From: Rhizobium sp. Q54
GTDB lineage: Bacteria > Pseudomonadota > Alphaproteobacteria > Rhizobiales > Aestuariivirgaceae
Assembly: GCA_945889445.1 (NCBI GenBank)
Contig: CAMDBX010000015.1
Coordinates: 1 to 63,479, forward strand
DNA length: 63,479 bases
Direction: 5' to 3'
Position numbers and translations under genes: made by a program. Shown piece after piece: positions 1 to 63,479 of this stretch (position 1 is the first letter of the stretch; each line of letters opens with the position of its first letter). Below the pieces are notes generated by a model. It was not told where the DNA came from and did not search any database. It saw nothing but the letters and a program-made list of their open reading frames with translations.

Positions 1-102
1 ATCCAGAGCTGCAGCGATTTTTTGGAGCGAGCGCCCTTCGGCGTGTAGGCGGGCAATCTCGCAGCGCTCTTCCAGGGAAAACTGTCGATAGGTCCGGGCC
101 AT
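1..102 (-). CDS. IS30-family transposase, N-terminal 34 residues only
   Basis: Read on the minus strand from an ATG at 102, the frame stays open to the window edge and begins MARTYRQFSLEERCEI, followed by a helix containing EGRSLQKIAAAL. This is the N-terminal helix-turn-helix of IS30-family transposases, which binds the terminal inverted repeats. The DDE catalytic domain lies outside the window, so intactness is unknown. Its position downstream of kdsD suggests insertion into intergenic sequence rather than gene disruption. Confidence 0.75.
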   Translation of the reverse strand, partial: MARTYRQFSLEERCEIARLHAEGRSLQKIAAALD

Positions 103-150
103 GGCAACACCATCATCTGGTGTTGCACTTCGTTTGTGAACTCAGGGGAT
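1..150 (-). mobile_element. End of an IS30-family insertion sequence (cut by window edge)
   Basis: The left edge carries the transposase start of an IS30-like element reading out of the window, plus about 45 bases of its upstream end. A perfect inverted repeat (GCAACACCA at 104-112 and TGGTGTTGC at 118-126, 5-base loop) sits just upstream of the transposase start. The tract from 118 to about 147 looks like an IS30-family terminus as I remember such ends. The exact outer border and any target duplication cannot be fixed because the other end lies outside the window. Confidence 0.7.
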
Positions 151-182
151 CCCGCTTTCCTGCCAAACGGTTGACTCCCAAA

Positions 183-213
183 GCTGGCCCCCGGCCTTCG
201 CCGGGGTGACGCC
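183..213. repeat. Half copy of the GTCATCCCGG-type palindromic repeat
   Basis: The tract contains a strong hairpin (CCCCGGCC-TTCG-CCGGGG) followed by TGACGCC. It matches the right half of the fuller element at 44088-44168, including the following CAGGGGG. The left half is missing on the side facing the IS30 end, so the copy may have been truncated there. It sits just 3' of kdsD and could act as a weak transcript end or mRNA-stabilising structure. Confidence 0.55.
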
Positions 214-222
214 AGCAGGGGG

Positions 223-1224
223 CTAGACCAGTCCGATCCGCAGCAGGTCGTGGATGTGCACCAGGCCGACCGGCCTCTTCTCGGCATCGATCACGAACAG
301 GCTGGTGATCTTCAGCGAGTTCAGCTGTTCAAGGGCTTCCGATGCCAGCGCATCGGGCTCGATGGTCTTGGGCGCGCGGGTCATCACCACGCCTGCGGTG
401 CTCTTCAGGAGGTCGGGCGACATGTTGCGGCGGAGGTCGCCGTCGGTGACGATGCCCATGAGTCGCCCCTCCGCATCGAGAACGCCGAAGCAGCCATAGC
501 TGCGCCGCGTCATGACGATCAGCACATCGGCCATGGCCATGGATTCGGGGCCAAGCGGCAGCTCCTCGCGGGCATGCATGATGTCGCGCACGTGCTTGAG
601 CTGCGCCCCAAGCTTGCCGCCCGGGTGGAACTTGCGGAAGTCATGGGCGCTGAAGCCCTTGTCCTCGAGCAAGGCGATGGCCAGCGCATCGCCGAGTGCC
701 AGCTGCAGCAGGGTCGACGTCGTCGGCGCCAGTCCGTTGGGACAGGCTTCCTTGGCGCGCGGCAGCGGCAGCACGATGTCTGCCTCTTTGCCCAGCGTCG
801 AGTCCGGCACCGACGTGATGGCGACGAGCGGCACGGCGAAGCGCTTGGCATAAGTCAGGATGTCACGCAGCTCCGGCGATTCGCCCGAGTTGGAGATCAT
901 CACCACCACGTCGTCCGGCGTGATCATGCCGAGGTCGCCATGGCTTGCTTCGGCCGGGTGCACGAAGCTGGCGGGCGTGCCGGTGGACGCGAGCGTGGCG
1001 GCAATCTTGCGGGCGATGTGGCCGCTCTTGCCCATGCCCGTCATCACCACGCGGCCCTTGGCCTTGCGGATGACCTCGACGGACTGCGCCAGCGCATCGC
1101 CCAGCGGCCCTTCGAGGGCGGCGATCAGCTGCTGCATGCCCTCGGTTTCGGTGACCAGTGCCCGGCGGGCGGACTCGCGCCACTGGGGCCCGAGCGGAAC
1201 AGGATTGAGATGTCGGTTCGGCAT
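223..1224 (-). CDS. kdsD: Arabinose-5-phosphate isomerase (KpsF/GutQ/KdsD family)
   Basis: A cytoplasmic enzyme that interconverts D-ribulose 5-phosphate and D-arabinose 5-phosphate, the first step toward Kdo for lipopolysaccharide. The 333-residue protein has an N-terminal SIS domain with GMGKSGHIARK and the family motif ASHGDLGM, then HPGGKLG. Two C-terminal CBS repeats follow, ending near HIHDLLRIGLV. Length matches the family (about 320-340). I chose the ATG at 1224 (MPNRHLNP); the frame stays open 12 codons further upstream, but that extension has no family character. galU lies 65 bp upstream in the same direction, consistent with an envelope-sugar operon. Confidence 0.9.
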   Translation of the reverse strand: MPNRHLNPVPLGPQWRESARRALVTETEGMQQLIAALEGPLGDALAQSVEVIRKAKGRVVMTGMGKSGHIARKIAATLASTGTPASFVHPAEASHGDLGMITPDDVVVMISNSGESPELRDILTYAKRFAVPLVAITSVPDSTLGKEADIVLPLPRAKEACPNGLAPTTSTLLQLALGDALAIALLEDKGFSAHDFRKFHPGGKLGAQLKHVRDIMHAREELPLGPESMAMADVLIVMTRRSYGCFGVLDAEGRLMGIVTDGDLRRNMSPDLLKSTAGVVMTRAPKTIEPDALASEALEQLNSLKITSLFVIDAEKRPVGLVHIHDLLRIGLV

Positions 1225-1289
1225 GGGCGGGGTTCTAGACCTTTTGGCCGGGCGGTGCAAAAGCTCTTGCTGGCCTTGCGCGCCGCCCC

Positions 1290-2183
1290 TTAAAGCCCGC
1301 CCCTTTCCGCCAGGATCTTCTTCAGCGCGTCCCGGAAACCCGGACCCACGTCCGCCCGGTCCAGCGCGAAGGCCACGTTGGCGGCGAGGAAGCCCACCTT
1401 GTCGCCGCAGTCATAGGTCGTGCCGCGATATTTGAGGCCGTAGAAACGCTCGCGCTGCATCAGCCGGATCATGGCATCGGTGAGCTGGATCTCGCCGCCC
1501 GCACCGGGCTCCTGGGCTTCGATTTCCGCGAAGATCTCGGGCTGCAGGATGTAGCGGCCGGAAATGATGAGGTTCGAGGGCGCGTCTTCGCGACGCTTGG
1601 GCTTTTCCACCATGCCGGTGATGGTGAAGGCATTGTCGGTCCAGTCCTTGGCGCCCACCACGCCATAGCGGCTCACCTGGTCCCACGGAACCTCTTCCAC
1701 CGCCACCACGTTTCCGCCGCCGCGGGTCTGATAGACGTCGATCATCTGCTTCAGGCAGCCGGGGCTCGCATGCATCGCCATGTCAGGCAGGAGGAGGGCG
1801 AAGGGCTCGTCCTTGACGATCTGCCGCGCGCACCACACGGCGTGGCCCAGCCCCAGGGGCTCCTGCTGGCGGGTAAAACTGGCCTGACCGGCCTTGGGCA
1901 GGTCACGCGCCAGCGCTTCGAGGTCTGCCGTCCTGCCGCGCGCAGCCAGCGTGGCATCGAGTTCGAAGGCCTTGTCGAAATGGTCCTCGATTACCGCCTT
2001 GCCGCGCCCGGTGACGAACACGAAATGCTCGATGCCGGCCTCCCGCGCCTCGTCCACCGCCAGTTGCACCACCGGCCGGTCAACCACGGTGAGCATTTCC
2101 TTGGGCATCGCCTTGGTGGCGGGCAGGAACCGGGTGCCCAGTCCCGCGACCGGAAAAACGGCAGTCTTGATCGGACGGACCAT
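1290..2183 (-). CDS. galU: UTP-glucose-1-phosphate uridylyltransferase
   Basis: Makes UDP-glucose from UTP and glucose 1-phosphate, supplying envelope polysaccharides and the neighbouring epimerase. The 297-residue protein starts MVRPIKTAVFPVAGLGTRF and continues with the nucleotidyltransferase motif LPATKAMPKEML. VEKPKR, GRYILQPEIF and GGEIQLTDAM are also visible, all typical of bacterial GalU. An upstream in-frame ATG at 2213 would add ten residues that GalU proteins lack. It is divergent from galE across about 100 bp and followed by kdsD in the same direction. Confidence 0.93.
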   Translation of the reverse strand: MVRPIKTAVFPVAGLGTRFLPATKAMPKEMLTVVDRPVVQLAVDEAREAGIEHFVFVTGRGKAVIEDHFDKAFELDATLAARGRTADLEALARDLPKAGQASFTRQQEPLGLGHAVWCARQIVKDEPFALLLPDMAMHASPGCLKQMIDVYQTRGGGNVVAVEEVPWDQVSRYGVVGAKDWTDNAFTITGMVEKPKRREDAPSNLIISGRYILQPEIFAEIEAQEPGAGGEIQLTDAMIRLMQRERFYGLKYRGTTYDCGDKVGFLAANVAFALDRADVGPGFRDALKKILAERGGL

Positions 2184-2238
2184 GAAGAACCTCGCATTTG
2201 CAACGGCAGCCACCCTTCACCAGAAACAAGTTGTGGTA

Positions 2239-2265
2239 TTGGCAGCGCCCAAACTTCGCTACACT
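2239..2265 (+). promoter_or_regulatory. Candidate promoter for galE
   Basis: TTGGCA at 2239-2244 and TACACT at 2260-2265 are separated by 15 bases, shorter than the ideal 17. A Shine-Dalgarno AGGAG follows at 2274-2278, 6 bases before the galE ATG. It lies in the galU/galE divergent gap. The call rests on motif resemblance only. Confidence 0.3.
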
Positions 2266-2284
2266 CACCTGACAGGAGATTTCA

Positions 2285-3277
2285 ATGGCCATTCTTGTTA
2301 CGGGCGGCGCGGGCTACATCGGCAGCCACATGGTTCTGGCGCTGGTGGAGCGCGGCGAAGAGGTCGTCGTACTCGACAATCTGTCCACCGGCATGTGGTG
2401 GGCGGTACCCCCGGAGGCCAAGCTCGTAGAAGGTGACATCGGCGACGAGGCCCTGCTCGACCGGGTTATGTCGGAACATACGTTCGATGCCATCGTCCAT
2501 TTCGCGGGCTCCATCGTGGTGCCGGATTCGGTTCGTGACCCGCTGGGCTACTATCTCAACAACACGGTCAAATCGCGCATGCTGATGGCCTGCGCGGTGA
2601 AGGCCCGGATCCCGCGCTTCATCTTTTCATCGACTGCCGCCGTCTATGGCAATGTCCCGGCCGAGCCGGTGTTCGAGGACCGTCCACCTGCCCCCGTCTC
2701 GCCCTATGGCGCATCCAAGCTGATGACCGAGCAGATGCTGAAGGATTCAGCCATCGCCTATGGCCTGCAGTACATCGCGCTGCGCTACTTCAACGTGGCG
2801 GGCGCTGACCCGAAGGGCCGCATCGGCCAGTCCACACCGCGCGCCACCCACCTGATCAAGGTCGCCTGCCAGGCAGCACTTGGCCAGCGTGAAAGGCTCG
2901 AAGTTTTCGGCACCGATTACGACACCCCGGATGGCACCTGCCTGCGCGACTACATCCACGTGAGCGACCTGATCGCGGCGCATGTCGATGCGTTGACGTA
3001 TCTGCGCACGGGCGGCAACAGCGGCATTTTCAACTGTGGCTATGGCAAGGGCTATTCGGTGCTGGAGGTGATCAAGGCGGTGGAGCGCGTCAACGGCGCG
3101 GCCCTTTCCGTCACCTACGGCCCCCGCCGGGCGGGCGACCCGGCGGCAATCGTGGCCGGTGCTGCGCGTGTCCGCGAGGTACTGGGCTGGCAACCGCAAT
3201 ATGAAAATCTCGACTTCATCGTCGAAACGGCCCTGAACTGGGAGCGCAAGCTGGAGCAGCGCAACACCACCGGCTGA
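2285..3277 (+). CDS. galE: UDP-glucose 4-epimerase
   Basis: A cytoplasmic NAD-dependent extended SDR that interconverts UDP-glucose and UDP-galactose. The 330-residue sequence has the Rossmann motif GGAGYIGSHM at residues 6-15, the catalytic motif SPYGASKL (Tyr and Lys of YxxxK), the serine in FSSTAAVYG, RYFNVAGAD, and GTCLRDYIHVSDL. All are classical GalE features and the length is normal. The ATG is preceded by AGGAG. With galU and kdsD opposite, this forms a nucleotide-sugar supply locus for surface polysaccharide. Confidence 0.93.
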   Translation: MAILVTGGAGYIGSHMVLALVERGEEVVVLDNLSTGMWWAVPPEAKLVEGDIGDEALLDRVMSEHTFDAIVHFAGSIVVPDSVRDPLGYYLNNTVKSRMLMACAVKARIPRFIFSSTAAVYGNVPAEPVFEDRPPAPVSPYGASKLMTEQMLKDSAIAYGLQYIALRYFNVAGADPKGRIGQSTPRATHLIKVACQAALGQRERLEVFGTDYDTPDGTCLRDYIHVSDLIAAHVDALTYLRTGGNSGIFNCGYGKGYSVLEVIKAVERVNGAALSVTYGPRRAGDPAAIVAGAARVREVLGWQPQYENLDFIVETALNWERKLEQRNTTG

Positions 3278-3303
3278 GTGCGAATGCCTGATTGAGGCCG
3301 CAT

Positions 3304-3332
3304 TTGGCGGTTGAAACGCTTGCCTGTAAAGT
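3304..3332 (+). promoter_or_regulatory. Candidate sigma-70 promoter for the murein transglycosylase gene
   Basis: TTGGCG at 3304-3309 and TAAAGT at 3327-3332 are spaced by 17 bases in the galE to transglycosylase gap. The leader to the chosen ATG at 3377 would be about 38 bases. Each hexamer matches consensus at 4 of 6 positions, so this is tentative. Confidence 0.35.
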
Positions 3333-3376
3333 ATTGGCGCGTCCGGACAGGCCGCGCCACGAATCGTGGGGATCAC

Positions 3377-4579
3377 ATGAACCGACGGATGTTCGCATCG
3401 CTTCTCGTGCTGGCGCCCTTTCTGGGTTCGCCGGCGCTGGCCGAAGACCCGAAATTCGTGGCCTTCATCCAGAAGACGCTGTGGCCGCGCATGGAAGCGG
3501 CAGGCGTCTCACGCAAGCTGTTCGATAAAGCCTTCGCCGGCATCACCGAGCCCGACCCCGTGGTGCTGAAGCTGGCCGACAACCAGCCGGAATTCACTTC
3601 CACCACCTCCGCCTATCTTGCGAAGGCGGTAACACCCATCCGCATCGAGTCAGGCAAGCAGAAGAACCAGGACGAGGACAAGCTGCTGTCCGCCATCGAG
3701 GCGAAATACGGCGTCGACCGCTTCATCGTGCTCGGCATCTGGGGCATGGAATCAAACTTCGGCAAGGACAAGGGCTCGATGAGCGTGTTCCGCTCGCTCG
3801 CCACGCTGGCCTATTCGGGCCGCCGCAAGAAATATGCGAACGAGCAGCTGGTTTCCGCCTTCAAGATCCTCAAGAGCGGCATCGTCAGCGTCGAGGACCT
3901 CGACGGGTCCTGGGCGGCCGCCATGGGCCACACCCAGTTCATCCCGTCGTCCTACATCTCCTTCGCGGTGGACTGGACGGGAGACGGCAAGAAGGACATC
4001 TGGAACACCAGGCAGGATGCGCTGGCCTCCACGGCTAACTACCTCGCCAAGGCGGGCTGGAAGAGGGACCGGCCATGGGGCTGGGAGGTCGTGCTGCCCA
4101 AGGGCTTCAACATGGCCCTCGTCGGCCGCTCGCACTGGAAGACGGTGGCCGAGTGGCAGAAGCTGGGCCTCAAGCGCGCCGATGGCGCCAAGTTCGGCTC
4201 GCTGAACGCTGATGCCTTCGTCATGGTGCCGCAGGGCGTCAGCGGCCCGCGTTTTCTGGTGACGCGGAATTTCCTCGCCATCATGGATTACAACATCTCG
4301 CACTCCTATGCGCTGGCGGTGGGCCACCTGGCCGACCGCATCCGTGGCAAGGGCGCCTTCGTGGCCCAATGGCCCGACGTGAATTACGACCTCACCTACA
4401 AGCAACGGGTGGAACTGCAGAACCGCCTCAACGCGCTGGGCTTCGAGACCGGCGGCAGTGACGGCCGCTTTGGCGCGCGCACCTATGAGGCGATCCTCGC
4501 CTACCAGAAGAAGAACGGCCTGCCGCTTGACGGCGTGCCATCCGTGAAGCTGCTGCAGTCGCTCCAGAAGAACAGCTGA
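3377..4579 (+). CDS. Lytic murein transglycosylase (MltB/SLT_2 family) with peptidoglycan-binding domain
   Basis: A predicted periplasmic enzyme cleaving the MurNAc-GlcNAc bond of peptidoglycan to give anhydro-muropeptides. From the ATG at 3377 the 400-residue product has a signal peptide of about 22 residues (MNRRMFASLLVLAPFLGSPA). An SLT_2 domain follows, with the catalytic glutamate in GIWGMESNFGKDKGSM and MGHTQFIPSSY. A C-terminal PG_binding_1 repeat spans about residues 340-395 (GSDGRFGARTYEAI). There is no lipobox cysteine, so it is probably soluble. Its TGA overlaps the next ATG (TGATG), implying translational coupling. Confidence 0.88.
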   Translation: MNRRMFASLLVLAPFLGSPALAEDPKFVAFIQKTLWPRMEAAGVSRKLFDKAFAGITEPDPVVLKLADNQPEFTSTTSAYLAKAVTPIRIESGKQKNQDEDKLLSAIEAKYGVDRFIVLGIWGMESNFGKDKGSMSVFRSLATLAYSGRRKKYANEQLVSAFKILKSGIVSVEDLDGSWAAAMGHTQFIPSSYISFAVDWTGDGKKDIWNTRQDALASTANYLAKAGWKRDRPWGWEVVLPKGFNMALVGRSHWKTVAEWQKLGLKRADGAKFGSLNADAFVMVPQGVSGPRFLVTRNFLAIMDYNISHSYALAVGHLADRIRGKGAFVAQWPDVNYDLTYKQRVELQNRLNALGFETGGSDGRFGARTYEAILAYQKKNGLPLDGVPSVKLLQSLQKNS

Positions 4580-5679
4580 TGATCCGCTTGGCCGCCATCG
4601 CCGCCGCCGTCCTGCTCTGGGCGCTTCCCGCTCAGGCGCAGACGACTGACATGCCGGTGATGGGCTCGTCCGCCGCCAGCAGCATGGAGGACCAGCAGGT
4701 GCCGGCGGACGAGAAGACCGTGACCAGCATCCTGTCGATCGGCGATGCCATCGGCGGCGGTTTGGGCGCGGGACTTGCCCGCGTCACCGAGCCGGGCGGC
4801 GACTATGACGTGTCGATCCGCTTCAACGAGGAATCAGGATTGGCACGGCCCGAGGTCTATGACTGGCCAGTCACCGTGCCCAAGATCCTCGCGGGCAATG
4901 CCTATGACGTGATCGTGGTGATGCTGGGTGCCAACGACCGGCAGATGATCCGCAGCGGCGACATGCGCTTCGACTTCGGCACGCCGGAATGGACAGCGGC
5001 CTACACCAGCCAGGCCAAGCTGCTGCTGGACCAGCTTGTGGCATCCAAGGCCCGTGTCATCTGGGTGGCGCCGCCGCCGATGAAGGACCCCGAGTATGAC
5101 ACCGCCATGCGCAGCATCGCGGCGCTGCAAAGGCAACTGGTGGAACAGCGCGGCATGACCTATCTCGACCTCCGCCCGCAGTTCACCAACCCTGACGGCA
5201 GCTACACCGACTCGTTCACCGACGCTACGGGCACCGTTGTCAGGCTGCGCGGCCGCGACGGCATCTCCTTCTTCAAGGCCGGAAACAACCGCATGGGCGA
5301 GTTGGTGCTCGCCGCCATCGTGGCCGGCGAGGCCCCGGCGGATACTCCGGCCGACGCCCGGGCCGGCGCTCCGGCGTCCGAGAAGACTTCGCGCCTCGAC
5401 ATCCCTGAAGTCAACAAGACCGACTCGGAGGCAAGGCCCGATGCCGTGCCGATGTTCGGGCAGGCGGTGATGGATGCCGAGCCTTATACCGTGCAGCCCG
5501 ATGGCGTTACCGCCAATGCAATCCTGCTTGCCGCAGGCGACCTGGGGCCTGAGGCGGCGCTCAAGACGCTGCGCGACATTGCCCCGACGGGAAGCGGCGC
5601 GGAGCGCCTGTTCAAACTCGGGAGCCCCGAACCGGCACCCGCCGGACGGGCGGATGACTTCGCCGCCCCGGCACCCTAG
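4579..5679 (+). CDS. Secreted DUF459-like SGNH-fold protein lacking canonical catalytic residues
   Basis: A 366-residue protein with a signal peptide of about 20 residues (cleavage near LPAQA), an SGNH/GDSL-like domain over residues 50-250 and a low-complexity Ala/Pro/Asp-rich tail. Block I reads SIGDAIGGG, with Ala where the nucleophilic Ser of GDS is expected. Block III is VVMLGANDRQ, as expected. Block V reads DGISFFKAG, with Ser where the catalytic His is expected. It may therefore be a binding protein rather than a hydrolase. Tight coupling to the upstream transglycosylase suggests a role in cell-wall or glycan handling. Confidence 0.72.
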   Translation: MIRLAAIAAAVLLWALPAQAQTTDMPVMGSSAASSMEDQQVPADEKTVTSILSIGDAIGGGLGAGLARVTEPGGDYDVSIRFNEESGLARPEVYDWPVTVPKILAGNAYDVIVVMLGANDRQMIRSGDMRFDFGTPEWTAAYTSQAKLLLDQLVASKARVIWVAPPPMKDPEYDTAMRSIAALQRQLVEQRGMTYLDLRPQFTNPDGSYTDSFTDATGTVVRLRGRDGISFFKAGNNRMGELVLAAIVAGEAPADTPADARAGAPASEKTSRLDIPEVNKTDSEARPDAVPMFGQAVMDAEPYTVQPDGVTANAILLAAGDLGPEAALKTLRDIAPTGSGAERLFKLGSPEPAPAGRADDFAAPAP

Positions 5680-5689
5680 CCCACCGCCC

Positions 5690-8600
5690 CTATTCAGAAG
5701 CCTTCCGCGCCCCGGCATCCGTGGTGAGACTGGCCAACAGTTCTGCCTGGCGCTGTGTGGCCTTGGCGACATTGGCCTCCTTTACGTGGCCAAAGCCGCG
5801 GATCATGTCGGGCAGGTTGGCCAACTCCAGCGCCGTTTCGCTGCGAGCCAATGAGGGGCTGGCGACAAGGGTCTCGAGCAACGCGTGATAATCGGCGATG
5901 AGCTGGCGCTCCATCCGGCGCTCCGCCGTGCGGCCGAATACATCCAGGCGCGTGCCGCGCAGACGCTTCATCTTCGCGAGCAGTCGGAAGCCGGTCATCA
6001 TCCACGGCCCGAATTCGGATTTCACCGGCTTTCCGGTGAAGCCATCGACACGGCCGCGGATCGGCGGCGCGAGATGGAACTTGAGCGTGAAGTCGCCCGT
6101 GAACTGCTTCGACAGCTTCTCAGCGAAGCTGCCATCGCTGTAGAGCCGAGCCACCTCATACTCATCCTTGTAGGCCATGAGCTTGAAGAGGTTTCGGGCG
6201 ACGGCGAGTGCCAGGGGCTCGGACACGGCACGCACCCTTGCGACGACATCACGATAGCGCGCCGCATAGGCAGCGTCCTGATAGGCGGTGAGGAACGCGA
6301 CCCGGCGCACAATCACCTCATCGAGCGTTTCAGCCTTTTTTTCTACCTTGGCGCCGATCACTGCGCGCACCGCGGCTTCATCAACAGCGGCACGGCGGCC
6401 CCAGGCAAAGGCGGCCAGGTTCATCTTCACAGACACGCCATTGAGCTGAACGGCCTCCGCGATCGACTCGCGCGTCAGCGGCACCAGGCCCTTCTGCCAG
6501 GCATAGCCCAGCGTGAAGAGATTGGCGGCGATCGAGTCGCCCATCAACTTCGTTGCAATGTCGGTGGCGTCAATGGCGGAAAATCCGCCCGGCTGCACCG
6601 CAGCGGCGATGCGCAGCGTGAGGGCCTGACCCTGCATGTCGAAACTCGCATCGTGCGTGAAGTTGGCGGGCATCACCTCATGGCTGTTAATGACGGCATG
6701 TGTCTTCACGCGTGATGCCGCCGCGAGGATGCGCTCCGACGCGCTGGTGACCAGATCGCAGCCGAGGATGAGGTCCGCATGGCCGCGCGCCACCCGCACC
6801 GCCGAGATGGAATCGGGCGTCGCACCGATCTTCAGGTGGGTGACCACCGTGCCGTTCTTCTGCGAGATACCGACCATGTCGATCAAGGCCGCACCCTTGC
6901 CCTCGATGTGCGCCGCCATGCCCAGCAGGTGACCGATGGTGACGACGCCGGTGCCGCCAATGCCGGTGACGAGGATGCTCCACGGCTTGTCCAGCGCGGG
7001 CAGCACCGGTTCCGGCACAGGCGGGAATGGCGTCTTCTCAAGGTCCACCGCGGGGCCGTTGGTGCCCTTGACCAGTTCACCACCCTCCACCGTCACGAAG
7101 CTGGGGCAGAAGCCCTTGAGGCAGGAGAAGTCCTTGTTGCAACTCGACTGGTCGATCTTGCGCTTGCGGCCGAACTCGGTTTCCACCGGCTGGATTGCCA
7201 CGCAGTTGGATTGGACACCGCAATCGCCACAGCCCTCGCAGACAAGTTCATTGATGAACACCCGCTTCTGCGGATCAGGGAACTGACCCTTGCGGCGCCG
7301 ACGCCGTTTCTCCGCCGCACAGGTCTGGTCATAGATGAGGACGGAGACGCCTTTGACGCCCATCAGCTCCGTCTGCACCGCCTGAAGCTCGCTGCGATGG
7401 TTGAAGCTGGTGTGCGCCGGGAAGGCGGAGCGCGACGGGTACTTGTCCGGCTCGTCGGAGACGAGCGCGATGCGCTCGACGCCGATGGCGCGCATCTGCT
7501 GGGCAATCTGCTCGACGGTCAGACCGCCGTCATTGCGCTGGCCGCCGGTCATCGCCACGGCATCGTTGAACAGGATCTTGTAGGTGATGCTTGTGCCGGT
7601 GCCGACCGCATGGCGGATGGCCATCAGGCCTGAGTGGTTGTAGGTGCCGTCGCCCATGTTCTGGAAGATGTGCGCGCGCGTTGAGAATGGCGCCTCGCCG
7701 ATCCAGTTGGCACCCTCGCCGCCCATGTGGGTGGCGCCCTCGGTCTTGCGCCCCGGCACGAATTGCGCGAGCCAGTGACAGCCGATGCCGGCATAGCCGC
7801 GCGCGCCGTCAGGCAGCACGGTCGAGGAATTGTGCGGGCAGCCAGCACAGAAATAGGGAATCCGCGCGACGAGATCCGCCTGATTGCGGCCCGTGGAGGA
7901 GTCCTGCAGCGAGGCCGCGCAGTCGGCCGTGGAACGATCCTGCAGGCGTGCTGCGATGGCCAGCGCGATCTGGTTCGGTTCCAGCACGCCATGCGGCGCA
8001 AACAGCGTTCGGCCCTGCTCGTCCTGCTTGCCGATGACGGCGGGGCGGCCTTCCTGGGCGTAGAGAATGTCACGCAGCTGCGCCTCGATGAGCGCGCGCT
8101 TCTCCTCCACCACGATGATGGTGGAGAGGCCCCTTGCGAAGTCCTTCACCACCGTTTCTTCCAGCGGCCAGACCATGCCGATTTTGAGCAGACGGATGCC
8201 GAGGCGCGCCGCCCTCACCTCGTCGATACCGAGATCGTCGAGCGCCTGGCGGACGTCGAGATAGGCCTTGCCTGCCGCGACGATGCCGATCGAGGGCCGC
8301 TCGCCGCCGCGCATCACGATGCGGTTGAGGCCATTCGCCCGCGCGAAGGCCTTCACCGCCGGAAGCTTGTGCATGTGGATGCGCTCTTCCTGCACGATGC
8401 GGTCATCGCTGGGGCGGATCGACAGGCCACCGGGCGGCGGCGGGGGCTCAGCGGGAATGACGGGGTTCACGCGGTAGAGCCCTGCCTCGATGACGGCGGA
8501 AGACTCCACCGTGTCATGCACGCACTTGAGGCCGACCCAGACGCCCGCATGGCGCGACATGGCAAAGCCGAGCAGGCCGTAGTCGATGATTTCCTGCACC

Positions 8601-9124
8601 CCGGCGGGACTGAGAACCGGGATCAGCGCATCCATCAGCGCCACGTCGCTGGCATGGACGACGGTGGAGCTTTCCCCCGAGTGATCGTCACCCGCGATGG
8701 CCAGAACGCCGCCGCGGGGCGAAGTGCCTGCCATGTTGGCGTGACGGAACACGTCGCCCGTACGGTCAACGCCCGGGCCCTTGCCATACCACACGGCAAA
8801 GACCCCATCATGCCTGCCCTCGCCGCGCATCTCGGCCTGCTGGGTGCCCCAGCAGGCAGTGGCGGCGAGATCTTCATTGAGGCCAGGCTGGAACACGATG
8901 TGGCGCGGTTCGAGCACCTTGCGGGCCGCTACGAACTGGTTGTCCACCGTGCCGACCGGAGATCCGCGATAGCCCGAGACATAGCCGGCCGTGTCGAACC
9001 CGTCCTGCCGGTCGCGTTCGGACTGCATCAACACCATGCGCAGGATGGCCTGCGGCCCGGTGAGGAACAGGCGCGTGATCGAAAGGTCATAAAGGTCGGA
9101 GAGGCTGTGGATCGACTTGGACAT
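5690..9124 (-). CDS. Indolepyruvate ferredoxin oxidoreductase, fused alpha-beta form
   Basis: A thiamine-diphosphate and iron-sulfur enzyme that oxidatively decarboxylates aryl pyruvates such as indolepyruvate to aryl-acetyl-CoA, passing electrons to ferredoxin. The 1144-residue polypeptide has the N-terminal pyruvate-oxidoreductase region (DTAGYVSGYRGSPVGTVD) and the ThDP region (IPYFCAGCPHNSSTVLP, GEGANWIG). A cysteine-rich stretch follows (VCEGCGDCGVQSNC, later SCNKDFSCLKGFC). The C-terminal gamma-type domain includes LVTGIGGTGVVTIGHLLGMA. I chose ATG 9124 (MSKSIHSL); the frame stays open 10 codons further. No Shine-Dalgarno is seen, and chrA starts only 22 bp away on the other strand. Confidence 0.9.
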   Translation of the reverse strand: MSKSIHSLSDLYDLSITRLFLTGPQAILRMVLMQSERDRQDGFDTAGYVSGYRGSPVGTVDNQFVAARKVLEPRHIVFQPGLNEDLAATACWGTQQAEMRGEGRHDGVFAVWYGKGPGVDRTGDVFRHANMAGTSPRGGVLAIAGDDHSGESSTVVHASDVALMDALIPVLSPAGVQEIIDYGLLGFAMSRHAGVWVGLKCVHDTVESSAVIEAGLYRVNPVIPAEPPPPPGGLSIRPSDDRIVQEERIHMHKLPAVKAFARANGLNRIVMRGGERPSIGIVAAGKAYLDVRQALDDLGIDEVRAARLGIRLLKIGMVWPLEETVVKDFARGLSTIIVVEEKRALIEAQLRDILYAQEGRPAVIGKQDEQGRTLFAPHGVLEPNQIALAIAARLQDRSTADCAASLQDSSTGRNQADLVARIPYFCAGCPHNSSTVLPDGARGYAGIGCHWLAQFVPGRKTEGATHMGGEGANWIGEAPFSTRAHIFQNMGDGTYNHSGLMAIRHAVGTGTSITYKILFNDAVAMTGGQRNDGGLTVEQIAQQMRAIGVERIALVSDEPDKYPSRSAFPAHTSFNHRSELQAVQTELMGVKGVSVLIYDQTCAAEKRRRRRKGQFPDPQKRVFINELVCEGCGDCGVQSNCVAIQPVETEFGRKRKIDQSSCNKDFSCLKGFCPSFVTVEGGELVKGTNGPAVDLEKTPFPPVPEPVLPALDKPWSILVTGIGGTGVVTIGHLLGMAAHIEGKGAALIDMVGISQKNGTVVTHLKIGATPDSISAVRVARGHADLILGCDLVTSASERILAAASRVKTHAVINSHEVMPANFTHDASFDMQGQALTLRIAAAVQPGGFSAIDATDIATKLMGDSIAANLFTLGYAWQKGLVPLTRESIAEAVQLNGVSVKMNLAAFAWGRRAAVDEAAVRAVIGAKVEKKAETLDEVIVRRVAFLTAYQDAAYAARYRDVVARVRAVSEPLALAVARNLFKLMAYKDEYEVARLYSDGSFAEKLSKQFTGDFTLKFHLAPPIRGRVDGFTGKPVKSEFGPWMMTGFRLLAKMKRLRGTRLDVFGRTAERRMERQLIADYHALLETLVASPSLARSETALELANLPDMIRGFGHVKEANVAKATQRQAELLASLTTDAGARKASE

Positions 9125-9146
9125 GGGCGCGACTATACTGAAACGC
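9125..9146. promoter_or_regulatory. Very short divergent gap with a symmetric -10-like element
   Basis: The 22 bp between the chosen starts of the oxidoreductase and chrA contain ACTATACT. This reads as TATACT on plus (9134-9139) and TATAGT on minus (plus coordinates 9132-9137). Each lies about 7-8 bases before the ATG it would serve, and neither gene shows a Shine-Dalgarno. Both transcripts may be leaderless. On the minus strand TTGATT (plus 9153-9158) is spaced 15 from the -10; no good plus-strand -35 was seen. Confidence 0.35.
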
Positions 9147-10430
9147 ATGAACAATCAAAACGCTTCCGCCGAAGGGGTCTCATTCGGCGCGGCCCTGAAG
9201 GTGTGGGCGCGGATCGGCCTCCTCTCCTTCGGGGGCCCGGCCGGGCAGATCGCGCTGATGCACCGGGTGATCGTCGAGGAGCGCGGCTGGCTCACCGAGA
9301 GGGAATACCTCTCCGCCCTCAACTTCTGCATGCTGCTGCCCGGCCCGGAGGCGATGCAACTCGCTACCTATGCGGGCTGGAAGCTGCATGGCACGAAGGG
9401 TGGGCTGGCGGCGGGGCTGCTCTTCGTGCTGCCTGGCGCGCTGGTCGTGCTGGCGCTCTCGATGCTTTACGCGCATTTTGGCAATCTTCCGGCCGTCGAG
9501 GCGGTGTTCTACGGGATCAAGGCGGCCGTGCTGGCCATCGTCATCGAGGCGCTGCTGCGCGTGGCAAGGCGCGCCCTCAAGTCGCGCAGCGACTGGGTGA
9601 TCGCGGCGCTGGCCTTCCTTGCGTTGTTCTGCTTCGGCCTGCCCTTCCCGCTCGTCATCCTCGCGGCGGCGCTCTTTGGCTTCTGGCGCGGCAGCGGCGA
9701 GGCGGAGGCGCATGAGGGCGCTTTGCCGTCATGGCGCAGTCTGGCGGGGACGGTGTCGCTGTGGGCTTCGGTATGGCTGGTGCCGCTGGCATTGATTGCC
9801 ATGATCCTCGGGCCGGATCACGTGCTGACACAGCTGGGCGTGTTCTTTTCCAAGCTCGCGGTGGTCACCTTCGGCGGCGCCTATGCGGTGCTGGCCTACA
9901 TGGCGCAGGCGGCGGTGGAGACCAAGGGCTGGCTCAGCGCGCAGGAGATGATCGATGGATTGGCACTGGCCGAGACGACACCGGGGCCGCTGATCCTCGT
10001 CACGGAGTTCGTCGGCTATTTCGCAGGGCTTCGCGGCACGGGTTCCGTCTGGGGCGGCATCGCGGGCGCAGCGGTGACGCTGTGGGCTACCTTCGCGCCG
10101 TGTTTCCTGTGGATATTCGCCGGAGCGCCCTACATCGAGGCGATCGGCAAGCGGCCGAAACTGTCGGGCGCTCTGGCCGCCATCACCGCCGCAGTGGTGG
10201 GCGTGATCCTGAATCTGTCACTTTGGTTCGGCCTGCACGTGCTGTTCGGCCGGGTGGAGCGCTTGGCAGGCTGGTTCCGGCCATGGGTTCCGGACTGGGG
10301 AATGCTCGACTGGTTTTCGCTGGGCCTGAGCATTCTCGCCGCCGTGGCGCTGCTGCGCCTGCATTTCGGCGTCATCGGAACGTTGGCGCTGTGCGGGGCG
10401 CTGGGCGCTGCGTGGAGGCTGGCGCTCTAG
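9147..10430 (+). CDS. chrA: Chromate transporter, long-chain ChrA
   Basis: An inner-membrane CHR-family protein that exports chromate. The 427-residue product is a duplicated, long-chain form with about 10-12 hydrophobic helices. The first half has LSFGGPAGQIALMHR and LLPGPEAMQLATYAGW. The second half repeats the pattern as VTFGGAYAVLAYMAQ and LALAETTPGPLILVTEFVGY. I chose the ATG at 9147 (MNNQNASAEG) over 9117 because the earlier codons overlap the divergent gene. The stop overlaps the convergent acyl-CoA dehydrogenase by 4 bp. Confidence 0.88.
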   Translation: MNNQNASAEGVSFGAALKVWARIGLLSFGGPAGQIALMHRVIVEERGWLTEREYLSALNFCMLLPGPEAMQLATYAGWKLHGTKGGLAAGLLFVLPGALVVLALSMLYAHFGNLPAVEAVFYGIKAAVLAIVIEALLRVARRALKSRSDWVIAALAFLALFCFGLPFPLVILAAALFGFWRGSGEAEAHEGALPSWRSLAGTVSLWASVWLVPLALIAMILGPDHVLTQLGVFFSKLAVVTFGGAYAVLAYMAQAAVETKGWLSAQEMIDGLALAETTPGPLILVTEFVGYFAGLRGTGSVWGGIAGAAVTLWATFAPCFLWIFAGAPYIEAIGKRPKLSGALAAITAAVVGVILNLSLWFGLHVLFGRVERLAGWFRPWVPDWGMLDWFSLGLSILAAVALLRLHFGVIGTLALCGALGAAWRLAL

Positions 10431-11629
10431 CCCCAGCTCCAGAACTCATTGCCTTCCTTGGCGAGGCTGCGGGCGAGCACCATCTTGTGCACTTCGGATG
10501 CGCCGTCCACCAGCTTGGCGCAGCGGGCGTAACGGTAAATCCATTCGAGCACCGTGTCCTTGGAATAGCCGCGCGCTCCGCACAGTTGCACACCGACGTC
10601 GGCCGCGCGGTTCAGCGTATCGGCCACGTGGATTTTGGCCATCGAGATCTCCTTCTGCGCCTTGGAGCCCTGGTCGAGCTTCCAGGCGGCATGCATGGTG
10701 AGAAGCCTGCCCTTCTCGATCTCGGCAGCGACTTCGCCCAGCATGATCTGCACGCTTTCGTGCTGGTCGAGCGTGGTGCCGAAGGCCTTGCGCTCCTTGA
10801 CGTAGGCATGTGCGATCTCGAGGCAGCGCTTGGCAAGCCCGGTCCAGCGCATGCAGTGGGTGAGGCGCGCCGGGCCCAATCTGATCTGGGTAAGGCGCAA
10901 CCCGTCACCCTCCTCCATCAACCGGTTCTCTTGCGGAATCTCGAGGCCGTCGAATTCGATCTCACAGGTGCCACCCAGTTCCTCCGGCCCCATTGTGGGC
11001 ACACGGCGCAGAATACGCCAGCCGGGCTGGTCCTTGTGATAGAGGAAGGCCGAGAGGCCGTTGCGCGGATCATCGGACGTGCGGGCAACGAGGATGAAGT
11101 GCGTAGCGCCGTCAGCCCCCGAGATGAACCACTTTCGTCCGTGTACGACATATTTTCCGCCGCGCTTCTCGGCGCGGGTGAGCATCATGCCGCCGGGGTC
11201 GGAGCCTGAACCGGGGTGCGGCTCCGTCATCACGAAGGACGAGCGAATCTTGCCGTCAATGATGGGCTGCAGCCACTGGTCCTTCTGCGCATCCGTCTTC
11301 AGCACCTTGTTGAGGACGTTCATGTTGCCGTCGTCAGGTGCCGAGCAGTTGAAGGCGAGCGGCCCGAAGATCGAGCGGTTGGCCTCCTCGTAGAAGGCGG
11401 CCCAGCCGATCATCGGCAAACCCAGCCCGCCGCGCTCCTTCGGCATCTGCGGTGCCCACAAGCCAGCGACCCTGGCCTTGTCGCGCAAGGCGGCCAGAAC
11501 ATCGGTTCGGATGTTTTCATGGTCGTCGTAGTTCGCGCGGTCCGACTCGAGCGGGATCACATGCTCCGCGACGAAGGCGCGGGCCTTGAGGCGGAGGGCC
11601 TCGATCTCGGGTGACAGGGTGAAATCCAT
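10427..11629 (-). CDS. Acyl-CoA dehydrogenase family protein
   Basis: A FAD-dependent flavoprotein expected to introduce an alpha-beta double bond into an acyl-CoA. The 400-residue protein has the family order: helical N-terminus (MDFTLSPEIEALRLKARAFV), FVMTEPHPGSGSDPGG near the FAD and substrate site, HGRKWFISGADGATHF, and the C-terminal QLCGARGYSKDTVLEWIYR. Its substrate cannot be told from sequence. The ATG at 11629 is preceded by a short gap to the upstream SDR (11 bp), so the two form an operon, consistent with fatty or branched acyl degradation. Confidence 0.87.
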   Translation of the reverse strand: MDFTLSPEIEALRLKARAFVAEHVIPLESDRANYDDHENIRTDVLAALRDKARVAGLWAPQMPKERGGLGLPMIGWAAFYEEANRSIFGPLAFNCSAPDDGNMNVLNKVLKTDAQKDQWLQPIIDGKIRSSFVMTEPHPGSGSDPGGMMLTRAEKRGGKYVVHGRKWFISGADGATHFILVARTSDDPRNGLSAFLYHKDQPGWRILRRVPTMGPEELGGTCEIEFDGLEIPQENRLMEEGDGLRLTQIRLGPARLTHCMRWTGLAKRCLEIAHAYVKERKAFGTTLDQHESVQIMLGEVAAEIEKGRLLTMHAAWKLDQGSKAQKEISMAKIHVADTLNRAADVGVQLCGARGYSKDTVLEWIYRYARCAKLVDGASEVHKMVLARSLAKEGNEFWSWG

Positions 11630-11639
11630 GGAAGCGTCC

Positions 11640-12410
11640 TTATGCGAGAGCAAGGCCGCCGTCGGCCAGCAGCGAGGCACCTGTGATGAAGCCGGACGCG
11701 CGGGCCGAGGCAAAGAGCAGGAGCGCGCCGTCGAGGTCCGACGGATCGCCGGCGCGGCGTTGCGGCACGCGGCGGATCATGTCCAGCCCGGCAGCACTGG
11801 CGAGATAGTCATCGGTCATTTCGCTGTGGATGTAGCCGGGGCAGATGGCGTTGACGCGGATCTGGTGCTTCGCCCATTCGAAGGCCTGGGCCTTTGTGAG
11901 GTGCAGCACGGCGGCCTTGCTCGCCGCATAGCTTGCTGACGAGACGCCCACCTTCTCGGCCACGACCGATGCAATGTTGATGATGGCGCCGGGCGCTTTC
12001 TGCGCGATGAGCCGCTTGGCGAAGGCACGCGAGAGGTGGAACACCGCCGCGACATTGGTTTCCTGCACCGCGTCCCACTCGCCAGGCTCGGTATCGACGA
12101 TGCGGCTGCCGCCGCCGATACCGGCATTGTTGACGAGCAGCGTCAGCGGCCCGAAGGCATTTTCGGCCTCGTCGAGCGCCGGGCCGAGGCTGGCATTGTC
12201 AGTCACGTCCAGCACCAGCGGCGCGATGTTCGTCGAAGACGCCGCAAGGTCCTTCAGCCGGTCGGTACGGCGGGCGGCGGCCACCACCTTGGCGCCGTGG
12301 GCCGCCAGAACCTTGGCAAAGCGCCGCCCGAGGCCTGAGGACGCGCCGGTGACCAGGGCCACCTCCCCCGTCAGGTCGAAAAGCTGTTGCGCGGGCGTGA
12401 TTGGGCTCAT
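11640..12410 (-). CDS. Short-chain dehydrogenase/reductase
   Basis: A 256-residue classical SDR. It has the NAD(P)-binding motif VTGASSGLGRRFAKVL at about residues 20-35, VNNAGIGGG, and the catalytic tetrad region with SYAASKAAVLHLTKA (YxxxK). The ending GFITGASLLADGGLALA is typical of 3-oxoacyl-ACP-reductase-like or 3-hydroxyacyl-CoA dehydrogenase relatives. It probably works with the acyl-CoA dehydrogenase just downstream, for example on a 3-hydroxyacyl intermediate. The precise substrate is unknown. It is divergent from the PuuD-like gene. Confidence 0.83.
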   Translation of the reverse strand: MSPITPAQQLFDLTGEVALVTGASSGLGRRFAKVLAAHGAKVVAAARRTDRLKDLAASSTNIAPLVLDVTDNASLGPALDEAENAFGPLTLLVNNAGIGGGSRIVDTEPGEWDAVQETNVAAVFHLSRAFAKRLIAQKAPGAIINIASVVAEKVGVSSASYAASKAAVLHLTKAQAFEWAKHQIRVNAICPGYIHSEMTDDYLASAAGLDMIRRVPQRRAGDPSDLDGALLLFASARASGFITGASLLADGGLALA

Positions 12411-12413
12411 CGG

Positions 12414-12441
12414 TTGGACTTTCCCCCCAAGTCCTTGCTAT
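12414..12441 (+). promoter_or_regulatory. Candidate promoter for the PuuD-like gene
   Basis: TTGGAC at 12414-12419 and TGCTAT at 12436-12441 are spaced by 16 bases, inside the 67-bp gap between the SDR and the peptidase C26 gene. The position would give a leader of about 30 bases. Motif resemblance only. Confidence 0.32.
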
Positions 12442-12477
12442 CTAGACGGCAAATCAGCATTCCCACAAGGTTCGGAA

Positions 12478-13254
12478 ATGTCCTACCTGCCCCTCGTCGG
12501 CCTGCCGGCCGACACCTATGAAAGTCACGGCTTTCAGTATCATTCGATCGGCGACAAATATGTGCGTGCCGTGGCCGAGGTGGCGCTGTGCTCGCCCGTC
12601 ATGATCCCGTCGATGATCGACGCGCTGCAACTCGATGACCTGCTGGAGCACTTCGACGGTATTGTCATGACCGGGGCGGTCTCCAACGTGCATCCGCCGC
12701 GCTACGGCGAGCAACCCTCGACTGCGCATGAGCCCTACGACCACGCACGCGATGCCACCACGATGAAGCTGATCGAGAAGGTGCTGAAACGGGGCCTGCC
12801 GCTGTTCTGCATCTGCCGCGGCTTCCAAGAGCTCAATGTGGTGCTGGGCGGCACGCTCGAGACCGAACTGCAGGACATCGAGGGCCGCCTCGACCACCGC
12901 GCCCCCCAGCATGACGACGTCGACGTGCGCTATGCACCGTCCCACCCGATCAACATCCGCTCCGGCGGTCTGCTCGAGCAGATCCTCGGCAAGCGCGAGA
13001 CCATGGTAAATTCGATCCACCGCCAGGGGATCAAGCGGCTGGCCAAGGGCCTGCAGGTGGAAGCAACCGCCCCCGACGGCATTATCGAGGCCGTATCGGT
13101 GCGCGATGCCAAGAGCTTCGCCATGGGCACCCAGTGGCACCCCGAATTCAAGGCGCTGAACAATCCGGATTCGGTGAAGCTGTTCACGGCCTTCGGCAAT
13201 GCGGTGCGGAACTATGCCGCGGCGCGGGGCAAGTCGCTGAGGACAGTGGCGTAA
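12478..13254 (+). CDS. Gamma-glutamyl-gamma-aminobutyrate hydrolase family protein (peptidase C26, PuuD-like)
   Basis: A 258-residue class-I glutamine-amidotransferase-fold hydrolase. The nucleophilic cysteine sits in LFCICRGFQELNVVLGG, and the His-Glu pair in MGTQWHPEF. DGIVMTGAVSNVHPPRYGE is the family's early loop. Family members release glutamate from gamma-glutamyl amides such as gamma-glutamyl-GABA. No ligase is adjacent, but two glutamine-synthetase-like ligases lie about 31 and 39 kb away in this window. I take the ATG at 12478; the much longer open frame upstream is antisense to the SDR. Confidence 0.86.
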   Translation: MSYLPLVGLPADTYESHGFQYHSIGDKYVRAVAEVALCSPVMIPSMIDALQLDDLLEHFDGIVMTGAVSNVHPPRYGEQPSTAHEPYDHARDATTMKLIEKVLKRGLPLFCICRGFQELNVVLGGTLETELQDIEGRLDHRAPQHDDVDVRYAPSHPINIRSGGLLEQILGKRETMVNSIHRQGIKRLAKGLQVEATAPDGIIEAVSVRDAKSFAMGTQWHPEFKALNNPDSVKLFTAFGNAVRNYAAARGKSLRTVA

Positions 13255-13278
13255 GGTCTCGCCCTCTCACCACACAAC

Positions 13279-13357
13279 TCACCTTGCGCGGGCTTGACCC
13301 GCGCATCTTTTTGGCTACCGACAAAGAGGACGCCCCGGCCAATCCGGGGCATGGTGA
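13279..13357. repeat. Two-hairpin intergenic repeat, copy A (79 bp)
   Basis: The unit is bounded by TCACC (13279-13283) and its complement GGTGA (13353-13357). Inside are hairpin one (TGCGCGGG-cttga-CCCGCGCA) with a T tract, then hairpin two (GCCCCGG-ccaat-CCGGGGC at about 13332-13350). Similar units occur at 15216, 49009 and 56205 and a half unit at 63331, so this is a dispersed repeat family located 3' of genes. Confidence 0.7.
13285..13312 (+). terminator. Rho-independent terminator after the PuuD-like gene
   Basis: An 8-bp G+C stem (TGCGCGGG/CCCGCGCA, 5-base loop) is followed by TCTTTTT, 31 bp after the stop codon. It is hairpin one of repeat copy A, so the repeat appears to double as terminator. 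Confidence 0.65.
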
Positions 13358-13398
13358 ACTTCGTTGGACGTTGCAAACGTGAGTGAAGCCGTCAGCCC

Positions 13399-14388
13399 TT
13401 AAAGCATCGACGGCAGCACGCGGTCCGGCGGATTGTGGCCGTCGACCCAGGTCTTGATGTTGATGATCACCTTCTCGCCCATGTCGATGCGGCCCTCGAT
13501 GGTGGCCGAGCCCATGTGCGGCAGCAGAACCGCCTTCTTGGCCTTGAGCAGGCGCGGGTTCACGGCGGGCTCGTGCTCGAACACGTCAAGCCCGGCACCG
13601 CCCAGTTCACCGGCTTCCAGCATGCGGGCCAGCGCGTTTTCGTCGATCACCTCGCCGCGCGCGGTGTTGACGATGATTGCCTCGGACTTCATCAGCTTGA
13701 GGCGACGCGCCGAGAGCAGGTGGTAGGTGGCTGGCGTGTGCGGGCAGTTGACCGAAACGATGTCCATGCGCGCCAGCATCTGGTCGAGGCTTTCCCAATA
13801 GGTTGCCTCCAGCTGCTCCTCGATCTTGGCGTGGACGGGCTTTCGGTTGTGATAGTGGATCTGCAAGCCGAAGGCCTTGGCGCGGCGGGCGACAGCCGTG
13901 CCGATGCGGCCCATGCCGATGATGCCAAGGCGCTTGCCCCAGATGCGGTGGCCCAGCATCCAGGTGGGCGACCAGCCGCCCCATGAATTGTCAGCACCAA
14001 TCACCTTCGCGCCTTCGATGATGCGGCGGGACACCGCCATGATGAGCGCCATGGTGAAATCGGCAGTGTCCTCCGTCAGCACGCCCGGCGTGTTGGTGAC
14101 GGTGATGCCGCGGGAAAGTGCCGTCTCGACGTCGATGTTGTCGACACCATTGCCGAAGTTGGCGATCAGCTTCAGCTGGTCGCCCGCCTGCAACAGCACC
14201 GCCTTGTCGATGCGGTCGGTGACGGTGGGGACCAGCACTTCCGCCGTCTTGACCGCCTCGATCAGCTCGGCACGGCCCATCGGCGCGTCCGAGGCGTTGA
14301 GCCGGGTGTTGAACAGCTCCATCATCCGGGTCTCGACGACGTCGGGCAGCTTGCGGGTGACGACGACGAGTGGCTTGCGCTTGGTCAT
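13399..14388 (-). CDS. D-2-hydroxyacid dehydrogenase (glyoxylate/hydroxypyruvate reductase-like)
   Basis: A 329-residue cytoplasmic NAD(P)H-dependent reductase. The NAD-binding motif is GIIGMGRIGTAVARRAKAFG. The catalytic Arg, Glu and His lie around VNTARGEVIDENAL, DVFEHEPAVNPRL and LPHMGSATIEGR. This resembles glyoxylate/hydroxypyruvate reductases of Hyphomicrobiales, though 2-ketoacid specificity cannot be read directly. It is divergent from the SH3 gene across about 200 bp and ends just after repeat copy A. Confidence 0.87.
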   Translation of the reverse strand: MTKRKPLVVVTRKLPDVVETRMMELFNTRLNASDAPMGRAELIEAVKTAEVLVPTVTDRIDKAVLLQAGDQLKLIANFGNGVDNIDVETALSRGITVTNTPGVLTEDTADFTMALIMAVSRRIIEGAKVIGADNSWGGWSPTWMLGHRIWGKRLGIIGMGRIGTAVARRAKAFGLQIHYHNRKPVHAKIEEQLEATYWESLDQMLARMDIVSVNCPHTPATYHLLSARRLKLMKSEAIIVNTARGEVIDENALARMLEAGELGGAGLDVFEHEPAVNPRLLKAKKAVLLPHMGSATIEGRIDMGEKVIINIKTWVDGHNPPDRVLPSML

Positions 14389-14489
14389 GCGGGAATCCTG
14401 GCTCCGGTCTCAATCCTCACGCAATCTTAACCCTGCAGGATCAATCCTGCCACCGGTCCGTGACGGGTTAGACACACGTGTTACCTCGT

Positions 14490-14517
14490 TTGCACGGGCC
14501 GGCAGGTGGTGTAAACT
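14490..14517 (+). promoter_or_regulatory. Candidate sigma-70 promoter for the SH3 protein gene
   Basis: TTGCAC (14490-14495) and TAAACT (14512-14517) are separated by 16 bases and would start RNA about 60 bases before the ATG at 14587. The same divergent gap holds a short palindrome, GCAGGATCAATCCTGC at 14435-14450, which could be an operator for the opposite gene. Confidence 0.45.
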
Positions 14518-14586
14518 GACTTTGTGGCGTAGGGGGTCGTTCTCCTGAAAGAGGCGTCCGGTCCCGGTTGAGGATTTTCGGAAATC

Positions 14587-15195
14587 ATGGCGGCAAGCCC
14601 GACCAAGAAACGACATTTTGGCTCCATCATCCTGAGTTTGGCGTGCATCGGCCTCGCCGTTGCGGTCGGCTGGTCGCTGTTCGGCAAGCGCGTCGATTCG
14701 CAGGCCAATGTGGAAAAGGGCGCCGTGACCGGCTCCATCGGGCAGGAGGCAGCACGGCCCGTCGGCTCCTCCGGATTGCCCATCCCGCGCTTCGTGTCGC
14801 TCAAGGCGGAAAAAGTGAACGTCCGCCGCGGCCCCTCCAGCGACCATCCGGTGGCCTGGGTGTTCCAGCGCAAGGGACTGCCCGTCGAAATTGTCGCCGA
14901 ATTCGAGAACTGGCGCCGCGTACGCGATTCTGACGGTGAGGAAGGCTGGATCCTGCAGAACATGCTGGCGGGCAAGCGCACCGCCGAGATCGCGCCCTGG
15001 AAGCAGGGTCAGAACGTGACACTGCTGAGCGGACCGAAGAGCGGCACCGGCGTAGTGGCTTATGTCGGCTCCGGCGTCGTCGCCGAAGTCGGGCATTGCG
15101 ACGGCGAATGGTGCGAACTCAGCGCCGGCGGCTATGAGGGCTATGTGCAGCAGACGCAGCTCTGGGGCGTCTACCCTGGCGAAAAGGTAGATTGA
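14587..15195 (+). CDS. Membrane-anchored or secreted SH3-domain protein
   Basis: A 202-residue protein with an N-terminal hydrophobic segment (residues 11-30, SIILSLACIGLAVAVGWSLF) and two bacterial SH3-like repeats. The first covers about residues 73-130 (VNVRRGPSSDHPV, DGEEGWILQNML). The second covers 135-195 (LLSGPKSGTGVVAYVG, GYEGYVQQTQLWGVYPGE). Such domains bind peptidoglycan or proteins in the periplasm. The pairing beside a D-2-hydroxyacid dehydrogenase is one I recall from Hyphomicrobiales. A terminator hairpin follows at 15234. Specific function is unknown. Confidence 0.78.
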   Translation: MAASPTKKRHFGSIILSLACIGLAVAVGWSLFGKRVDSQANVEKGAVTGSIGQEAARPVGSSGLPIPRFVSLKAEKVNVRRGPSSDHPVAWVFQRKGLPVEIVAEFENWRRVRDSDGEEGWILQNMLAGKRTAEIAPWKQGQNVTLLSGPKSGTGVVAYVGSGVVAEVGHCDGEWCELSAGGYEGYVQQTQLWGVYPGEKVD

Positions 15196-15215
15196 GCAGC
15201 TGCCGCCATCCGCAA

Positions 15216-15301
15216 CAACTCCACGCCTTGATCATGGCCGGGTTCGACCCGGCCATATTCTTTTGGTTCACGGGAAACGAGGATGCCCGGGCAAGCTGAA
15301 T
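15216..15301. repeat. Two-hairpin intergenic repeat, copy B (degenerate)
   Basis: It resembles copies A, C and D: a first hairpin (ATGGCCGGGT-TCG-ACCCGGCCAT at 15234-15256), then a T-rich tract, GAGGATGCCCGGG and GCTGAAT. The second stem and the bounding TCACC/GGTGA have decayed. It lies between the convergent SH3 gene and dnaJ. Confidence 0.5.
15234..15264 (+). terminator. Terminator between the SH3 gene and dnaJ
   Basis: A 10-bp stem with a TCG loop (15234-15256) is followed by ATTCTTTT on the plus strand, 38 bp after the SH3 gene stop. It is the first hairpin of repeat copy B. The stem could also slow dnaJ transcripts arriving from the other side, but that strand lacks a good U tract. Confidence 0.6.
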
Positions 15302-15321
15302 GTCAAGCGTATCTCTGAGCC

Positions 15322-16482
15322 TCAGCTTCCGAAGCCATCCCAGAAGGCCTTGGCCTTGGCGAAGAAGCCTTCCGACTCGGGGCTGTTGTTCTTGGCTTCC
15401 TTTTCGAAATCCCGCAGCAGTTCCTTCTGGCGGCGCGACAGGTTGACTGGCGTTTCGACGGCCACCTGGATGTACATGTCGCCCATCTGCGAGGACCGCA
15501 GCACCGGCATGCCCTTGCTCTTGAGCCGGAACTGCTTGCCGGTCTGGGTTCCTTCCGGAACCGAGACGCGTGCCTTCTTGCCGTCGATGGTGGGCACTTC
15601 GATCTCGCCGCCCATGGCGGCTGCCGTCATCGACACCGGTACCTTGCAGAACAGGTCGGCGCCGTCACGCTGGAAAAACTCGTGGGGTTTGACTGACAAG
15701 AAGATGTAAAGGTCACCCGACGGCCCACCCCGCATGCCTGCCTCGCCCTCGCTGGCAAGCCGGATGCGCGTGCCGTCTTCGACGCCCGCAGGGATGTTGA
15801 CGGAAAGCGTTCGCTCCTTCGTCACGCGGCCCTGCCCTGAGCAGGGGCTGCACGGATCGGAGATGACCTGGCCGCGGCCCTGGCAACTGGGGCACGTGCG
15901 CTCCACCGTGAAGAAGCCGGATTGCGAGCGCACAGCCCCGTGTCCGCCACAGGTCGAGCAGGTCTTGGGAGATGTGCCGGGCTTTGCGCCCGAGCCGTTG
16001 CAGGTTTCGCAGATGACGGAGGACGGCACGCGGACCTGTGCCGTCTTGCCGGTGAAGGCCTCGGTCAGATTGATTTCCATGTTGTAGCGCAGGTCGGCGC
16101 CGCGCGTCGCGCCATTGCTGCGCCCGCCGCCACGGCGGCCACGTCCGCCACCGCCGCCGCCCATGAAGTCGCCGAACAGGTCCTCGAAGATATCGGACAT
16201 CGACGAATTGAAGTCGGGGCCAAAGCCGGCCCCGCCGCGCCCTCCGCCCATGCCGTTCTCGAAGGCCTGGTGGCCAAAACGGTCATAGGCCGCCCGCTTC
16301 TGCGGGTCTTTCAACACGTCATAGGCTTCGTTCAGTTCCTTGAACTTGGCCTCGGTCTGCGCGTCGCCCTGGTTCGCATCCGGATGGAGCTGCTTGGCGA
16401 GCTTGCGATAGGCGGCCTTGAGGTCCTTCTCGTCGGCCGACCGGCCAACGCCCAGAACTTCATAATAGTCACGCTTGGCCAT
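15322..16482 (-). CDS. dnaJ: Chaperone protein DnaJ (Hsp40)
   Basis: Co-chaperone that delivers substrates to DnaK and stimulates its ATPase. The 386-residue protein has the complete type-I architecture. The J domain comes first ([19 protein letters not shown], with HPD in [11 protein letters not shown]), then a Gly-rich linker, then four CxxCxGxG zinc motifs ([40 protein letters not shown]). C-terminal substrate-binding domains end the protein. It follows dnaK by 150 bp in the same direction, with a large inverted repeat in the gap. Confidence 0.96.
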
Positions 16483-16560
16483 GAATGCGTACCGCTGTCG
16501 GTTGCCGTCCTTGGGTGGGGTCCACGCAGGAACGGAAAGAGTTGGATCGGGGGTAGAGCA

Positions 16561-16616
16561 GAACCCCGCCCCGCGCGGCAGACCCGGTGTGGGGCCTGCG
16601 ACGTGAAGCGGGGTTC
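16561..16616 (-). other. Large inverted repeat in the dnaK-dnaJ intergenic region
   Basis: A perfect 9-bp inverted repeat (GAACCCCGC at 16561-16569, GCGGGGTTC at 16608-16616) encloses G+C-rich sequence that can itself pair. It lies 17 bp after the dnaK stop and 78 bp before dnaJ. No U tract follows on the minus strand, so it looks like a processing, stability or attenuation structure rather than a classical terminator. Confidence 0.5.
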
Positions 16617-16632
16617 CTTGTCACCAAAGGCC

Positions 16633-18549
<1,917 letters not shown>

Positions 18550-18688
18550 CTTGATCCTCCAATTGGCAGGCGGAGCTTGGGAAAGCCCTATAGGCACTTG
18601 CCCGACCCCCATTGGCTAAGGGGGGTCCGCCTCCTGATTAAGATTAGGTCCCGGTTGCCCGATTCTTCGGGTCACCGGCTGTCGAGGG

Positions 18689-18719
18689 CTATATAGGCAG
18701 GGGGGTACGGGCTATCAAG
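18689..18719 (-). promoter_or_regulatory. RpoH (sigma-32) heat-shock promoter for dnaK
   Basis: Read on the minus strand: CTTG (plus 18716-18719), 18 bases, then CCTATATAG (plus 18689-18697). This fits the alphaproteobacterial heat-shock consensus as I know it, CTTG-N17/18-CYTATnTnnG. The predicted RNA start leaves a leader of about 130 bases before the dnaK ATG. The same architecture and spacing recur before grpE. Confidence 0.75.
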
Positions 18720-18746
18720 CGGTTCCCCCACGCAATTTTGTTGGGG

Positions 18747-19121
18747 TTAATCGAGAAGGACCACGCTTTCCTGCTCATTGGGGTCCGTCCGGGCGATCAC
18801 CGCCCTGACCGGCTTGTCGGTCGGGTTGTAAGGCTGGTGCGGAACGCCCGCTGGAATGTAGCAGAAGTCCCCCGCCTTGATGACCATGACATACTCGAGA
18901 TTGGGCCCGTGGCGCATCTCGGAATAGCCTTCGAGCACGAAAATCGCCGATTCATGGGCCTCATGGTAGTGTGGCCGGGCCGAGGCACCGGGCGGGATGG
19001 TCACGATATGCATGCAAAGCTTCTCGGAACCTGCCGATTCCGCCGAGATGCCGGAGAAGTAGGATAGCCCCTGCTTCCCGTCAAAGGCTTCCCCGCCGCT
19101 GATGAGCCTGCAGGACGTCAT
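18747..19121 (-). CDS. Cupin-domain protein
   Basis: A small single-domain beta-barrel protein of 124 residues. The metal-binding cupin motif is HYHEAHESAIFVLEGYSEMR, and the second motif contains GDFCYIPAGVPHQPYN, providing the usual His/Glu set. I chose the ATG at 19121 because GGAG precedes it by 8 bases; the frame can be extended to a TTG at 19154. It could be a small-molecule dioxygenase, isomerase or sensor, and its substrate is unknown. It is divergent from alkB. Confidence 0.75.
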   Translation of the reverse strand: MTSCRLISGGEAFDGKQGLSYFSGISAESAGSEKLCMHIVTIPPGASARPHYHEAHESAIFVLEGYSEMRHGPNLEYVMVIKAGDFCYIPAGVPHQPYNPTDKPVRAVIARTDPNEQESVVLLD

Positions 19122-19142
19122 GGCCACAACTCCTCGAAACTC

Positions 19143-19156
19143 GATTGATTTCAATC
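19143..19156. promoter_or_regulatory. Candidate operator in the cupin/alkB divergent gap
   Basis: The 14-bp GATTGATTTCAATC has 6-bp inverted arms (GATTGA/TCAATC) around TT. It lies 22 bp upstream of the cupin ATG and about 50 bp before alkB, a position where a regulator could control both. The spacing does not fit an FNR/FixK box, and I cannot name the factor. Confidence 0.3.
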
Positions 19157-19207
19157 ATGCAGAGAAACGGCTTGCCCGCGCAAGACCGGCAGTGAGAAAA
19201 GCGCCGA

Positions 19208-19810
19208 ATGCAACCCGGACTTCGATGTTTTCCTGGCCGCCTGGAAACTGACGCGCAGCGCCAGTTGTTGGAAAACCTGCGCGGCGCCGTTGCTGACGCC
19301 CCGCTGTTCACCCCCATCATGCCTCGCACCGGCCGGCCCTTCACGGTGCGGATGACCAATCTGGGCGCCCTCGGCTGGGTGTCGGACCGGGCAGGCTACC
19401 GCTACCAGCCCACCCACCCCGAGACGGGCAGGCCTTGGCCAGCCATCCCCGAGGCACTGCTGGAGCTTTGGCGGGCAGTGTCCGGCTATTCCCACGACCC
19501 GGAAGCCTGCCTCGTCAATTTCTACAATTGCGGCGCCAAGATGGGGCTGCACAGGGACGAAGACGAGGAAGACTTCTCGGCCCCGGTCCTCTCGGTGTCG
19601 CTGGGTGACACGGCGGTGTTCCGCATTGGCGGCCCTGAGCGCGGCGGCAAGACGGAGACCCTCAAGCTCGCCTCCGGCGATGTGCTGGTCATGGGCGGTA
19701 CCTCCCGCCTCTGCTACCATGGGATCGACCGGGTCATCGCCGACACCTCAACCCTGCTGAAGGATGGCGGGCGCATCAACCTCACACTCCGACGGGTGAC
19801 CAAGCCATGA
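19208..19810 (+). CDS. alkB: AlkB-type alpha-ketoglutarate/Fe(II) dioxygenase for alkylated DNA/RNA
   Basis: Oxidatively removes methyl groups from 1-methyladenine and 3-methylcytosine in DNA or RNA. The 200-residue protein carries the iron ligands in MGLHRDEDEEDF (HxD) and RLCYHGIDRV (distal His), and the 2-oxoglutarate arginines in GRINLTLRRV. The spacing matches E. coli AlkB, and the substrate-lid region precedes it (LGWVSDRAGYRYQP). Its TGA overlaps the ATG of the following flavin oxidase by 4 bp, so the two are translationally coupled. Confidence 0.9.
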   Translation: MQPGLRCFPGRLETDAQRQLLENLRGAVADAPLFTPIMPRTGRPFTVRMTNLGALGWVSDRAGYRYQPTHPETGRPWPAIPEALLELWRAVSGYSHDPEACLVNFYNCGAKMGLHRDEDEEDFSAPVLSVSLGDTAVFRIGGPERGGKTETLKLASGDVLVMGGTSRLCYHGIDRVIADTSTLLKDGGRINLTLRRVTKP

Positions 19811-21045
19811 GCCATTACGACGTCGCCATCATCGGCGCGGGTGCTGCCGGCCTTGCCGCCGGGTTGAGCCTGCAATCCGCAGGCCGCAGCTTCATCGTGC
19901 TGGAGGCGCGTGACCGGATCGGTGGCCGGGCCTTTACCGACACCACAACCTTGGGCCTGCCCTTCGACTGCGGTGCCCACTGGCTGCATGCAGCAAGCCA
20001 GAACCCCCTCACCACGATCGCCGACAGCCTGGGCTTTGCCTACAACGACAAGATCAGCTGGGCCGACGTCGTCCGCTTGGGCAACGGCGGACCGCTGCCG
20101 GAGGCCGTGCAGGCAGAGGCCGTCGACTACATCGTCGACGTCCTGACGCGTCTTTCGCAAGTGACGGAGGATGTGCCGTTCTCCAGCTATCTCGAACCCG
20201 GCAATCGCTGGAACCCGCTGATGGACCACATCATCGGCCAGATCACCTCGCATGCCCCGGAGAACTGCTCGACCCTCGATGCCGCCCGCTACATCGACGA
20301 AGGCGGCGACTTCCCGGTCAAGGACGGCTATGGCGCGCTGGTGGCGCTCAATGCGGCTGGCCTGCCGGTGACGCTCGCGACGCCTGTCAGCCGCATCGAC
20401 TGGTCCGGACGCCACGTTCGCGTGGAAACGGAACGCGGGACGGTGACGGCGTCTGCCATCATCCTCGCCGTGCCCGTCAATGTGCTGATCGCCGACGGCA
20501 TTCGCTTCGATCCCGCACTTCCGGCAGAACTGGTGCAGGCCTTTCACGACTGCCCGATGGGTGTTTCTGAGAAGCTTGCCATCCTGCTCGACAGACCCAT
20601 CGACGGCTTCGGCCATGTCTATGGCGATGTGATTTTCGAGGATCCGGCGAAGCGGCCCTTCAACCTCCACATCAATCCCTTCGGCCGTCCGCTGCTCATC
20701 TCCCACATGGGCGGCTGCTACGGCGCCGAAATGGAGAAGCTCAGCGACGATGCCATGATGGCGTTGGCCATGGAGGCGATGGTGGAGGCCTTCGGATCAG
20801 GCATGAAGACCCGCGTGGTGAAGACGCTGCGCACCCACTGGGCATCCGACCCCTATGCGCTCGGTGGCTATTCCCACGCCAAGCCCGGCAAGGCGGCGTC
20901 ACGCCTGAAGTTCGCAGAACCGGTGGGCGACCGGATCGTGCTGGCCGGCGAGCATTGCTCGATCCCGTTTTATTCGACGGTCCACGGCGCGCATCTCTCA
21001 GGGATCGCGGCTGCGGAGAAAACGTCAGGTATGTTGCCCTCCTGA
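19807..21045 (+). CDS. FAD-dependent amine oxidase family protein
   Basis: A 412-residue flavin monoamine-oxidase-like enzyme. The N-terminal FAD-binding motif is AIIGAGAAGLAAGLSLQSAG, followed by the second ADP-contact motif LEARDRIGGRAF. The C-terminal FAD motif is near VLAGEHCSIPFYSTVHGAHLSG. No signal peptide is evident. Family members oxidise primary or polyamines, or desaturate other compounds; the substrate is not predictable here. ATGA overlap with alkB places it in that transcription unit, an odd pairing with no obvious functional link. Confidence 0.82.
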   Translation: MSHYDVAIIGAGAAGLAAGLSLQSAGRSFIVLEARDRIGGRAFTDTTTLGLPFDCGAHWLHAASQNPLTTIADSLGFAYNDKISWADVVRLGNGGPLPEAVQAEAVDYIVDVLTRLSQVTEDVPFSSYLEPGNRWNPLMDHIIGQITSHAPENCSTLDAARYIDEGGDFPVKDGYGALVALNAAGLPVTLATPVSRIDWSGRHVRVETERGTVTASAIILAVPVNVLIADGIRFDPALPAELVQAFHDCPMGVSEKLAILLDRPIDGFGHVYGDVIFEDPAKRPFNLHINPFGRPLLISHMGGCYGAEMEKLSDDAMMALAMEAMVEAFGSGMKTRVVKTLRTHWASDPYALGGYSHAKPGKAASRLKFAEPVGDRIVLAGEHCSIPFYSTVHGAHLSGIAAAEKTSGMLPS

Positions 21046-21051
21046 GGCGCG

Positions 21052-21471
21052 TCAGCGGCGCGGAACGGGCTTCATCCAACCGATGATGGCACCCGTGGGG
21101 TCCTGCAGGATGGCGATGCGACCGACCGAGGGCACCTCGAACACCGGCATGCAGAGTTCGGCACCTGCCTCCTGCGCCGCCCGCACATGCGCGTCGAGGT
21201 CATCAACCATCATGTAGGTGAACCAACCGGAGGGGCCACCGGGCTTGCCCGTCATGTCCATGATGCCCCAGACGGGCTTGCCCGTCATGTCCATGATGCC
21301 CCAGACGGGTTTGCCGTCTCTCGTGGCGAGCCAGTAGTTCTGGGCACCATCCCCAAAGGCATCGAAGCCGAGGCCCAGCGTTCTGCCGTAGAAGGACTTG
21401 GCCTTCTCGACCTCGGTCGTCATCAGCTCTGACCAGACGACGGTTCCATTATCGTTCACAGGACCCTCCAT
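21052..21471 (-). CDS. VOC-family protein (glyoxalase-like) with an internal 11-residue duplication
   Basis: A 139-residue vicinal-oxygen-chelate protein. Two beta-alpha-beta modules are visible (VVWSELMTTEVEKAKSFYGR and TYMMVDDLDAHVRAAQEAGA), ending with IAILQDPTGAIIGWMKP. Its enzyme or binding activity is unknown. An 11-residue segment, KPVWGIMDMTG, occurs twice in tandem, from an exact 33-bp DNA duplication at 21241-21306. This sits in the loop between the modules. Translation probably begins at the ATG at 21471, which is preceded by GGAG. It is convergent with the amine oxidase (6 bp apart). Confidence 0.8.
   Translation of the reverse strand: MEGPVNDNGTVVWSELMTTEVEKAKSFYGRTLGLGFDAFGDGAQNYWLATRDGKPVWGIMDMTGKPVWGIMDMTGKPGGPSGWFTYMMVDDLDAHVRAAQEAGAELCMPVFEVPSVGRIAILQDPTGAIIGWMKPVPRR
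21241..21306. repeat. Exact 33-bp tandem duplication inside the VOC gene
   Basis: Positions 21241-21273 and 21274-21306 are identical, and a partial third copy begins at 21307 (GGGTTTGCC). The unit length is a multiple of three, so the frame is kept and 11 residues are duplicated. Perfect identity suggests recent slippage or an assembly error. Confidence 0.9.
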
Positions 21472-21570
21472 GATGATGAGTACTGGAAAATATCACAACC
21501 TTAAGAAATTATCCACCGCCGGATTGTTGCCAGCATCACGGCCGGATGTAACCGTGCCCTCATCGGTGGC

Positions 21571-21602
21571 CAAAAAAACACGCCCGGGACTATGCCCGGG
21601 CG
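21571..21602 (-). terminator. Rho-independent terminator of the hrcA-grpE operon
   Basis: On the minus strand an 8-bp G+C stem (plus 21581-21588 with 21595-21602, 6-base loop) is followed by GTG and seven T residues (plus 21572-21578). It lies 41 bp after the grpE stop. This is the clearest intrinsic terminator in the window. Confidence 0.85.
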
Positions 21603-21643
21603 CGATGAACTGAGATTGGGGACGCGTGGAGCGAGGCCGCGCC

Positions 21644-22195
21644 TTAGTCCTCGGCCTTGGCGACGCCCACCATGGCCGGGCGCAGGCAACGGTCACCGAT
21701 GGCGAAGCCGGACTGCATCTCCTGCACCACCGTGCCGGGCGGATATTCCTTGGTCGGCATCTCGAACAGGGCCTGGTGGACGTTCGGGTCGAACTTGGCG
21801 CCGACCGTCTGGACCTTGCGGATGTTGTAGCGCTGGAAGACGTTGAGCAGCTCGCGTTGCGTCATCTCGATGCCGGTGAACAGGTTCTTGGTTTCCTGGC
21901 TGGCGTCCTCGGCCGGCTTGTGGTCAAGCGCCCTCTGCATATTGTCGGAAACGCTCAGCAGATCCCGGGCGAAATTGGTGGCGGCATAAAGCGTTGCCTC
22001 CGCCTTTTCGCGCTCGCCGCGTTTCCTCAGATTGTCCATGTCCGCGGCGGTGCGCAGCAGCCGGTCCTTGTACTGGGCAGCCTCTTCCCGGAGCCGGGCG
22101 ATCTCGATGTCGCGCTCGTCGAGTTCTTCCACCAGCGCCTCTTCGAGGGCGATGTCGGGGTTCGGCTCGTTGGTGGGGTTCTTGTCTTCGGCCAT
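21644..22195 (-). CDS. grpE: Nucleotide exchange factor GrpE
   Basis: Releases ADP from DnaK in the Hsp70 cycle. The 183-residue protein has an acidic N-terminus (MAEDKNPTNEPNPDIALEEA), a long coiled-coil helix (about residues 20-75, with RLREEAAQYKDRLLRTAADM), and the C-terminal beta domain. That domain carries GAKFDPNVHQALFEMP and the family ending GFAIGDRCLRPAMVGVAK. The ATG at 22195 was preferred; upstream ATGs extend into sequence with no GrpE character. hrcA is 67 bp upstream, and a heat-shock promoter overlaps the hrcA stop. Confidence 0.95.
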   Translation of the reverse strand: MAEDKNPTNEPNPDIALEEALVEELDERDIEIARLREEAAQYKDRLLRTAADMDNLRKRGEREKAEATLYAATNFARDLLSVSDNMQRALDHKPAEDASQETKNLFTGIEMTQRELLNVFQRYNIRKVQTVGAKFDPNVHQALFEMPTKEYPPGTVVQEMQSGFAIGDRCLRPAMVGVAKAED

Positions 22196-22236
22196 GGCTA
22201 AGGGCTTTCCAGTCCTTGGGAATTGAGTGATGGCTG

Positions 22237-22267
22237 CCATATCGGCTGCCCGGGTGCAAAAATCAAG
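22237..22267 (-). promoter_or_regulatory. Candidate RpoH heat-shock promoter for grpE
   Basis: On the minus strand CTTG (plus 22264-22267) is followed after 18 bases by CCGATATGG (plus 22237-22245). One core base differs from the alphaproteobacterial consensus CYTATnT. Spacing is identical to the dnaK promoter at 18689. The element overlaps the hrcA stop codon, so grpE could be induced by heat independently of hrcA. Confidence 0.6.
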
Positions 22268-23354
22268 TGAGGAGCCGCCCGATCGCCTTGGCCGTGTAGT
22301 CGACCATCGGAATGATCCGGGCATAGTTCATGCGGGTGGGGCCGATGATGCCCATGACGCCGACGATCTTTTCCTCGGCATTGCGGAAGGGCGTCACGAT
22401 GATCGAGGAGCCCGACAGAGAGAACAGCCGGTTCTCCGAACCGATGAAGATGCGCACGCCTTCGCCGGATTCAGCGGCTCCCAGCAGCTGCGCCAGCTCT
22501 TTCTTGTTCTCGATGTCCTCGAACAGCTTGCGGATGCGCTCGAGGTCGGCCGCGGCAGTGCCGTTCTCAATGAGATTGGCCTGGCCGCGGATGATCAACG
22601 TTTTGTCGTCAGCCTCCGTCTCACCCGACCATTGCCCGATGCCGGCCTCGACGATGCGGGCCGAGATTTCGTCCAGTTCCGAACGGAGCAGTTGCATCTC
22701 GTCGCGCACGAAGCGCTGAACCTCGTCGATGGTCTTGCCCTGGAAGCGGGTTGAGAGATAGTTCGAGGCCTGCGCGAAGGTGGACGGCGGCAGCCCGCGT
22801 GGCACCTCGATCACCCGGTTTTCCACGCTGGCATCCTCGCCGACGAGGATAACAAGCGCCCGGCCCGGCCCCAGGTTCACGAATTCGATGTGCTTCAGCC
22901 TGGCATTCATCTTGGGCGCAAGGATGACGCCGGCGCAGTGCGACAGTCCCGAAAGCAGCGTCGTCGCCTCGCCCAGCACGTCCTCCACCCGGCGCTGGCG
23001 GTTTGACGCCGCCATCTGCGCATCGATCATCGCGCGCTCGTCGGTGGGCATGGCGCCCACCTCCATCACCGCATCAACGAAGAAGCGCAGGCCCTGCTCG
23101 GTGGGAACACGCCCTGCGCTGGTGTGGGGAGAGAAGATCAGGCCTGCGTCCTCAAGGTCCATCATCACATTGCGGATGGACGCAGGGGAGAGATTGTTCG
23201 GCAGGATGCGCGATATCGTCCGCGAGCCCACGGGCTCGCCGGTGGCGAGGTAGGTGTCCACGAGGCGGCGGAAAATGTCACGCGAGCGCTGGTCGAGCCC
23301 GGCGATGCCGGAGAGCCGCTCCTCGGTGAATGGTTTGGGCGGGATCACACTCAT
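22263..23354 (-). CDS. hrcA: Heat-inducible transcription repressor HrcA
   Basis: Binds CIRCE inverted repeats upstream of groESL-type operons and needs GroEL to fold. The 363-residue protein has an N-terminal winged-helix domain ([45 protein letters not shown]) and the [18 protein letters not shown] motif. A GAF-like domain follows, ending with [34 protein letters not shown] in segments. I chose the ATG at 23354. It lies almost exactly where the sigma-70 promoter would start RNA, and codon 3 is a GTG with a better-spaced GAGG. No CIRCE element was found in this window. Confidence 0.94.
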
Positions 23355-23360
23355 GGCCTC

Positions 23361-23389
23361 AATGTAGGAATCAACTTGGCTCAGGTCAA
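23361..23389 (-). promoter_or_regulatory. Sigma-70-type promoter for hrcA
   Basis: On the minus strand TTGACC (plus 23384-23389), a 17-base spacer, and TACATT (plus 23361-23366) form a good vegetative promoter. The predicted RNA start is at about 23354, the hrcA ATG itself. The mRNA would then be leaderless or initiate at the GTG two codons later. Confidence 0.55.
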
Positions 23390-23425
23390 TCAAAGGGGCT
23401 AGAAGCCCCCCTTTCAGGACAAGGA

Positions 23426-24148
23426 ATGACCAAAATGCGTCCATCCGGGCGGAAACCAGACGAATTGCGCGCCGTCAGCTTCACCCGTGGCTTCACCCGC
23501 CACGCCGAAGGCTCCTGCCTCGTCCGCTTCGGCGACACGCATGTGCTGTGCACCGCCTCGCTGGAAGAGCGTGTGCCGCCGTGGCTGAAGGGTGGCGGAA
23601 AGGGCTGGGTCACCGCCGAATACGGCATGCTGCCGCGCGCCACCCATGACCGCACGCGGCGTGAGGCCTCCGCCGGCAAGCAGTCCGGCCGCACCCAGGA
23701 AATCCAGCGCCTCGTCGGCCGCTCGCTCCGCGCCGTGGTCGACCTGCCCGCCCTGGGCGAGCGCCAGATCACGCTCGACTGCGACGTGCTGCAGGCCGAT
23801 GGCGGCACCCGCACCGCCGCCATCACCGGCTCCTGGGTCGCGCTCTTCGACTGCCTGAAGTGGATGGAGCAGCGTTCGATGTTCAAGTCCTGGCCGTTGA
23901 AGGACCATGTCGCCGCCATCTCCTGCGGCATCCACAACGGCACTCCGGTGCTCGACCTCGACTACCCCGAGGACTCTTCCGCGGGCACTGACGCCAATTT
24001 CGTCATGACGGGCTCGGGCGGCATCGTCGAGATTCAGGGCACGGCAGAGGGCGAACCCTTCTCCGAGGCCACGCTGGGTGAACTTCTGGCACTCGCCAAG
24101 AAGGGCATCGGCGAGCTCGTGGCGAAGCAGAAGGAAGCCATCGCCTGA
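23426..24148 (+). CDS. rph: Ribonuclease PH
   Basis: A phosphorolytic 3'-5' exoribonuclease trimming tRNA 3' ends. The 240-residue product starts [20 protein letters not shown] and contains [54 protein letters not shown], and the phosphate and metal site [20 protein letters not shown]. These are canonical RNase PH motifs and the length is normal. GGA precedes the ATG at 23426. The stop overlaps the next ATG (TGATG), and the rph-rdgB-hemW order is usual for Hyphomicrobiales. Confidence 0.95.
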
Positions 24149-25158
24149 TGCGCGCCACACGGATTCTCGAAACCGCTCTTTACGGCCATGACCTCGACGC
24201 AATGCGCGCCTTCTACGAAGGCGTTCTGGGCCTCGAGGTCTATGAGGCGGTGCCGGGGAAATTCGTGTTCTTCCGCATGGCGGACCAGATGCTGCTGGTC
24301 TTCAACCCCAGCCATTCCTCCACGCAAGACATCAAGGACGGTCCTCCGCCGCATGGTGCTGCGGGCGCAGGCCACCTCTGCTTCCGCGCGCCGGATGGCG
24401 GGCTCGACAGATGGCAGGCCCATCTCGAAGCCAAAGGCGTGGCGATCGAGAAGGTGCTCGACTGGCCGGAGGGCGGCCGCTCCGTCTATTTCCGCGACCC
24501 GGCCGGCAATTCACTCGAATTCGCCGAGGGCTCGCTTTGGGAGTTTCCGCCGATGCGCACGCTGGCCAATGCGAAGATCGTCATCGCCACCCACAACAAG
24601 GGCAAGCTCGAGGAATTCGCCGCACTGCTGAAGCCCTATGGGGTGGAAGCGGTGAGCGCGGGTGCACTCGGGCTGCCCGAGCCCGTGGAAACGGAAAATA
24701 CCTTCGCCGGCAATGCCCGCATCAAGGCGCTGTCCGCCGTGACGGGGAGCGGGCTGATTGCGGTGTCGGATGATTCAGGCCTTTGCGTGGAAGCATTGGG
24801 CGGCGAGCCCGGCGTCTATACCGCCGACTGGGCCGGACCCGACCGTGACTGGAATCGCGCCATGCGGCTGGTGGAAGAAAAGCTGCAGGCCAAGGGTGCG
24901 ACGACGCCCGACGAGCGCCGCGCCTACTTCTCCTGCACGCTCTGCGTCATCTGGCCGGACGGCGAGGAGCGCATCTACGAGGGCCGCGCGCAAGGCACGC
25001 TTGCCTGGCCACCGCGTGGACAACTGGGCCACGGCTACGATCCGATGTTCGTGCCGGATGGCGAGACGCGCACCTTCGCGGAACTCAGCCCCGAAGAAAA
25101 GAACCGCATTTCGCACCGCGCGAAAGCCCTGGAAAAGCTGGTCCGTGACCTCTTCTGA
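24148..25158 (+). CDS. rdgB: Fusion of a VOC (glyoxalase-like) domain with RdgB/HAM1 inosine/xanthosine triphosphate pyrophosphatase
   Basis: One uninterrupted 336-residue frame. Residues 1-132 form a VOC domain (ETALYGHDLDAMRAFYEGVL, FRDPAGNSLEFAEGSLWEF). Residues 136-336 are a complete RdgB, which hydrolyses dITP, ITP and XTP to monophosphates, with IATHNKGKLEEF, ENTFAGNARIKA, AVSDDSGLCVEAL, GYDPMFVPDG and ISHRAKALEKL. RdgB proteins normally begin about where Met136 (ATG at 24553) lies, and GGGAG precedes that ATG by 9 bases. Separate RdgB could therefore also be made. The start overlaps the rph stop, and the hemW start overlaps this 3' end. Confidence 0.85.
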   Translation: MRATRILETALYGHDLDAMRAFYEGVLGLEVYEAVPGKFVFFRMADQMLLVFNPSHSSTQDIKDGPPPHGAAGAGHLCFRAPDGGLDRWQAHLEAKGVAIEKVLDWPEGGRSVYFRDPAGNSLEFAEGSLWEFPPMRTLANAKIVIATHNKGKLEEFAALLKPYGVEAVSAGALGLPEPVETENTFAGNARIKALSAVTGSGLIAVSDDSGLCVEALGGEPGVYTADWAGPDRDWNRAMRLVEEKLQAKGATTPDERRAYFSCTLCVIWPDGEERIYEGRAQGTLAWPPRGQLGHGYDPMFVPDGETRTFAELSPEEKNRISHRAKALEKLVRDLF

Positions 25159-26293
25159 CGCCTTCGGCATTTATGTCCACTGGCCCTTCTGCAAGGCCAA
25201 GTGTCCCTATTGCGACTTCAACAGCCATGTGCGCCACGAGGGTGTGGACGCGCGCTCCTTCGCGAAGGCTCTCGGGACCGAGCTCACGTGGTTCGCTGCG
25301 CGCACACCGGGCCGCACCGTGACCTCCATCTTCTTCGGCGGCGGCACGCCCTCCTTGATGCCGCCGGAAGCGGTGGGCCACGTGCTCGAGACCATTGCCT
25401 CGCTGTGGAGCGTGTCGCCGGATGTCGAGATCACGCTCGAAGCCAACCCGACTTCCATCGAGGCCGAGAATTTTCGCGGCTACCGCGCGGCAGGCGTCAA
25501 CCGCGTGTCAGTCGGCGTGCAGGCGCTGAACGACGAGGACCTGAAGGCGCTGGGCCGCCAGCATTCCTCGGAAGAAGCCATCGCTGCCTTCCGGCTGGCG
25601 GCGAAAATCTTCCCGCGCGTCTCCTTCGACATGATCTATGCGCGTCCGAACCAGACGCCGGAGCAGTGGCGCGCCGAACTCACCCGTGCGCTGGCCGAGC
25701 AGCAGGGCCACATGTCGCTCTACCAGCTCACGATCGAGCCCGGCACGGCATATTTCGATCTTTATGAGCGCGGGCGGCTGGTGACGCCCACAGACGACCG
25801 CGCCGCCGATCTCTATGACCTCACGCAGGAGCTCACCGAGAAGGCCGGGCTCCCGACCTATGAAATCTCGAACCACGCGCGGCCCGGCCAGGAATCGCGG
25901 CACAATTTGCTCTACTGGCGCTATGGCGAATATGCCGGCGTCGGCCCCGGCGCACACAGCCGGCTGGCCGATGGCGAAAACCGCCGCGCGCTGATCGCCG
26001 AGCGCCACCCGGAAACCTGGCGCGAGCTGCTGCGGACACAGGGCCACGGCATGGTTTCGGATTCGGTGGTGCCGCCGGTGGACCAGGCCAGCGAATACCT
26101 GCTGATGGGCATGCGCATTGCCGAAGGGATCGACATGGACCGCTATGCCGCCCTGGCAGGGCGCGAGATCGATTCCTCGAAGCTCGCGGGCATGAAATCG
26201 ATGGGCCTCATCAAGCGCAACGGCCAGCAGCTCATGGCCACAGCTGACGGCCGCAAGCTGCTCAATGCGGTGATTGCGGAACTGGCTTCGTAA
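25145..26293 (+). CDS. hemW: Radical-SAM heme chaperone HemW (HemN-like)
   Basis: A radical-SAM protein that binds heme and inserts it into respiratory enzymes; it is often misannotated as oxygen-independent coproporphyrinogen oxidase. The 382-residue protein has the FeS-SAM motif CKAKCPYCDF at about residues 16-25, preceded by FGIYVHWPF. FFGGGTPSLMPPEA, LEANPTS and RVSVGVQALNDEDLKALGR follow. It lacks the long N-terminal extension of true HemN. The start is taken as GTG at 25145, overlapping the rdgB end by 14 bp; no ATG fits the family N-terminus. Confidence 0.9.
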   Translation: MTSSDAFGIYVHWPFCKAKCPYCDFNSHVRHEGVDARSFAKALGTELTWFAARTPGRTVTSIFFGGGTPSLMPPEAVGHVLETIASLWSVSPDVEITLEANPTSIEAENFRGYRAAGVNRVSVGVQALNDEDLKALGRQHSSEEAIAAFRLAAKIFPRVSFDMIYARPNQTPEQWRAELTRALAEQQGHMSLYQLTIEPGTAYFDLYERGRLVTPTDDRAADLYDLTQELTEKAGLPTYEISNHARPGQESRHNLLYWRYGEYAGVGPGAHSRLADGENRRALIAERHPETWRELLRTQGHGMVSDSVVPPVDQASEYLLMGMRIAEGIDMDRYAALAGREIDSSKLAGMKSMGLIKRNGQQLMATADGRKLLNAVIAELAS

Positions 26294-26332
26294 CATTACG
26301 TTGCCGGGATGGCGCCAAATCTGGCGTGAAGG

Positions 26333-27238
26333 GTGGCTGACTTGAACGACGACCATCGCAGCTACATCATCGGCGCCCATCGCTTCGAGGCTGAGCCGCT
26401 GGCGCCGGGGCTCTATGTGGTGGCAACCCCCATCGGCAATCTGGGCGACATGACCATCCGGGCGCTGGCGACGCTGGCCGCCGCCGAGACCGTGCTGTGC
26501 GAGGATACGCGCACGTCGGCCAAGCTGATGGAGCGCTTCGCCATCAAGGCAAAGCTGTGGTCCTACCACGAGCACAATGCCCAGAAGGTGCGGCCGGAGA
26601 TTCTGGCTCGCCTGCAGCAGGGCGCCACCGTCGCGCTCATCTCGGACGCGGGCATGCCGCTGGTCTCCGACCCGGGTTATCGGCTGGTGAAGGAGGCCGT
26701 GGAACTCGGCATTCCCGTCACGGCCTGCCCCGGCCCCTCGGCCGTGCTCACGGGCCTGGCACTGTCGGGCCTGCCCACCGACCGCTTCCTCTTCGCGGGC
26801 TTCGTGCCGCAGAAGCAAGGCGAGCGCAAAAAGCTGTTTGCGGAATTCGCGAAGCTGAAGGCAACGCTGATCTTCTTCGAAAGCCCGCATCGCATCATCG
26901 AAACGTTGCACGATCTCGCCACTGCACTCCCTGGCCGCCATGTTGCCGTCACGCGCGAGCTGACAAAGCTGCACGAGGAGGTGCTGCGCGGCGCGGCCGC
27001 GGAGATCGCCACGCAACTGGAAGCGCGGCCATCCGTGAAGGGCGAGATCACCTTGCTTGTCGGACCGCCAGCGGGCGAGGAAGAGGTGTCCGAAACCGAA
27101 CTCGAGAACGCCATCACCCATGCCCTCGCCGAGATGCCCGCCAGCAAAGCGGCCTCCGAACTGGCCAAGCGCTTCAACCTCAATCGCTCCGACGTCTATC
27201 AACGCATCCTCTCCCGCCGGGAAGGCGATGGCGAATGA
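26333..27238 (+). CDS. rsmI: 16S rRNA (cytidine-1402 2'-O)-methyltransferase RsmI
   Basis: SAM-dependent methylation of C1402 in the 30S decoding centre. The roughly 300-residue tetrapyrrole-methylase-fold protein contains YVVATPIGNLGDMTIRAL, LCEDTRTSAKLMERF, ISDAGMPLVSDPGYRLV, CPGPSAVLTGLALSGLP and FFESPHRIIETL. A C-terminal helix-turn-helix-like tail follows (ASELAKRFNLNRSDVYQRIL). There is no ATG. I give GTG 26333, but TTG at 26342 has the better-spaced AAGGG (8 bases). The gene overlaps yraN by 11 bp. Confidence 0.93.
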   Translation: MADLNDDHRSYIIGAHRFEAEPLAPGLYVVATPIGNLGDMTIRALATLAAAETVLCEDTRTSAKLMERFAIKAKLWSYHEHNAQKVRPEILARLQQGATVALISDAGMPLVSDPGYRLVKEAVELGIPVTACPGPSAVLTGLALSGLPTDRFLFAGFVPQKQGERKKLFAEFAKLKATLIFFESPHRIIETLHDLATALPGRHVAVTRELTKLHEEVLRGAAAEIATQLEARPSVKGEITLLVGPPAGEEEVSETELENAITHALAEMPASKAASELAKRFNLNRSDVYQRILSRREGDGE

Positions 27239-27593
27239 CCGGAAGAAATCCGAGGCAGCAGGCCGCAGCGCAGAGCTGATCGCGCTGTGGGCGCTGCGGC
27301 TGAAGGGCTGGCGGCTGCTGGCGCGGCGCTACAAGACGCATGTGGGCGAGGTGGACCTCATCATGCGGCGCGGCGAGGTGACCGCCTTCATTGAGGTGAA
27401 GGCGCGAAAGAACCTCGATCGCGCGGTGGAATCCGTCACTCCGCGGCAGGCCCGGCGCATCGCCGCCGCGGCACGCCAGTTCATGGCGGAGGACCGCAGG
27501 GCAGCCCTGCAGGCCTGCCGTTTTGACATCGTCGCGGTGAGCCCCTACCACTGGCCGCAGCATATCGAGAACGCATTCGAGGGAGACGGCTGA
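27228..27593 (+). CDS. yraN: YraN/UPF0102 family protein (predicted nuclease fold)
   Basis: A 121-residue protein with the UPF0102 motifs [20 protein letters not shown] and [12 protein letters not shown], then the E-x-K nuclease-like motif FIEVKAR. These place acidic residues and lysine as in Holliday-junction resolvase-like folds. Biochemical activity is not established for most members. It starts at the ATG at 27228 within the rsmI 3' end and its TGA overlaps the gshB ATG. The order rsmI-yraN-gshB is conserved across alphaproteobacteria as I recall it. Confidence 0.88.
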
Positions 27594-28531
27594 TGGCTCT
27601 GAAGGTGGCAGTGCAGATGGACCCGATCGAGTCCATCAACATCGCGGGCGATTCGACCTTCGCCATGATGCTGGAGGCGCAACGGCGCGGGCACAAGCTG
27701 TTCTACTACCAGACCAGGACGCTGGCCCTGGGCGGCGGCTCGCTGTTTGGCACCGGCAATGACATCACCGTGCGCGACGAGAAGGGCAACCACTATACGC
27801 TGGGCGAAGAGCGCCGCTGCGACTTGGGCAGGCAAGACGTGGTGCTGATGCGCCAGGACCCGCCCTTCGACATGGGCTACATCACCGCCACCCACATGCT
27901 GGAAACGATCCACCCCAAGACGCTGGTGGTGAACGACCCCAAGGAAGTGCGCAACGCGCCGGAGAAGCTCTTCGTCCTCAACTATCCGCAGTTCATGCCC
28001 GAGACGCTGATCACGCGTGACCCGGTGGAGTTGGCCGCCTTCCGCCGCCAGCACGGCGACATCATCCTGAAGCCGCTTTACGGCAATGGCGGTGCGGGCG
28101 TGTTCCGGCTGGGCGAGGGCGACCAGAATTTCTCCTCCCTGCTCGAACTCTTCACGCAGATGTTCCACGAGCCCTTCATCGCTCAGAAATATCTGCCTGA
28201 CGTGCGAAAGGGCGACAAGCGCATCATCCTCGTCGATGGCAAGGCGGCGGGCGCCATCAACCGTGTGCCGGCACTGAACGAGAACCGCTCCAACATGCAT
28301 GTGGGCGGCAAGGCCGAGCCCACAGATATGACGAAGCGCGAGCACGAGATATGCGAGGCACTGGGACCGGACCTCAAGGCACGCGGCCTGATCTTCGTCG
28401 GCATCGACGTGATCGGCGACTACCTGACGGAGATCAACGTCACCTCGCCCACCGGCATCCGCGAAGTGAAGAAATTCGGCGGGGCAGACATCGCGGCGTT
28501 GATCTGGGATGCGATCGAGGCGCGGCGGTAG
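27593..28531 (+). CDS. gshB: Glutathione synthase
   Basis: ATP-grasp ligase joining gamma-glutamylcysteine and glycine to make glutathione. The 312-residue sequence has the N-terminal [38 protein letters not shown], the ATP-grasp segments [16 protein letters not shown] and [20 protein letters not shown], and the metal-binding end [18 protein letters not shown]. Length and motifs match proteobacterial GshB. It is coupled to yraN (TGATG) and convergent with the HAD gene, only one base separating them. Confidence 0.95.
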
Positions 28532-28532
28532 T

Positions 28533-29210
28533 TCAGACGATCCCCGCCAGCTCTCCCAAATCCTTCACCAGCGCTGCCGGTTTCCCCGGCAACCGGTCAT
28601 CCTTCAATCCGAAGCGGTCCACCCGCACCACCTGGAAGCCGAACTGAGCGGCGCCATGGCTATCCCAGGTGTTGGACGTGACGAAGCAGATCGACGGCGC
28701 CTCATGGATCTGCAGCTTCTGCATGGCGTGCCGATAGACGCGGCGGGACGGCTTGTAGATGCCGACATCCTCGACCGACAGCACCATGTTGAACAGCTTG
28801 TCGAGCCCGGCGTGGCGCACCGCGGCATCAAGCATCGAGGGGCTGCCGTTGGAGAGGATGGCGGTGAGCTTGCCCTTTGCCTTCACCGCGGCGAGCGCGT
28901 CCGCCACCTCCGGATAGGCATCGAGTTTCAGGTAGAGCGCAAGGAGCTCGTCGCGCAGGCCCGGCTCGCTGACGTCGAACTGCTCCAGCGCATAATCCAG
29001 CGCATCGCCCGTCACGTGCCAGAAATCGCCGTGGACACCCATCAGGCTGCGGAGCCAGCTGTATTCCAGCTGCTTCTGCCGCCACAGCTTCGAGATGTCC
29101 TCGGCATGGGGGCCGATCTCGCCGGCGAGCTTGGCGACGGGGCCAGCCACGTCGAACAGCGTGCCATAGGCGTCGAACACACAGGCCCTGATGCCCTGGA
29201 GCTTCTCCAT
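28533..29210 (-). CDS. HAD-superfamily hydrolase, type II haloacid dehalogenase-like
   Basis: A 225-residue HAD hydrolase. The nucleophile motif [10 protein letters not shown] has the second Asp replaced by Tyr, as in L-2-haloacid dehalogenases. [10 protein letters not shown] and the lysine in [12 protein letters not shown] follow, then [14 protein letters not shown]. This fits the haloacid dehalogenase type II subfamily, though many members act on other substrates. I chose the ATG at 29210 ([12 protein letters not shown]). It is divergent from the nitrile hydratase operon across about 59 bp. Confidence 0.85.
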
Positions 29211-29269
29211 GCCGCTTCCTCTTCCGCGTTCCGCCCGGTATGATGATCGCAAACACCGAGGCTGACAAC

Positions 29270-29887
29270 ATGCCACATGACGGACATCACCACGATCACG
29301 ACCACGAGGGCTCCGAGCTTTCGCCGCTGGCGCTGAGGGTGAAGGCGCTGGAATCGCTTCTCGTCGAGAAGGGCTACGTCGACCCCAAGGCGCTCGACGT
29401 GCTGATCGACACCTATGAAACGAAGATCGGTCCGCGCAACGGCGCGCGCGTGGTGGCGAAGGCCTGGACTGACCCCACTTTCGCTGACTGGCTGAAGCGC
29501 GATGCCACCGCTGCCATCGCCTCGCTCGGCTATACCGGGCGGCAGGGCGAGCACATGGTGGCGCTGTTCAACACGCCTGAGACCCATAACATGGTCGTCT
29601 GCACGCTCTGCTCCTGCTATCCGTGGCCGGTGCTGGGGCTGCCGCCTGTCTGGTACAAATCAATGCCCTATCGCTCCCGCGCGGTGATCGAACCGCGCGA
29701 GGTGCTGAAGGAATTCGGCGTCGAGGTCCCTGACGAGCGCGAGGTGCGCGTCTGGGATTCGACCGCAGAGGTTCGCTACCTCGTGATCCCTGAACGGCCC
29801 CCTGGCACCGAGGGCTGGAGCGAGGAGCAACTCGCCGGGATCGTCACCCGCAACGCCATGATCGGCACCGGCATCGTGACGGCATGA
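29270..29887 (+). CDS. nthA: Cobalt-type nitrile hydratase, alpha subunit
   Basis: Forms the metal-containing subunit of the enzyme that hydrates nitriles to amides. The metal-binding claw is [17 protein letters not shown]; the Thr in CTLCSC is the usual sign of cobalt rather than iron. The two outer cysteines would be oxidised to sulfinate and sulfenate. From the ATG at 29270 (GAGG 8 bases upstream) the protein is 205 residues, typical length; an upstream ATG at 29240 overlaps a TATGAT -10-like sequence. The N-terminus is rich in His and Asp ([14 protein letters not shown]). It overlaps the next gene as ATGA. Confidence 0.93.
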
Positions 29888-30540
29888 ACGGCCCGCACGA
29901 CATGGGCGGCTTCACCGGCTTCGGCCCGGTGCTGCATGAGTACGACGAGCCAGTCTGGCATGACGGCTGGGAGCCGCGCGCCTTCGCGCTGGTGCTGGCC
30001 ATGGGCATGACGGGCTCATGGAACATTGACGAGGCCCGCCATGCCCGCGAGCGCCTGCCCGCGATGCAGTACTGGCGGTCGAGCTATTACGAGATGCGCC
30101 ATTTTGCGCTGATCCTGCAGCTGATCGAGCTGGGCATCGTCACCGCCATGGAGGAAGAGCAGGGCGGCATGGCCATGCCGCCGAAACCAGTGAAGCGGGT
30201 GGCGAAGGCGGAGATGATTCCGGCGATTCTCGCGTCGGGAGGACCAGCGAACCGGCCGAGCAACCTGCCGCAGGGCTTTGCGATTGACGATAAGGTCCGT
30301 GTACGGACCATCAACCCCTCCGGCCACACACGGCTGCCACGTTATGCGCGCGGCAAGGCGGGCCAGATCGTCGCGGTGCATGGCACGCATGTCTTTCCCG
30401 ATTCCAATGCGCATGGGGCAGGCGAGGATCCGCAGTGGCTCTACACCGTGCGGTTCACGGCGCAGGACCTGTGGGGCCAGGACACGAAGGACGCCGTGTG
30501 CATCGACCTGTGGGAACCCTATCTGGAGGCTGCACCATGA
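29884..30540 (+). CDS. nthB: Nitrile hydratase, beta subunit (copy 1)
   Basis: A 218-residue beta subunit that completes the active site with the alpha subunit. The N-terminal [16 protein letters not shown] and WEPRAFAL, then [11 protein letters not shown], are standard. The C-terminal SH3-like domain has [28 protein letters not shown] and DLWEPYLE. Arg residues in DEAR and GHTRLP sit where the two arginines contacting the oxidised cysteines are placed in known enzymes (my alignment from memory). ATGA overlaps on both sides indicate a tightly coupled operon. Confidence 0.93.
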
Positions 30541-31187
30541 ACGGTGCCCATGACTGCGGCGGCATGATGGGATTTGGCCCGGTGGTGGCGGAGGAGAACG
30601 AGCCCGTCTTCCACGCGCTCTGGGAGGCGCGGATGTTCGCGCTGATGTCTGCCGTGGGCGACGTCGGCGGCTGGACGCTGGACGAGGACCGCGCCGCCTG
30701 TGAGGCAATGGAGCCCGGCCACTACATCACGTCCAGCTATTACGAGCACTGGCTGAACGGCCTCGAACTGCTGCTGCAGAAGCACGGCCTCGCGACGGCA
30801 GAGGAGATCACCTCCGGCACCGCAACAACTCGTGGACAGTCTGTGACGCCGACTGCTGCTGAGGTTGTATGGCCCGCCGTCACCGCGCACGGCAGCTATG
30901 AACGCAAGGCAGATGCGACACCATTGTTCAAGCTGGGTGACGTGGTGCGCACGCGGCACCTGAACCCGGCGCATCACACCCGCCTGCCGCGCTACCTGCG
31001 CGGCCACGTGGGCGAGATCGTGGCCTGCCACGGCGCGCATGTGTTTCCGGATTCCAATTCACGCGGACTTGGCGAGGATCCGCGCCATCTCTACACCGTG
31101 CGCTTCAAGGCCTCGGACGTCTGGGGCAATGCCGCGCGCGACCTGATTCATGCCGATCTGTGGGAGCCCTACCTTGAAGCTCGCTGA
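30537..31187 (+). CDS. Nitrile hydratase, second beta subunit (paralogue)
   Basis: A 216-residue full-length beta subunit in tandem with copy 1, with the same layout: [67 protein letters not shown]. The arginines in DEDR and HHTRLP are kept, and the frame is intact, so it does not look like a pseudogene. It is clearly diverged from copy 1, especially at residues 30-60 and 95-130, so it is not a recent duplicate. It could be an alternative partner for the single alpha subunit, or part of a three-subunit enzyme. ATGA overlap with copy 1. Confidence 0.9.
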   Translation: MNGAHDCGGMMGFGPVVAEENEPVFHALWEARMFALMSAVGDVGGWTLDEDRAACEAMEPGHYITSSYYEHWLNGLELLLQKHGLATAEEITSGTATTRGQSVTPTAAEVVWPAVTAHGSYERKADATPLFKLGDVVRTRHLNPAHHTRLPRYLRGHVGEIVACHGAHVFPDSNSRGLGEDPRHLYTVRFKASDVWGNAARDLIHADLWEPYLEAR

Positions 31188-31500
31188 GTCCGAACGCCTG
31201 CCGAAGGATGCCGATGGCCCGGTCTTCGCCGAACCCTGGGAGGCGCAGGCCTTCGCCATGGCGGTGAAGCTCAACGAGGCGGGCGTCTTCGGCTGGACTG
31301 AATGGGCAGAGACGCTGGGCGCGGAGCTGAAGGCGCATCCGCTGCGGCCCTATTACGAAAGCTGGCTCGCGGCGCTGGAACGGCTGGTGCTGGCCAAGGG
31401 TGTTCTCACCGAGCAGGAGCGTCTCGCGCGCGTCGATGCCTGGGATCGCGCGGCTAAGGCAACGCCGCATGGGGCACCCATCGAACTCAACCGAGGTTGA
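31174..31500 (+). CDS. Nitrile hydratase accessory (activator-like) protein
   Basis: A small protein of about 108 residues resembling the N-terminal half of beta subunits: FAEPWEAQAFAMAVKLNEAG, FGWTEWAETLGAELKA, YYESWLAALERLVLAKG. Such accessory proteins (P14K type) help load cobalt and mature the alpha subunit. I favour the TTG at 31174, which has GGGAG 7 bases upstream; an ATG at 31150 is also possible. It overlaps the second beta gene at its 5' end and the convergent ccdA gene by 14 bp at its 3' end. Confidence 0.8.
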   Translation: MKLAESERLPKDADGPVFAEPWEAQAFAMAVKLNEAGVFGWTEWAETLGAELKAHPLRPYYESWLAALERLVLAKGVLTEQERLARVDAWDRAAKATPHGAPIELNRG

Positions 31501-32260
31501 GCAGGATCGGGAAGCGCTCGATCAGCCAGTAGGACACCGCCTGCACGCCACCGGTGATGAACATCAGGCCGGAGAGCACGAGCAGCGCACCGGCGATCTT
31601 CTCGACCAGACCCAGATGCTTCCGGAAGCCCGACATGAAGCCCATGAAGGTACCGATGCCGGCCGCCGCCAGCAGGAAGGGAATGCCGAGGCCCAGCGAA
31701 TAGACGGCCAGCAGCCCCGCCCCCTTCATCACGTCCTGCTCGCTCGCGGCGATGGTTAGGATGGTGCCGAGCACCGGGCCGATGCAAGGCGTCCAGCCGA
31801 AGGCGAAGGCAAGCCCGATCAGATAGGCGCCGGCAAGGCCGCCCGGATGCGCCTTGTGCTGATAGCGCACCTCGCGCGAGATCCAGAACATCCGGAACAG
31901 CCCGAGGAAGTGCAGGCCCATGACGATGATGATCAGACCGGCCAGGGTGGTGATCGGGTTGAAGGCGAAGCCGAAGAGCTCGACCTGGCGTCCGAGTTCG
32001 GTTCGCAAAAGGCTGCCGAGCCAAGAGGCACTTGCCCCCAGTGCCACGAAGACGGTGGAGAAGCCCAGCACGAACATCAGCGCCGCCAGCATCACCTGCC
32101 GCCGCTCCTCCTTCGGCTTCATCTTGTTGTCCACCAGGTCCTCCAGCGAGGTACCGGTGATAAAGCACAGATAGGGCGGCACCAGCGGCAGGACGCAGGG
32201 GCTGAGAAAGCTGATGGTGCCGGCGAACAGCGCGGCACCGATGGAGACATCAAGGCTCAT
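31487..32260 (-). CDS. ccdA: CcdA-type cytochrome c biogenesis / thiol-disulfide transmembrane protein
   Basis: An inner-membrane protein of the DsbD transmembrane family that carries electrons from cytoplasmic thioredoxin to periplasmic acceptors, for cytochrome c maturation. The 257-residue sequence has about six hydrophobic helices. The two redox cysteines lie in FLSPCVLPLVPPYLCF (helix 1) and FGWTPCIGPVLG (helix 4). I chose ATG 32260 (MSLDVSIG). No ccm genes or periplasmic thioredoxin partner are adjacent; it stands alone between the nitrile hydratase and zinc loci. Confidence 0.9.
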   Translation of the reverse strand: MSLDVSIGAALFAGTISFLSPCVLPLVPPYLCFITGTSLEDLVDNKMKPKEERRQVMLAALMFVLGFSTVFVALGASASWLGSLLRTELGRQVELFGFAFNPITTLAGLIIIVMGLHFLGLFRMFWISREVRYQHKAHPGGLAGAYLIGLAFAFGWTPCIGPVLGTILTIAASEQDVMKGAGLLAVYSLGLGIPFLLAAAGIGTFMGFMSGFRKHLGLVEKIAGALLVLSGLMFITGGVQAVSYWLIERFPILLNLG

Positions 32261-32358
32261 GGCCCTCATCTGACAGGTCGAAGCCCAAACCGCAATTCGT
32301 CCCGGAGCCGCAGGCCATCACCTCTGCGTCAGGCTTGACGTCATGCCGATGCATGGAT

Positions 32359-32375
32359 ATGTTATATTATAACAT
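32359..32375. promoter_or_regulatory. Zur operator upstream of znuA
   Basis: ATGTTATA-T-TATAACAT is a perfect 8+1+8 palindrome ending 23 bp before the znuA ATG, within an AT-rich patch. It matches the alphaproteobacterial Zur box as I know it (core ATGTTATAnnATAACAT type). Binding of zinc-loaded Zur here would block transcription of znuA and, by operon layout, zevA and zevB. Confidence 0.85.
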
Positions 32376-32398
32376 TACATTCCAAGGATTCGAGCGTC

Positions 32399-33352
32399 AT
32401 GCGCCACCTGCCCGCCCTGCTTGCCGCCGCACTGATCACCGCCAGCCCGGCCCTGGCGGCCCCCAGGGTGGTGGCCTCGGTGGTGCCGGTCCACTCCATC
32501 GTGTCGGCAGTCATGGGTGACAAGGGCACCCCGGAACTGCTGCTGCAGGGCAGCATGTCGGAACACCGGGCGGTCTTCACCCCCTCCCAAATGGCCACGC
32601 TGGGCAACGCCGACCTCGTGTTCATCGTCGGCCATGGGCTGGAAGCGAAGCTCGCGCAGATCAGCGGCTCGGATGCGGTGAACGGCAAAAACTTTATCGC
32701 GCTCTCGGATGCACCTGGCATCAAGACACTTCCCATCCGCGAGGGCGGCACCTGGGAGGTGCATGACCACGAGCATGAACACGAGCACGAAGAGGGCGGC
32801 GAACACACCGACGACCACGCCGCCGAAGGCGTGCTGAGCTTCGACCCGCATGTCTGGCTGGACCCGGACAACGCCAAGGCCATGGCCTTGGCCGTGGCTG
32901 CCGACCTCGGCAAGGCCGACCCGGAGAATGCCGCGGCCTATGACGCCAATGCCCGGGCCTTTGCCGCGGACGTCGACAGGACGTCGTCAAGCATCGTCGC
33001 CGAACTCGCCCCGGTGAAGGACAAGCCGTTCATCGTCTTCCATGATGCCTACCAGTATTTCGAGCGGCATTTCGGCCTGTCAGGGGCGGGTTCGATCGCG
33101 GACGTCTCCGCCCAGTCACCCTCGGCGGAGCGTCTGGCGCAGGTGCGCGACAAGATCACGGCGGTGAAGGCTGCCTGCGTCTTCCGCGAGCCGCAGTATG
33201 ACGGCAAGGTCGTTGCCACCGTCATCGAGGGCACCGGCGCTAGGGAAGGCGTTATTGACCCGCTGGGTGCCGACCTCACCCCCGGTCCGCAAGCCTATCC
33301 GCAGCTTATCCAGAACCTCGGTGCAGCCCTGAAGGACTGCCTGTCGGGCTAG
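32399..33352 (+). CDS. znuA: Zinc ABC transporter substrate-binding protein ZnuA
   Basis: A periplasmic zinc-capturing protein of 317 residues. It has a signal peptide of about 20 residues (MRHLPALLAAALITASPALA) and cluster-9 solute-binding motifs: VVPVHSIVSAVMG, GMSxH-like SMSEHRAVF, DPHVWLDPDNAKAMA, and VFHDAYQYFERHFGL. A His/Glu-rich loop sits at residues 121-143 (HDHEHEHEHEEGGEHTDDH), typical of ZnuA. AAGGA lies 10 bases before the ATG. The permease and ATPase genes (znuB, znuC) are not in this window; instead zevA and zevB follow. A Zur box lies just upstream. Confidence 0.93.
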   Translation: MRHLPALLAAALITASPALAAPRVVASVVPVHSIVSAVMGDKGTPELLLQGSMSEHRAVFTPSQMATLGNADLVFIVGHGLEAKLAQISGSDAVNGKNFIALSDAPGIKTLPIREGGTWEVHDHEHEHEHEEGGEHTDDHAAEGVLSFDPHVWLDPDNAKAMALAVAADLGKADPENAAAYDANARAFAADVDRTSSSIVAELAPVKDKPFIVFHDAYQYFERHFGLSGAGSIADVSAQSPSAERLAQVRDKITAVKAACVFREPQYDGKVVATVIEGTGAREGVIDPLGADLTPGPQAYPQLIQNLGAALKDCLSG

Positions 33353-33415
33353 TTTGGCCTTCACTATTTTGCCGCATTGGCCGATCATTCCTCATCTGAT
33401 TCAGAAGGACGGACA

Positions 33416-34084
33416 ATGCAAACTGGACGCCGGGCGGTTCTTCCTGCCCTAGCCATCATTGCCTTTGGCGCGGCATCGCCCGCGCAGGCCCATCCGCATG
33501 TATGGATCGAGATGCAGTCTGACGTGGTGTTCAACGACCAGGGCCTTATTTCGGGCGTGAAGCTGACGTGGACCTTCGACGAGGGCTATGCCCAGGTGGC
33601 GCTCGACGGCCTCGACAAGAATGGTAACGGAACCTACGACCCCGAGGAACTCGAGCCGCTGACCCGCGAAAACCTGGAGTCGCTGAAGGACTACGGCTAC
33701 TTCACCCATGTGCGCTTCGCCGGCAAGATGCAGGCCATGGGAGCACCCGCCGAGTCGGGCCAGACCTACTCCGACGACAAGTTGCGGCTGCATTTCCAGT
33801 TGCCGCTGGTCACGCCCGTCGACCCTACCAAGGGCGAGTTCGTGCTGAAGGTCTATGATCCGGAGTTCTACATCTCGTTCAATTACCTCCCGGATGCGAC
33901 TGTTGCGGTGACCGGCAACATGCCCAAGGCGTGCAAGCCCGTGCTCAAGCCCGTGCCCACCGATGCCGAGGTCGAGCAGACGCGGGCCATGCTGTCTACC
34001 AAGGGCCCCGACTGGAAGCCGGATGAGCAAGAGGACTTCGGCGCGATCTTCGCCCAGCCCGTGACCATCCAATGCCAGGCCTGA
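33416..34084 (+). CDS. zevA: DUF1007 periplasmic metal-binding protein (ZevA-like)
   Basis: A 222-residue exported protein with a signal peptide (MQTGRRAVLPALAIIAFGAA) and the DUF1007 start HPHVWIEMQSDVVF, whose histidines immediately follow the cleavage site and are likely metal ligands. An EF-hand-like loop, DKNGNGTYDPEE, is present. In Haemophilus influenzae the homologue ZevA works with ZevB in zinc acquisition. I chose the ATG at 33416. It overlaps the next gene by 13 bp and lies 63 bp after znuA. Confidence 0.82.
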   Translation: MQTGRRAVLPALAIIAFGAASPAQAHPHVWIEMQSDVVFNDQGLISGVKLTWTFDEGYAQVALDGLDKNGNGTYDPEELEPLTRENLESLKDYGYFTHVRFAGKMQAMGAPAESGQTYSDDKLRLHFQLPLVTPVDPTKGEFVLKVYDPEFYISFNYLPDATVAVTGNMPKACKPVLKPVPTDAEVEQTRAMLSTKGPDWKPDEQEDFGAIFAQPVTIQCQA

Positions 34085-35202
34085 TCAGGCGCCTGCTGCC
34101 GGGCCTTCTGGCCCTCATCTACATGTCACTCGCGGGCGCGCCGCACGCGGTGGCGCAGACTGCCGGCGGCACGTCGGTTGAGCAGGCGCAGCCTGAGGTC
34201 AAGATCGACCGCCGCAAGCTGCTGGTGCCGCAGCGCAACGCCGATGGCAGCATCAAGGTGACGCCGTTCCTCGAAGACCCGGTGCTGTGGGCGCGCGACG
34301 AGCAGCAGCGATTCTATGGCAGGATGTCCGCCACGCTGAAGGCCATGCGCGGGCCCTCCGCCTTCGCGGCCGGTTGGACGCTCATGCTGCTGAGCTTCGC
34401 CTATGGCGTGCTGCACGCTGCGGGTCCGGGCCACGGCAAGGCGGTGATCTCGACCTGGCTGCTCGCAACCGAGAATGAACTGCGCCGCGGCGTGCTGATT
34501 TCCTTCATGAGCGCCATCATCCAGGCGCTCACGGCCATCGTGCTGGTGAGCGTGCTGTTCCTCGTGGTGGCGAGCGTTGGCTCCACCGCGCGCAACGTGG
34601 CCAGCGTGCTCGAGAGCGCCAGCTACGCGCTGATCGGGCTGCTGGGCCTCTACCTGGTCTGGACGGCGGTGCGCCTGCTGGCGGCGCGCCGCGCCGCTGC
34701 ATCCCCTGCACCCGCCGGCATCACGACGCGCCAGTCCGTGGCCTTGTCGGATTTCACCGGTTTCGAGCCGATGAAGAACCAGGCAGCGGCGGGCGGTCAT
34801 GTGCACGGCCCCGACTGCGGATGTAGCCATGCACATCTTCCGGAGGCCAAGGACCTGAAGGGTGACTTTTCTTTCCTTCGGGCGTTCTCCCTGGCCTTCG
34901 CGGTGGGCATCAGGCCCTGCACGGGTGCGATCCTGGTGCTCGTCTTCGCCAATGGCTTGGGACTGTACTGGGCGGGCATCGCCTCCACCTTCGCCATGGC
35001 GCTCGGAACCTTCATCACGGTCTCCGTCATTGCCGCCATCGCCGTCTATGGCAAGAAGCTGGCGGCCAGGCTGGTGCGCGGCAACTCCGGCCTTCTCGAC
35101 TGGGCGGCGATCGGCATGCGCTTTCTCGGCGGGGTTGCGATTGCCTTCCTTGGAACGATATTGTTCCTCGGCTCGTTGGGCTCCACCAACGCCATGATGT
35201 GA
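34072..35202 (+). CDS. zevB: NicO/RcnA-type metal transporter (ZevB-like)
   Basis: An inner-membrane protein of 376 residues with an N-terminal signal or anchor and about six to seven helices. NicO-family motifs are LHAAGPGHGKAVISTWLL and AFAVGIRPCTGAILVLVFA. A His/Cys-rich cytoplasmic or periplasmic loop (GGHVHGPDCGCSHAHLPE, about residues 241-258) could hold metal. The family carries nickel or cobalt, but the ZevA pairing and the upstream Zur box point to zinc here (inference). It overlaps zevA by 13 bp. Confidence 0.82.
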   Translation: MPGLIRRLLPGLLALIYMSLAGAPHAVAQTAGGTSVEQAQPEVKIDRRKLLVPQRNADGSIKVTPFLEDPVLWARDEQQRFYGRMSATLKAMRGPSAFAAGWTLMLLSFAYGVLHAAGPGHGKAVISTWLLATENELRRGVLISFMSAIIQALTAIVLVSVLFLVVASVGSTARNVASVLESASYALIGLLGLYLVWTAVRLLAARRAAASPAPAGITTRQSVALSDFTGFEPMKNQAAAGGHVHGPDCGCSHAHLPEAKDLKGDFSFLRAFSLAFAVGIRPCTGAILVLVFANGLGLYWAGIASTFAMALGTFITVSVIAAIAVYGKKLAARLVRGNSGLLDWAAIGMRFLGGVAIAFLGTILFLGSLGSTNAMM

Positions 35203-35207
35203 GTGCC

Positions 35208-35687
35208 ATGCAGACTGCCTATCCACGATACCAATGGCTCGTTCTCGCGGGCTTAATCCTGCTCTGCCTCGCCGTTGGCTCCATCGGCGGCTTCGCCACG
35301 CAGAATTCCATCGATACCTGGTACTCGACGCTCAACAAGCCCTCGTGGAACCCGCCCAACTGGGTTTTTGCGCCGGTGTGGACACTGCTCTACATCATCA
35401 TGGGCATCGCCGCCTGGCTCGTCTGGCGCACCAAGGACCGCATCGGCCCCGCCATGCTGCTGTTCTTCGCCCAGCTGGGCTTCAACCTGTTGTGGACGCT
35501 GGTCTTTTTCGGCCTGCGCTCACCGGGCTGGGCGCTGGTCGAGGTTGTCTTCCTGGTTGGCTCTGTGCTGCTCACCATGCTGGCCTTCCTCGGCCGGCAG
35601 AAAACAGCGGGCTGGCTCTTCGTGCCCTATCTCGCCTGGGTCAGCTTTGCGGCAGTCCTGAACGCGGCGATCTGGTGGCTGAACTGA
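35208..35687 (+). CDS. tspO: TspO/MBR family tryptophan-rich sensory protein
   Basis: A five-helix membrane protein of 159 residues that binds porphyrins and cholesterol-like ligands and is linked to oxygen or stress signalling. Family motifs are KPSWNPPNWVFAPVWTLLY and WRTKD, then LNLLW-type FNLLWTLVFFGLRSPGWAL. The tryptophan content is high, as usual. ATG 35208 is used; GTG 35199, overlapping the zevB end, is an alternative. Whether it belongs functionally to the zinc cluster is unknown, although the spacing implies cotranscription. Confidence 0.9.
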   Translation: MQTAYPRYQWLVLAGLILLCLAVGSIGGFATQNSIDTWYSTLNKPSWNPPNWVFAPVWTLLYIIMGIAAWLVWRTKDRIGPAMLLFFAQLGFNLLWTLVFFGLRSPGWALVEVVFLVGSVLLTMLAFLGRQKTAGWLFVPYLAWVSFAAVLNAAIWWLN

Positions 35688-35700
35688 CGCCACGCCGCGG

Positions 35701-38700
35701 TCAGTGAAAATCCCGGCTCTTCGGAATCACGCGCACCTGCCGCGGGTGGCGCGCCGGGGGTTGCTGCTGGTGCGGGTCGGGTCCCGGCCTTGCCACCTCG
35801 TCGGCGCGTGCCAGCGGGTTCCTGAGTAGCGTTCCCTCCTCTGTCAGCAGCGCCAGCCAGTCAGAATGGTCCTCGATGGTGCTTGCAACCACGTGGATGA
35901 TGTCGCCCGTCCGCTGCACGCGACCTCTGATAAGCATTAATCGCGCGCCCATCACCACGGCGCGGTGGCTTTCCAGCACCTGTGGCCAGATCACCGCGTT
36001 GCAGACCGAGAACTCGTCCTCCAGCGTGAGGAAGACAACGCCCTTGGCCGAGCCCGGCCGCTGCCGCACCAGCACGACACCCGCCACCGTGACGGACGCA
36101 CCGTTGCGCAGGGTCTTGAGCTTCGCCGTGTCCGTCACCTTGCGCTCAGTGCACAGGCTGCGGAGGAACTGCATGGGGTGCGCCTTCAGGGAGAGTTTCA
36201 GCGTCTGATAATCATTCACCACATGCTCGGAGAGCGGCATGTCAGGAAGCACCACATCTCCCTCCTCCCCCTGCTCGCGCGTATCGGCGAAGGCGAAGAG
36301 CGGCAGCGCCTTGGATTTCGCCAGCGCCTTCACCTCCCACAGCGCTGCGCGCCGGTCGAGGCCCAGCGAGCGGAAGCAGTCGGCAGAGGCGAGTTTCTCA
36401 AGACCGCCAACAGGCACGCCAAAGGCCTGGAGATCGGCGATGGTCAGCGGCTTCTTCTGCGAGCGGTACTGTAGCAGCAAGGCCGCATCGGCCGCCTTGA
36501 GGCCATCGACCTCCCGCAGGCCCAGGCGGATCGCGGCGCGGTCACCCCGTGATGGCGCTTCGAGGATCGAGTCCCAGCGCGAGAAGCTGACGTCAACCGC
36601 CTTGACCTCCACCCCATGCTCGCGCGCATCGCGCACGATCTGGGCGGGCGCATAGAAACCCATGGGCTGGGAATTCAAGAGCGAGGCCGCGAAGACCTCC
36701 GGATAGTGATGTTTGAGCCATGACGAGACATAGACCAGATGCGCGAAGCTCGCGGCATGGCTCTCGGGGAAGCCGTATTCGCCGAATCCCTTGATCTGGT
36801 TAAAACAGCGCGCCGCAAACGCCGCGTCATAGCCGCGCTCCACCATGCGGCTCACCATCTTCTGTTCCAGCCTGCCGATGGTGCCACGGCGGCGGAAAGT
36901 GGCCATGGCTTTGCGCAATTCGTTCAATTCCCCCGCCGTGAATTCAGCAGCGACCATCGCAAGCTTCATCGCCTGTTCCTGGAACAGCGGCACGCCCTTG
37001 GTGCGGCCGAGGACCTGGCGCAGTTCATCAGCAGGGCCAAAATCCGGGTGCGGTGCCGGATAGTCTTCGGGCTCCAGCCCATCACGCCGCCTCAAGTAAG
37101 GATGCACCATGTCGCCCTGGATGGGGCCGGGCCTGACGATCGCCACCTCGATGACGAGATCATAAAAGCACTGCGGCTTGAGGCGCGGCAGCATGTTCAT
37201 CTGCGCCCGGCTTTCCACCTGAAACACACCGACGGAGTCTGCCTTGCACAGCATGTCATAGACCGCCTTGTCCTCGCGCGGCAGCGTGGCAAGGGAATAT
37301 TTGAGGCCGTACCAGCCCTCCATCATCTCGAAGCTCTTCTGGATGCAGGTGAGCATGCCCAAGGCCAGAACGTCGATCTTCAGAATGCCCAGCGTGTCGA
37401 TGTCGTCCTTGTCCCATTCGATGAAGGTGCGATCCTCCATCGCGCCATTGCCGATGGGCACCGTCTCGTCGAGCCTGCCCTTGGTGAGGATGAAGCCGCC
37501 CACATGCTGCGAGAGATGGCGCGGGAAGCCCTGGATGTCGTCGGCCAGTTCAATCACCTTGGCGAGCAGCGGATCATCGGGGTCGAGGCCCGCTTCCTGA
37601 AGCCTGCCATTGTGCATCTCCTCGCGCATCTGGCCCCAGACGATGCCGGCGAGCGTGGCCGTCACATCTTCCGAAAGCCCCATCACCTTGCCCACCTCGC
37701 GCATGGCGGAGCGGCCGCGATAGGTGATCACCGTGGCGGCAAGTCCCGCGCGTTCGCGGCCATAGCGGGCATAGATGTACTGGATCACCTGCTCGCGCCG
37801 TTCATGCTCGAAGTCGACGTCGATGTCGGGCGGTTCCTTTCGCTCCTCCGAGATGAAGCGCTCGAACAGAAGCTCGATCTGGTTGGGGTCGACCGCCGTG
37901 ATCCCAATGACATAGCAGACAGTGGAATTGGCGGCCGACCCCCGCCCCTGGCACAGGATCGGGGGATCCTGCGTTCGGGCGAACTGCACGATGTCGTGGA
38001 CAGTGAGGAAGTAAGGTGCGTAGTTGAGCCTCTCGATGAGGATGAGTTCCTTGGCGATGCTCTCCCTCACCTTCTGCGGGATGCCATCCGGGTAACGCTC
38101 CTGCGCCCCCTCCCATGCCAGATGTGTGAGATGCGCCTGAGGTGTCGAGCCCTGCGGGATCGGCTCTTCCGGGTATTCGTACTTGAGCTCCTCCAGCGAG
38201 AAGCGGCAGGCCTTGGCGATGGCCAGCGTGTTGGCAATGGCCGAAGGGTGGTCGCGGAACAGGCGGGCCATCTCGTCGGGCGTTTTGATGTGACGCTCGG
38301 CATTGGCCTCGAGCAGGTAACCGGCTTCAGAGATGGTGACACCCTCGCGGATCGCCGTCACCACGTCCTGCAGCACGCGGCGGGACGAATGGTGATAGAG
38401 CACGTCATTGGTGGCGAGCAGCCCCGTCTGGTTCCGCTGCGCCAGTTCGGCGAGGCGGTTGATGCGCTCCTTGTCATCGCCGCGATAATGATGGCTCACC
38501 GCGAGGTAGAGCGGTGCCTTGAGGCGCCTGCGGATATCGGAGAGGTGATCGGCCCCTTCGGAGAGAAGTGCCAAGATCATGCCCGGCGCATGGGCATAGA
38601 CGTCCTCCAGCGTGATGAGGCACTGGCCCTTCTCCGCGCGGCGCTGGCCCATGCTGAGCAGGCGGCACAGCGCGCCATAGGCCTGGCGGTTGGTGGGGTA

Positions 38701-38937
38701 GGCCAGAAGCGAAATCCCCGGTTCAACCAAATCCAACCGCGCACCGACGATGAAGGGCAGTTCCGCATCCTTCGCCGCCGCATGTGCCCGTACCACGCCG
38801 GCCAGCGTGTTGCGGTCGGTCACCGCAATTGCCGCAACGCCTAAATGCTTCGCCTGCATGGCGATCTCTTCCGGGTGAGAGGCCCCACGCAGGAAGGAGA
38901 AGTTGCTGGTGCACTGGAGCTCGGCATAATTCGTCAT
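35701..38937 (-). CDS. dnaE2: Error-prone DNA polymerase DnaE2
   Basis: A C-family polymerase for SOS-induced translesion synthesis with ImuA and ImuB. The 1078-residue protein begins MTNYAELQCTSNFSFLRGAS, giving an N-terminal PHP domain. The polymerase palm motifs (ILCQGRGSAANSTVCYVIGI, PPDIDVDFEHERREQVIQYI), FQEQAMKLAM, HhH region and a C-terminal OB fold follow. It is shorter than replicative DnaE (about 1150-1200), as expected. The start codon overlaps the imuB stop by 4 bp. The open frame upstream of 38937 is an overprint of imuB. Confidence 0.95.
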   Translation of the reverse strand: MTNYAELQCTSNFSFLRGASHPEEIAMQAKHLGVAAIAVTDRNTLAGVVRAHAAAKDAELPFIVGARLDLVEPGISLLAYPTNRQAYGALCRLLSMGQRRAEKGQCLITLEDVYAHAPGMILALLSEGADHLSDIRRRLKAPLYLAVSHHYRGDDKERINRLAELAQRNQTGLLATNDVLYHHSSRRVLQDVVTAIREGVTISEAGYLLEANAERHIKTPDEMARLFRDHPSAIANTLAIAKACRFSLEELKYEYPEEPIPQGSTPQAHLTHLAWEGAQERYPDGIPQKVRESIAKELILIERLNYAPYFLTVHDIVQFARTQDPPILCQGRGSAANSTVCYVIGITAVDPNQIELLFERFISEERKEPPDIDVDFEHERREQVIQYIYARYGRERAGLAATVITYRGRSAMREVGKVMGLSEDVTATLAGIVWGQMREEMHNGRLQEAGLDPDDPLLAKVIELADDIQGFPRHLSQHVGGFILTKGRLDETVPIGNGAMEDRTFIEWDKDDIDTLGILKIDVLALGMLTCIQKSFEMMEGWYGLKYSLATLPREDKAVYDMLCKADSVGVFQVESRAQMNMLPRLKPQCFYDLVIEVAIVRPGPIQGDMVHPYLRRRDGLEPEDYPAPHPDFGPADELRQVLGRTKGVPLFQEQAMKLAMVAAEFTAGELNELRKAMATFRRRGTIGRLEQKMVSRMVERGYDAAFAARCFNQIKGFGEYGFPESHAASFAHLVYVSSWLKHHYPEVFAASLLNSQPMGFYAPAQIVRDAREHGVEVKAVDVSFSRWDSILEAPSRGDRAAIRLGLREVDGLKAADAALLLQYRSQKKPLTIADLQAFGVPVGGLEKLASADCFRSLGLDRRAALWEVKALAKSKALPLFAFADTREQGEEGDVVLPDMPLSEHVVNDYQTLKLSLKAHPMQFLRSLCTERKVTDTAKLKTLRNGASVTVAGVVLVRQRPGSAKGVVFLTLEDEFSVCNAVIWPQVLESHRAVVMGARLMLIRGRVQRTGDIIHVVASTIEDHSDWLALLTEEGTLLRNPLARADEVARPGPDPHQQQPPARHPRQVRVIPKSRDFH

Positions 38938-40436
38938 GCCGACAATCCGTGTACGTACCATTTCGGCTGCTCTTCGCCGGGCTCGCCATAAAGCCCCTCG
39001 CGGTAGAGCCAATAGCGGCGGCCATGCTCGTCCTCGATCACGTAATAATCGCGCGGGCGCTCGCCGGCAGTGAGGCGCCACCATTCCGGTGCCACGCGCT
39101 CCGGTCCCTGCGCCTTGACCACGCGGCGGGTGACGTGCCGCCATGTGAGGCGCATCGGTGGGCCGTCCGGCACGGCGGCCACAACCTTGGCAGGCTCCGG
39201 CGCCTCGAAGATCAGGAGCGGCCGCGCCGTAGATGCGGGACGAGAAGGCTTGGGCGGCAAAGTACGCGCAGAAGGGCGCGGCATCTCGGCGCGCTCGGGG
39301 ATGTGGCTTTCGACGTCTTCCAAGGCCACAAACTGCTGCTCGTGGCGGTTCAGCACACGGTCGTTCAGCTGTTCCAGCGCCAGCGTGCTGTCATCCTCGA
39401 GGAAACCATGCTGCTGCACGAGGGCCGCCGCCGTCTCGCGCGCCTCCAGCGTCATGGCGTCGATGCCGAAACCCGCATCCACCGTTTCGAGCTTGGGCTT
39501 CAGCACGCGCAGCATGTGTTTGGGGTCATGGGCCGCCACCGAGAAGCCCGCGGGAAGGTTGGCGCGCGAGCCATCGACACGGAATAGCTTGAGGATCAGC
39601 CGCAACGCGCCCTTGCCCGCCTTTTCGAGATCGCGGCAGAGCTGGTTGACCAGCCCCTCAAGAACGATTTCCAACCCTTCCGCATGAATGACCGGCTCCA
39701 TCAGCGCGCGATGCGCCATGAAGGAGGTGGGTGGATTGAGCGGGTTCAGCGGCTCGTCGCGCACCCCCATCATCTCGTCGAGACGGATCAGCACATTCTC
39801 GCCGATAGTCTCGCCGCGGAAGCGGCGGGCCAGCGAGGCGCGCGGAATGGCGAGCAGCGATCCAACCGTCTTGAGGCCGAGCCGCCGCAGCGTCTTTGCT
39901 GCGGTGCCATCGATGCGCAGTGCCTCGACGGGCAGCGACTGGATGTCCTTTGCTTCGTAACGCGCCAAGGCCCATGCGGCACCCAGCGTGGCGCCCTGCC
40001 CGATCCGGACGCTGAAGCCATATTGCGCCAGCCGCTGGCGCATCTCCGCCATCATGCGCTGCTCGCCGCCGAAGAGATGCGGCACGCCCGTCACGTCCAG
40101 CAGGATGCCGTCGGGCGCATCGGGTGCCACCCAGGGGCTGTAGCGCTCCATCCAGCGGCAGAGGCCCAAGAGGCTATTCATGTCGTCCTCCGGCTCATGC
40201 GGCTCGGTGAGAAGCTCCGGTAATTGCGCGCGCGCGTCCGCCAGCCGCATGCCGCGCATCAACCCGAAGCTGCGCGCCGTGGCATTGACCGCGATGAGGC
40301 GCAGGCCGGATTTGCCGCTTTCAACCAGCGCGAAGGGCAGGCCCTTGGCGGGCGGTTTCCGGCCCGTCTTGATCCGTGTCCGGATGAATCGCTCGACGGG
40401 AAACTCCGGGAACCAGAGAGAAACGAGACTGCGCAT
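38934..40436 (-). CDS. imuB: ImuB, catalytically inactive Y-family polymerase homologue
   Basis: A 500-residue protein that bridges ImuA, DnaE2 and the beta clamp in the mutasome. The N-terminus is MRSLVSLWFPEFPVERF. Y-family palm-like segments follow (LVESGKSGLRLIAVN, GILLDVTGVPHLFGGE), with thumb helix-hairpin-helix motifs (LRRLGLKTVGSLLAIPRASL). The acidic catalytic pair of active DinB/UmuC is not conserved, as in the family. A C-terminal ImuB tail ends YGEPGEEQPKWYVHGLSA. ATG 40436 is preferred, and imuA overlaps the 5' end by 116 bp. Confidence 0.9.
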   Translation of the reverse strand: MRSLVSLWFPEFPVERFIRTRIKTGRKPPAKGLPFALVESGKSGLRLIAVNATARSFGLMRGMRLADARAQLPELLTEPHEPEDDMNSLLGLCRWMERYSPWVAPDAPDGILLDVTGVPHLFGGEQRMMAEMRQRLAQYGFSVRIGQGATLGAAWALARYEAKDIQSLPVEALRIDGTAAKTLRRLGLKTVGSLLAIPRASLARRFRGETIGENVLIRLDEMMGVRDEPLNPLNPPTSFMAHRALMEPVIHAEGLEIVLEGLVNQLCRDLEKAGKGALRLILKLFRVDGSRANLPAGFSVAAHDPKHMLRVLKPKLETVDAGFGIDAMTLEARETAAALVQQHGFLEDDSTLALEQLNDRVLNRHEQQFVALEDVESHIPERAEMPRPSARTLPPKPSRPASTARPLLIFEAPEPAKVVAAVPDGPPMRLTWRHVTRRVVKAQGPERVAPEWWRLTAGERPRDYYVIEDEHGRRYWLYREGLYGEPGEEQPKWYVHGLSA

Positions 40437-41232
40437 GATGCCATTCCAAAGTCCAGGCGCCGGGGCGGCCGCCCCGGGCGCGGGTGAGTTCGATGTTCCA
40501 GCAGGGTGCGCCCGGTGCCGCCGCATCATGGGCGGGGCTCGACGAGGGCACGGCCGCCGCCGTCCAGCGCGTATGGCTGGCGGTGGCGGAGGCATCGGGC
40601 CTCGCGAAGGTGAGGATGGCGGCGCATTTGCCCGCAGCCGCCGCCAGCGACAGGCGCCTGGTGGTGGTGAGGTCGGCATGCGCCGCCTCGGCATCACCCA
40701 GAACGGCGGCCACCGCCCCCGATTTCAATGCCTCCTCCATGGTCCACAACAGGCTCGCGGGCTTCTTCAGCGTGATGGTCACGAAGCGGTGGCGCGGCAG
40801 GCCCAGCCGCTCCAGCCCGTGGCCATAGAGCCGCCCATGCTCGCGCTCATGGCTGCTCAGCCGGCACCACAGCAGCGGACGGCGTTCGCCCAAGTCGCTC
40901 AGCCGTCGGAGCGCCAGCGCCAGCGCGAATCCCATGACGGCGGGCTGGTCGCCATAAGCACGGGGGCTCACGTCATGCAGGCCGGAGCGCTGCAGCCCCT
41001 GCGCCGGCAAGTGGCGGTCGAGTTCGGCAAGCCCCGTCAGCCAAGGCTGGGCCCGGCTTTTCTGCCGCTCGAACTGGGCTTGCCCCTGCTCCAGCCGCGC
41101 GATGTGGGCGCGCAGCGTGTCGAGCAGCCGCGTGGCGTCCCCGCTCTCTTGATGAGCGGGGGGGCGGAAAGGAGTGACGGCAGCGCAAGCGTCTCCGCTC
41201 CGCGCAGCCTGATGTGCCGGTCCAATACGCAT
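40321..41232 (-). CDS. imuA: ImuA, RecA-like mutasome regulator
   Basis: A 303-residue RecA/SulA-like protein required for DnaE2-dependent mutagenesis. It has SGLHDVSPRAYGDQPAVMGF, PLLWCRLSSHEREHGRLYGH, LLWTMEEALKSGAVAAVLGD and the conserved C-terminal WNIELTRARGGRPGAWTLEW. I chose the ATG at 41232; the frame extends to a GTG at 41271, but that codon lies beyond the LexA box and would put the operator inside the gene. The last 116 bp overlap imuB, longer than needed for coupling. Confidence 0.87.
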   Translation of the reverse strand: MRIGPAHQAARSGDACAAVTPFRPPAHQESGDATRLLDTLRAHIARLEQGQAQFERQKSRAQPWLTGLAELDRHLPAQGLQRSGLHDVSPRAYGDQPAVMGFALALALRRLSDLGERRPLLWCRLSSHEREHGRLYGHGLERLGLPRHRFVTITLKKPASLLWTMEEALKSGAVAAVLGDAEAAHADLTTTRRLSLAAAAGKCAAILTFARPDASATASHTRWTAAAVPSSSPAHDAAAPGAPCWNIELTRARGGRPGAWTLEWHHAQSRFSLVPGVSRRAIHPDTDQDGPETARQGPALRAG

Positions 41233-41253
41233 GAGAACAACATGATCCAGAAT

Positions 41254-41268
41254 GTTCCTATTTTGTTC
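41254..41268. promoter_or_regulatory. LexA (SOS) box of the imuA-imuB-dnaE2 operon
   Basis: GTTC-CTATTTT-GTTC is an exact alphaproteobacterial LexA site (GTTC-N7-GTTC). It ends 22 bp upstream of the imuA ATG in an AT-rich patch, where it would cover the promoter. DNA damage should therefore induce the whole mutasome operon. Confidence 0.88.
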
Positions 41269-41332
41269 CACAGGGCGAGTGCGAAGTCAAGCGGAACGGA
41301 ATCGCAGGCTGGCGCAGGGCTGTCCGAAAGTG

Positions 41333-42349
41333 TCAGGGCCGGATGAGCAGCTTGCCGAAATTGCGCCCTTCCAGCAGGCCGATGAAGGCGGAAACGGTAT
41401 TGTCGATCCCCTCCACCACGTCCTCGCGGTACTTCATCTCGCCGGAAGCCACCCACGCCCCCATGTCGCGCAGGAAATCCTCACGCTGGGCCGCGAAGTC
41501 CGACACGATGAAGCCCTGGATGCGCAGCCGCTTCACCAGCACGCTGCGCAGCGCCACGCTGGAGCCCGGCCCGCCGCCCTCAACGCCATTGTACTGCGCA
41601 ATCAGCCCGCACACCGGCACGCGCGCGAAGTTGTTGAGCAAGGGCCGCACGAGGTCCCACACCTGGCCCCCGACATTCTCGAAATAGATGTCGATGCCAC
41701 CGGGGCAGGCCGCCTTCAGCTGCTCACCGAAATCCGCCGCACGGTGGTCGAGCGCCACGTCGAAGCCCAGTTCCTCGCGGATGTAGCGCGTCTTCTCCGG
41801 CCCGCCCGCAATGCCCACGACGCGGCAGCCCTTGATCCGCCCGATTTGCCCCACGGCGGAGCCCACGGCCCCGCTCGCCGCCGCCACCACCAGCGTCTCG
41901 CCGGGCTTCGGCGTGCCGATGTTAAGAAGCCCGGTATAGGCCGTCATCCCCGGCATGCCGAGAATGCCAAGTGCGGTCGACACCGGCGCCAGCGCCGGAT
42001 CGATCTTGCGCAGGCCCTTGGCGCTCGCACGCGGGTGGGTCTGCCAGCCGGTTCCGGCCAGCACGATGTCACCCGGCTTGAACGCCGCGTCACGCGAGGC
42101 GAGCACCTCGCACACGCTGCCGCCTTCCATCACGCCGCCGGGTTCCAGCGCCTGCGCATAGGAGGGGCCCGCATCCATGCGGCCGCGCATGTAAGGGTCG
42201 AGCGAGAAGAACAAGGTCTTGAGCAGAACGCCGCCGTCGGGCGCATCGTACGGCTCCTCCACCTCTTCCATGCTGAAGTTCTCAAGGCTTGGCATGCCGG
42301 TGGGGCGCGAGGCCATCACGATCCGCCGGTTCAGGATTGTCTCTGCCAT
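41333..42349 (-). CDS. NADP-dependent medium-chain oxidoreductase (CurA/leukotriene B4 dehydrogenase-like)
   Basis: A zinc-independent MDR-family enone reductase of 338 residues. The N-terminal substrate domain has FFSLDPYMRGRMD. The Rossmann segment is VVAAASGAVGSAVGQIGRIK, followed by GCRVVGIAGGPEK and YFENVGGQVWD. This pattern matches curcumin/dihydrocurcumin reductase and prostaglandin reductase relatives; the natural substrate is unknown. I prefer the ATG at 42349 because GGGAG is spaced 6 bases before it. It is divergent from the PCuAC-like gene. Confidence 0.88.
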   Translation of the reverse strand: MAETILNRRIVMASRPTGMPSLENFSMEEVEEPYDAPDGGVLLKTLFFSLDPYMRGRMDAGPSYAQALEPGGVMEGGSVCEVLASRDAAFKPGDIVLAGTGWQTHPRASAKGLRKIDPALAPVSTALGILGMPGMTAYTGLLNIGTPKPGETLVVAAASGAVGSAVGQIGRIKGCRVVGIAGGPEKTRYIREELGFDVALDHRAADFGEQLKAACPGGIDIYFENVGGQVWDLVRPLLNNFARVPVCGLIAQYNGVEGGGPGSSVALRSVLVKRLRIQGFIVSDFAAQREDFLRDMGAWVASGEMKYREDVVEGIDNTVSAFIGLLEGRNFGKLLIRP

Positions 42350-42421
42350 TGCCATCTCCCTTGCTGAAAGCCGACTATATGTGCAGCATCAACCAATGAC
42401 CACAGTGGTGCGAGGAAGGAA

Positions 42422-42859
42422 ATGCAGAGACGCGGCGTGATCGTGGGTCTTGCCGCAGCTGCCGCCTGGCCTGCCGCAGCACGCGCCCATTCCTACCGGC
42501 TGGGCGATATCGCCATCGGCCATGCCTGGGCGCTGCCCGCCCAGGTCTCGCGCGATGGGCAGGCCTTCGTGCCGCTGGTCAATGACGGAAAGGTGGCGGA
42601 TGAACTGGTAGCGGCGCGCTCATCCGTCTGCGGAGCAATCGAACTGCGGCGGAACAACCGTTACGATGATCCGCCGCTCAGTTCATTCCTGCTCGAACCC
42701 AGCAAGCCCTTGCCGATGCGGCCCACGGCGCGCCACCTCCGCCTCATGAGCCTCAGGGACCCGCTTCTCCTCGACCAGCGCTTCACCATCATCCTGGATT
42801 TCCTGAATGCCGGTGAAATGGAAGTCGAATTCCACGTCGAGAACGCGCCGGGCGACTGA
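42422..42859 (+). CDS. PCu(A)C-like periplasmic protein with degenerate copper site
   Basis: A 145-residue exported protein with a twin-Arg-containing signal peptide (MQRRGVIVGLAAAAAWPAAA). The PCuAC-like beta fold is recognisable from GDIAIGHAWALP, PLVNDGKVADELVAA and RFTIILDFLNAGEMEVEFHV. In copper chaperones of this family a His in the VELH strand and a downstream Met-rich pair bind Cu(I). Here VELH is IELR and the HIM motif reads HLR, so most ligands are lost. It could serve a role other than copper delivery. The neighbours give no copper context. Confidence 0.6.
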   Translation: MQRRGVIVGLAAAAAWPAAARAHSYRLGDIAIGHAWALPAQVSRDGQAFVPLVNDGKVADELVAARSSVCGAIELRRNNRYDDPPLSSFLLEPSKPLPMRPTARHLRLMSLRDPLLLDQRFTIILDFLNAGEMEVEFHVENAPGD

Positions 42860-42864
42860 CGGCG

Positions 42865-44025
42865 TCAGAGATCGCCGGTCACGCACTTCCTGGCGAGTGC
42901 CTTGTACTGCTTCTCGGTGAACTGGATCGGGTTGCCGCCGGCGGACGGGTCCTTGATGGCCATCGCCGCCACCTCGTTGAGGCGCTTGGTGTCGATGCCG
43001 ATGTCCTTCAGCGCGTGGGGAATGCCGATTTCCTTGCGCAGCGCCAGGATCCACTTGAGGAAGCCGTTGAAGCCGCCCTTGATGCCGAGGTAGGCGGCGG
43101 CGCGCTCGATGTCCTTCTCGATCTTGCGGCGGTTGGCCTTCAGCACATAGGGCATGATGATGCCGTTGAGCAGGCCGTGGTGCGCGTCATAAAGGCCACC
43201 GAACGGGTGGGCCAGCGCGTGGATGCCACCAAGGCCGCGCTGGAAAGCGGTAGCGCCCATGGCGGAGGCGACCAGCATGTTGCCGCGCGCATCGAGGTCC
43301 TTCGGCTTCTTCACGGCCTTGGCGAGATTGTCCTTCACCAGCCGCATGCCCTCCAGCGCCACGCCTGCCGACCAGGGGTGATAGAAGGGTGCGCAATAGG
43401 CTTCGAGGTTATGCGCCAGCGCATCCATGCCGGTGGCGGCGGTCAGCTTCGGCGGCAGGCCGACGGTGAGCTCAGGGTCGAGCAACGCCACCTTCGGCAT
43501 CAGCTGCGGATGGAAGATGATCTTCTTCTCATGGGTGATCGGGTGGGTGACCACGCCGGCGCGGCCAACTTCCGAGCCCGTGCCGGCTGTCGTCGGCACG
43601 GCGATGATGGGCGAGATCAGCGAGGCGTCGGCCCTGGTCCACCAGTCGCCGATGTCTTCCAGTTCGAACACCGAAATCTTCTGCGAATGCATCAGCGCGA
43701 TGAGCTTGCCAACATCGAGGCCCGAACCGCCGCCAAGGGCGACGACGCCGTCATGCTTGCCGTCCTTGAACACCTTGCAGCCGGCGAGCACGTTTTCCTC
43801 AACCGGGTTGGGGCGCACGTCGGCGAAGAGCGCGGCCTTGAGGCCCGCCTGCTTCAGGTCGGCCATGATCTCCGCCACCATCGGCATGGCGGCAAGCCCC
43901 TTGTCGGTGACAACCAGCGGCCGCTTGATGCCGTTGGCCTTGCAGAACTCCGCGAGTTCCTTGATGCGGCCCGCGCCATACTTGATGGCGGTCGGATAAT
44001 TGATGTTGCGATTCGGAATGGCCAT
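42865..44025 (-). CDS. Iron-containing alcohol dehydrogenase
   Basis: A 386-residue group-III NAD(P)-dependent alcohol dehydrogenase. GGGSGLDVGKLIAL is the nucleotide-binding glycine motif. Metal-ligand histidines are in DALAHNLEAYCAPFYHPW and GGIHALAHPFGGLYDAHHG. Fe-ADHs oxidise or reduce short alcohols, diols and aldehydes; specificity is not readable. It lies downstream of the glutamine-synthetase-like operon in the same direction, separated by 186 bp and a palindromic repeat. It could process an aldehyde or alcohol from that locus. Confidence 0.9.
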   Translation of the reverse strand: MAIPNRNINYPTAIKYGAGRIKELAEFCKANGIKRPLVVTDKGLAAMPMVAEIMADLKQAGLKAALFADVRPNPVEENVLAGCKVFKDGKHDGVVALGGGSGLDVGKLIALMHSQKISVFELEDIGDWWTRADASLISPIIAVPTTAGTGSEVGRAGVVTHPITHEKKIIFHPQLMPKVALLDPELTVGLPPKLTAATGMDALAHNLEAYCAPFYHPWSAGVALEGMRLVKDNLAKAVKKPKDLDARGNMLVASAMGATAFQRGLGGIHALAHPFGGLYDAHHGLLNGIIMPYVLKANRRKIEKDIERAAAYLGIKGGFNGFLKWILALRKEIGIPHALKDIGIDTKRLNEVAAMAIKDPSAGGNPIQFTEKQYKALARKCVTGDL

Positions 44026-44087
44026 GGCGTGTCTCCTGATGTCGTCTGACTAGTATTTCCTGGTTTTTCAATCACCCACCCAATTGC

Positions 44088-44168
44088 CGTCATCCCGGCG
44101 CAGGCCGGGATCCAGCTTTCCGCGAGGCCGATGCCCGAAGCGGGACCCCGGCCTTCGCCGGGGTGACG
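44088..44168. repeat. GTCATCCCGG-type palindromic repeat, full copy
   Basis: The element runs from CGTCATCCCGGC to CCGGGGTGACG, inverted ends enclosing two hairpins (CCCGGC-gca-GGCCGGG, and CCCCGGCC-ttcg-CCGGGG). It is an abundant type of alphaproteobacterial intergenic repeat, as I recall it. A half copy is at 183-213 and a compact copy at 49231-49259. It lies between the glutamine-synthetase-like gene and the Fe-ADH gene. Confidence 0.65.
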
Positions 44169-44211
44169 CCATCAGGGGGAGCGGGAACGGATTCATGGGT
44201 TGTCGTAACGC

Positions 44212-45585
44212 TCAATACCGCTCGAAGCCGCGCTTCAGCTCGAGGTCGGTGATGCGGCGGTCGAACTCGAACTGCTCCCACTGCGCGGTATGGACGTAGT
44301 GGTCGACGACTTCATTGCCCATCACCTTGCGCAGGAAGTCTGACTCGTCGAGAAGCCGTGTGGCCTCGCGCAGCGTCTTGGGAATTTCGCGCAGCTTGCG
44401 CGAGGTGTCGTAGATATCGCCTGACACCACCGGCTCCAGCTCCATCTTCTTCTCGATGCCATCGAGGCCCGCCGCAATCAGCGCGGCGAAGGCGAGATAG
44501 GGGTTGAGGTCGGCGCCGCCGATGCGGCACTCGACGCGGATCGCCTTGGTCTCGGCCCCACAGATGCGGAAGCCCGCCGTGCGGTTGTCGAAGCTCCACA
44601 CCGCGCGGGTGGGCGCGAAGGTGCCGGCCATGAAGCGCTTGTAGGAGTTGATGTAGGGCGCGAGGAAATAGGTGATGTCACCGGCATGCGCCAGCTGGCC
44701 CGCCAGATACTGCTTCATCAGGGGCGACATGCCGTGCTCGCCCTTTTTATCCATGAACAGCGGCTTGTCATCGGTGGACCACAGCGACTGGTGGATGTGG
44801 GACGAGTTGCCCGCCATGCCATAGTCCCACTTCGCCATGAAGGAGACCGACTTGCCGACATTGTAGGCGATTTCCTTGGCGCCGTTCTTGATGATGGCGT
44901 GGCGGTCCGCCATGTCCAGCGCTTCGGCGTAGCGAACGTTGATCTCCTCCTGGCCCGGGCCCCATTCGCCCTTGGAGTTCTCGACCGGGATGCCGGCACC
45001 CGCGAGGCCGTTCCGCAGCGCGCGCATGTAGACCTCCTCCTTGGAGGTCTGCAGGATGTGGTAGTCCTCGATGTAGTAGCCCGCCGTCTTGAGGTTGCGG
45101 TAGCCCTTCTGGAAGGCCGTCTCGTAGCTGTCGTCGAACAGGAAGAACTCCAGCTCGGAGGCCATGTAGGCCTTCATCTTCATCTTCTCGAGGCGCTTCA
45201 GCTGCTTCTTGAGGATGGCGCGGGGCGAATGCGGCACGTCCTCATGGGTGTGGTGGTCGAGCACATCGCACAGCACCAGCGCCGTGCCGGGCAGCCACGG
45301 CGTGCGGCGCAGCGTCTTCATGTCGGGTTTCAGCACGAAGTCGCCATAGCCCTTGTCCCAGCTCGTCGCCTTGTAGCCGGGCACCGGCTCCATCTCGATG
45401 TCGACGCCGAGCAGGTAGTTGCAGCCATGCGTCTCCTCATAGCCGCCGTCCACGAAGAACTTGGCGTGGAAGCGCTTGCCGATGAGGCGGCCCTGCAGGT
45501 CCACCATGGCGGCGACCACGGTGTCGATCGTTCCGGCCTTCACCTCGGCCTTCAGCTGTTCGAGTGTCAGCATGCCTTCGCTCAT
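44212..45585 (-). CDS. Glutamine synthetase family ligase (GlnA-like, gamma-glutamylamide synthetase candidate), copy 1
   Basis: A 457-residue GS-fold ATP-dependent ligase. The metal and glutamate site is in MASELEFFLFD and GPGQEEINVRYAEA. The ATP/metal histidine is in NSSHIHQSLW, and YKRFMAGTFAPTRAVWSFDN plus RVECRIGGADLNPYLAFAAL follow. The adenylylation tyrosine loop of housekeeping GlnA is absent. Such proteins often glutamylate amines (PuuA-like). GGGAG lies 7 bases before the ATG. It is cotranscribed 21 bp after the N-formylglutamate-amidohydrolase-like gene. Confidence 0.86.
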   Translation of the reverse strand: MSEGMLTLEQLKAEVKAGTIDTVVAAMVDLQGRLIGKRFHAKFFVDGGYEETHGCNYLLGVDIEMEPVPGYKATSWDKGYGDFVLKPDMKTLRRTPWLPGTALVLCDVLDHHTHEDVPHSPRAILKKQLKRLEKMKMKAYMASELEFFLFDDSYETAFQKGYRNLKTAGYYIEDYHILQTSKEEVYMRALRNGLAGAGIPVENSKGEWGPGQEEINVRYAEALDMADRHAIIKNGAKEIAYNVGKSVSFMAKWDYGMAGNSSHIHQSLWSTDDKPLFMDKKGEHGMSPLMKQYLAGQLAHAGDITYFLAPYINSYKRFMAGTFAPTRAVWSFDNRTAGFRICGAETKAIRVECRIGGADLNPYLAFAALIAAGLDGIEKKMELEPVVSGDIYDTSRKLREIPKTLREATRLLDESDFLRKVMGNEVVDHYVHTAQWEQFEFDRRITDLELKRGFERY

Positions 45586-45606
45586 GGTCGTTCTCCCTCA
45601 ATCATG

Positions 45607-46356
45607 TTATTTCGTTGCGGCCTGGATCAGCGGCACGGACAGGCGCTGCGCCCATTCGTCCTGTCCGCGTTCGGTGGACACCAGGTCATTCCTGATTTCG
45701 ATCATCGCGTGCTGCAGGCCACGGGTGAAGCCATGCAGGTTCAGCGTGTGCAGCACGCCATCCTTCGGGCCATAGGGCTCGTTCAGCCGCGCATCGATGT
45801 TGGGAAAGCTCTTGATGAGCTTGGAGGACAGCGTGGCGTCCCGGTCATGCAGGATGCCGAGTTCGACGCTGCGCGGCTTGCCCTTGTAGACGGGCGTGAA
45901 GGAATGGATGGAGACCACCAGCGAGTGCTGCCCGCCCGCCGCGCGCGTGTCGAGCACCGCCGAGACGCCGTCATGGAAGGGCCGGTAGATCTCGCGGGCC
46001 CGCGCCAGCCTGCCTTCGGCGGAAAGCTTCTTGTTTCCCGGAATGGCGGTGAGCTCGCTCATCTCCGGAATGGAGTCGGGCGATTCCGGCGGGCGGTTGC
46101 AGTCATAGGCAAGGCGCGAATAGCGCTGCAGCAGCAGCGGCGCGTCCATCAGGCGCGACAGCAGGCGCCCCACCTTCTCCGCCCCGATGTCCCAGGCGAT
46201 ATGGCGGGTGAACTCGGCCTCGGGCAGGCCCAGCGTGCCGAGAGCCTTCGGCATCGTATTGGAGGCGTGTTCGCAGATCAGAACGAAGGGCGAGCGGCCC
46301 TGTTCGTTGACGGCAATGAATGGGCTCTCCTCGCCCTGCTGGAGCAGCGCTCCCAT
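45607..46356 (-). CDS. N-formylglutamate amidohydrolase family protein
   Basis: A 249-residue zinc hydrolase of the HutG/FGase family. FVLICEHASNTMPKAL near the N-terminus holds metal ligands; RYSRLAYDCNRPPESPDS and LVVSIHSFTPVYKGK are family motifs. The known reaction hydrolyses N-formylglutamate to glutamate and formate. No histidine-degradation genes are nearby; the neighbour is a glutamate-amine ligase-like gene, so a different glutamyl or formyl substrate is plausible. It is divergent from the RpiR regulator. Confidence 0.85.
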   Translation of the reverse strand: MGALLQQGEESPFIAVNEQGRSPFVLICEHASNTMPKALGTLGLPEAEFTRHIAWDIGAEKVGRLLSRLMDAPLLLQRYSRLAYDCNRPPESPDSIPEMSELTAIPGNKKLSAEGRLARAREIYRPFHDGVSAVLDTRAAGGQHSLVVSIHSFTPVYKGKPRSVELGILHDRDATLSSKLIKSFPNIDARLNEPYGPKDGVLHTLNLHGFTRGLQHAMIEIRNDLVSTERGQDEWAQRLSVPLIQAATK

Positions 46357-46359
46357 GCA

Positions 46360-46400
46360 TGAAATCTCCGGAAATTCGGTCGGTTGAAGCGATGATTTCA
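46360..46400. promoter_or_regulatory. Candidate operator for the RpiR-family regulator
   Basis: TGAAATC (46360-46366) and its complement GATTTCA (46394-46400) are inverted across 27 bases in the divergent gap between the amidohydrolase and rpiR-like genes. A regulator dimer or tetramer could bridge them. The identification is by position and symmetry only. Confidence 0.35.
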
Positions 46401-46456
46401 GATTGTAGGAAGCCTGTCAAATTCGTTACAGTGGTTGCGAGCAGGGGGAGAAACAG

Positions 46457-47323
46457 ATGCCGCCGCAGCGCGCCACCACGGTTGCCGAAAGACTGCGTCT
46501 GATGTCGGGCGAGCTGACCGCTGCCGAGAGGAAGCTGATGGCGGCCCTCTTCGCCAACTATCCGATGGCGGGCTTGGGCAGCATCACCGACTTCGCGCGC
46601 GAGGCGGATGTTTCCACGCCCTCGGTGCTGCGGCTGGCCAAGAAGCTGGGTTTCGCGGGCTATCCCTCCTTCCAGGAGGAGTTGCGCTCGGAGTTGTCCG
46701 CCCAGCTGCAGAACCCGATTTCCAAGCACGACCGCTGGGCAGCCGAGGCGCCCGACACCCACATTCTCAACACCTTTGCTACGGCGGCCATGGAAAACCT
46801 CTCGGGCTCGCTCAAGCTCATGGACCACCGCGCCTTCGACGCCATCGTGGCGCTGCTGGCCGACCGGAAACGCAAGGTCTTCGTGGCCGGCGGGCGGATC
46901 ACCGGGGCCGTCGCCTCCTACCTCGTCACCCACCTGCAGATGGCCCGCCCGGGCGTGAGCCTGATGCCCCCCACCCCCACCGTTTGGCCGCAATATCTGA
47001 TCGACATCGGCAAGAATGACGTCCTTTTGTTCTTCGACATCCGCCGTTATGACGCCCGCATGCTCGATCTTGCCGCTTCCGCCAGAGAGCGGGGTGCCAA
47101 GGTCGTGCTCATAACCGACCAGTGGATATCTCCAATCGCGAGACTTGCCATGCATTCACTTCCGCTCCGCATCGAGGCCCCGTCGAGTTGGGACTCGAAC
47201 ATCGTGCCACTTTTCCTGGCCGAGGCCCTGGTGGCCGCGACCGTCAACGCCTCCTGGCGTGAGACCGAGGCTCGCATCGCCGAGATCGAGACGCTGTCCG
47301 ACAACGGGCGCCGCGGCAAATGA
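46457..47323 (+). CDS. MurR/RpiR-family transcriptional regulator
   Basis: A 288-residue regulator with an N-terminal RpiR helix-turn-helix ([35 protein letters not shown]). A C-terminal SIS domain spans about residues 120-260 ([50 protein letters not shown]). RpiR proteins usually sense phosphosugars or related small molecules through the SIS domain. It likely controls the divergent amidohydrolase-ligase operon and the GMC oxidoreductase it overlaps (ATGA). GGGGAG lies 6 bases before the ATG. Confidence 0.88.
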
Positions 47324-48978
47324 CCGAAACCTTCGACTTCGTGATCGTGGGCGCAGGCTCGGCCGGCTGCGCCATGGCCTCTCGCCTCTCGGAAGACGGT
47401 AAGAACACCGTCTGCGTGCTGGAGTTCGGCGGCAGTGACCGCGGCCCCTTCATCCAGATGCCCTCCGCCCTCTCCTACCCCATGAACATGAACCTCTATA
47501 ACTGGGGCTTCGAGTCCGACCCCGAGCCAGGCCTCGGCGGCCGCAGACTGGCCACGCCGCGCGGCAAGGTGGTGGGGGGCTCCTCCTCCATCAACGGCAT
47601 GGTCTATGTGCGAGGTCACGCGAAGGACTTCGACACATGGGAAGAGATGGGTGCCAAAGGCTGGGGCTTCCGCCACGTGCTGCCCTATTTCAAGCGTCAG
47701 GAAACGAGCCACGGCGGCGAGGATGGCTGGCGCGGCACCAGTGGCCCACTGCACGTGAAGCGCGGGCCACAGAACAATCCGCTCTACCGCGCCTTCATCG
47801 AGGCCGGACGCGAGGCGGGCTACCCCGTCACCGAGGATTACAACGGCCGTGCCCAAGAGGGTTTCGGCGCAATGGAGATGACCGTCCACAAGGGCATCCG
47901 CTGGTCTGCCGCCAATGCCTATCTCAAGCCCGCCATGAAACGCGGCAACGTCAAGCTCATCACCAGGGCCTTCGCGCACCGGGTCATCCTCGAGGGCAAG
48001 CGCGCCGTGGGCGTGGAATATGACGTGGGCGGCCAGTTGCGGCAGGTGAAGGCCAGGCGCGAAGTCATCATCGCGGCTTCGTCGATCAATTCGCCCAAGC
48101 TTCTCCAGATGTCCGGCATCGGAGCGCCGGAGGTGCTCAAGGCCGCAGGCATCGACGTGGCGCACGCGCTGCCCGGCGTCGGCGAGAACCTGCACGACCA
48201 TCTGGAGATCTATTTCCAGGTCAAGTCGAAGGAACCGGTGACGCTGTATTCGAAGCTCAACTGGTTCTCCAAGGGCCTGATCGGTGCCGAATGGATGTTC
48301 TTCAAGACCGGCCTCGGCACCACCAACCACTTTGAATCCTGCGGCTTCATCCGCTCCGCGGTGGGCGTCGAGTACCCCGACATCCAGTACCACTTCCTGC
48401 CCGCCGCCATGCGTTATGACGGCAAGGCCGCCTTCCCGGGCCACGGTTTCCAGGTGCATGTGGGGCCAATGCGCGCCAAATCGCGCGGTTTCGTCCGTGT
48501 GCGGAGCAAAGACGCAAGGCAAGCGCCGCAGATCCTGTTCAACTACCTCTCCCACCCGGACGACCTGCCGGAGTGGCGCCGTGCCGTCAGGCTCACGCGC
48601 GAACTGTTCCAGCAGCCCGCCATGCAGCGCTACGCGGCGGAGGAAATCCAGCCCGGCCCGAAGGTGAATTCAGACGCCGAGATCGATGCCTTCATCCGCG
48701 AGCATTGCGAAAGCGCCTACCACCCCTGCGGCACCTGCAAGATGGGCGATGCCAAGGACCCGACCGCGGTGGTGGACCCCGAGTGCCGGGTGATCGGCAT
48801 CGAAGCCTTGCGCGTGGCGGACTCCTCCATCATGCCGCAGGTGACCAACGGCAACCTGAACGGTCCCACCATCATGATCGGCGAGAAGGCCTCAGACCTC
48901 ATCCTCGGCAAGCAACCGCTGGCGCCGTCGAACCAGGAGCCGTGGATCAACCCGGACTGGAAGGTCAGCCAGCGGTAG
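47320..48978 (+). CDS. GMC-family FAD oxidoreductase (choline dehydrogenase-like)
   Basis: A 552-residue GMC oxidoreductase. FAD-binding [18 protein letters not shown] is at residues 10-27, the GMC signature [19 protein letters not shown] follows, and [19 protein letters not shown] is signature 2. The C-terminal active-site His is in HPCGTCKMG. It oxidises primary alcohols, choline or polyethylene-glycol-type substrates to aldehydes; specificity is unknown. Its start overlaps the RpiR gene stop, so the regulator and oxidase are coupled. Confidence 0.9.
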
Positions 48979-49008
48979 GACTTCTCCCCCCTTTCACGTT
49001 CCCCTCAT

Positions 49009-49087
49009 TCACCATGCCCGGGCTTGACCCGGGCATGCTTTTTGTGGCCGCCGAAAAGGATCGCCGGGTCAAGCCCGGCGAAGGTGA
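49009..49087. repeat. Two-hairpin intergenic repeat, copy C (79 bp)
   Basis: Bounded by TCACC (49009-49013) and GGTGA (49083-49087), exactly 79 bp like copy A. Hairpin one is ATGCCCGGG-cttga-CCCGGGCAT and hairpin two is CGCCGGG-tcaag-CCCGGCG. This is the best-preserved copy in the window. Confidence 0.75.
49014..49043 (+). terminator. Terminator after the GMC oxidoreductase
   Basis: A 9-bp stem (49014-49022 with 49028-49036) is followed by GCTTTTT, 35 bp downstream of the GMC stop. It is hairpin one of repeat copy C. Confidence 0.65.
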
Positions 49088-49230
49088 CGAGTGATGCGGC
49101 GCAGGCCATGCAACCGTGATGGATTGCGGAAAATAATCCTTGACTTTTATTCCTAAATCTGCCATATGTCAGCCGGACGTTCGACCTGCTGATTGACATT
49201 GTGAATCAAATTTCCGGACCTCCGAAGGTC

Positions 49231-49259
49231 CGTCATTCCGGGGACAAGCCGGGGTGACG
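49231..49259. repeat. Compact palindromic repeat (CGTCATTCCGGGG / CCGGGGTGACG)
   Basis: A 29-bp hairpin with inverted ends CGTCA and TGACG, equivalent to the two ends of the 44088-44168 element brought together. It lies 28 bp after the end of the D-amino acid aminotransferase gene and may serve as its transcript end. Confidence 0.55.
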
Positions 49260-49286
49260 GCATTGGAGGGTCTAAGGTGCGCCGCC

Positions 49287-50132
49287 TTAGGCGCTGGCCT
49301 CCTTCAGGAAGATTTCCCGCAGCTTCCTGACCACAGGCCCCGGTTGCCCGCCGCCGATGCGGTGCCCGTCGATCTCCACGATGGGCATGACGAATTGCGA
49401 GGCGGAGGTGAGGAAGGCTTCGTCCGCCGCGAGGGCCTCATCCACCGTGAACTTGCGTTCGACGATCTCGACACCCTCTTCCTTGGCCAGCCGCATCAGC
49501 GCCCGCCGGGTGCAGCCGGCAAGGATCTCGTTGGACAGGTGCCGGGTGATGACCTTGCCGTCCTTGACGATATAGGCGTTGGAAGAGGTGCCCTCCGTCA
49601 CGTAGCCGTGCTCCACCATCCAGGCTTCCTGCGCGCCCTTCTCGTAAGCCTCCTGCTTGCCGAGTGCGGGGGCCAGCAGCATCACCGTCTTGATGTCGCG
49701 CCGCGCCCAGCGCAGGTCCGGCGTGGTGACGACCTTGATGCCGGTCACCGCATTGGGGTTGCTCACGAGGCTCATGGCCTGGGTGAAGGCGATGAGGGTG
49801 GGCTTCACGTCGCCCTTTGGGAAGTTGAAGGTGCGGTCCGCGGCACCGCGCGTCACCTGCATGTAGATGATGCCTTCCTTGAGATCATTCCGCTTGATGA
49901 TCTCTGCATGCATGGCATCCAGTTCTTCGCGCGTGCAGGGCCAGGCCATGCGCAATTCATTGAGTGAACGGCCGAGGCGTTCCATGTGCGCGGCATAGTC
50001 GACCAACTTGCCGTTGATCACCGCGCTCACTTCATACACCCCATCGGCGAACAGGAAACCACGGTCGAAGATCGAGATTTTCCCTTCGGTTTCAGGAAGA
50101 TACTCGCCATTCACATAGACGGTGCGGACCAT
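49287..50132 (-). CDS. D-amino acid aminotransferase-like class IV PLP enzyme
   Basis: A fold-type IV transaminase of 281 residues. SIFDRGFLFADGVYEV is the N-terminal DAAT signature. The PLP lysine is in ARRDIKTVMLLAPALGKQ, and YVTEGTSSNAYIV is the family's phosphate-binding turn. It converts D-amino acids and 2-oxo acids, or acts as a branched-chain or amine transaminase. The ATG at 50132 follows GGAG by 9 bases. It is divergent from the class III aminotransferase. Confidence 0.88.
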   Translation of the reverse strand: MVRTVYVNGEYLPETEGKISIFDRGFLFADGVYEVSAVINGKLVDYAAHMERLGRSLNELRMAWPCTREELDAMHAEIIKRNDLKEGIIYMQVTRGAADRTFNFPKGDVKPTLIAFTQAMSLVSNPNAVTGIKVVTTPDLRWARRDIKTVMLLAPALGKQEAYEKGAQEAWMVEHGYVTEGTSSNAYIVKDGKVITRHLSNEILAGCTRRALMRLAKEEGVEIVERKFTVDEALAADEAFLTSASQFVMPIVEIDGHRIGGGQPGPVVRKLREIFLKEASA

Positions 50133-50257
50133 GGAAACAGGCTCCTTCATGCTGACCTGCCTCTAAGCATGATTCCGGCACTCTAATCCATGGGGGTTGT
50201 GGCGGCCTGCCCGGGCGGCTAGGAGATTGGCCAACGTCAACAGCCATACAGGATATC

Positions 50258-51613
50258 ATGCCGCGTAACGTTCCGGAGCAAGCGATAAAGGCCATGCTGA
50301 GCCGCGAAGAGGCCCTCTTCACCCAGCGCAACCCCACTTCGAAAAAACTCTCGGATGACGCTGCACGGAACTGGCTGAAGGGCGTTCCCATGCACTGGAT
50401 GGTGGACTGGGGCACGCCGTTTCCCCTGTTCATCGCCAAGGCACAGGGCGTCGACGTAACCGATGCCGACGGCCACCATTACGTCGACTTCTGCCTGGGC
50501 GACACCGGCGCCATGTTCGGTCATTCGCCGCCCGCCGTGGTAGAGGCCCTGCGGCGCGAAGGTGCGAATGGCTTCACCACCATGATGCCCTCGCCCGATG
50601 CGGCCGTGGTGGGCAAGCTGCTGGAAGACCGCTTCGGCCTGCCCTGCTGGCAGGTGACCGCAACCGCCTCCGACGCCAACCGTGCCGTCATCAAGTGGTG
50701 CCGGGCGATCACAGGCCGCACGAAGATCCTCGTCTTCAACCACTGCTACCATGGCGCGGTGGATGAGACTTACGTGACGATCGACGGCGGTACGCCCCAT
50801 GCCGACCCGGCGCTGATCGGCGAAGTGCGCGACCTCACGCAGTTCACCAAGGTGGTCGAGTTCAACGACATCCCGGCACTGGAGACGGTGCTCGCCGACC
50901 GCGATGTCGCCTGCGTGCTGGCCGAACCCATCATGACCAATGTCGGCATGGTGCTGGCGGACGACGGCTACCACACGGCGCTGCGCGAACTCACCCGCAA
51001 GACCGGCACGCTGCTCATCATCGACGAGACGCATTGCATGTCGTCAGGCCCCGGCGGCTACACCCGCGAATACGGGCTGGAGCCTGACGGCATGGTGCTG
51101 GGAAAGCCGATTGCCGGCGGCATTCCGGCTGCGGTCTATGGCTTCACGCAGGACGTGACGGACCGCATCCGCACGTTTCTGGAGACGCGCACGCCCGGCC
51201 ATTCAGGCATCGGCACCACGCTGTCGGGCTCCAAGATCCAGCTGGCGCTGATGCGCGCCGTGCTGGAAAATTATTTCACCGAGGAGGCTTTCGGTCCCCT
51301 CGTGGCGCTGGCCAAGCGCCTCGAGAAGGGGATTGCCGATGTCATCATCAAACATGGCGTGGCGTGGCACGTCGTCCGTGTCGGTGCCCGGGTGGAGTTC
51401 ATGTGCACTCCGGAAAAGCCCCGCAACGGCGGCGAAGCTGCGAGAGTGATCCACCGGCCCATCGATGAAGCCGTGCATCACTATCTGCTCAATCGCGGGG
51501 TGATCGTCACCCCCTTCCACAACATGATGCTCATCTGCCCGGCGACGACCGAGGCACATGTGAACCAGCTGGTCGAGGGACTCGACCGCTGTCTCACCGA
51601 ACTGATGGGCTGA
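50258..51613 (+). CDS. Class III PLP aminotransferase (glutamate-1-semialdehyde aminomutase-like)
   Basis: A 451-residue fold-type I enzyme. The PLP region includes TVHASDANR-like TATASDANRAVIKWCRAITG, LVFNHCYHGAVDET, and the cofactor aspartate in LLIIDETHCMSSGPGG. The Schiff-base lysine is in LGKPIAGGIPAAVYG. It resembles HemL-like aminotransferases, but the setting beside a glutamine-synthetase-like gene 12 bp downstream points to amine or amino-acid catabolism. The substrate is unknown. Confidence 0.87.
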   Translation: MPRNVPEQAIKAMLSREEALFTQRNPTSKKLSDDAARNWLKGVPMHWMVDWGTPFPLFIAKAQGVDVTDADGHHYVDFCLGDTGAMFGHSPPAVVEALRREGANGFTTMMPSPDAAVVGKLLEDRFGLPCWQVTATASDANRAVIKWCRAITGRTKILVFNHCYHGAVDETYVTIDGGTPHADPALIGEVRDLTQFTKVVEFNDIPALETVLADRDVACVLAEPIMTNVGMVLADDGYHTALRELTRKTGTLLIIDETHCMSSGPGGYTREYGLEPDGMVLGKPIAGGIPAAVYGFTQDVTDRIRTFLETRTPGHSGIGTTLSGSKIQLALMRAVLENYFTEEAFGPLVALAKRLEKGIADVIIKHGVAWHVVRVGARVEFMCTPEKPRNGGEAARVIHRPIDEAVHHYLLNRGVIVTPFHNMMLICPATTEAHVNQLVEGLDRCLTELMG

Positions 51614-51625
51614 GGAGTAAGTAGA

Positions 51626-53005
51626 ATGACACTCGTGTTCCCCCGCCGCGAAGCCGAAGCGCAGGTCTTCCTCGACCAGAACCCGGACATCGAAAGCGTC
51701 CATGTGATCTGGACCGATATGTGCGGTGTTGCCCGCGGCAAGGTGCTGCGCCGTGACGAGGTGGTGCCGGCCTGGAAGGACGGCCGCTTCATGCCGATCT
51801 CGGCGCTCGTGCTCGATGTGACCGGACAGGACGTGCCCGAAACCGGCCTCGTGTTCGACGAGGGCGACCGCGACATGCTGCTGTGGCCCGTGCCCGGCTC
51901 CATGGTGCGCGTGCCCTGGGCGCATGTGCCGACCGCGCAATACATCGCCACCGTGCATGATCTCGACGGCACGCCGCATTACGCCGACCCGCGCAATGCG
52001 CTCGAAAAGATCGTCAAGCGCTTCGAGCTTGAACTCGGCATGAAGCCGGTGGGTGCGGTCGAGCTTGAGTTCTTCCTGATGGACCGGGCCTCCGCACTGG
52101 CCGGAAAGCCGACCGCACCCCAGTCGCTGATCAATGAGGCGAGGCCCCAGCATTACCAGGCCTATTATCTTCAGGACACGGAGGATTTCGCGCCTTTCTT
52201 CAAGGATCTCTATGCCATGTGCGAGATCCAGGGCCTGCCCGCCAAGACGCTGATCTCGGAATATGCGCCGGGCCAGATGGAAATCGTGCTGCGCCACCGC
52301 GCCGACGTGCTGAAGGCCTGCGATGAAGGCATCATGCTGAAGCGGCTGATCAAGAACGTGGCCGAGAAGCACGGGCTGGCCGCCACCTTCATGGCCAAGC
52401 CCTATTCCGCGTGGACGGGCTCGGGCATGCACATCCATGTCTCGCTGGGTGATGAAGACGGCAACAACCTGTTCGCCGCCGAAGACCCGATGCAGAACGA
52501 ACTGCTGATGCACGCCATCGGCGGCCTCAAGGCGGCGATGGCGGAATCGATGCTGATCTTCGCCCCCAATGCCAATTCCTACCGCCGCTTCCGCCGCAAC
52601 TCCTATGCGCCGGTATCGGCCAGCTGGGGCATCAACAACCGCACGGTATCCTTGCGCATTCCGGCCGGACCGCCCAAGGCCTGCCACATCGAGCACCGTC
52701 CGTCAGGTGCCGATGCCAACCCCTATCTGGTGATGGCGGCGATCCTTGCGGGCATGCATTACGGCATCACCGAGAAGTCCGACCCCGGCAACCCGGTGAA
52801 TGGCAATGGCTATGAACGCCGGGCGAAATACATTCCGGGCAACTGGTTCGACGCCATCGACGCCTTCTGGCGAGCCTCGATCCTCAAGGAATATTTCGGC
52901 AAGGAATTCGTCGATACCTATTGTACGCTAAAGGAGGTCGAGGCCGACCGGTTCTATGCCGAACCCACGGCGCGCGACTTCGAGTGGTACCTCCGCACCG
53001 TCTGA
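51626..53005 (+). CDS. Glutamine synthetase family ligase (gamma-glutamylamide synthetase candidate), copy 2
   Basis: A 459-residue GS-fold ligase, clearly distinct from copy 1. The key sites are VGAVELEFFLMDR, YAPGQMEIVLRHRAD, SGMHIHVSLGDEDGNNLF and YRRFRRNSYAPVSASWGINN. HIEHRPSGADANPYLVMAAI completes the glutamate site. It lacks the adenylylation loop of GlnA. GGAG precedes the ATG, and it follows the class III aminotransferase by 12 bp. Together the pair could form a gamma-glutamyl intermediate from an amine and remove its amino group. Confidence 0.86.
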   Translation: MTLVFPRREAEAQVFLDQNPDIESVHVIWTDMCGVARGKVLRRDEVVPAWKDGRFMPISALVLDVTGQDVPETGLVFDEGDRDMLLWPVPGSMVRVPWAHVPTAQYIATVHDLDGTPHYADPRNALEKIVKRFELELGMKPVGAVELEFFLMDRASALAGKPTAPQSLINEARPQHYQAYYLQDTEDFAPFFKDLYAMCEIQGLPAKTLISEYAPGQMEIVLRHRADVLKACDEGIMLKRLIKNVAEKHGLAATFMAKPYSAWTGSGMHIHVSLGDEDGNNLFAAEDPMQNELLMHAIGGLKAAMAESMLIFAPNANSYRRFRRNSYAPVSASWGINNRTVSLRIPAGPPKACHIEHRPSGADANPYLVMAAILAGMHYGITEKSDPGNPVNGNGYERRAKYIPGNWFDAIDAFWRASILKEYFGKEFVDTYCTLKEVEADRFYAEPTARDFEWYLRTV

Positions 53006-53021
53006 GGATAGACACGGGAAA

Positions 53022-53795
53022 ATGCCGGACTTCATCTTCGACCTGCCTGCCCTCGGCATTTTCCTGACCGTCTTCGCGACGGTGTCCGTCGTTGCGCTCC
53101 TGCTGCACCTGCTGTTCAGCCTGCCTCCGATGGTGGAGCGGGCGGCGCGCTTTGGCGAGGTGTCGGCCGCCGTCATCACGGTGTGCGGCGCGCTGTTCGG
53201 CTTGTCCGTCACCTTCCTTGCGAACTCGGTGTGGAACACCGAGGACAAGGCGCGTGAGGCGGTGAGTGCCGAGGCGCGCGCCATCAGGGTGATGGAAGTC
53301 TATCTCGACGCCACGCAGGAGCCACCGCACACCGACCTCTACCTCATGCTCGCGAATTATGGCCAGGGCGTCGCGGAGGAATGGCACAGCATGGCCGACG
53401 GCGGCCCCGGCATCGTCGCCGAGACATCACTGCGCAACATTTATGCCTCCGTGATCCGCGACGTATCGCGCAGCGATCAGGACCGCATCCTGCAGCAGCG
53501 TCTTCTGGTGGAGTTGGACGCCCTGTCGACCGCGCGCCAGCAGCGGCTGTCAATCGCCCAGGACGTGGTCAGCCTTCCACAATGGGTGCTGGTGATGGGC
53601 CTGGGCCTGCTGCTGCTGATGGCAGTCGCGGTCAACCACGCGCCCTTCCCCTTCGCCCGCCGCGTTGCACTGACCGGGGTGACGCTGGCCGTGAGTTTCA
53701 TGCTGTTCGTGATCGTGCAGCATGACCGGCCGTTCCGTGGTGACACTGCACTGACGCCGCAGTCGATCCTCAGAGCCTCGGGAAACGAGGGTTGA
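53022..53795 (+). CDS. Membrane protein, DUF4239/bestrophin-like
   Basis: A 257-residue integral membrane protein. Hydrophobic segments lie at about residues 10-32 (LGIFLTVFATVSVVALLLHL), 45-65 (SAAVITVCGALFGLSVTFLA), 185-207 (WVLVMGLGLLLLMAVAV) and 218-238. A soluble helical loop sits between segments two and three (ARAIRVMEVYLDATQE). The layout fits the DUF4239 family, which has no assigned function. Start is at the ATG 17 bp after the GS stop; the next gene begins directly after its TGA. Confidence 0.65.
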   Translation: MPDFIFDLPALGIFLTVFATVSVVALLLHLLFSLPPMVERAARFGEVSAAVITVCGALFGLSVTFLANSVWNTEDKAREAVSAEARAIRVMEVYLDATQEPPHTDLYLMLANYGQGVAEEWHSMADGGPGIVAETSLRNIYASVIRDVSRSDQDRILQQRLLVELDALSTARQQRLSIAQDVVSLPQWVLVMGLGLLLLMAVAVNHAPFPFARRVALTGVTLAVSFMLFVIVQHDRPFRGDTALTPQSILRASGNEG

Positions 53796-54752
53796 ATGGT
53801 CGATGTCGTTCACGACGGCAAGCGCTACGTCCTCAAAGGCCACCGCGGCGAAGGCTCTTTCGGTGACCTGCTGAAGTGGCAGATGGAAGGAAAGCGCGCG
53901 CGCTGGCCGCGGCGCGTGGAAAACCCTGGTCACGCCCCGCCGCCGCAGCGCGTGGAGGGCGCGGCGCTGAAGGCGACATGGGTGGGGCACTCCACCGTGC
54001 TGCTGCAAACGGCGGGCCTCAACATCCTCACGGACCCATTCCTATCGACACGGGCGAGCCCCGTGCCCTTCGCGGGACCAAAGCGGGTGCGGCCTGCGGC
54101 GCTCAATGCGGAAACCTTGCCGCCAATCGACCTGATCCTGCTGAGCCATAACCACTATGACCACATGGACCTTCCGGCGTTGCGCCGCATCGCGCGGCAT
54201 CATCAAGCTCATGTAGTGACGCCGCATGGCAATGCGCGCTGGGTGCGCCGTGCCTCGTCCGCCTTCACCACCGATGAACTCGGCTGGGGCGACCACCTGG
54301 ACCACAAGGGCCTGCGCATTCACGTGACACCCGCGCTGCACTGGTCGAAACGCGGCTTCTTCGATGCCAACACCGCGCTGTGGGGCGCCTTCGTGGTGGA
54401 GGCGCCGGGCGGGCCCATCTATTTCGCGGCGGACACCGGCTTCGGCACGGGGTCAACCTTCGCGGAGGTGCATGAACGCTTTGGCGCGCCGCGACTGTCG
54501 CTTCTCCCCATTGGCGCCTATGAGCCGCGCTGGTTCATGCATCCGCAGCACATGAACCCGGAAGAGTCGGTGAAGGCGCACAAGATCCTCGAGAGCCGCG
54601 CCAGCCTCGCCATCCACCACGGCACCATCCAGCTGACCGACGAGGCCATCGACGCGCCAGTGGCCGCGCTAAGGGTCGCGCTCACACAACATTCGGTTGA
54701 CCCTGCCCGCTTCCTTGTGCCTGATGCGGGCGAAACCCTGACCATCGACTGA
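53796..54752 (+). CDS. Metallo-beta-lactamase-fold hydrolase (UlaG/NAPE-PLD-like)
   Basis: A 318-residue MBL-fold protein with the metal motif ILLSHNHYDHMDLPALRR (HxHxDH) and WVGHSTVLLQTAGLNILTDP near the N-terminus. VTPHGNARWVRR, TPALHWSKRGFFD, YFAADTGFG and the final metal-ligand region LAIHHGTIQL follow. This pattern matches lactonases or N-acyl-phosphatidylethanolamine phospholipase D relatives that act on phosphodiesters or lactones. It begins immediately after the stop of the membrane protein and ends 8 bp before nhaD. Confidence 0.85.
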   Translation: MVDVVHDGKRYVLKGHRGEGSFGDLLKWQMEGKRARWPRRVENPGHAPPPQRVEGAALKATWVGHSTVLLQTAGLNILTDPFLSTRASPVPFAGPKRVRPAALNAETLPPIDLILLSHNHYDHMDLPALRRIARHHQAHVVTPHGNARWVRRASSAFTTDELGWGDHLDHKGLRIHVTPALHWSKRGFFDANTALWGAFVVEAPGGPIYFAADTGFGTGSTFAEVHERFGAPRLSLLPIGAYEPRWFMHPQHMNPEESVKAHKILESRASLAIHHGTIQLTDEAIDAPVAALRVALTQHSVDPARFLVPDAGETLTID

Positions 54753-54760
54753 GGATTCCG

Positions 54761-56173
54761 ATGACGCTGCAACGCGCCGCCCTTGCTGCGGGCTTCCTGT
54801 TCATGTCCGCAATGCCCGCCCTGGCGGCGGAGGGCCTGGACGGCCGCACGCTGGGCCTGCCCTGGGCCATTCCCTTCCTCGGCATGCTGCTGTCGATCGC
54901 CATTTTTCCGCTGGTGGCGCATGACTTCTGGCACCACCACCGCGGCAAGGTGGCCGCCTTCTGGGCACTTCTGGCGCTGATCCCCATCGCGGTGACACGC
55001 AGCTTGGGCACAGCTGGCGAGGCGTTGGTGCACACGGCGCTGATGGAATACATCCCCTTCATCCTGCTGCTTCTGGCACTGTTCACCGTGGCCGGCGGCA
55101 TCGTGGTGCGCGGCAACCTGCATGGCTCACCCGCCACCAACACGGCGATCCTCGCGATTGGCGCCGCACTTGCCTCCATCATCGGCACCACGGGTGCCGC
55201 GATGATCATGATCCGTCCACTGCTGCGCGCCAACGACGACCGCAAGCACAATGTGCATGTCTTCGTGTTCTTCATCTTTCTGGTTGCCAATGCGGGAGGC
55301 GCCCTGACGCCGCTGGGCGACCCGCCGCTGTTCCTCGGCTTCCTGCGCGGCGTCTCCTTCTTCTGGCCCACCGTGCACCTGCTGCTGCCCGCGCTTCTCA
55401 TCGTCGGCGTGCTGCTCGCCCTGTTCTTCGTGATGGACAGCATCATCTATCGCAAGGAAGGCCACCTGCGGCGCGACCCCACGCCGGACGGCGCGCCGGT
55501 GCGGGTGGTCGGCGGCATCAACTTCCTGCTGATTGCGGCGATCATCGCCACCATCCTGCTGTCCGCCTCCTTCGACCTAGGCGATGTGGTGATCTTCGGC
55601 ACCCATGAACCCATAACCGCCTTGCTGCGGGATGCGGCCTTCATCGCCATTGTCGGCATCTCTCTCGCCTTGACGCCCGCGGAACGCCGCGAGGCGAACA
55701 AGTTCGACTGGGAGCCGATCAAGGAGGTGGCGCAGCTTTTCGCCGGCATCTTCATCACCATCATTCCGGTGCTGGCCATGCTGAAGACCGGCACGGGGGG
55801 CGTTTTCGCCCCACTGGTGGAGCTGGTGCAGGGGCCGGGCGGCGAGCCGAACAACCTCGCCTATTTCTGGATCACCGGCGGGCTCTCGTCCTTCCTTGAC
55901 AATGCGCCGACCTATCTCGTGTTCTTCGAACTCGCCGGCGGCAACCCACAGTACCTGATGACCGAGGGGGCCACCACGCTGGCCGCCATTTCGGCGGGTG
56001 CCGTATTCATGGGCGCCAACACCTATATCGGCAATGCGCCCAACTTCATGGTCTATGCCATGGCACGCGACGCGGGCGTGAAGATGCCGGGCTTCTTCGG
56101 CTACATGCTGTGGTCCAGCGCCATTTTGCTGCCGCTGTTCGTGGTGGTGGGCTGGATGTTCTTCGCGGGGTAG
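54761..56173 (+). CDS. nhaD: Na+/H+ antiporter NhaD family
   Basis: An inner-membrane antiporter of the ion-transporter superfamily, 470 residues with about 12 helices. It has a signal-like N-terminus (MTLQRAALAAGFLFMSAMPA), IPFLGMLLSIAIFPLVAHDF, ALASIIGTTGAAMIMIRPLL, NAGGALTPLGDPPLFLGFLR, and GGLSSFLDNAPTYLVFFELA; these repeated Asn/Asp-containing loops are NhaD signatures. It likely helps sodium and alkaline tolerance. It closes the run that starts with the second glutamine-synthetase-like gene, followed by repeat copy D. Confidence 0.9.
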   Translation: MTLQRAALAAGFLFMSAMPALAAEGLDGRTLGLPWAIPFLGMLLSIAIFPLVAHDFWHHHRGKVAAFWALLALIPIAVTRSLGTAGEALVHTALMEYIPFILLLLALFTVAGGIVVRGNLHGSPATNTAILAIGAALASIIGTTGAAMIMIRPLLRANDDRKHNVHVFVFFIFLVANAGGALTPLGDPPLFLGFLRGVSFFWPTVHLLLPALLIVGVLLALFFVMDSIIYRKEGHLRRDPTPDGAPVRVVGGINFLLIAAIIATILLSASFDLGDVVIFGTHEPITALLRDAAFIAIVGISLALTPAERREANKFDWEPIKEVAQLFAGIFITIIPVLAMLKTGTGGVFAPLVELVQGPGGEPNNLAYFWITGGLSSFLDNAPTYLVFFELAGGNPQYLMTEGATTLAAISAGAVFMGANTYIGNAPNFMVYAMARDAGVKMPGFFGYMLWSSAILLPLFVVVGWMFFAG

Positions 56174-56204
56174 AGCTGCTCAGGCTTCGTCAGCTCCTTT
56201 CAAC

Positions 56205-56281
56205 TCACCTTACGCGGGCTTGACCCGCGTACCTTTCCCCGGCCGCGCAAAGCATGCCGGGGTTAAGCCCGGGCAAGGTGA
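56205..56281. repeat. Two-hairpin intergenic repeat, copy D (77 bp)
   Basis: Bounded by TCACC (56205-56209) and GGTGA (56277-56281). Hairpin one is TACGCGGG-cttga-CCCGCGTA (56211-56231), with only a short T run after it. Hairpin two is a slightly decayed GCCGGGGTTAAGCCCGGGC stem. It lies between the convergent nhaD and yqhA-like genes. Confidence 0.7.
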
Positions 56282-56296
56282 ATTCCGTGTGAAAGC

Positions 56297-56812
56297 CTAC
56301 TCCGCCTTGTCCTTCTTGGTCGAGACCATGAGCTTGTCGATATAGGCGAGCAGCAGGGCCGAGATGACGAAGGTCAGGTGGATCAGGGTGAGCCACATCA
56401 GCTGGCCGTCGGTATATTGCTGGACGTTGAGGAAGACCTGCAGCAGGTGGATCGACGAGATCGCCACGATGGTGGAGGCCACCTTGATTTTGAGCGAGGC
56501 GGCATCGACCTTGCCGAGCCAGGAGATTTCGTTGCCATCGGCATTGTCGAACCGACTCACGAAGTTCTCGTAACCCGAAATGATGACCATGACAACGAGG
56601 CTCGCCACCAGCGCGGCGTCGATCAGCGACAGCATCTTGAGGATGGTGTCGGTTTCCTGCAGCACGAAAAGCTTCTCGACGAAGTCGAGGAGCTTCTTGG
56701 CGAAGGAGATCGCATAGAGCAGCAGGGCCAGCGCGAGGCCGAGGTAGAAAACCACCAGCAGCCAGCGCGAGGCGAGGATGATGGTCTCGATAAAGTGTTC
56801 CAGCTTCTTCAT
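56297..56812 (-). CDS. UPF0114/YqhA-like membrane protein
   Basis: A 171-residue integral membrane protein with about four helices: SRWLLVVFYLGLALALLLYA, LSLIDAALVASLVVMVIISG, a segment around VASTIVAISSIHLLQVFL, and a C-terminal LTLIHLTFVISALLLAYIDK. SGYENFVSRFD is the characteristic loop of the YqhA family. Function is unknown. I chose ATG 56812 (MKKLEHFIETI). It follows terC by 65 bp in the same direction, so the two are probably cotranscribed. Confidence 0.83.
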   Translation of the reverse strand: MKKLEHFIETIILASRWLLVVFYLGLALALLLYAISFAKKLLDFVEKLFVLQETDTILKMLSLIDAALVASLVVMVIISGYENFVSRFDNADGNEISWLGKVDAASLKIKVASTIVAISSIHLLQVFLNVQQYTDGQLMWLTLIHLTFVISALLLAYIDKLMVSTKKDKAE

Positions 56813-56877
56813 GATCGGGGACCCGCCGTTGGACGGATCCCCTGATAGCGCATCCGCCGTTGGAGGCAAGAGGGTGC

Positions 56878-57885
56878 CTATTCGGCCACCTTGGCCACCG
56901 GGGCGGGTTCCGGCATGTCCTTGCGGGTCTTCCACAGCGACCAGAGGATGCCGCTGGCCAGCACGCCGATGGTGACGGCAAGCGAGATGGCCGTGTCGAT
57001 CTTGACGCCCAGCGGCACCAGGAAGATCTTGATGCCGACCAGCACCAGGATGACCGCCAGCGAGTACTGCAGGTACTTGAAGCGGTGCATGGCGGCGGCG
57101 AGCGCGAAATAGAGGGCGCGCAGGCCAAGGATGGCGAAGATGTTCGAGGTGTAGACGATGAACGGGTCCTGCGTGACGGCGAAGATGGCCGGGACCGAGT
57201 CCACCGCGAAGACGAGGTCGACGAACTCGACGATGATGAGGGCCACGAGGAGCGGCGTGATGAACAGCGCCATCTTGCCGGTCTTGGGGTCGATCTGGCG
57301 GATGGTGAACTTCTCGCCGTGCAACCTGTCAGTGACGCGAAAGTTCTTCTTGATCAGCTTCAACATCCAGTTGTCCTGAAGCGAGGGCTTCTCGTTCGAG
57401 GTCTTGAACATCTTGAGCCCGGTGAACACCAGGAAGGCGCCAAACAGGAACAGGATCCACTGGAAGGACATGACCAGTGCCGCGCCCACGCCAATCAGGA
57501 TGGCCCGGAACACGATGACGCCGAGGATGCCCCAGAACAGCACCCGGTGCTGGTAGAGGCGGGGAATGCCGAGGAAGGCGAAGACCGTGGCGATGACGAA
57601 GATGTTGTCCATCGCCAGCGACTGCTCGATCAGGTAGCCGGTGAAGAACTCGAGGCCGGATTGGGCACCGCGCGCATACCAGACCCAGGCGCCGAAGGCG
57701 AAGGCGATGGCCATGTAGCCGGCGTAGAGGATGAAGCTTTCCTTTGCCTCGATCTCCTTCTGGCCCTTGTGCAGGAAGCCGAGGTCGAGGACGAGGAGGC
57801 CGATCACCACCGAGATGAAGATCAGCCAGAAATATGAGGGAGTGCCGAGAAAATCGGAGAATAGAGCTGCTTGGACCAATTCCAT
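56878..57885 (-). CDS. TerC-family integral membrane protein
   Basis: A 335-residue membrane protein of the TerC/Alx family with about nine helices. Signature segments are EQSLAMDNIFVIATVFAFL and VDLVFAVDSVPAIFAVTQDP; acidic residues inside helices are thought to bind metal. Relatives affect manganese export, pH response and tellurite tolerance. The ATG at 57885 has AGGG 8 bases upstream; an extended frame reaches an ATG at 57930 without a good ribosome site. Two strong hairpins lie just upstream. Confidence 0.87.
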   Translation of the reverse strand: MELVQAALFSDFLGTPSYFWLIFISVVIGLLVLDLGFLHKGQKEIEAKESFILYAGYMAIAFAFGAWVWYARGAQSGLEFFTGYLIEQSLAMDNIFVIATVFAFLGIPRLYQHRVLFWGILGVIVFRAILIGVGAALVMSFQWILFLFGAFLVFTGLKMFKTSNEKPSLQDNWMLKLIKKNFRVTDRLHGEKFTIRQIDPKTGKMALFITPLLVALIIVEFVDLVFAVDSVPAIFAVTQDPFIVYTSNIFAILGLRALYFALAAAMHRFKYLQYSLAVILVLVGIKIFLVPLGVKIDTAISLAVTIGVLASGILWSLWKTRKDMPEPAPVAKVAE

Positions 57886-57932
57886 GTGCCGGACCCTGGG
57901 TTGGAGGTTGATGGTCTGCGGCTCCGACATCA

Positions 57933-57973
57933 CAGGACATCGTCCTGCCAGAGGGGCCCGGCGCCGCTCTGGC
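57933..57973 (-). promoter_or_regulatory. Tandem hairpins in the terC leader
   Basis: Plus-strand coordinates: CAGGAC-atc-GTCCTG at 57933-57947, and GCCAGAG (57947-57953) paired with CTCTGGC (57967-57973) over a G+C-rich loop. They sit 48-88 bases before the terC ATG, where a leader RNA could fold. I do not see the conserved core of the yybP-ykoY manganese riboswitch. Function is speculative. Confidence 0.35.
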
Positions 57974-58042
57974 GAAATGGGGCGAATTGCGGCAAGTTCA
58001 AGCGCGGCGGCGATGACATTTTTGTGAACGACGCAAAGGAGG

Positions 58043-59086
58043 ATGATTTTGCGCAGTTCCAGGGCCATTCAGGTGATCGGCTGCCACGCCGAGGGCGAGG
58101 TGGGCGACGTGATCGTGGGCGGTGTGGCTCCGCCCCCGGGGAGAACGGTTTGGGAGCAGTCTCGCTTCGTGGCATCGGACGGCAAGCTCCGCGCCTTCGT
58201 GCTGAACGAGCCGCGGGGCGGCGTGTTCCGCCACATGAACCTGCTGGTGCCGCCCAAGGACCCCCGCGGCCAGATGGGCTTCATCATCATGGAGCCGGAA
58301 GACACCCCGCCCATGTCGGGCTCCAACTGCATCTGCGTGGCCACCGTGCTGCTCGATGCCGGGATCGTTCCGATGGTGGAGCCGGAGACCAGGCTTGTGC
58401 TGGAGGCGCCGGCCGGACTGATCGAGGTGACGGCGCAGTGCCGCAATGGCAAGGCGCAGTCGATCACGCTCAGGAACGTGCCGGCCTTCGCCGAGCGCAT
58501 CGCCGTGCCGCTGGAGGTGGAGGGGCTGGGCACCATCACCGTCGACACCGCCTTCGGCGGCGACAGCTTCGTGATGGCGGATGCCGCCACACTGGGCTTT
58601 AGCATTACACCTGATGAGGGCCGCGACCTTGCGGTGGTCGGGCGCAAGATCGTGAAGGCGGCGAATGAACGGCTGGGCTTCACCCACCCAAACCTGCCGG
58701 AATGGAGGCACTTTTCCTTCGCCTTCCTGACGGGCGAATTGGGGCGGGTGGACGGCTGCCTCTCCAGCCGCAATGCCTGCGTGGTGAAGCCCGGCAAGAT
58801 CGACCGCTCGCCCACCGGCACCGGCTGCTCCGCCCTGATGGCGGTGCTGCACGCAAAGGGTCTGCTGAAGGACGGCGAACGCTACATCGGCCGCTCGATC
58901 ATCGAGAGCCGGTTCATCGGCGAGGTGGCGGGCCTCACCACGGTGGGCAACCACGCGGCGATCATCCCCACCATCACCGGGCGGGCGTGGATCACCGGGC
59001 AGTCGACGCTGATGCTGGACCCCGATGACCCGTGGCCCGACGGCTACAAGATTGCCGACACCTGGCCCATCGACGCAAAGGACTGA
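58043..59086 (+). CDS. Proline racemase family protein with Ser/Thr at the catalytic positions
   Basis: A 347-residue member of the proline racemase / hydroxyproline epimerase / 3-hydroxyproline dehydratase fold. The first catalytic motif, normally MCGHG, reads [12 protein letters not shown] (Ser replaces Cys). The second, normally SPCGTG, reads [14 protein letters not shown] (Thr replaces Cys). Neither thiol of a classical racemase is present, so a different reaction is likely. AAAGGAGG abuts the ATG at 58043, so translation may begin at the TTG at 58049. It leads a sugar-acid operon, 5 bp before the lactonase. Confidence 0.83.
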
Positions 59087-59091
59087 GCAGG

Positions 59092-60003
59092 ATGAAGATC
59101 ACCGACATTCCCGTCACCTGCCTCGTCGAGGCCAAGGACAAGCTGGGCGAAGGCTGCTTCTGGGACGTTTCGAGCCAGACGCTGTGGTGGCTCGACATCA
59201 TCGAGCCTTCCGCCATCCACCGCCTGCACGTGGCATCGGGTGCTTATCGCAAATGGCAGTTCACCGAGAAGGTGACGGCCATGGCCAGGCGTAATGACGG
59301 CACGGTGCTGGTCGGCACACAGGCGGGGTTGGCGATCTTCAGCCCCGAGACGGGCGCGCTGACGCCATGGCGCAGGATCGACCCGGAAACGCCGGGCAAC
59401 CGTGGCAATGACGGGGCCTGCGATGCGCGCGGCCGCTTCTGGTTCGGCACCATGATGAACAACATCGGCCCGCGTGGCGAAGACCTGCCGATCACGGCAT
59501 CGACCGGCAAGCTGTTCCGCATCGATGCCACCGGCAACGTGGCAGTGATGGAAACCGGGATCGGCGTGTCCAACGGCCCCTGCTGGTCGCCCGACGGGCG
59601 GACCTTCTACTTCACGGATTCGATGGCGCAGATCATCTATGCCCATGACTTCGACGAAGCGGCCGGCACGATCTCCAACCGCCGCGTGCTGAACGACACG
59701 AAGGATTACGGCTACCCCGATGGCGCAACGGTGGATGCCCATGGCTTCATCTGGAGCGCGCGCTGGGAGGGTGCTTGCGTGCTGCGGATCGACCCCAAGG
59801 GCCGCATCGACCGCGTGGTGCCGATGCCGGCGAAGCGCGTGACGAATGTGTGCTTCGGTGGCGCGAGGCTCGACACGCTTTATGCCACCTCCTCGCGCCA
59901 GGGCTTGGCCGAAGACGAGCTTCGCGACCGGCCGCTGACGGGCGGACTGTTCTGCTTCGACCCCGGCGTCACCGGCTTCGAAAAACCCGCTTTCGCGGGC
60001 TGA
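59092..60003 (+). CDS. SMP-30/gluconolactonase family lactonase
   Basis: A 303-residue six-bladed beta-propeller lactonase. DKLGEGCFWDVSSQTLWWLD contains the first metal ligand (Glu). FYFTDSMAQIIYAHDFD, GYPDGATVDAHGFIWSARW and NVCFGGARLDTLYATSS carry the other family ligands. It would hydrolyse aldonolactones such as galactono- or arabinono-lactone to the acid. AAGGA precedes the ATG by 9 bases. It sits between the racemase-like gene and gguC in one operon. Confidence 0.9.
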   Translation: MKITDIPVTCLVEAKDKLGEGCFWDVSSQTLWWLDIIEPSAIHRLHVASGAYRKWQFTEKVTAMARRNDGTVLVGTQAGLAIFSPETGALTPWRRIDPETPGNRGNDGACDARGRFWFGTMMNNIGPRGEDLPITASTGKLFRIDATGNVAVMETGIGVSNGPCWSPDGRTFYFTDSMAQIIYAHDFDEAAGTISNRRVLNDTKDYGYPDGATVDAHGFIWSARWEGACVLRIDPKGRIDRVVPMPAKRVTNVCFGGARLDTLYATSSRQGLAEDELRDRPLTGGLFCFDPGVTGFEKPAFAG

Positions 60004-60050
60004 GCGGACGGGTTATTCGTCATACAAAAGCATGCAAGGGAGAGCCCAAG

Positions 60051-61049
60051 ATGAACCTCGTCCAGATCACCGACCTGAAGGGCAAGCGCCGCGTGGGCCT
60101 CGTGGCGGCGGACCGCATCGTGCTGCTGAAGAAGGCGGCCACCACGCTGGACCTTGCGCGCATGGCGCTGAAGGAGGGCGTGAAGCTCTCCGCCTTGGCT
60201 TCATCGCTCGCCACGTCTGTCACAGAAGACTATGCGGCGGCGCTGAAGGAGAAGCGCGTGCTGACCCCGGTGGACCACCCGGACCCGGCCCACTGCATCA
60301 TCACCGGCACCGGACTCACGCACCTCGGCTCGGCGGCCGCGCGCGACGGCATGCACAAGAAGCTTTCGGGTGCGAAGGAAGACCTGACCGACAGCCTGAA
60401 GATGTTCAAGATGGGCCTCGAGGGCGGCAGGCCGAAGTCGAAGTCAGAGGCTGGCGTACAGCCCGAATGGTTCTACAAGGGCGACGGCTCCTGGCTGGTC
60501 GGCCCCGGCAAGCCGCTGCCAATGCCCGCCTTCGCACTCGATGGCGGCGAGGAGCCGGAACTGGCGGGTCTCTATGTCATCGACGACAAGGGCCGCCCGG
60601 TGCGGCTGGGCTTCGCGCTGGGCAATGAATATTCGGACCATGTGACCGAGCGGCAGAACTACCTCTACCTCGCACATTCGAAGCTGCGCCATTCCTCCAT
60701 CGGGCCGGAGATGGTGGTGGGCGGCATTCCCGCCTCCATCGAGGGCATGAGCCGCATCATCAGGGCTGGCAAGGTGATCTGGGAGAAGCCCTTCCTCACC
60801 GGCGAGAAGAACATGAGCCACACGCTGGCCAACCTCGAATTCCACCACTTCAAGTATGACGGCTTCCGCCGCCCGGGCGACCTGCACATCCATTATTTCG
60901 GCACGGCCACGCTTTCAATCGCCGATAATGTGAAGACGCAGGACGGCGACGTGTTCGAGATCAGTGCTGCGCCCTTCGGCGCGCCTCTGCGGAACCCGCT
61001 GAAGGCGGTGAAGGCGGTGCACAAGCCGGGCAGTGTGAAAGCGCTGTGA
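60051..61049 (+). CDS. gguC: GguC/AraD1-type fumarylacetoacetate hydrolase-family protein
   Basis: A 332-residue FAH-superfamily protein. VQITDLKGKRRVGLV is the N-terminal segment, LTHLGSAAARDGMHKK and GVQPEWFYKGDGSWLVGPG lie mid-protein, and RRPGDLHIHYFGTATLSIAD is near the end. It resembles GguC of Agrobacterium and L-2-keto-3-deoxyarabonate dehydratases (AraD1). In this operon it could dehydrate or rearrange a 2-keto-3-deoxy sugar acid. The next gene's GTG start overlaps its stop. Confidence 0.82.
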   Translation: MNLVQITDLKGKRRVGLVAADRIVLLKKAATTLDLARMALKEGVKLSALASSLATSVTEDYAAALKEKRVLTPVDHPDPAHCIITGTGLTHLGSAAARDGMHKKLSGAKEDLTDSLKMFKMGLEGGRPKSKSEAGVQPEWFYKGDGSWLVGPGKPLPMPAFALDGGEEPELAGLYVIDDKGRPVRLGFALGNEYSDHVTERQNYLYLAHSKLRHSSIGPEMVVGGIPASIEGMSRIIRAGKVIWEKPFLTGEKNMSHTLANLEFHHFKYDGFRRPGDLHIHYFGTATLSIADNVKTQDGDVFEISAAPFGAPLRNPLKAVKAVHKPGSVKAL

Positions 61050-61939
61050 GCACGGAGTTCATCGCCCTCGACTGGGGCACCACATCCTTCCGCGCCTATC
61101 GCGTCGGTGCTGGCGGGCATGTGCTCGACACCATCGCCGCTCCCGAGGGCATCCTCGCGGTGAAGGATGGAAAGTTCGAAGACGCACTCGAACGGCTGAT
61201 CGGCGCGTGGGACGTGGGCCTGCCCGTCATGGCGGCGGGCATGATCACCTCGCGGCAGGGCTGGATCGAACTGCCCTACCTTCCCTGCCCCGCGAGTGCG
61301 GCTGACCTTGCAGGCGCGCTGCACCGCCACATCACCGCCTCGGGCCGGCGCATCGCTTTTGCCACGGGGCTGAGCTACCGCGCACCCGACGGCATGCCGG
61401 ACGTGATGCGTTCGGAAGAGGTGCAGGTGTTCGGCTCACTGGACCTTGGCGTTTCACACTTCATCACACCCGGCACCCATTCCAAGTGGATCACCACCGA
61501 GGGTGACCGGCTGCTGCGCTATTCCACCTATGTGACAGGCGAGGTCTTCGCGGCGCTGAAGGACCAAACCATCCTGGGCCGCCTGATGACGCCGGGGCCC
61601 GATGACGAGGAGGCCTTCGCCATGGGCGTGCAGGCAGCCCTCGAAGACCCGGCGGGTTTCCTGCACCGCATCTTCTCGGCGCGCTCGTTGGGTCTGTTCG
61701 GTGAAATCGCCCCCGAGGCGATCTCGTCCTATCTCTCCGGCCAGGTGATCGGCACAGAGGTGGCTCATGCCATCCGCGGCAATCCGCGCGAGGCGGAATA
61801 TGCCGTGCTGGCCTCGCCCGGCATTGGAGGGCGCTATGTGAAGGCCATCGAGATCGCGGGACTGAAGGTGCGCTACGGCGACCCGCAGGCCATCGTGAAG
61901 GGGCTGGCGATCATCGCAAGGAAAGCGGGGATCATATGA
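61046..61939 (+). CDS. dgoK: 2-dehydro-3-deoxygalactonokinase
   Basis: Phosphorylates 2-keto-3-deoxygalactonate (KDGal) with ATP. The 297-residue ASKHA-fold kinase begins with a GTG and has the phosphate-1 loop FIALDWGTTSFRAYRV, then GMITSRQGWIELPYL, FITPGTHSKWITTEGDRLLR (phosphate-2 region) and AVLASPGIGGRYVKAIE. These match DgoK. The start and stop both overlap neighbours by 4 bp (GTGA, ATGA), so gguC-dgoK-dgoA are translated together. Confidence 0.92.
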   Translation: MSTEFIALDWGTTSFRAYRVGAGGHVLDTIAAPEGILAVKDGKFEDALERLIGAWDVGLPVMAAGMITSRQGWIELPYLPCPASAADLAGALHRHITASGRRIAFATGLSYRAPDGMPDVMRSEEVQVFGSLDLGVSHFITPGTHSKWITTEGDRLLRYSTYVTGEVFAALKDQTILGRLMTPGPDDEEAFAMGVQAALEDPAGFLHRIFSARSLGLFGEIAPEAISSYLSGQVIGTEVAHAIRGNPREAEYAVLASPGIGGRYVKAIEIAGLKVRYGDPQAIVKGLAIIARKAGII

Positions 61940-62568
61940 TGAGTTTCGAAGACGCCGCGAAGGCCTGCGGCATCGTGGCCATCCTGCGCGGGGTGACGCC
62001 GGACGAAGTGGCGGGCATCGGTGATGCGCTTCATGATGCAGGAATTCGCGTGGTCGAAGTGCCACTCAATTCGCCCGGGCCCTTCCAATCCATCGCAGCC
62101 CTCGCGGCGCGCTTCAAGGGCCGCATGGTGGTGGGTGCAGGCACGGTGCTGGGCGTCGACAGCGTCGACCAGTTGAAGTCGGCGGGCGGGCAGATTTCGG
62201 TGTCCCCCGACTGCAATCCGCTGGTCATCGCGCGGGCGGTCGAACACGGGATGGTGGCGCTGCCGGGCGTGTTCACGCCGACGGAAGCATTCACGGCGGT
62301 GCGGGCCGGTGCACGGCACCTGAAACTGTTTCCGGCGGAAGCCGCGAGCCCGAAGACAGTGAAGGCGTGGAAGGCGGTGCTGCCGCGCGACGTGAGCATC
62401 TATGCGGTGGGCGGTGTGACGCCTGCCAACATGAAGGACTGGGCCGATGCCGGCTGCGCAGGCTTCGGCATCGGCTCCAACATTTACAAGCCGGGCATGA
62501 GCGCCGATGATGTGGCAAAGGCCGCCCGCAGTTTCGTGGCGGCGTGGAAGGACCTGAGGGGGAATTGA
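61936..62568 (+). CDS. dgoA: 2-dehydro-3-deoxy-6-phosphogalactonate aldolase
   Basis: Class I aldolase cleaving KDPGal to pyruvate and glyceraldehyde 3-phosphate. The 210-residue KDPG-aldolase-fold protein has [14 protein letters not shown], the catalytic-glutamate region [25 protein letters not shown], and the Schiff-base lysine in [10 protein letters not shown]. This is a good match to DgoA rather than Eda. It is coupled upstream to dgoK and downstream to the SDR (TGATG). Confidence 0.92.
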
Positions 62569-63308
62569 TGAAGGTTGCGATGGTGACGGGTGCCGGCTCT
62601 GGCATCGGCAAGGCGGTGGCACTGGCCTTCGCGCGCGAGGGCTACAAGGTGGTGCTGGCCGGCCGCCGTGCCGACCTTCTAGACACAGTTGCCAAGGAGA
62701 TTGACCCCGATGCACTGGTGGTGCCCACCGACGTGGGGGACCCCAAGTCGGTAAAGGCGTTGTTCGCGGCGGCAAAGGCGAAGTTCGGACGTCTCGACGT
62801 CCTGTTCAACAATGCCGGCACCGGTGCGCCGGGCACGATCATGCTCGAGGACCTCTCGATCGAGATGTGGCAGAACGTGGTGAATGTGAACCTGTCGGGT
62901 GTGTTCTACTGCATGCAGGAGGCTTTCCGCATGATGAAGGAGCAGAGCCCGCGCGGCGGCCGCATCATCAACAATGGTTCGATCTCGGCGCATGCGCCGC
63001 GGCCCAACTCAGCGCCCTATACATCCACCAAGCATGCGGTGACGGGCCTCACCAAGTCCGGCTCGCTGGATGGCCGCAAGTATGACATCGCGGTCTGCCA
63101 GATCGACATCGGCAATGCCGGAACCGAGATGACCGAGAAGATGAAGACCGGCATGCCGCAGGCCAACGGCTCCATGGCGCCGGAACCGACGATGGACGTG
63201 GCGAACGTGGCGAAGACGGTGATGTACATGGCGTCACTGCCGCTGGAGGCCAACGCGCAGTTCGTGACGGTGATGGCGACGAAGATGCCCTACGTCGGGC
63301 GGGGGTAG
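62568..63308 (+). CDS. Short-chain dehydrogenase/reductase of the sugar operon
   Basis: A 246-residue classical SDR with [51 protein letters not shown] and [13 protein letters not shown] (YxxxK). The final [16 protein letters not shown] is unusual but the fold is complete. In this operon it is a candidate sugar or aldose dehydrogenase supplying the lactone for the SMP-30 enzyme (inference). I start at the ATG at 62568, which overlaps the dgoA stop by one base. Confidence 0.85.
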
Positions 63309-63479
63309 TTTCCGTTCGCACGCCCCCTATTCACCCTCGCCGGGCTTGTCTCGAAGAATTGGGCTATAAACGGGACACCGGAGGCGCCTTGACCGCACCT
63401 CCGGTGTTGACGGGAGACCGATTTACCGGGCTGGTCCCTAGAGACCGTGGTCAAGCGTGGTCCCCGTCATCTTTGCATT
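63309..63479. other. Structured intergenic tail at the window edge
   Basis: After the SDR stop comes a half copy of the two-hairpin repeat (63331-63356). A 13-position stem with one mismatch follows (63375-63387 with 63395-63407, 7-base loop), then further G+C-rich sequence able to pair (63411-63460). No coding frame is convincing. It may be a transcript end or the structured leader of a gene outside the window. Confidence 0.45.
63331..63356. repeat. Half copy of the two-hairpin repeat (copy E)
   Basis: TCACC (63331-63335), then CTCGCCGGGCTTG, resembles the left start of copies A, C and D. The returning stem arm and the right half are missing, so it is a truncated or decayed copy. Confidence 0.4.

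Follow-up and report, generated by a model that had tools for sequence, protein, structure and literature searches.

How does a single nitrile hydratase α subunit come to stand beside two complete β subunits? The question is raised by an operon in a 63,479-nucleotide stretch of DNA from Rhizobium sp. Q54 (hereafter the window), in which four genes follow one another on the forward strand. The first, nthA (29270..29887), encodes an α subunit of 205 residues that matches TIGR01323 with 308.4 bits (cut-off 249.85) and Pfam NHase_alpha at 5e-88; upstream, the same frame extends open to an ATG at 29240, leaving the 5' end a little uncertain. It is followed by nthB1 (29884..30540), which encodes a full-length β subunit of 218 residues with the pocket motif YYEMRH (β1; TIGR03888, 232.8 bits, cut-off 152.2), and by nthB2 (30537..31187), which encodes a second full-length β subunit of 216 residues with the signatures DEDRxACE and YYEHWL (β2; TIGR03888, 229.6 bits, cut-off 152.2). 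The last gene, a nitrile hydratase accessory gene of the activator or self-subunit-swapping chaperone type, runs from a TTG at 31174 to 31500 (TIGR03889, 77.6 bits, cut-off 46), with an alternative in-frame ATG start at 31150, and its product is homologous to NHase_beta_N (Pfam, 1.2e-12). NCBIfam equivalog cut-offs served as the criterion for these assignments and all four proteins exceed them, which, with coordinates read directly, bears out an initial sequence-only reading that had recognized nthA, two complete tandem β genes and an activator-like gene. That reading had also put every overlap at 4 bp or so; the α/β1 and β1/β2 overlaps are exactly 4 bp, but the overlap of β2 with the accessory gene is 14 bp from the TTG or 38 bp from the ATG.

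The α subunit carries the metal motif CTLCSC, which we take to be the cobalt-type form, and both β subunits carry R52 and R149 (Pseudomonas putida numbering), to which we ascribe a role at the metal site. Together with the α and β equivalog matches, these features predict a nitrile hydratase (EC 4.2.1.84), and the TIGR03889 match within the operon fits the cobalt type that is served by a swapping chaperone. Judged from these features, the operon probably encodes a cobalt-type nitrile hydratase in the order α-β-activator, plus an additional β gene. The best solved relative of the α subunit is the P. putida Co-type α subunit (3qxe_A), and P. putida Co-type entries are also the best solved matches of both β subunits. 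The N-terminus of α (29270-29320) is rich in histidine (HHHDHDH), a trait shared by the P. putida α subunit, and this tail may have a metal-handling role. Each of β1 and β2 contains both NHase_beta_N and NHase_beta_C, which rules out a split-β nitrile hydratase; as originally proposed, the two share the C-terminal domain as well as the DExR and HTRLP motifs. The window genome is 99.6% complete and holds a single α gene and no β genes besides these two, so the β subunits must share the α subunit, or one of them goes without.

Tandem full-length β genes are uncommon. Within the window's family, 39 of 69 genomes have a TIGR03888 match and 13 of the 69 have two adjacent full-length β genes (two of the 39, G009 and G028, show only a partial β at a contig end); within its genus, 23 genomes have a match and 11 of them carry the tandem. 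An even sample of the order (n=397) contains 153 genomes with a match and seven adjacent pairs, counted by eye, of which four belong to the window's family (G000, G001, G034 and G054) and three to a family here called f38 (G105, G145 and G208). Apart from the window's own, no adjacent full-length pair was seen by eye in the class sample (96 of 385 genomes with a match) or in the phylum sample (52 of 398). The family, order, class and phylum samples overlap, and the systematic sampling covers Pseudomonadota. Within that scope the arrangement is rare and is conserved in one family, the Aestuariivirgaceae. The same tandem occupies the same locus in independent genomes, including that of the isolate Aestuariivirga litoralis KCTC 52945, and these syntenic copies rule out an assembly artefact or chance. 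A single α gene accompanies the tandem in 15 of 16 genomes (61-100% complete), the exception being G105, which has two. Two plasmid searches returned 133 and 136 records, all below 60% identity; in the first, at most eight records had more than one matching place, and in the two that were examined the best place was an ordinary single-β operon. Outside the window's family, no match to β2 exceeded 56% identity in the order sample (the best being in G191), and six such matches (L236 and L238-L242, that of G191 among them) carry the ordinary motif and not DEDRxACE. Two other unusual layouts were encountered. At locus L139 (G639), one strand bears a full β gene, an α gene, a β gene split into N and C halves, and an accessory gene truncated at the locus end, so that one α gene lies between two β sets; at L133 (G327), a stop falls between the two domains of a β gene that is either broken or newly split.

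The two β genes appear to have been maintained separately for a long time. Pairwise dN/dS ratios calculated by the Nei-Gojobori method for six close tandem operons are 0.07-0.10 for α, 0.11-0.25 for β1, 0.09-0.27 for β2 and 0.10-0.24 for the accessory gene. Among six more distant β2 genes the ratio is 0.11-0.28, some of these comparisons approaching saturation at synonymous sites; comparisons involving the β1 of a genome without β2 yield 0.14-0.19. None of the 14 genes checked contains an internal stop. As judged from codon comparisons, both β genes are under purifying selection and neither is decaying; the ratios rule out a decaying second copy. The fast-decaying second lineage that the sequence-only reading had set against its own proposal is not what is found, since β2 is constrained, free of internal stops and part of a clade of 12 rows. 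The β2 proteins of four loci (L103, L184, L185 and L186) are shortened to 199-200 residues, mainly because the interdomain linker is partly missing.

A tree of 94 β subunits, whose bootstrap is not fully settled, places the second β subunits of 12 family genomes in one clade (100/96), which is joined by the first β of G145 (97/91); in family f38 the β gene order is swapped, with the β2-like gene first. The window-type first β subunits form a separate clade (100/99) that includes the single β subunits of G012, G011 and G026. A recent tandem duplication is rejected, as forcing the window-type first and second β subunits into one clade is 89.7 log-likelihood units worse (p-AU 0.007). By this phylogeny, β1 and β2 are anciently diverged. 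Adding the first β subunits of G105 and G208 to the second-β clade gives a grouping that is absent from the best tree but is not rejected (p-AU 0.38), and the tandems may or may not share a single origin. The 4-bp β/β overlap recurs in all 13 loci with a β2-clade gene. Taklimakanibacter lacteus (L016, G054) also has a tandem of two full β genes (4326-5654); its two β subunits group with two single β subunits of relatives (100/99), which marks this pair as an independent duplication.

The operon also exists without its second β gene. At the same locus, L005, L010 and L199 have α, β1 and the accessory gene and lack β2. In an α tree of 62 rows, L005 falls in one set with the window and two tandem loci, L003 and L006 (98/82), and L199 lies inside a clade with four β2-bearing operons (100/98). 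In the corresponding genomes (G012, G025 and G026, 99-100% complete), β2 matches only their single β and the accessory gene. Conversely, every β2-clade gene in the rows of the trees has a companion β; for genomes of the order sample whose matches were not turned into loci, similarity to β2 was the only criterion. The absence of β2 from the shared locus is most simply read as loss, the alternative being repeated gain. The best reading of this pattern is that β1 would be the resident subunit and β2 an optional extra, kept or lost by lineage. The neighborhood is shared by both forms: operons with β2 (e.g. L003, L006 and L009) and without it (L005 and L010) alike lie between a HAD-type hydrolase gene and a group of CcdA-like, ZnuA, DUF1007 and NicO genes. 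In the window, the HAD-type gene is a haloacid dehalogenase type II-like gene (28533-29216, reverse strand; TIGR01428, 194 bits, cut-off 125) that lies divergently beside nthA. Homologues hold this place in many single- and double-β family operons and in the three f38 loci, and are missing from it in L195, L196 and L202. Family relatives keep the downstream ZnuA, DUF1007 and NicO genes (32399-35202; NicO is of a nickel-transport family) in synteny, and none was seen in the f38 loci; the three genes possibly supply metal to the enzyme.

The two β subunits are about 50% identical overall. Their difference had been placed at residues 30-60 and 95-130, and only the latter region stands out, as the linker (residues 91-135) is the most divergent stretch, with 7 of 45 residues identical, whereas residues 31-60 (13 of 30 identical) are only slightly below average. 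Individual positions were compared in an alignment, in P. putida numbering, of 189 unique full β subunits, comprising 12 β2, nine window-type β1 and 168 others including that of P. putida; 188 come from the loci, a coverage filter having removed partial and split β subunits, and loci after L232 are excluded. R52, E56, Y68 and R149 are invariant in all 189 sequences, Y215 is present in all β1 and β2, and W46 in both β subunits; titles of structure entries record solved mutants at R52, R157, E56, H71 and Y215. Position 72 is tryptophan in all 12 β2 and in 166 of the 168 other β subunits, but arginine in all nine window-type β1; the two remaining exceptions, L103 and L186, are first β subunits adjoining a β2. 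Window-type β1 subunits have a fixed M71-R72-H73 (9 of 9), as compared to H71-W72 in β2, and the fixed β1/β2 differences are A/D at 51, R/C at 55, M/H at 71 and H/L at 73. H71 is not general, most other β subunits having isoleucine or lysine there, and position 37 varies inside both groups. Residues β37, β68 and β72 are described as lining the substrate tunnel or pocket (PMC7193024), and gating residues β46 and β129 are also described (PMC9297474). With equivalence to the published tunnel residues taken from numbering, the β differences at tunnel or pocket positions would fit alternative substrate ranges. Single-chain models of moderate confidence (pLDDT 77-78, pTM 0.55-0.56) agree with a nitrile hydratase β fold for both proteins, the best Foldseek match being 3qz9_B in each case (β1, E 7.8e-20, global TM-score 0.47; β2, E 2.1e-19, global TM-score 0.64).

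The closest known system is the Co-type enzyme of P. putida NRRL-18668 (α, β and P14K; 3qxe), which is described with the same α-β-activator order (PMC3511329). It likewise has the histidine-rich α N-terminus, but a single β. The AnhD-AnhE-AnhA system of Streptomyces canus resembles the window in that one α subunit is reported with two beta-derived proteins; however, AnhD corresponds to the N-terminal part of a single β and AnhE to its C-terminal part, both proteins are needed, the gene order differs, and the authors report finding no activator gene (PMC7329996). Cyanobacterial split-β operons, present at 10 of the 11 loci L064-L074 (L071 differs), likewise comprise α, two β-related genes and an accessory gene, but there each β-related gene encodes one half of a β subunit, N or C, and neither encodes a full one. 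Thiocyanate hydrolase, which consists of three kinds of chain, had been offered as a loose parallel. This enzyme (2dd4) belongs to the nitrile hydratase family, and its 2dd4_A and 2dd4_C chains are matched by the window's proteins. The likeness proves weak, as the match of its α chain is confined to the C-terminal part of the β subunits and its β chain presumably matches the N-terminal part, whereas the window's β subunits are both complete. The enzyme itself is ruled out for the window, where α scores 172.3 bits against a γ cut-off of 291.45 (TIGR03887). The H- and L-nitrile hydratases of Rhodococcus rhodochrous J1 are two complete enzymes with their own α subunits, unlike the one α and two β subunits of the window. 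They are a described case of two nitrile hydratases in one organism (PMC5482477), and β-α fusions have been described as another unusual arrangement (PMC3323583). The sequence-only reading had considered its arrangement new, and in open-access PMC full text, with subscription literature outside the search, we found no report of two full β subunits with one α; mentions of two β subunits there refer, where seen, to ordinary stoichiometry or to another complex (PMC12005783, PMC4009401).

We favor, as a reasonably probable account, an operon in which one α subunit and one accessory protein serve two alternative β subunits, giving alternative enzymes with β2 optional. P14K of P. putida is described as forming an α(P14K)2 complex, taking up cobalt and passing α on (PMC3511329). 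By analogy, the accessory protein would load cobalt into α and swap it onto a β subunit. Either β would accept α, so that α-β1 and α-β2 enzymes would occur in one cell. As part of the substrate tunnel is formed by β, α-β1 and α-β2 might hydrate different nitriles, β2 offering the usual W72 pocket and β1 the altered M71-R72-H73 pocket. For P. putida nitrile hydratase, both an αβ and an (αβ)2 form have been reported (PMC4009401), and the latter implies that a tetramer could in principle contain two unlike β subunits; mixed α2β1β2 tetramers may thus form too. Against the favored account, G011 (74% complete), G012 and G026 are window-type relatives that show the R72 β alone, so that the R72 pocket does not seem to require β2 now; position 37 is variable in both groups, and α with β2 was never seen without another β. 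A bolder version, which we hold only tentatively, is a combinatorial nitrile hydratase in which the accessory protein deals α to two competing β subunits that set the substrate range, with mixed tetramers bearing two unlike active sites. On that version, the loss of W72 only in β subunits whose lineage has β2 would be a trace of division of labor.

The same loss could instead speak for an obligate enzyme of three subunits, a heteromer of α, β1 and β2 (e.g. α2β1β2) that works only as a whole, as could the presence of another β beside the β2-clade gene in 13 of 13 loci and the 4-bp overlaps, which suggest coupled production. This obligate form, one of two explanations that the sequence-only reading had offered, is disfavored because syntenic relatives lack β2: closely related α subunits occur without it (L005 in the 98/82 set, L199 in the 100/98 clade), and nearly complete or complete genomes (G012, G025 and G026) show no β2. 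We regard it as unlikely. That several lineages lack β2 at the orthologous locus, in operons without visible damage, would also suit plain redundancy or dosage, with both β subunits doing the same job on the same substrates, and the separate β duplication in T. lacteus points the same way; the long separate conservation of the two β subunits with different fixed pocket residues tells against it, and it too has a low probability. If one β were instead non-catalytic, a second, chaperone-like partner for maturation or stability, it would have precedents in the accessory proteins, themselves relatives of the β N-domain, and in AnhD of S. canus, a partial β reported to be a swapping chaperone (PMC7329996). 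This is quite improbable, given that a regular accessory gene is already there and that neither β subunit has lost its C-terminal domain or the conserved arginines. Least probable is a β1 whose substrate has shifted to something other than a nitrile, or to a very different one, with ordinary nitrile hydratase activity left to β2 alone; the fixed M71-R72-H73 in nine of nine window-type β1 would fit such a shift, but β1, not β2, is the copy retained when one remains, and it is constrained there (dN/dS 0.15-0.19).

The alternative-β reading is the best supported by the comparisons made here, with the three-subunit reading disfavored, and one α with two different β subunits holds as first described, the genome having a single α and the β subunits being intact and separately conserved. 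Nitrile hydratases are used as industrial catalysts (PMC7193024). If one α subunit is served by two diverged β subunits, the operon would be a natural test of how β alone sets the substrate range, and of whether holo-α is exchanged between β isoforms during maturation. The variant of a known enzyme that the operon encodes is real, conserved and narrow in distribution, and within one bacterial family it is a conserved departure from the rule of one α and one β.
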